Source: an uncultured Methylococcaceae bacterium (lineage in GTDB: Bacteria; Pseudomonadota; Gammaproteobacteria; Methylococcales; Methylomonadaceae). From it: DNA of 19,940 nt. This document shows positions 1 to 19,940 of this stretch, in pieces. Both the position numbers and the translations under genes were made by a program. Positions within the stretch are counted from its first letter, which is position 1. The number at the start of each line of letters is the position of its first letter. The stretch is taken from positions 1 through 19,940 of the forward strand of contig CAJAHC010000513.1 of the NCBI GenBank assembly GCA_903939355.1, given 5' to 3'. A model generated the notes under the pieces. The model worked only from the letters and a program-made list of their open reading frames with translations. It was not told the origin of the DNA and did no database searches.

Positions 1-177
1 CTGTATTAAATTTTTTGACACTTTTTGTAGTATTTTTTGATAGATGGCTTCATTTTTTACCCTAAGTAGCCAAGCTAGATAACGTTATTTGTTTTTTATA
101 AGCAATTAACTTTTTTTTTAGGAAAAAAATTTCCTTCCGTATTTTAATTAGTAAAGTTTGATTTTGTGGAATTTCAT

Positions 178-1785
178 ATGACCAATATCGATTTAAGCAT
201 AGAGCAAGTTTATGGCCCTCGTCCCCATCTTAATCACAAGGTGGGACTGATAGAACGCATTATTTTTGTTGGTTTGCTCGTTGCAGGGCTATTGTTTGCG
301 GGCTTTAATTTGGTAAGCGACATTACTGTGTCAGGTGACATAGCTATTACTTGGCTACCCTATATATTACTGGGCATAGCTCTTTTGATTGCTCTTGGGT
401 TTGAATTTGTTAATGGATTTCATGACACGGCAAATGCAGTAGCAACAGTTATATATACGCATTCACTCCCCGCTCATATCGCAGTGCTATGGTCCGGATT
501 CTTTAATTTCTTGGGCGTTTTATTTTCGAGTGGGACAGTTGCGTTCGGTATTATATCTTTACTTCCAGTAGAGTTAGTTTTACAAGTAGGTTCTAATGCC
601 GGGTTTGCAATGGTATTTGCTCTGCTTATAGCCGCTATTATGTGGAATTTAGGTACCTGGTTATTAGGCTTGCCAGCATCTTCATCACATACTCTAATTG
701 GTTCTATTATTGGTGTAGGTGTCGCTAATGCTTTGATGCACGGCCGTGATGGTACGGGCGGCGTCGACTGGGCTCAGGCGACTAAAGTTGGCTATTCATT
801 ATTATTTTCGCCAATAATCGGATTTTGTTGTGCAGGATTGTTATTGCTGGCTTTGCGGTTTTTTGTCAAAACCCCTGATTTATATCAGGAACCCAAGGGC
901 AATAAGCCGCCATCTTTTTGGATAAGGGCTTTATTGATTTTGACTTGTACAGGCGTATCTTTTGCTCATGGATCAAATGATGGTCAAAAAGGGATGGGTC
1001 TAATTATGCTTATTTTAGTGGGTACTGTGCCGACAGCCTATGCATTAAACCGTGCGATGTCAGTCGATCGTATGGCGCCGTTTATAGCAATTTCTCATGT
1101 TACTGAAGAATCTTTAGTAAAAACCATCACGATAAATAGTACGAGTCAGCCTTCATTGATATTAGCTGACTATTTACGAACAAAAGACTTTCAGCCCCAA
1201 GTTATATCTGGACTTGCTGAGATGATTGGTGATATTGGCGAACAAGTTAAAAAATATGGTAGTTTAGCTAATGTACCAATGGCAGCCGTTGCCAATGTTC
1301 GTAATGACATGTATTTAACTTCTGAGGTTATTAGCCTTTTAGAAAAAAATAAGGTGGTCAATTTTGACATTGAAACCAATACTAATCTTAAGGTCTTCAA
1401 AAAAGACATTGATGACTCGACTAAGTACATTCCACTATGGGTTAAAGTAATTGTAGCCATCGCATTAGGCTTAGGAACTATGGTGGGATGGAAGCGCATT
1501 GTAGTGACGGTTGGTGAGAAAATTGGTAAAACCCATTTGACTTATGCACAAGGTGCTTCAGCAGAATTGGTAGCCATGGCGACTATCGGAGCTGCCGATA
1601 TGTTTGGTCTTCCAGTTTCCACAACTCAGGTGCTGTCATCAGGTGTTGCTGGGGCTATGACCGCTAACAAATCTGGATTACAGTGGAGAACTATTCGTGG
1701 TCTGGCTATGGCTTGGGTTTTAACACTACCGGTCGCAATGCTTCTTTCGGGGTCTTTATATTGGTTATTTACCAAGATTTTTTAA
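178..1785 (+). CDS. pit: PiT-family inorganic phosphate transporter
   Basis: This inner-membrane protein of 535 residues should import inorganic phosphate by cation symport. It shows the duplicated PiT signature: FVNGFHDTANAVA at about residues 77-89 and SFAHGSNDGQKGMG at about 261-274, each followed by a serine-rich partner motif (LPASSSHTLIGS, 165-176; GLPVSTTQVLSSG, 477-489). Hydrophobic segments fill both halves. A hydrophilic stretch at about 290-420 between the halves fits the central cytoplasmic loop of PitA-type proteins. A GTG lies in frame at 166, but I prefer the ATG at 178 because GTGGA just upstream can act as a weak ribosome site. The gene stands alone; the next genes are leftward. 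No regulator such as phoU is beside it. Family assignment is firm; whether it carries free or metal-bound phosphate cannot be read here. Confidence 0.93.
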   Translation: MTNIDLSIEQVYGPRPHLNHKVGLIERIIFVGLLVAGLLFAGFNLVSDITVSGDIAITWLPYILLGIALLIALGFEFVNGFHDTANAVATVIYTHSLPAHIAVLWSGFFNFLGVLFSSGTVAFGIISLLPVELVLQVGSNAGFAMVFALLIAAIMWNLGTWLLGLPASSSHTLIGSIIGVGVANALMHGRDGTGGVDWAQATKVGYSLLFSPIIGFCCAGLLLLALRFFVKTPDLYQEPKGNKPPSFWIRALLILTCTGVSFAHGSNDGQKGMGLIMLILVGTVPTAYALNRAMSVDRMAPFIAISHVTEESLVKTITINSTSQPSLILADYLRTKDFQPQVISGLAEMIGDIGEQVKKYGSLANVPMAAVANVRNDMYLTSEVISLLEKNKVVNFDIETNTNLKVFKKDIDDSTKYIPLWVKVIVAIALGLGTMVGWKRIVVTVGEKIGKTHLTYAQGASAELVAMATIGAADMFGLPVSTTQVLSSGVAGAMTANKSGLQWRTIRGLAMAWVLTLPVAMLLSGSLYWLFTKIF

Positions 1786-1953
1786 ATTTCGGTAAAAAGA
1801 TCATATAAGTGTCAACTAGCGTTAGAAATTTCAGCTAATTTACGTGCTACCTTTCTTATTTATTTAATAGGCTATGCCAAAATACATAGATTATGTGTTG
1901 AATAGCCACTGATTTCTTTATAGGAGTAAATTAGCGGTGTTTTGACTGAGTTA

Positions 1954-2280
1954 CTATGGATTGCATTTATACGCTTTCGCACTAACACTGCCGCTGTAGT
2001 CGGTGGCTGTGTATGATTGCTCCCAGACTAGGTGGGTTGCACCCAGTTTGGCCGCATGGCCCAGAGCGTTAATTTTGGCTTGTTTTATCCAGTCTTCATT
2101 ATGTCCATATCCTGATTTCCCTAGAACTTTTTGTAGATAATGACATTTTTGCATAGCTAACTCTTGTGCTTCTTGAGGTTGTGCTAAAGCGACCATGGGT
2201 GAGATTAACAAAACAAAAGAAGCAACAAAAATAAGGGCTTGAGAGAGGTTAATTACTTCAATATTAGTGTATCGAGCCAT
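1954..2280 (-). CDS. small exported protein, DUF4156-like
   Basis: This is a 108-residue protein with an N-terminal hydrophobic segment at about residues 12-33 ending in an ALA-Q cleavage-like site, so it is probably exported to the periplasm. The mature part is about 75 residues and has two cysteines, one near its start (QKCHYL) and one at the end (AYKCNP), that could form a disulfide. The pattern Cys, then GYGHNEDWIKQAKINALGHA, then GATHLVW, then AKAYKC resembles small envelope proteins of the DUF4156 type, whose function is unknown. It does not have a lipobox cysteine at the cleavage point. It lies downstream of the leftward channel-like gene with a 142-nt gap, so co-transcription is possible but not shown. 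I have moderate confidence that it is a real gene and low confidence in the family name. Confidence 0.7.
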   Translation of the reverse strand: MARYTNIEVINLSQALIFVASFVLLISPMVALAQPQEAQELAMQKCHYLQKVLGKSGYGHNEDWIKQAKINALGHAAKLGATHLVWEQSYTATDYSGSVSAKAYKCNP

Positions 2281-2422
2281 GTATTTTTACAAAGGGACCA
2301 ATATAAAAGCACGAAATTAGTTCAATTATACTTTTGCAGCTTAAATTAAACTATGCAATAGTGAATTTTTAATGAAAAGATATCCACAGTTGAGATTGCA
2401 ATTCATTGTTAGTCCGAATTTA

Positions 2423-3532
2423 CTAGGCTGATCCAAGTATTGGAATAAAAATATTAATTAAGGTAAAGCTAATTAAAATAATAAAAAAAGATACTCTATC
2501 TAGCAAGCGAGATAGGTGAGCTTCGCCCCGAATGTCAAAAAAATAGAGTGAAATAGTCGACGCGACCAGCGTCAAAAAAATACTGATCATGCCGACGTTA
2601 TTGACAATATCAAGTAATGATAAGCTACCATTGTCGGCAACAAATGAAACTGATAATAGGGAGTTTGCAACGGCTCCAAAAAAACCTCCCACGCCTAAGC
2701 CAAATCTCGGATCTACATCGGTTGGTTTAATAAAGAAAACCAATAGTGAGATTGAAACGGCTGCAAATAAGCCAATAAAAATTTTGAAATAAATGCCTAG
2801 GCCATCACGGGTAACTGCTACACCATAAAGATGCTGCGAAAAAGTAGCATGGTTATTTTTAGTGAGGCGTGGATCACCAAAGTTGGTTTTATAGGTATGC
2901 GGTTTCATTATCAGGCTATGGTTAGTGACCATAAATCCTGGCATTTTGACCCGTGAACTAATATTTGAATTAGCAATGTCTGGAATATATTCCAAACTTT
3001 TCCAAGGTAAATCACCATCTTCAATAACAATTGTTAGGATGTGATCATCTACTGGAAAACGTAAAGAATCGAAATACTTAGTGATCTGTGCCTTGATGAG
3101 ATATTTTACATAGTGTTCACCATTGATATGAGATTCACTAATTTTTTGTTTAGAGATTACTTCACCCTCGATGATATCGAAGGTTTCTCCAGGATTAATG
3201 GTATCGTCATTCCATTTAAACCAAAGGTAAAATACCGGACTCCAGGTATTATCAGATATAGATATAGAGGCAATATGATCTAGGTAAATTCCGACGTGAA
3301 CTTTTTTGGGATTACTCCCGGCGGGCAACGATAATTCTGGGTTTGTGCGGCCTGCTTCAATGCTGGTAGCACTCATTCGTGCAACATGTCTGGCAGCACT
3401 GGTTTTTTTTAGCTCATCGACTTTGATTAGGCTGAATGTGCCCATTACAACGAAAAACGAGATAAGTAGAATGGACCAAGAAATAATGAACCTGCGTCCA
3501 GATGCAGTTATGTTGGGATTTATCAATGTCAT
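2423..3532 (-). CDS. pentameric ligand-gated ion channel-like membrane protein
   Basis: This 369-residue protein has the layout of a prokaryotic Cys-loop-type channel subunit. One N-terminal helix (about 14-36) is followed by a beta-rich extracytoplasmic domain (about 75-240) and four helices at the C-terminus: M1 about 248-268, M2 275-298, M3 305-331, M4 345-366. Family hallmarks are YLWFKWND (102-109), matching the WxxW-type strand of GLIC-like channels, and RFPVDDHILTI (158-168), matching the FPxD core of the Cys-loop. The protein has no cysteine at all, as expected for bacterial members, which lack the loop disulfide. The extra N-terminal helix looks uncleaved and is followed by a charged linker. 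M2 is glycine and alanine rich (GLGVGGFFGAVANSLL), unlike a typical GLIC pore. The gene is divergent from cheR and shares its upstream region. Ligand and ion are unknown; it might be a non-conducting relative. Confidence 0.68.
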   Translation of the reverse strand: MTLINPNITASGRRFIISWSILLISFFVVMGTFSLIKVDELKKTSAARHVARMSATSIEAGRTNPELSLPAGSNPKKVHVGIYLDHIASISISDNTWSPVFYLWFKWNDDTINPGETFDIIEGEVISKQKISESHINGEHYVKYLIKAQITKYFDSLRFPVDDHILTIVIEDGDLPWKSLEYIPDIANSNISSRVKMPGFMVTNHSLIMKPHTYKTNFGDPRLTKNNHATFSQHLYGVAVTRDGLGIYFKIFIGLFAAVSISLLVFFIKPTDVDPRFGLGVGGFFGAVANSLLSVSFVADNGSLSLLDIVNNVGMISIFLTLVASTISLYFFDIRGEAHLSRLLDRVSFFIILISFTLINIFIPILGSA

Positions 3533-3632
3533 AATTGAAGTACTGATTTTATTTTAACAGTTATCAAACTATCAAATTATCAAAAAAATAGCTAATGATT
3601 TTTTGTATTCAAAAGTAGAGGCTAATTCTTTG

Positions 3633-3658
3633 GGTGATATTGAATGTAGAGTATCACC
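3633..3658. repeat. 7-bp inverted repeat upstream of cheR
   Basis: GGTGATA at 3633-3639 is repeated inverted as TATCACC at 3652-3658, with a 12-nt spacer. The right arm overlaps the first of two 14-bp direct repeats around the cheR promoter, so this could be part of an operator. No T-run follows, which argues against a terminator. Confidence 0.4.
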
Positions 3659-3720
3659 TTCGGATTGTCTTGTTTAGTAATCCTGTTTATACTGAAGTTT
3701 TGTAAAATCACCTTCAGATT
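3653..3720. promoter_or_regulatory. pair of 14-bp direct repeats flanking the cheR promoter
   Basis: ATCACCTTCGGATT at 3653-3666 and ATCACCTTCAGATT at 3707-3720 differ at one base and start 54 bp apart, about five helical turns. The first ends in the -35 hexamer and the second lies just after the predicted transcription start. This arrangement suits a repressor that binds both sites. The regulator is not identifiable here. Confidence 0.45.
3665..3693 (+). promoter_or_regulatory. sigma70-type promoter for cheR
   Basis: A -35 element TTGTCT (3665-3670) and a -10 element TATACT (3688-3693) are separated by exactly 17 nt. Four of six and five of six positions match consensus. Transcription would start near 3700, leaving a leader of about 75 nt before the cheR ATG. 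This is the best promoter match I see upstream of the chemosensory block. Confidence 0.55.
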
Positions 3721-3774
3721 TTCATTATCAATTTAGGCCCCTTAACAGTTGAATTTAGAAATACGTAAAATGGA

Positions 3775-4608
3775 ATGATGTGGCATCAAAATATATTGGG
3801 GGTTAGTGTGTTAGAGGATGAAGCTTATCAGCGAATACTGAATTGGCTTTATGATCGATGCGGCATGAGTTACCCAGAAAATAAAAAAAACTTGTTAATT
3901 CAGCATATGCAAAGAGTTCGTAAGTCTTTTAATATACCCTCACTGGCTACCATGGCAGATAAGTTGGAGTTAAATTGTAATCATGACTTGCAACTTGCAG
4001 TCGTGCATGCGGCAACTACAAATCATACTTATTTTTTTCGCGAACCATTGGTGCTAGAGTATTTCAAAAATACGATTTTACCCGCGCTCCCAGAAAAAGG
4101 TGTGCGAATATGGAGTGCTGCCGCATCTTCAGGGGATGAAGCATTCACTTTGGCCATTATAGCCGCTGAAGTACGTGGTTATTTTTGGGCGAAACAAAAT
4201 CTTGAGATTTTAGGTACTGATATCAGTCAAGTTGTCATTGCGGCTGCACAAACAGGTGTCTATTCTGAGGCACAGGTTGACAAAATGCCGAAAGAATTCT
4301 TGGAGCGATATTTTGTAACTTTTGGTAAGGGACACTTTCGTGTTCAAGATGATTTAAGACATGTTTGTAAATTTCATACCTTCAATTTAAAGTCTGAAGA
4401 CTATTTTTTCCCCAAACTTTTCCATGTCGTATTTTGTCGAAATGTGCTTTATTATTTTGATCGTGCTCACCAGCAACATGTCGTTGATGCTATCTATAAA
4501 GTTACTGAACCTGGGGGTTATTTGGTGACTTGTGTGACCATGTCAGTACGCGATTTGGATTCACGTTGGATCCATGTTGAAAATGGCATTTATCAGAAGG
4601 CAACTTAG
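3775..4608 (+). CDS. cheR: CheR chemoreceptor glutamate methyltransferase
   Basis: This 277-residue cytoplasmic enzyme should transfer methyl groups from S-adenosylmethionine to receptor glutamates, setting adaptation in opposition to CheB. The N-terminal helical domain (about 15-90) ends in TNHTYFFRE (82-90), the CheR signature. The Rossmann-type domain has RIWSAAASSGDEAF (111-124) as the AdoMet loop, LGTDIS (146-151) and VFCRNVLYYFD (219-229). Two oddities stand out: the usual Cys-Ser-Thr-Gly-Glu-Glu core reads Ala-Ser-Ser-Gly-Asp-Glu, and the C-terminal segment where a GxSE motif is usual reads GGYLVTCVTMSV. Both are tolerable but show divergence. Two ATGs occur in tandem at 3775 and 3778 with only TGGA just before, so the exact start is uncertain. 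The stop overlaps the cheB GTG by one base. It is the first gene of the rightward block. Confidence 0.93.
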   Translation: MMWHQNILGVSVLEDEAYQRILNWLYDRCGMSYPENKKNLLIQHMQRVRKSFNIPSLATMADKLELNCNHDLQLAVVHAATTNHTYFFREPLVLEYFKNTILPALPEKGVRIWSAAASSGDEAFTLAIIAAEVRGYFWAKQNLEILGTDISQVVIAAAQTGVYSEAQVDKMPKEFLERYFVTFGKGHFRVQDDLRHVCKFHTFNLKSEDYFFPKLFHVVFCRNVLYYFDRAHQQHVVDAIYKVTEPGGYLVTCVTMSVRDLDSRWIHVENGIYQKAT

Positions 4609-5582
4609 TGAACATGTTTAAAAAACCTATTCGTGTTGTCGTCATTGATAGCTCAGTTGAGGGTAGGCGTCATTTGGTTGAAGGTCTACAGAAAGATGCG
4701 CAGATTCAAGTGGTAGGTATGGCGGCCAATTTCTATAATGCACGTGATTTGATTGATGAATTACAACCGGATGTTATTACACTAGACGCGGAAATACCGC
4801 GCATGAATCGTATTACTTTTCTAAAACGCTTCATGCCGATACCCAAAGTGATTATTAATTCACTTAGTCTGCAAGGACTAGCTGAAATGGATAGAGATAT
4901 AATCAGTCGAATTAAAATAGCCGCTAATGTACAAACTATTAAACAGGATCGTAGTGAGTTTTGTGATGTTGAAGCCGCTAAGCCACCTGATAAAATGAGC
5001 GATAAATTGATAGCGATTGGCGCATCTACTGGGGGCGTAGATGCTTTATGCAGAATTTTACCTACATTTCCTGTTCATTGTCCGGGTATTGTTATTGTCC
5101 AACACATGCCGATTGGTTTCACTAGTTCATTAGCAGACCGTTTAAATGGCCTAAGTAAAATGTTTGTAAAGGAGGCTGAGGATGGTGATATTGTGTTGCC
5201 AGGAAGAGTTTACTTGGCCCCTGGTGGCCTTCGCCATATGACGATTGTTCGTTTTGGTAATCAATATAAGATTAAATTAACTAAAGGCAGTCCTGTTAAT
5301 CATAGCTGTCCTTCAGTAGATGTATTGTTCTCATCAGTGGCGTTACATGTGGGTGCGAATGCATCAGCTGCAATTCTGACGGGTATGGGTAAAGACGGAG
5401 CTAAGGGTTTGTTGGATATTCGAAGGGCTGGCGGCGCCACGGTGGCCCAGGATGAAGCGACTTCTGTGGTTTTTGGCATGCCACATATGGCTAACAAATT
5501 GGGTGGAGCTAAATGTATTGCAGCACTGGACACTATTCCATCAATACTTTTTCGTAGTCATGTTAAGTCGTTGGAAAAGTAA
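4608..5582 (+). CDS. cheB: CheB-type receptor methylesterase with degenerate receiver domain
   Basis: This 324-residue protein should hydrolyse receptor glutamyl methyl esters. The receiver domain (about 8-112) keeps Asp60 in ITLDAEIPRM and a possible Lys112. The acidic pair after the first strand, normally DD, is Asp14-Ser15, and the segment around residues 79-112 is poorly conserved. The linker is short (about 113-132). The esterase domain (133-310) keeps the whole triad: Ser140 in GASTGG, His166 in VQHMP and Asp263 in GMGKDGA. The GTG start at 4608 is preferred over the ATG at 4614 because AGAAGG (4595-4600) sits 7 nt before it. The GTG also overlaps the cheR stop, so the two are translationally coupled. 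Esterase activity is likely. Phosphorylation by a CheA is doubtful but not excluded, since Asp60 remains. Confidence 0.92.
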   Translation: MNMFKKPIRVVVIDSSVEGRRHLVEGLQKDAQIQVVGMAANFYNARDLIDELQPDVITLDAEIPRMNRITFLKRFMPIPKVIINSLSLQGLAEMDRDIISRIKIAANVQTIKQDRSEFCDVEAAKPPDKMSDKLIAIGASTGGVDALCRILPTFPVHCPGIVIVQHMPIGFTSSLADRLNGLSKMFVKEAEDGDIVLPGRVYLAPGGLRHMTIVRFGNQYKIKLTKGSPVNHSCPSVDVLFSSVALHVGANASAAILTGMGKDGAKGLLDIRRAGGATVAQDEATSVVFGMPHMANKLGGAKCIAALDTIPSILFRSHVKSLEK

Positions 5583-5667
5583 AATTAGTTTATTTTCAGA
5601 TGGCAAGATGAGTTTTAATTTCAAGCATAGCAGATAAAGCCTCTATTTCTTTGAAAGAGTCACAAAG

Positions 5668-5691
5668 GCAGACATTTACGTAAATGTCTGC
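5668..5691. repeat. perfect 24-bp palindrome between cheB and the CheW-like gene
   Basis: The arms GCAGACATTTAC and GTAAATGTCTGC are exact reverse complements with no spacer. In RNA this could fold as a 10-bp stem with an ACGU loop, but no T-run follows, so it is not a standard intrinsic terminator. It lies 86 nt after cheB and 162 nt before the next start, in an otherwise plain AT-rich gap of 270 nt. A dimeric regulator site, a REP-like repeat unit or an RNA-processing hairpin are all possible. Confidence 0.6.
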
Positions 5692-5852
5692 TCCAGCACA
5701 CATCCTAGATCCTCAAGCACCACTATTATTTGTATTTAATTGTGGTAATTATTGAATCAATTAGTTTAATGTGAAAATTAATATATGTTAATATCAAGGT
5801 AATATTTTAAATATATACTTAGTCATTCATTGTGCCTATTTGTGGGGAGAAT

Positions 5853-7295
5853 ATGCTTTCAATTAAAGTTGGCTCTGTCTTTTGCGCTTTACCGAGCGAA
5901 GCCATTCAGATCATTGACTATGTGACACCAATTACAGTCATCCCATTTGTGCATTCTCCAATTGAAGGATTGACTAATTTTAACGGCATGCCCGTAATTC
6001 AAATTGATGTTGCTAGCGCCATCGGCAATGATCGACAAGAACAGACCGGTTACAAAAGAATAATTGTTAATTATGCTGAATCCAGTTACGCATTACGGGT
6101 AGATGATGTTGTCAATTTAGCTAAAAATGAATCTTCCTCAGTCACTGATAAAAGTCAGCATTCAGTCCGTTCTTTATCGCTAAAAGAACTGATCACTTTT
6201 ACTAAGAAAAAGAAAAAACTGACAGTAAGTCCTCAAAAAATTGACAAAATCGGAAGTTCCTCAGCACAATCGGCAATCCTTGTTTTATTAGTGGCTTCTG
6301 GCGAGAGAACGGTCGCATTTCTCACGCATACCATCGATCATCTGCAAAAGATAGAATCCCTGCAGGCACTTAGCGAGCAAAGCTCACAGGGTGATTTTCT
6401 TATTAAAGTAAAGGATCATTTATTGCCGACTTACTTTTTAGGCCAATTACTAGGCCAAGAAGAGGTGGAAAATGAGTCTATCGCAATTATTTTTAAGGGC
6501 GAACACGCCATGTGGGCCTTATGCGTGCAGCAAGTACTTAAGATGGAGTACGTCGACAAGGTCTATTCCTCCGGGACAGATGCGCGAGGTTTATGGTACG
6601 TGACGCAAACGGGTGAAATTCGTGAGCTGATGGATGCGAATAATTTACCCGGGCTCCATACAGCAACTTTTTCGCCACGATTATGGTACGTAACACCAAA
6701 TGGACAAATTCAAGAATTGGTTGATGCCAACCAACTCTTGGGCAGCACAAACGACTCGCTAGATATCACTATTACAACTCCCGAAGAAACATCATTTACT
6801 TTACAGAACACTGATCAATTAACCATCGATGGCTTGCGTATCTATTGTGGTACGAGTAGTTATTTATTGCCTTTGACGATGGCTACACGTGCTGATAAAG
6901 ATTGGGATCAGGCGACGATGACACTTTCACGTTTCGGCGAAAGGGATGGATCCAGGAAAAGGGATCGAATCCCCTGTATTGATGGGAATGCTTTGTTATT
7001 TGGCAAGCCTGGGCAAACTATTGAGCGGACAGTGCGGGTTAATTTATCCTTGGGAGGTGAAATATTGCTGGGTATTGATAGAGCTGTATTATCTCAATCA
7101 TTATCTACAGCAGCTAGTTGGATTAAAGTTGATTTGCCTTATCCTGCGACACAATTTTTTGATGCAGCTCATTACGATGATGAAACAGGGCAATGGATAC
7201 TTCGGTTTTTAGATACGATCAAATTTTCAGATTTACCCTGGATAATTAAAAAATCAGTTGTGAAGGCCATTATTGGCTGGTTTGATCGTGATTGA
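5853..7295 (+). CDS. large CheW-like coupling protein with several CheW lobes
   Basis: This 480-residue protein is about three times the length of a normal CheW. Residues 1-90 resemble a CheW N-terminal half (FCALPSEAIQIIDYV; IEGLTNFNGMPVIQIDV). Residues 139-200 resemble a CheW second lobe (ILVLLVASGERTVAFLTH; YFLGQLLG). Residues 208-300 form another lobe with a duplicated element: LWYVTQTGEIRELMDANNL (247-265) and LWYVTPNGQIQELVDANQL (277-295). Residues 326-345 start a further lobe (DGLRIYCGTSSYLLPL). Residues 114-123 are lysine rich and look like a linker. An in-frame GTG exists at 5832, but the ATG at 5853 follows GGGGAG (5844-5849) and matches where CheW domains begin. Position between cheB and a receptor supports a scaffold linking receptors to a CheA that is not encoded here. 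The CheW relation is from pattern, not alignment. Confidence 0.7.
   Translation: MLSIKVGSVFCALPSEAIQIIDYVTPITVIPFVHSPIEGLTNFNGMPVIQIDVASAIGNDRQEQTGYKRIIVNYAESSYALRVDDVVNLAKNESSSVTDKSQHSVRSLSLKELITFTKKKKKLTVSPQKIDKIGSSSAQSAILVLLVASGERTVAFLTHTIDHLQKIESLQALSEQSSQGDFLIKVKDHLLPTYFLGQLLGQEEVENESIAIIFKGEHAMWALCVQQVLKMEYVDKVYSSGTDARGLWYVTQTGEIRELMDANNLPGLHTATFSPRLWYVTPNGQIQELVDANQLLGSTNDSLDITITTPEETSFTLQNTDQLTIDGLRIYCGTSSYLLPLTMATRADKDWDQATMTLSRFGERDGSRKRDRIPCIDGNALLFGKPGQTIERTVRVNLSLGGEILLGIDRAVLSQSLSTAASWIKVDLPYPATQFFDAAHYDDETGQWILRFLDTIKFSDLPWIIKKSVVKAIIGWFDRD
6591..6737 (+). repeat. 90-nt in-frame tandem duplication inside the CheW-like gene
   Basis: The units begin at 6591 and 6681, each with TTATGGTACGT, and encode two related 19-residue elements 30 residues apart (247-265 and 277-295). 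Protein identity is 12 of 19 positions. The DNA has diverged at many third positions, so this is an old duplication rather than an assembly artefact. Confidence 0.75.
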
Positions 7296-7344
7296 GACGA
7301 TTTAAATATATTTTGTATACGTAAAGTTTAAGTGAGAAATTAAT

Positions 7345-10300
7345 ATGAATATGGCTAGCAAAAAGAATCTCTATCTAATTTTCGGGGCAGTGGCGGCCCT
7401 TTTAGTTCTATTTTCTTTTGTGTTATTGAATCAAGGGGTAAGAATTAAATGGCATAGCACTGAAATTGAGACTAATTGGCTACCGGGCATTGAGTCGATT
7501 AATTCGATGCATTTAGCAATCAATAACTATCGAGCTACTGAAATTTCTCATGCCATGGCAAATGAAGGATCGTTAAAAGCTGAATATAGTCAAACCTTAT
7601 CATACTTTAATAAAGAGTTCTTGGAAGGTAAAGCCAAGTACGAGCCAACAATTAGACCCTATGCATTAAAGGAAATAGCGCTCTGGAAACAATATATAAA
7701 AAATTACGAAGATTATATGACTGCCAGTAAGCAGGCTATAGTCATGTCACAAAATAATGACAATGCAAAGGCGCTTAATCAAATTAAAAGTAATCAAGAT
7801 TTGTATGATAGCGTAATTGAATATGCACAAATGTTGGTTGATTTAAATACGACTGCAGGTTATGAAGAAGCTAAGAATGGAAATCAAGCTTATGAAAGTG
7901 CAAAAATGCAATTACTTGTTGGTCTTATAATTATTTCAATTAGTTTAATAACTATTGCTTTTTTACTGAGTAATGGAGCGATAAAACAGCAAGAGAGTCA
8001 AGCCGTATCGAAAATAAGAAAAAATATCACACTGATCTTTCTGACATTAATATTGGTTAATATTGCTTATGGTTTTCTTACCTACCAGCAACTTAGTAGT
8101 GTTAATGAGCAGATTAATCAGCTCAAGAGTAAATGGTTGCCGAGTATTGTTACGATTAATGCGATTAGCACTAAAGCAATCGGTTATGGCATTTATCAGA
8201 CCTTGTCTCTCGTAACTACCAATTCAGATGAAAAAGCGCAGTTAGAAAATAGTCGTAAATGGATTGCTGAAGAGGTTGTTAACTTACGCAAGAAGTTTTC
8301 AACCCTGATCTCAACAGATGTTGAACGCGATCTATACAATGAATTTTCTATCAGTTTTGATGAGTATAGTCTTACTAGCAAGAAAATAGAGGACTTTTCT
8401 CATCGTAACGAAATGGACAAGGCATTGATTGAAAATGATCAGAGTGCCATTCTGAAAGAAGATTTTTCTGCCATGTTAACTGATTTACTTCGTATGAATG
8501 AGCGTGGCGCTATTGCCACCAGTTATAAAAATGATGCTGCTTTAGAATCATTGAAGATCATTACCTTGGGTGGTATTAGTTTTATTGTTTTATTACTTAT
8601 TATTACTTCGCAATTGGTGGTGTCTTGGTTATTTGATGTGACTCAAGCCCAAGATACGCGATTTGAAAATAACTCAAAGACTACACTGACAATTAAAGTT
8701 AAATTACGCTTGGTTTTTTTTGGCATGCTAGGCGCATTTATTTTATTTAGCTGGTTAATCAATGGGTTAATGCAGGTATTGGACAGTAATAGTCGTGATA
8801 TTGAAAAAAATTGGCTACCCAGTATTATTAAAGCGAATCAGATCAATAAAATGGTCAGTGATTATCGTATTGCTGAATCTCAAATTGTCTTTGGTTCGAA
8901 TGTGGAAGAAAAACTATTTTGGGAAAAGAATCGTAACCGACTGATCAATAGCATTGATCACACAAAATCTAGTTATGAGCCTATCATTTCGAGTGATCGT
9001 GAAAGTGCTTTATATCAAGAGTTTTCTCATAACTACACGGAATACTTAAAGAAAAGTGAAATGATGCTGGCGTTGTTAAGTAGAAGTGATACAGCCGCCG
9101 CTATTAATGCTTTACAAGTTAATCGCCTTATATTTGATGCGATGACAGTTAATTTGGAAAAGTTAGTGCAATTGAATGCAGAAGGCGGAGTGGATGCCAC
9201 TCAGTTGAATAATCAAGTATTTAAGGAATCTCAAGAAATTATTTATGCGGTTGTGTTGGTTATTTTGATGATTACTATTTTATTTATGATCATTTTTGAT
9301 AAAAACATTTCCTTAGCCTTACAACGCCTGACGTCTTCAGTTAGAAGTTTAGCGGCTGGTGTTTTGGTGAGTGGGGGTGTCGATCTTAAAGGTCGTCACG
9401 ATGAAATTGGCCAGATGGCGGAGGCCGTGGATATGGTCAATAGAACACTGGAAGCACTGACCATAGATGCCAATGAATTGATTCATGCAGCCGAAACCGG
9501 GATGTTATCAGTTCGAGTTGATGATGCAAGGCATCCTGGAGAGTTTAGAACAATTGTTTCAGGCATGAATACGCTGATTGATGTCTTAAGTAAGCCCTTG
9601 GGTGATATTGCAGAAATAATGCAAAATCTAGCTTTAGGTGATTTATCTGGGCGTATGCAAGGTGATTATGAGGGTGAGTTGTTTATTTTAAAAACTAATG
9701 TTAATCGCAGCTTAGAGTCCCTGGTCAGTTTATTAACTGAATTAAGTCAAACCATGCAGCACATGGCTAGTAATGATTTAACGCATCTTTTAACGGGTAA
9801 CTATCAAGGTGAATTTTCCTTATTAAAAGCGAGTACTAATCAAACTATTGGCCATATGATTGAAATTATTCAGGAAATTTCTATCAGTACGTCACAATCT
9901 GCGGTAGCTATAGCACAGACATCTGAATCCTCTAAATATGTAGCCGATGAAGCATCGCAACAGATGTTTGCCATAGAAAATGTATCTAAAACGATTGATG
10001 AAACAGCAGAGTCAGTCAGTGAAATTGCCCAAAAAGCTCAGCAGGGAAGTCAATTGGCTTTGAGCACGGCTAATTATGCGAATGATGGGCAGGCGCAACT
10101 GAATAAATTAAATGATCTAATACAACTAACTGATGATATTACCCGTATAGCTGATAAAACCCATTTATTATCTTTAAATGCGGGACTTGAGGCTATGCGA
10201 GCCGGTGAATATGGACTGGGATTTGGTCTAGTTGCGCAACAAATTGGTACATTGGCAGAAGAGGTCACTATTTCAGCCCAAAAAATTCGCCAGGGTGTTC

Positions 10301-10566
10301 ATACACTTCAGGATACTCAAACAGCAATGAAGCAAATTGCGCAGGCGGCTCAAGCCAGTGAAGTTAATGTGCAGAGTATTTCAGTGGCGATTGTTCAACA
10401 ATCGTCAGCAGTTAAAACAATCACTGAACGAGTTAATGAGCTTCGTATCAGTAGTGGAGCAACGGCGTCAGCAGCTGAAGAAATAAGCTCAACGATGAAT
10501 CATTTAGCACAGGCGGTTAAAGAAACGGCTGATAAGGTAAAACGTTTCAAGTTGATTGAAAATTAA
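7345..10566 (+). CDS. MCP-A: methyl-accepting chemotaxis protein with three periplasmic sensor modules
   Basis: This is a 1073-residue receptor. Membrane helices lie at about 9-29, 188-208, 226-246, 404-428, 453-475 and 631-652. They enclose three four-helix-bundle sensor modules, each opening with the same motif: NWLPGIESIN (44-53), KWLPSIVTIN (263-272), NWLPSIIKAN (489-498). Cytoplasmic HAMP-like units follow at about 653-708, 709-765 and 766-840, two of them with GEF or GEL signatures, then the signalling hairpin (about 845-1065). The tip reads IADKTHLLSLNAGLEAMRAGE (935-955), with Thr-His where Thr-Asn is usual. A typical methylation pair is at Glu1045-Glu1046 (SAAEEISST). No C-terminal CheR-tethering pentapeptide is seen. 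The ATG follows GTGAG with an 8-nt spacer. Relative to MCP-B it lacks 11 residues in each hairpin arm. Ligand unknown; the overall style recalls PilJ-type receptors. Confidence 0.95.
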   Translation: MNMASKKNLYLIFGAVAALLVLFSFVLLNQGVRIKWHSTEIETNWLPGIESINSMHLAINNYRATEISHAMANEGSLKAEYSQTLSYFNKEFLEGKAKYEPTIRPYALKEIALWKQYIKNYEDYMTASKQAIVMSQNNDNAKALNQIKSNQDLYDSVIEYAQMLVDLNTTAGYEEAKNGNQAYESAKMQLLVGLIIISISLITIAFLLSNGAIKQQESQAVSKIRKNITLIFLTLILVNIAYGFLTYQQLSSVNEQINQLKSKWLPSIVTINAISTKAIGYGIYQTLSLVTTNSDEKAQLENSRKWIAEEVVNLRKKFSTLISTDVERDLYNEFSISFDEYSLTSKKIEDFSHRNEMDKALIENDQSAILKEDFSAMLTDLLRMNERGAIATSYKNDAALESLKIITLGGISFIVLLLIITSQLVVSWLFDVTQAQDTRFENNSKTTLTIKVKLRLVFFGMLGAFILFSWLINGLMQVLDSNSRDIEKNWLPSIIKANQINKMVSDYRIAESQIVFGSNVEEKLFWEKNRNRLINSIDHTKSSYEPIISSDRESALYQEFSHNYTEYLKKSEMMLALLSRSDTAAAINALQVNRLIFDAMTVNLEKLVQLNAEGGVDATQLNNQVFKESQEIIYAVVLVILMITILFMIIFDKNISLALQRLTSSVRSLAAGVLVSGGVDLKGRHDEIGQMAEAVDMVNRTLEALTIDANELIHAAETGMLSVRVDDARHPGEFRTIVSGMNTLIDVLSKPLGDIAEIMQNLALGDLSGRMQGDYEGELFILKTNVNRSLESLVSLLTELSQTMQHMASNDLTHLLTGNYQGEFSLLKASTNQTIGHMIEIIQEISISTSQSAVAIAQTSESSKYVADEASQQMFAIENVSKTIDETAESVSEIAQKAQQGSQLALSTANYANDGQAQLNKLNDLIQLTDDITRIADKTHLLSLNAGLEAMRAGEYGLGFGLVAQQIGTLAEEVTISAQKIRQGVHTLQDTQTAMKQIAQAAQASEVNVQSISVAIVQQSSAVKTITERVNELRISSGATASAAEEISSTMNHLAQAVKETADKVKRFKLIEN

Positions 10567-10567
10567 A

Positions 10568-12088
10568 ATGAATCCATCTGAAAATAATAAACCAGACTCT
10601 TTATTTAGAAAACTTGCGATACCCTTTATATTAAGTGGGGTATTGGGCTTAGCTATTTTCTATAGTAGTGAAGCGAATAAAGTGATGGGCTTGGCAGCAC
10701 TCCAAGGCGCCATTATTGTGGTTGGTTACGGGTTAAGTATCGCTGAAATTCTTGTTGTTTCGGTGTTATTGCGGCGTATTATTCAGTATTTTCTTCTTGA
10801 TCGTTTGATTGCACCTACCCTGGGAACCCCTACGCCTCGCTTGCTTTCGCAAATGGTCACGGTGATTACCTACACTCTGGCTATTGCGGCTGTTGTGAGT
10901 ATTGTTTTTAAAAAAGATCTCACCGTATTTTTGGCTACGTTTGGTGGTGCGAGTATCGTTGTCGGGCTTGCTTTGCAATCGATGATTCAGGATTTATTTG
11001 CCGGACTTACCATTAACCTTGATCGCTCTATTAATATTGGTGATCATATTAAGCTTAATAGTAGAAGCAATAGTGGTAATCTTGATATTATTGAAGGAAA
11101 GGTGTTGGAGATTCATTGGAGAACTCTACAACTAATTGATTCAAAAGGGAATATTGTTCTAGTGCCGAATAATAAAGTCTATGATCAAATCATCACAAAT
11201 TATTCCAGGCCTGAGAAGTTTTATAGGATTGATTTGCCGATTTTCCTAAACACAGACGTGACTATTGGCCAAGCTTTGCGTATTTTAAATACAGCCGCTC
11301 TTGAAGCGTCACCAAAATTTTCACCGGCGGACGCGCCAGCACCTTTTGTGCGAATTAATCAAATAACGCTCCACGGCGTTGAATATTTTATCCATATTTA
11401 TCCCACTTTTGAAACGCGTGATGATGCCAGAGATCTGGTTCAGAAAAATGTATTACGTTATTTAAATTACGCTGAGTTAGCGCCAGCACTAGAGAAAATA
11501 GAAGAACATATTCCCGCTACGGCCATTAATAAAATGCAGCACATTGCCAATTTATTAGGGGCAACTGATATATTCCAAGATTTATCTGCCCCTGACTTGG
11601 AATTATTAACTAACTTAGCTCAATTACGTTCTTTATCTGCGGGAGTAATAGTGGTTCAAGGTGGTGAAATAGCGAATAGTTTATTTTTTGTTATTGAAGG
11701 ATTATTGGTGCCTGAGGATTGGCGAAAAAAGGATGCTAAGGGCTCGGTTGCTAAATTAATAATAGGGCCTGGTAGTTTAATCAATGCAACCACCTTGATT
11801 GCCGGTGGCGTTTGTGAGTCAAGTATACGAACAAAGAGCCCGGTGCTTCTTTGTGAAATCAACTACGCTGCCATCGAACAATTATTTTTACAAAGCCCTC
11901 AAAGTGGTAGCTATTTAAGTCGCCGCGTAGCCGAACGATTAAGCAATAACCCTACTGATAATAATGCTGGTTTTCAACAAAAAGATATTGATAGTAATGT
12001 TGATGAGTTATATGAGAAAGTTTTTAAAAATTTGCGTCGATTATTTGCACATATGAAGCTAATCGATATGACCAGTGATAGTGAGTAG
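10568..12088 (+). CDS. MscS-type channel with C-terminal cyclic-nucleotide-binding-like domain
   Basis: This 506-residue inner-membrane protein has helices at about 17-33, 45-75 and 93-112, then the MscS pore helix at about 118-148 (FLATFGGASIVVGLALQ, DLFAGLTI). The cytoplasmic beta domain follows (INIGDHI; GKVLEIHWRTLQLIDSKGN; VPNNKV) to about residue 310. A CNB-like domain covers about 325-460 (GGEIANSLFFVIEGLL). Its phosphate-binding cassette is degenerate: the expected GE, ALL and Arg-Ala positions read LINATTLIAGGVCESSIRT, so cyclic-nucleotide binding is doubtful. The architecture is that of bCNG-type MscS homologues. The ATG at 10568 lies 1 nt after the MCP-A stop and there is no clear ribosome site, which implies translational coupling. 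An in-frame TTG at 10556 would overlap MCP-A. The paralogous MCP-B follows after 114 nt. It likely responds to membrane tension; a sensory link is inferred from position. Confidence 0.92.
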   Translation: MNPSENNKPDSLFRKLAIPFILSGVLGLAIFYSSEANKVMGLAALQGAIIVVGYGLSIAEILVVSVLLRRIIQYFLLDRLIAPTLGTPTPRLLSQMVTVITYTLAIAAVVSIVFKKDLTVFLATFGGASIVVGLALQSMIQDLFAGLTINLDRSINIGDHIKLNSRSNSGNLDIIEGKVLEIHWRTLQLIDSKGNIVLVPNNKVYDQIITNYSRPEKFYRIDLPIFLNTDVTIGQALRILNTAALEASPKFSPADAPAPFVRINQITLHGVEYFIHIYPTFETRDDARDLVQKNVLRYLNYAELAPALEKIEEHIPATAINKMQHIANLLGATDIFQDLSAPDLELLTNLAQLRSLSAGVIVVQGGEIANSLFFVIEGLLVPEDWRKKDAKGSVAKLIIGPGSLINATTLIAGGVCESSIRTKSPVLLCEINYAAIEQLFLQSPQSGSYLSRRVAERLSNNPTDNNAGFQQKDIDSNVDELYEKVFKNLRRLFAHMKLIDMTSDSE

Positions 12089-12202
12089 AGTTTATAGGAT
12101 ATCCAAGGTTAGCAAGATTTGTTGATAAAAGTTGAGCCTGAATCCGGTCAATAGGTTTAGTGAAGTAGTTTAATATGATAGTTAGATCAGTGAGACATGA
12201 TA

Positions 12203-15200
12203 ATGAATCTTAGCAGTAAAAATAAAATCTACTTAACTTTCTCAGCTGTTGCTGCCCTCGTACTCTTATTTTCTTTTGTAGTATTAAATCAAGGCGAGCG
12301 AATTAAATGGCATAGTACTGAAATTGAAACGAATTGGTTGCCGGGTGTTGAGTCAATTAATTTGATGCGATCTAGTATTAGTAACTATCGAGCTACTGAA
12401 ATCTCTCATGCCGCTACTGATCAAGAATCTTTAAAAGCTGAATATACTCAAATATTGACATCACTTAATGAAGAATTTTTATTAGCTAAAGATAAGTACG
12501 AGCCAACAATCAGAACATACGCAGTCAAGGAAAATGCGCTTTGGAAGCAATATATAAAAAATTACGATGCCTATATGTTGGCAAGTAAAAAAGTGATTGC
12601 CATGTCACAAAATAATGAGAAAGAAAAGGCTCTCAATCAAATTAGAACAAATGAAGGCTTGTATAACAGTATCATTGAATATTCAAAACTTTTGGTTGAC
12701 CTGAATTCTAATGCCGGCAATGAAGAAGCCACAAAAGGTAATGAGGTTTTTGATGCGACTAAGGTCCAGTTGATTGGAGGTGTTATTGTTATTATGCTCG
12801 TAATGATTATTATGGGTTTTTTACTGAGTTATGGCGAAATAAAACAAAAAGATAGTCACTTAATAGTCAAGGCTAGAAAAAATGTATTTTATACTTTTTT
12901 TATATTAAGTGTGATTTTAGTCATATTTAGCGGCCTCATGTATCAACAACTGAACAATGTTAACGAGCAGATTAACTCACTTAAGAATAAATGGTTGCCA
13001 AGTATCTTATATATCAATTCTATTGGTACCACTATCTATCACTATAGAAATGTTCAGACATTATCTATTCTTACAGTTCTTCCTGACGAAAAAGTTCTGT
13101 TGGAAAATAAGGCTAAATTATTGGTTGAAGATATCGACAAAGTACGCAATAAATTAATTCCTTTGCTTAGCTCAGACGCTGAAAAAAATCTTTATAAACA
13201 ATTTACTGAAAACTATGATGAATATATGAGCTACTCTCAGAGAATAGCGGATTTTTCTCATCATAATGAAATTGACAAGGCGCTCATTGAAGACCGTGAA
13301 GCAGCAATCTTGCAAGAAGATTTTTCTAGTATATTAGTTGATATGTTGCGCTCGAATGAGCGTGGTGCCATTATGACGAGTTACCAAAATGATGCCGCTT
13401 TAGAATCATTAGTTGTTATCATTTTGGGCGGTGTTACTAGTATTATTTTATTTTTTATTATCTCTGCTCAATTGGTCGAGTTCTGGTTATTGGGCATTGC
13501 CTATGACACTGAATTTGAAAAGCAATCACGGATGACATTAACGATTAAATTAAAGTTACGGTTAGTTTTCGTTGCTATGCTTGTTATCTTTATTTTATTT
13601 AGCTTATTAATCAATGGACTAATGAAAGGGTTGAATGATAATAGCCGTGAAATTGAAAAAAACTGGTTACCCAGTATTATTAAAGTGAACCAAATCAATA
13701 AAATGGTTACTGAGTATGGCCTTGCTACAACACGATATGTGTTTACTGCGGTCCCTGAAGAAAAATTATTTTGGGATAAAACGCGTAAAAGTTTGATTAC
13801 TAAGATTGCCTATATTAAATCGAGTTATGCGGCTCTCATTTCGAGCGAGCAGGAAGATGTTATATATCAGGATTTTTCTCATAACTATATGGAATATCTA
13901 AAGAAAAGTGAATTGATGTTGGCGTTATCCGATAAAAATGACTTGCCAGGTGCGATTAGAGCATTGCAAGTTAATAATGTGATATTTGATGCTATATCTA
14001 TTAATTTGGAAAAGTTAGTGCAATTAAATGCAGAGGGCGGTGAGGATGCTACGAAGAAAAATAATCAAATTTATAATGTAGCGCAACAAATTGTTTATTC
14101 GGTTGTGCTGATTATATTGGCGATCACTATTTTGTTTATGATTATTTTTGATAAAAATATTTCTGTTGCTATACAGCGATTAACAAATTCGATAAAAAAT
14201 CTATCAGTTGGTGTTTTGTCGACTAGAAATGATGATCTTAGCAGTCGTCACGATGAAATTGGACAGATGTCAAGTGCAGTCGATAAGGTAAATGAAACGC
14301 TTCAAGCACTGACGATAGATGCTAATGAACTCATACATGCCGCTGAAGATAGTCTTGATTCAAGTTTATCTGGGATGTCAGCAATACGAATTGATAGTGA
14401 TCGACATCCCGGTGAGTTTAATAAAATCGTTTCAGGTATGAATAATTTGATTGATGTAATGAGTAAACCTTTGGGTGATATTGCTGAAATAATGCAAAAT
14501 CTAGCTTTAGGCGACTTATCAGGGCGTATGCAAGGTGATTATGCGGGTGAGTTATATACTTTAAAATCAAACGTCAATCGCAGTTTAGAGGCATTAGTCG
14601 GTTTATTAACAGAGTTAAGTCAAACTATGCAATATATGGCGGGGAATGACTTAACACATAATTTGACGGGCAACTATCAGGGCGAATTTTCATTATTAAA
14701 AGCTAGTACGAATCAAACTATTGGACATATGATTGAGATTTTACAGGAAATTACTATCAGTACTTCACAATCTGCGGTGGCTATTGCACAGACGTCTGAG
14801 TCCTCAAAATATGTAGCTGATGAAGCATCGCAACAGATGTTTGCTATAGAAAATGTATCTAAAACGATTGATGAAACAGCAGAATCGGTTAGTGAAATTG
14901 CCCAAAAAGCCCAGGAAGGTAGTCAGTTGGCTTGTAGTACGGCTAACTTTGCCAGTGATGGTCAAGTGCAACTCAATAAGCTGATTGATTTAATTCAACA
15001 TATTGACGCGGAATACGTCAGAATTGAGAAAATAACGGATGAGATTACCCGTATAGCAGATAAAACACATTTACTATCTTTGAATGCAGGGCTCGAAGCT
15101 ATGCGAGCCGGTGAGTATGGATTAGGATTTGGATTTGTTGCACAGCAAATTGGTGCATTATCTGAGGAAGTGACGGCTTCTGCCAATAGTATTGGTAGTG

Positions 15201-15520
15201 TAATTAATAGTTCTGGACAAAAAATTCGTTTAGGTGTCCATGCAATGCAAGAAACCCAAGTAGTAATGGCTCAAATTGCTCATGCTGCCCAAGCGAGTGA
15301 GGTTAATGTGCAGAGTATTTCCGTTGCTATAGTTCAACAATCGGCAGCTGTGAAAGCTATTACTGATAGAATTAATGAGCTTCGAATCAGTAGTGGCGCA
15401 ACGGCATCTGCAGCGGAAGAAATCAGTTCTACCATGAACCATTTAGCACAAACAGTTAAAGAAACGGCTGATAAGGTAAAACGTTTTAAGTTGATTGAAA
15501 ATAAAAATCAGCTGAGCTGA
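12203..15520 (+). CDS. MCP-B: paralogous chemotaxis receptor with three periplasmic sensor modules
   Basis: This 1105-residue receptor is colinear with MCP-A: six membrane helices (about 9-29, 190-210, 230-248, 403-426, 452-474, 630-650) around three sensor modules. These open with NWLPGVESIN, KWLPSILYIN and NWLPSIIKVN. Three HAMP-like units and a signalling hairpin follow. The tip (about 951-971) is identical to MCP-A over IADKTHLLSLNAGLEAMRAG. The methylation pair is at about Glu1071-Glu1072. It has normal-length hairpin arms, including the segments HIDAEYVRIEKI and NSIGSVINSSG that MCP-A lacks, and one extra heptad in the HAMP stack (about 716-722 onward). An ATG at 12197 is in frame, but the ATG at 12203 matches MCP-A and keeps the same 8-nt spacing from GAG. 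It ends five residues later than MCP-A. It is the last gene of the block, probably from tandem duplication. Confidence 0.95.
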   Translation: MNLSSKNKIYLTFSAVAALVLLFSFVVLNQGERIKWHSTEIETNWLPGVESINLMRSSISNYRATEISHAATDQESLKAEYTQILTSLNEEFLLAKDKYEPTIRTYAVKENALWKQYIKNYDAYMLASKKVIAMSQNNEKEKALNQIRTNEGLYNSIIEYSKLLVDLNSNAGNEEATKGNEVFDATKVQLIGGVIVIMLVMIIMGFLLSYGEIKQKDSHLIVKARKNVFYTFFILSVILVIFSGLMYQQLNNVNEQINSLKNKWLPSILYINSIGTTIYHYRNVQTLSILTVLPDEKVLLENKAKLLVEDIDKVRNKLIPLLSSDAEKNLYKQFTENYDEYMSYSQRIADFSHHNEIDKALIEDREAAILQEDFSSILVDMLRSNERGAIMTSYQNDAALESLVVIILGGVTSIILFFIISAQLVEFWLLGIAYDTEFEKQSRMTLTIKLKLRLVFVAMLVIFILFSLLINGLMKGLNDNSREIEKNWLPSIIKVNQINKMVTEYGLATTRYVFTAVPEEKLFWDKTRKSLITKIAYIKSSYAALISSEQEDVIYQDFSHNYMEYLKKSELMLALSDKNDLPGAIRALQVNNVIFDAISINLEKLVQLNAEGGEDATKKNNQIYNVAQQIVYSVVLIILAITILFMIIFDKNISVAIQRLTNSIKNLSVGVLSTRNDDLSSRHDEIGQMSSAVDKVNETLQALTIDANELIHAAEDSLDSSLSGMSAIRIDSDRHPGEFNKIVSGMNNLIDVMSKPLGDIAEIMQNLALGDLSGRMQGDYAGELYTLKSNVNRSLEALVGLLTELSQTMQYMAGNDLTHNLTGNYQGEFSLLKASTNQTIGHMIEILQEITISTSQSAVAIAQTSESSKYVADEASQQMFAIENVSKTIDETAESVSEIAQKAQEGSQLACSTANFASDGQVQLNKLIDLIQHIDAEYVRIEKITDEITRIADKTHLLSLNAGLEAMRAGEYGLGFGFVAQQIGALSEEVTASANSIGSVINSSGQKIRLGVHAMQETQVVMAQIAHAAQASEVNVQSISVAIVQQSAAVKAITDRINELRISSGATASAAEEISSTMNHLAQTVKETADKVKRFKLIENKNQLS

Positions 15521-15612
15521 ATAAGTTGTTTTAAGGATAGTTACACAACGCGCTAAAAAACGGTCCGTTATGTAATTAACAAATTTAGTTTTGGTGAGAT
15601 AACATCTGGAAC

Positions 15613-15639
15613 AGAGTAATGAATTGAATGTATTACTCT
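15613..15639 (+). other. hairpin downstream of MCP-B
   Basis: AGAGTAAT (15613-15620) and ATTACTCT (15632-15639) form a perfect 8-bp stem with an 11-nt loop, 93 nt past the MCP-B stop. There is no T-run after it, so a terminator role is only possible, not established. An imperfect repeat (TTACACAACG at 15541, CGTTATGTAA at 15566) lies just upstream. Confidence 0.3.
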
Positions 15640-15719
15640 TGCATTCCCTCATATAGAAGTCTAGCTAATATCGCGCGCCATCATCTTGTTTCCGTGTTTT
15701 ATAGGAGGGGGGCGCCTCC

Positions 15720-16280
15720 TCAGCCGATTGCTCGTAAATCTGACATTAATTCTGGATGAAACTGGCAACTAAAAGAACGTCGTATTCTTTTGGTTTCAAA
15801 GTCTTTGTGATTTATACATGTAGCTGAATATTCGGTTATTATCTCTCCATTTTTCGCTGCGGTTGAACAAAGAATTTCGATTGAGTCCGGTAGTTGTAAT
15901 AGCCATCTTAAAGAACTCTCTGCAGTAATATTGAGTTTATAGTTGCCTATATTTTGAGCAATATAGGCGATTTTTTTAGAAGCTTTAACAGATTTGCCCA
16001 AGTGGTTAAAGGCTACGTGATCCTAGGGTTCAATAATGGTTATTGAATTGCGTAATAAATCAGGATGAGTAAGTAAAAAATCCAGATCTTTTCCAGAATT
16101 AATGTTTTTTTCTAAGGGGTAGGTATGCTCCCATTCTAAAATGTCATCAAGAGGTAATGGATGACTATCATTTATTAGGTTTTCTGAAGTTCTATCGGTC
16201 AAGAAATAACCTAATAAAATATGAGCAGATTTAAAGGTTGAATAGGAGTCGGCGGATACATTCCAATCAGAGCTGGATAA
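15720..16280 (-). pseudogene. decayed ORF, C-terminal part resembling a class I glutamine amidotransferase
   Basis: Reading leftward from a stop at 16281-16283, one frame stays open for 85 codons, meets a single TAG at 16023-16025, then stays open for 100 more codons to a TGA at 15720-15722. Peptide on both sides of the TAG is protein-like, and the part after it ends in SCQFHPELMSDLRAIG. QFHPE is the typical His-Pro-Glu motif near the end of class I glutamine amidotransferases, and LPDSIEILCSTAA before it fits the strand that precedes the motif. The nucleophile-cysteine region is absent, and no proper ATG opens the frame upstream, so the N-terminal half is lost. A TTG at 16001 could start a 93-residue fragment, but it would have no active site. 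Family assignment rests on one motif and is tentative. There is no sign of a mobile element beside it. Confidence 0.4.
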
Positions 16281-16500
16281 TTAAATTTTTGGTCGATTTA
16301 TATTGCTCGCAAGTACATTTATAGATTACATAGTGTTACCTTAAGTTTATAGATTACTGAAGTAATTTAGTTGAGAAAATGAGTGCATATTCAATCCCAT
16401 AAAATGGTTCTATGAAAAGTATCACAAGCCGAAAAACATAGTCATTTAGTATCGGCCAGTAGTTACGAATAGCGTGGTGGCTTTTACAAAAAGTCCATTA
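16281..16500. other. intergenic stretch before msrB with no recognised gene
   Basis: This AT-rich stretch separates the decayed leftward ORF from the msrB promoter. A leftward ORF across 16446-16640 has a composition unlike a real protein and overlaps the promoter, so I do not call it. I see no clear hairpin or repeat here. Confidence 0.5.
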
Positions 16501-16528
16501 TTGGCTTGAATTGCTGTCCTTCTATAAT
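16501..16528 (+). promoter_or_regulatory. sigma70-type promoter for msrB-apeB
   Basis: TTGGCT (16501-16506), a 16-nt spacer and a perfect TATAAT (16523-16528) lie about 97 nt before the msrB ATG. Four of six positions match at -35. It faces the msrB-apeB-alkB group, and no other good candidate is nearby. Confidence 0.5.
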
Positions 16529-16624
16529 GGTTATAGGGATTAAAAATAGTCGTGACATATTGTTTTTTTAGCCTATAGTCACCTTTATGAAAGCAGAATT
16601 TTGAACAGATGCAAAAAGGCAGAT

Positions 16625-17023
16625 ATGACAGAAAAAACACACCTTAATGATGAGCAGTGGCAGGAAAAATTAACGTCAGAACAATTTAGTATTTGTCGTT
16701 TGAAAGCTACAGAAGCACCTTTTACAGGTAAATATACTGATTGTAAACTGACTGGAACTTACCATTGTGTTTGCTGTGGTAATCCTTTATTCGATTCTGA
16801 AACTAAGTTTGATTCAGGTTCAGGCTGGCCCAGTTTTTGGTCCGAATTGCCTGAAGGTAGTGTGACTGAGCATATCGATGTCACTCATGGATTACGTAGA
16901 GTTGAAGTAACTTGCAAAGTGTGTGACGCACATTTAGGTCATGTATTTGAAGATGGTCCGGTACCAACAGGGTTGCGATATTGTATTAATTCAGCGGCTA
17001 TGGATTTTAAAGAAAGATCATGA
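16625..17023 (+). CDS. msrB: peptide-methionine (R)-S-oxide reductase MsrB
   Basis: This 132-residue cytoplasmic enzyme reduces methionine-R-sulfoxide in proteins, repairing oxidative damage. It has the complete MsrB layout: two CxxC zinc pairs (CVCC in HCVCCGNPLF and CKVC in CKVCDAHLGHVFEDG), the substrate motif SGSGWPSFW, and the catalytic cysteine in RYCINSAAM near the C-terminus. Length is typical for a single-domain MsrB with no MsrA fusion and no signal peptide. An in-frame TTG at 16601 exists, but the ATG at 16625 is preceded by AAAAAGG with a 5-nt spacer, so it is the start. The TGA stop overlaps the apeB ATG as ATGA, which indicates translational coupling. The assignment is secure. 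Confidence 0.96.
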   Translation: MTEKTHLNDEQWQEKLTSEQFSICRLKATEAPFTGKYTDCKLTGTYHCVCCGNPLFDSETKFDSGSGWPSFWSELPEGSVTEHIDVTHGLRRVEVTCKVCDAHLGHVFEDGPVPTGLRYCINSAAMDFKERS

Positions 17024-18321
17024 GTGCACAGCAACAAGTACAACACTTATTAGATTTTATTGATGCTAGTCCCAGTCCATGGCATGTAATCAAAAGTGTT
17101 GAAGCGCAGCTTGCCAGTTTTAATTTTAAAAAGTTGGATGAAACCTTAAGCTGGTCATTGGAGTCTGGCGGTCGTTATTACGTAGTTCGTGATGAGTCAT
17201 CTGTTATTATTTTTGTGCTCGGACAAAAGCCGTTAGTTGAAACGGGCTTTAAAATGATCGGTGCTCATACCGATTCGCCAGGTTTAAGAATAAAACCGAA
17301 TGCAGCAACTGGAGTTGATGGACTTTTAAGACTGGGTGTTGAAATATATGGTGGGCCTATTCTTGCTACCTTTACAGATCGAGATTTAAGTCTTGCCGGA
17401 CGGGTAAATTATAAAGACACAAATAATAATATAGTAAGCGCATTAATAAATTTTGATAGGCCCTTATTACGATTGCCCAATCTGGCTATTCATATGAATA
17501 GAACGGTTAATGAAGATGGTTTAAAGCTTCACAAGCAGAATGAACTGCCGTTAATTTTGTCAGCATTGGCACAAGAATGTTTGCCTCAAACTTATTTCTC
17601 AGAATTATTACAAGAGCAGTCGGCTTGTGAGGCAGAGCGTATTTTGTCGTGGGATCTAGCCGTTTATGACACTCAAAAGGGCGTTTTTTGGGGGGCAGAA
17701 AACGAGTTTTATGCCAATAGTCAATTGGATAATTTAGCCTCTTGTTATGCTGCTTTACAAGGGTTGTTGGATGATACAGTCTTGGAAAATGAAGCTACTT
17801 TAGTTTGTGCCTTCTTTGATCATGAAGAAATAGGCAACGAGAGTAATAAAGGTGCAGATGGGAGCTTTCTTGGTGATGTGCTTAAGCGTATTTCATTGGT
17901 AACTGAAAACAATAAAGAAGATTTTACTAGAGCTTTAGCTAAAAGTTTTATGGTTAGCGCTGATATGGCTCACGCCTATCAACCAAATTTTCCATTAGCC
18001 TATGATCCAGATCATAAGGTTTTTGTTAATAAAGGACCTGTGATTAAAGTTAATGCTAATCAGCGATATAGCACTGAAAGTGTTTCACAAGCTATGTTTG
18101 TAGATTGGTGTGAACAAGCAGGCGTGCCTTACCAAAAATACTCTCATCGTAGTGATCTGGCTTGTGGCAGCACCATTGGGCCGATTACATCAGCTAGGCT
18201 GGGCATCCGTTCTGTCGATGTTGGTAATCCAGTATGGGCAATGCACAGTATCAGGGAAAGTGCAGGGGTTCTAGATCATGGCTATATGATAAAAGTGATG
18301 AAAAAATTTCTTACCCAGTAG
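17020..18321 (+). CDS. apeB: M18-family aspartyl aminopeptidase
   Basis: This 433-residue cytoplasmic metallopeptidase should remove N-terminal acidic residues from peptides using a di-zinc centre. M18 ligands are visible in order: His83 in GAHTDSPGLRIKP, Asp237 in NSQLDNL, Glu269 and Glu270 in DHEEIG, Asp315 in SADMAHAYQPNF and His409 in AMHSIRESAG. Length matches bacterial ApeB and the yeast and mammalian aspartyl aminopeptidases. No gaps or frame breaks are seen. Its ATG overlaps the msrB stop by 4 nt. The pairing of msrB with a peptidase suggests a shared protein-maintenance role, though the two activities are not known to me as a fixed pathway. The broken alkB follows after 37 nt and could share the transcript. 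Confidence 0.96.
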   Translation: MSAQQQVQHLLDFIDASPSPWHVIKSVEAQLASFNFKKLDETLSWSLESGGRYYVVRDESSVIIFVLGQKPLVETGFKMIGAHTDSPGLRIKPNAATGVDGLLRLGVEIYGGPILATFTDRDLSLAGRVNYKDTNNNIVSALINFDRPLLRLPNLAIHMNRTVNEDGLKLHKQNELPLILSALAQECLPQTYFSELLQEQSACEAERILSWDLAVYDTQKGVFWGAENEFYANSQLDNLASCYAALQGLLDDTVLENEATLVCAFFDHEEIGNESNKGADGSFLGDVLKRISLVTENNKEDFTRALAKSFMVSADMAHAYQPNFPLAYDPDHKVFVNKGPVIKVNANQRYSTESVSQAMFVDWCEQAGVPYQKYSHRSDLACGSTIGPITSARLGIRSVDVGNPVWAMHSIRESAGVLDHGYMIKVMKKFLTQ

Positions 18322-18358
18322 TTATTTTTCTGTAATTTTCATGGACCATTTTTAGGTT

Positions 18359-18949
18359 ATGAATAATTTATTACCCTATGATGGTGAACTTTATTTAGTT
18401 AGGAAGTTTTAACCAATAGATGAGTCTGATTATTTATTTAAAATATTTAAAAGTGGATTGGACTGGCAGGAAGAAAGTATTTTTATTTTTGGACGATGGG
18501 TTAAAGTTCCACGATTGATGTGTTGGTATGGTGATCCAGATGCTTATTATCAGTATTCAGGTGTTACACATAAACCGAGGCTTTGGAATAAAGAATTACA
18601 GTTGGTTAGAGTAAAGATAGAGCAACAATTTGGAAGTACTTATAATAGCGTTTTGGCCAATTTGTACCGTAATGGTAGAGACTCAATGGGTTGTCATGCC
18701 GATGATGAAAAAGAGTTGGGGTCAACTCCCATAATTGCATCGTTAAGTCTGGGGGATGAACGTTTATTTAAATTACACCACAAAAAAAATAAAGAAATAG
18801 TCGATATTATTCTTGGTCATGGTGATTTATTAATTATGGCGGGCACTATTCAAAATCACTGGCTACATTCAGTGCCAAAAACAAAAAAATTAAAGACACC
18901 AAGAATTAATTTGACCTTTCGTAATATTGTGGAAACTGTTACAACATAA
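18359..18949 (+). pseudogene. alkB: AlkB-like 2-oxoglutarate/Fe(II) dioxygenase with early in-frame stop
   Basis: An ATG at 18359 opens a frame reading MNNLLPYDGELYLVRKF, then meets TAA at 18410-18412, then continues in the same frame as PIDESDYLFKIFKSG and through a full AlkB core to 18949. AlkB relatives usually have a hydrophobic residue at this point (KFL-like), so one TTA to TAA change explains the stop. The core keeps the iron ligands (His113 and Asp115 in CHADDE, His170 in HWLHSVPKT) and the 2-oxoglutarate arginines (PRINLTFR, Arg182 and Arg188), numbering the restored 196-residue protein. Such enzymes reverse alkylation of DNA or RNA bases by oxidative demethylation. A TTG at 18458 could restart translation to give 163 residues with the whole core, but the GGA before it has no spacer. 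Recent inactivation, leaky expression or a sequencing error are all possible. Confidence 0.7.
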
Positions 18950-19054
18950 TTAAACTGTATTCGTTCAACCGCCATTCCATAGAGATCAATAATTAATATG
19001 TCTTAAGCTATTAAGATTTTCAGCTGCTTAATTCTATTAGTCTGACTTAGGTCG

Positions 19055-19199
19055 GACTTGGCTATTGCACCGACAGCAATTCGTGTTGGCGCCAACATCA
19101 CAAGGGTTTCCAAATCACAATGTTACAACCACTTGGAATGTTAATCTTGGGAGTCAAAACTACAATACGGCTGTTGCAGGGTTCGAATACAGCTTCTAG
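19055..19199 (+). pseudogene. possible C-terminal remnant of an outer-membrane beta-barrel protein
   Basis: The frame ending at a TAG (19197-19199) reads TTTWNVNLGSQNYNTAVAGF then EYSF and stop. Alternating polar and hydrophobic residues with a terminal phenylalanine are typical of the last strand of Gram-negative outer-membrane barrels. Just upstream, another frame reads DLAIAPTAIRVGANIT, which would join it after one frameshift near 19105. No start codon, signal peptide or further strands are visible. The fragment is too short to name a family. Confidence 0.3.
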
Positions 19200-19402
19200 T
19201 CAAGTACTTTTGGTTCAAACCTAATCTGACAGTTACTGATTTTTTAGAGGTGTCTGTCAGGTTAAGTCTAAACTAATACAGTTAAAATTAAATCGAGATA
19301 TTGGCTTAAATCAAGAAACTCATTTTCCTAGTGAGATCCCAAAAACCTCATTAATCTTCGCTCGCCAACACTTTCAATGCATGGTTGTTTGACTGTCAGC
19401 TA

Positions 19403-19483
19403 TCAAATATCAGATAGCCAAACTGCAAAACCACCTATGACCAGTAGTAGGATTAAAATTATTATTACTATTTTTTTCATCAT
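19403..19483 (-). CDS. possible 26-residue single-helix membrane peptide
   Basis: A leftward ORF starts with two ATGs (19483 and 19480) and encodes MMKKIVIIILILLLVIGG, then FAVWLSDI and stop. The lysines followed by about 18 hydrophobic residues give one membrane helix, oriented N-in by the positive-inside rule. TGGA lies 7 nt before the first ATG as a weak ribosome site. It stands alone in a non-coding stretch. It could also be the broken start of a longer membrane protein, because many such N-termini look alike. Confidence 0.25.
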   Translation of the reverse strand: MMKKIVIIILILLLVIGGFAVWLSDI

Positions 19484-19686
19484 CTGATTCCATTAGGTTT
19501 GTTTATTTTCATTGTAATCTTATTTGATAATATCAAACAACTTACTATCTATCGCTTATTAAGCGCCAATTCTATAGCAGAGATATCGTTACATTATTTA
19601 AGCAATACCTGCGCTCTTCACCTGGGCTTTTTTGTGCTTGTCGTTATGTAAATAATGTAAAAAGATGATGTTGAAGTGAGATAGAT

Positions 19687-19713
19687 AAGGCTGGTTTGAT
19701 ATTGGCCTTTTTT
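19687..19713 (+). terminator. weak terminator-like hairpin
   Basis: AAGGC (19687-19691) pairs with GCCTT (19705-19709), followed by a run of T to 19713. The stem is only 5 bp with one possible G-U pair and a 13-nt loop, and no clear upstream gene on this strand needs it. Confidence 0.22.
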
Positions 19714-19802
19714 ATGCGGGCAATATTGGCATTTATTGCGGGTGTTTTAAGGCTTTTTATATTCAATTGTCACGTAAGTGTCACTTGGAGAATTTTAGAC
19801 AT

Positions 19803-19832
19803 AAAAAAAGAGCTTGGTTTGCACCTAAGCCC
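19803..19832 (-). terminator. intrinsic terminator of the tRNA gene
   Basis: On the minus strand GGGCTT-A-GGT, a GCAA tetraloop and ACC-AAGCTC form a 9-bp stem (one G-U pair, one bulged A), followed directly by seven T. It begins 11 nt past the tRNA 3' end, where an intrinsic terminator is expected. Confidence 0.8.
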
Positions 19833-19842
19833 TTGATATATA

Positions 19843-19919
19843 TGGTGGCGATAGGTGGATTTGAACCACCGACCCCGGGGTTATGAATCCCGTGCTCTAA
19901 CCAACTGAGCTATATCGCC
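19843..19919 (-). tRNA. tRNA with anticodon CAT (tRNA-Met elongator; tRNA-Ile2 possible)
   Basis: The 77-nt gene folds as a standard cloverleaf. Acceptor arms are GGCGATA and TATCGCC with discriminator A and an encoded CCA. The D arm is AGCTCAGTTGGTTAGAGC. The anticodon stem CGGGA and its partner enclose the loop TTCATAA, with anticodon CAT. The T arm is GGTGGTTCAAATCCACC. It lacks the unpaired 5' base of initiator tRNA. The D arm and overall form suit elongator tRNA-Met, but tRNA-Ile2 (CAT modified to lysidine) shares this anticodon and needs a dedicated classifier. Transcription runs leftward into a strong terminator. No repeat of the tRNA 3' end that would mark an integrated element is seen in the window. 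Confidence 0.95.
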
Positions 19920-19940
19920 ATTTTAGTAAACTTTGTAAAA

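What the first reader, a model, noticed from the sequence alone, without database searches (positions are those of the whole stretch)
10100..10300. Matched 11-residue gaps in both arms of the MCP-A signalling hairpin
Aligned to its paralogue MCP-B, MCP-A lacks 11 residues in the descending arm (LIQ-L-TDDITR against LIQ-HIDAEYVRIEKI-TDEITR, break near residue 928) and exactly 11 in the ascending arm (EEVTISA-QKIR against EEVTASANSIGSVINSSG-QKIR, break at 978/979). The breaks lie about 26 and 25 residues from the turn at Gly954, so they face each other in the folded antiparallel hairpin. Known MCP length classes differ by symmetric heptads. Eleven is not a multiple of seven but is one hendecad (three helical turns), so the coiled coil could absorb it. 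The hairpin would be about 1.6 nm shorter, which could change which array or kinase layer the receptor joins. Both gaps are in frame and the gene is otherwise intact, which argues for selection rather than decay.
Basis: partly seen in the sequence, partly recalled or inferred. Interest (0 to 1): 0.8.

Follow-up and report, generated by a model that had tools for sequence, protein, structure and literature searches.

The report
Chemoreceptor with matched eleven-residue gaps
One of two sister chemoreceptors in an uncultured methane-oxidising bacterium has lost eleven amino acids from each of two facing strands of its signalling rod, an unusual but inherited and well-preserved shortening that departs from the usual seven-residue steps and offers a natural test of how such rods carry signals.

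Summary
MCP-A lacks exactly 11 residues in each arm of its signalling hairpin relative to MCP-B. It is not a sequencing error or decay: the same two gaps recur in three genomes of one genus, and no row examined has only one of them. The short signalling module is one clade (96/96) and stays short where its sensor differs; dN/dS of the hairpin is 0.03-0.09 at dS about 1. MCP-B aligns gaplessly with E. coli Tsr and the long-type relatives have both segments, so the gaps are deletions in MCP-A. The lost segments, Tsr 353-363 and 415-425, lie on facing core layers. Most other indels in my small controls are multiples of seven, not all. AlphaFold keeps two unbroken arms with a modest loss of confidence at both junctions. 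Best reading: a selectively kept, non-heptad variant of the 36H length class, about 1.6 nm shorter. A separate array, or altered gain through the phase break, is inferred and untested.

The parts
7345..10566 (+). MCP-A, 1073 aa: three 4HB sensor stretches, HAMP domains, short signalling hairpin
   Evidence: Pfam 4HB_MCP_1 x3, HAMP_2, HAMP, MCPsignal
10123..10128 (+). descending-arm junction Q927|L928; 11 residues (33 nt) absent relative to MCP-B 14999-15031
10276..10281 (+). ascending-arm junction A978|Q979; 11 residues (33 nt) absent relative to MCP-B 15185-15217
10201..10209 (+). hairpin turn A953-G954-E955 (Tsr 389-391)
   Evidence: turn at model residue 111 = A953
12197..15520 (+). MCP-B, 1107 aa, long (36H-like) paralogue
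   Evidence: 208 residues gapless on Tsr
14999..15031 (+). MCP-B H935-K945, the descending segment missing from MCP-A (Tsr 353-363)
15185..15217 (+). MCP-B N997-G1007, the ascending segment missing from MCP-A (Tsr 415-425)
14348..14368 (+). MCP-B-type 7-residue insertion in the linker before the second HAMP
   Evidence: present in 6 of 6 B-type rows that the pattern could read, absent from 3 of 3 A-types and 10 of 10 readable long-type outgroups; 12 further rows gave no match to the pattern
3775..4608 (+). CheR methyltransferase
4608..5582 (+). CheB methylesterase
5832..7295 (+). protein with two CheW stretches, directly upstream of MCP-A
10556..12088 (+). MscS-like channel with cyclic-nucleotide-binding domain, between MCP-A and MCP-B

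Best explanation
MCP-A is a working chemoreceptor whose signalling hairpin is a derived, non-heptad short variant of the 36H class. In one genus of Methylococcaceae the A copy of a duplicated long receptor lost 11 residues from the descending arm and 11 from the facing part of the ascending arm, between the glycine hinge and the CheA/CheW contact tip: three core layers in all. Equal lengths keep the arms in register, so tip and methylation end still pair; the rod is about 1.6 nm shorter. Because 11 is not a multiple of seven, tip and base of each helix are offset by about -51 degrees relative to the long form, a stammer-like break that the bundle must absorb by local overwinding or looser packing. 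Shown: the gaps, their single origin, conservation and purifying selection. Inferred: in-register packing (model), reduced height, stammer. Most likely consequence, inferred only: MCP-A reaches the same CheA/CheW as MCP-B through a nearly identical tip but does not mix well in arrays with MCP-B, so the two report separately to one kinase.
For: Gaps unique to A-types: 3 of 114 spanning protein rows have -11/-11, 105 of 114 have no gap there; 3 of 56 hits of a junction-spanning search (gaps judged). A-type in 3 of 237 family genomes, all in the window's genus (judged from match length), at the same codons. Cytoplasmic tree: A-type one group 96/96; sensor tree: not, so the module stays whole although one sensor differs. 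Hairpin dN/dS 0.03-0.09 at dS 0.88-1.12. G078 has the A-type without a B-type. MCP-B: 208 on 208 residues of Tsr; model 1-251 on 250 residues, 1.7 A. Glycines 340, 341 and 439 lie in one plane (PMC6606802 passage), sum 779-780, against gap sum 778. A model: two continuous helices; 228 residues on a 250-residue Tsr span, 1.8 A (3zx6_B). Five of six A-specific fixed substitutions lie within 11 columns of a junction (p=0.0013, post hoc). Sorting by length has precedent at 14 residues (PMC6759762 passage).
Against: No experiment on this family. Monomer model from an alignment with 54 of 58 long-type rows; other receptor chains gave other spans for MCP-A (231 on 241-242 residues for 8c5v_I, 9a65_A, 9a69_B), so the 22 of 3zx6_B is not uniform. 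Herrera Seitz 2014 was seen only as cited; 11 residues is below the 14 quoted. In G078 no B-type partner exists to be kept apart from. In the long form the hydrophobic phase already drifts by about 30 degrees in opposite senses in the two arms, so -51 degrees is arithmetic, not a measured twist. The clustering p value is post hoc (0.001-0.03 over four window sizes). dS near 1 makes dN/dS rough.
Confidence: 0.55

Rival explanations
1. Neutral compensated accident: one arm lost 33 nt by slippage, the second deletion was selected only to restore register, and the shorter rod has no special function.
For: A 5-nt direct repeat (TTCTG) spaced 33 nt lies at the ascending site in G000_B and G077_B; the A-type without a B-type in G078 shows that a long partner is not needed.
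Against: Kept over dS about 1, with fixed substitutions near the junctions; no single-gap row seen; at the descending site runs of only 3-4 nt, and none in G000_B.
Confidence: 0.3
2. Built-in phase break: the deletion is kept because the stammer between hinge and tip changes the coupling of methylation bundle and tip bundle, shifting kinase bias or gain, rather than because of length.
For: -11 is -4 modulo 7; ten-residue blocks with the junctions have pLDDT 80 and 85 (83 in the next block) in MCP-A against 92-95 in MCP-B; phase stutters are proposed to couple bundle stabilities oppositely (PMC4651059 passages).
Against: No functional data; MCP-A's model is lower throughout (mostly 85-91), so the local dip is modest; spread over four heptads the break is 31/9 = 3.44 residues per turn and could be nearly silent.
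Confidence: 0.25
3. Assembly or sequencing artefact, or a decaying gene.
For: The window comes from a 671-contig bin with 5.02% contamination.
Against: Same gaps in L008 and L012 and in protein clusters P0001-P0003 (162+47+5 member sequences; P0003 includes the contig of L012, so the sets overlap); open frames; dN/dS 0.03-0.09.
Confidence: 0.01

Closest known systems
36H chemoreceptors such as E. coli Tsr (class of Alexander and Zhulin, seen only as cited)
   Same: Hairpin fold, HAMP input, similar tip, hinge position G340 kept in 103 of 103 long-type rows and in MCP-A (G915); MCP-B aligns gaplessly
   Different: MCP-A is 11+11 residues shorter, not a heptad multiple
Symmetric-heptad length classes in general
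   Same: Length change is equal in the two arms and lies between hinge and tip; the rule is quoted in PMC5907407 (passage)
   Different: The step is 11, not 7 or 14, so coiled-coil phase changes as well as length
Stammers in coiled coils (PMC4786415 passages)
   Same: Loss of 4 modulo 7 gives a 3-3 core step, predicted here in both arms
   Different: There shown in parallel stalks; here inferred for an antiparallel four-helix bundle, without a structure
Chemosensory systems of alternative cellular function (class recalled)
   Same: CheA, CheW, CheR, CheB with a receiver-cyclase and a phosphodiesterase-like gene nearby; FliG not found in G000 or G077
   Different: MscS-like channels with cyclic-nucleotide-binding domains sit in both gene clusters

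Membership tests
Methyl-accepting chemotaxis protein (PF00015) | MCPsignal domain over the curated cut-off | tested here: met
   MCP-A 67.8 bits, MCP-B 76.7 bits, cut-off 34.6
Methyl-accepting chemotaxis protein (PF00015) | long antiparallel helical hairpin | tested here: met
   AlphaFold helices 2-110 and 112-224 (MCP-A), 2-121 and 123-257 (MCP-B); receptor chains among the top matches, with SMC and other long-helix chains too
Methyl-accepting chemotaxis protein (PF00015) | methylation-site consensus in both methylation helices | tested here: inconclusive
   ASAAEEISST at A1041 and B1070 in the C-terminal helix; no strict match in the N-terminal methylation helix of either; two further matches in MCP-B lie elsewhere (369, 986)
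Methyl-accepting chemotaxis protein (PF00015) | binds CheA and CheW | not testable with these tools
   tip nearly identical to MCP-B's; cognate genes adjacent
36H length class | gapless length match to a 36H receptor through both arms | tested here: not met
   MCP-A is 22 residues short of MCP-B and of the Aer2 profile; MCP-B meets it
36H length class | best score to the published class HMMs | not tested
   those HMMs were not on hand
Any other heptad length class | arm length differs from 36H by a multiple of 7 | tested here: not met
   difference is 11 per arm
Coiled-coil stammer | overwound segment near 10/3 residues per turn, in known examples with a 3-10 helical turn | tested here: inconclusive
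   register bookkeeping agrees; the tool's three-state secondary structure shows helix and no coordinates were given

The most novel reading that the evidence does not exclude
MCP-A defines a natural chemoreceptor length class outside the heptad series, in which evolution changed rod height and coiled-coil phase in one paired step; the phase break between glycine hinge and tip sets the receptor's gain or bias, and the height keeps its array apart from MCP-B's, while both feed a single CheA that controls cyclic nucleotides and nucleotide-gated MscS-type channels.
Probability: 0.2. Interest if true: 0.72.

Novelty: new variant of a known kind. Interest (0 to 1): 0.52.

Why it matters
Receptor rods are described as changing length in symmetric seven-residue steps (PMC5907407 passage), which keep both register and phase. 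A conserved 11+11 deletion separates the two: register kept, phase changed. It offers a natural pair of receptors with nearly the same tip to ask whether array sorting depends on height, on phase, or on both, and whether a stammer in an antiparallel signalling bundle is merely tolerated or used.

Tried and rejected
Artefact and decay: rejected. Hendecad absorption: rejected on register arithmetic (definitions). Insertion in MCP-B instead of deletion in MCP-A: rejected, since Tsr and the 103 long-type rows, MCP-B among them, have both segments. Those 103 rows were left after I dropped the four A-type rows and seven odd ones (P0025, P0093, P0103, P0104, P0107-P0109) from 114; itself aligned 112 of the 120 listed hits, and 900 had passed the threshold. 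Gene conversion: A/B similarity in G000 is raised at B 871-900 (94% of nucleotides, 83% of same-residue codons) but not across the gaps; not pursued. Slippage: a 5-nt repeat at the ascending site, 3-4 nt runs or none at the descending one; inconclusive.

Controls and what speaks against a clean heptad rule in them (recounted): 114 of 121 protein rows span Tsr 345-435 (7 did not and are left out): 105 no gap, 3 with -11/-11, 3 with parts adding to 7s, 1 with +14, and 2 that do not fit (P0103 +17 near the tip, P0116 +1). Of 28 receptor loci 8 have no gap, 17 only multiples of seven, 1 (L046, the G077 A-type) -11/-11, and 2 do not fit (L052 -1/+3, L059 +3). In most of the 17 the local alignment shows a +14 or +7 in the ascending arm without its partner, and three loci or rows show -7 with +7, so this control speaks to step size, not to symmetry. 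The 28 loci are best matches from eight genomes, not a random sample. One paper notes a receptor that matched no class model (PMC6391922 passage), so unclassifiable lengths exist elsewhere.

A VIA row on the short Tsr fragment 6s1k_E gave 102 aligned over 108 model residues, which -11 = +3 modulo 7 might explain, but only ranges are printed; not used as evidence. Matches outside chemoreceptors are generic long helices and were not followed. A wide survey with length-class HMMs was not done. Literature: 'chemoreceptor' with 'hendecad' gave 0 papers; in the listings, judged by titles and abstract starts, and in the passages I opened, I saw none on a non-heptad class; the founding paper of the classes (PNAS 2007, recalled) is not held, so absence from print is not claimed.

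Full report
OBSERVATION. MCP-A (7345-10566) and MCP-B (12197-15520) are paralogues with 745 of 1071 aligned residues identical. Their alignment has two gaps of exactly 11 residues in the signalling hairpin of MCP-A, at Q927|L928 and A978|Q979; both are clean 33-nt absences. On the NCBIfam Aer2 profile MCP-B covers 309 positions with 309 residues, MCP-A 295 positions with 273. MCP-A also lacks a 7-residue stretch before the second HAMP, but there the B-types look derived: 6 of 6 readable B-type rows have it, 3 of 3 A-types and 10 of 10 readable outgroups lack it, and 12 rows gave no match to the pattern.

POLARITY AND SPREAD. One search found 900 relatives and listed 120; 112 of these were aligned, and P0001, P0002 and P0003 alone share the gaps, always both. 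A search on the junction-spanning stretch gave 56 hits, the same three with the gaps (judged). In 237 genomes of the family, 8 hold a relative at E <= 1e-40. By match length the short form is in G000, G077 and G078, all of the window's genus; G000 and G077 also hold the long form, and five other genomes show a long form only. By contig number and coordinates G077 is the bin of L008 (Erken-D9_bin-0517) and G078 that of L012 (MJ110516B_bin-0860), both labelled uncultured Methylococcaceae (my inference). In G000, L008 and L012 the short gene sits directly after a CheW-domain gene; in L012 it is the only receptor there, followed by an MscS-like gene with a cyclic-nucleotide-binding domain.

SELECTION AND ORIGIN. 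The three A-type hairpins have pairwise dS 0.88-1.12 and dN/dS 0.03-0.09 (Nei-Gojobori, so the ratios are rough). In a tree of the cytoplasmic part (21 rows) the A-types form one group (96/96); in a tree of the sensor part they do not, because the G077 A-type carries a different sensor. The module with both gaps thus arose once and has stayed whole. Six residues are fixed in the A-types and absent from the other 18 rows (Tsr numbering 348 I to N, 364 I to L, 367 E to D, 398 F to L, 434 A to T, 435 M or T to L). Five of six lie within 11 columns of a junction, p = 0.0013 by a hypergeometric count chosen after seeing the data; the other three window sizes gave 0.028, 0.0062 and 0.0020.

ANATOMY. 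MCP-B aligns to Tsr without a gap over 208 residues, and its model's residues 1-251 align with 250 residues of a Tsr fusion at 1.7 A; this fixes B = Tsr + 582. The missing pieces are Tsr 353-363 and 415-425. In Tsr the hinge glycines 340, 341 and 439 lie in one plane across the bundle (PMC6606802, passages), so facing residues sum to about 779. The conserved hydrophobic positions of 103 long-type rows suggest layers with sums 778 and 779 (the choice of core positions is my inference). The two gaps sum to 778: they are level with each other and remove three layers, between hinge and kinase-contact tip.

THE PHASE. With core steps 3-4-3-4 in the long form, the deletion leaves 3-4-3-3-4-3-4 in the descending and 3-4-3-4-3-3-4 in the ascending arm. 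A 3-3 step is a stammer, which overwinds the helices; a hendecad arises from the opposite change, an insertion of four (PMC4786415, passages). The offset is -51 degrees per helix at 3.5 residues per turn; spread over about four heptads it would be 31 residues in 9 turns, 3.44 per turn, within the helical range given there. The long form is not perfectly regular either: its hydrophobic phase drifts by about 30 degrees, in opposite senses in the two arms.

MODELS. AlphaFold gives MCP-A two unbroken helices with the turn at A953, mean pLDDT 86.9; the ten-residue blocks holding the junctions have 80 and 85, the block after the second 83, most others 85-91. MCP-B has mean 91.1 and 92-95 at the matching places. 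MCP-A aligns with the Tsr fusion 3zx6_B over 228 residues spread on 250, rmsd 1.8 A; with 8c5v_I, 9a65_A and 9a69_B the spans were 231 on 241-242, so the count of unaligned residues is not uniform. These are monomer models from an alignment with 54 of 58 long-type rows; the native unit is a dimer of hairpins in trimers.

IS IT UNUSUAL. Of 121 protein rows 114 span Tsr 345-435: 105 no gap, 3 with -11/-11, 3 with parts adding to 7s, 1 with +14, 1 with +17, 1 with +1. Of 28 receptor loci from the eight genomes, 8 have no gap, 17 multiples of seven, 1 (the G077 A-type) -11/-11, and 2 neither (L052, L059). The control speaks to step size; it did not resolve the pairing of gaps in most rows. That length varies by symmetric heptads, and that arrays sort by length class, was read in passages of PMC5907407 and PMC6759762. 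I saw no paper on a non-heptad class, but the founding paper is not held, and one paper mentions a receptor that fits no class model (PMC6391922, passage).

CONTEXT. The PF00015 scan finds two matches in G000 (MCP-A, MCP-B), two in G077 and seven in G078. In G000 the CheW scan points to one CheA, cut by contig ends on C239 and C204 (joining inferred); in G077 the matching gene is whole, 892 aa, with Hpt, kinase, two CheW stretches and a receiver. Around it lie CheW, a dCache protein, a receiver-cyclase, a phosphodiesterase-like gene (over the Pfam cut-off in G000, below it in G077) and an MscS-like channel with a cyclic-nucleotide-binding domain. FliG was not found in G000 or G077. Both receptors therefore most likely report to one kinase that acts on cyclic nucleotides rather than on flagella (inference).

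MECHANISM. Most likely MCP-A signals through the same kind of tip as MCP-B but from a rod about 1.6 nm shorter (11 residues at 0.15 nm, inference). Receptors that differ by 14 residues are reported to sort into separate arrays (PMC6759762 quoting earlier work, passage). The difference here is 11 per arm, and the B-type linker insertion may widen it. Separate arrays under one kinase would let two sensors report independently. A rival that I cannot exclude is that the phase break itself is the useful part; another is that neither matters.

VERDICT.

Noticed in passing
L061 (G077 C54) 1391-11661; L023 and L024 (G000 C204, C239): Partner cluster: CheA with two CheW stretches and a receiver, CheW, dCache protein, receiver-cyclase, phosphodiesterase-like gene, and a second MscS-like channel with a cyclic-nucleotide-binding domain. 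It suggests a chemosensory pathway acting on channels through cyclic nucleotides in bacteria where FliG was not found.
   Followed up: partly
window 7345-9300 and 12197-14160: Each receptor carries three 4HB sensor stretches (PF12729), which by eye look like separate membrane-spanning units in one chain.
   Followed up: no
L008 4703-11306: Sensor parts of the G077 pair look exchanged relative to G000: the G077 long receptor has a sensor more like the G000 short one than the G077 short one does.
   Followed up: partly
window 14348-14368: B-types carry a 7-residue insertion before the second HAMP, so A and B have diverged in length at two places.
   Followed up: partly
window 2423-3532 (-): Protein without a Pfam match; weak hits to a proton-gated channel/glycine receptor chimera (E 0.012) and TIGR00860 LIC (E 0.0099) hint at a pentameric ligand-gated channel beside the chemosensory genes; a similar frame lies at the same place in L008.
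   Followed up: partly
window 9844-10023 and 14717-14896: A and B of G000 are unusually alike just upstream of the first gap (94% of nucleotides at B 871-900), possibly a small conversion tract that stops before the gap.
   Followed up: no
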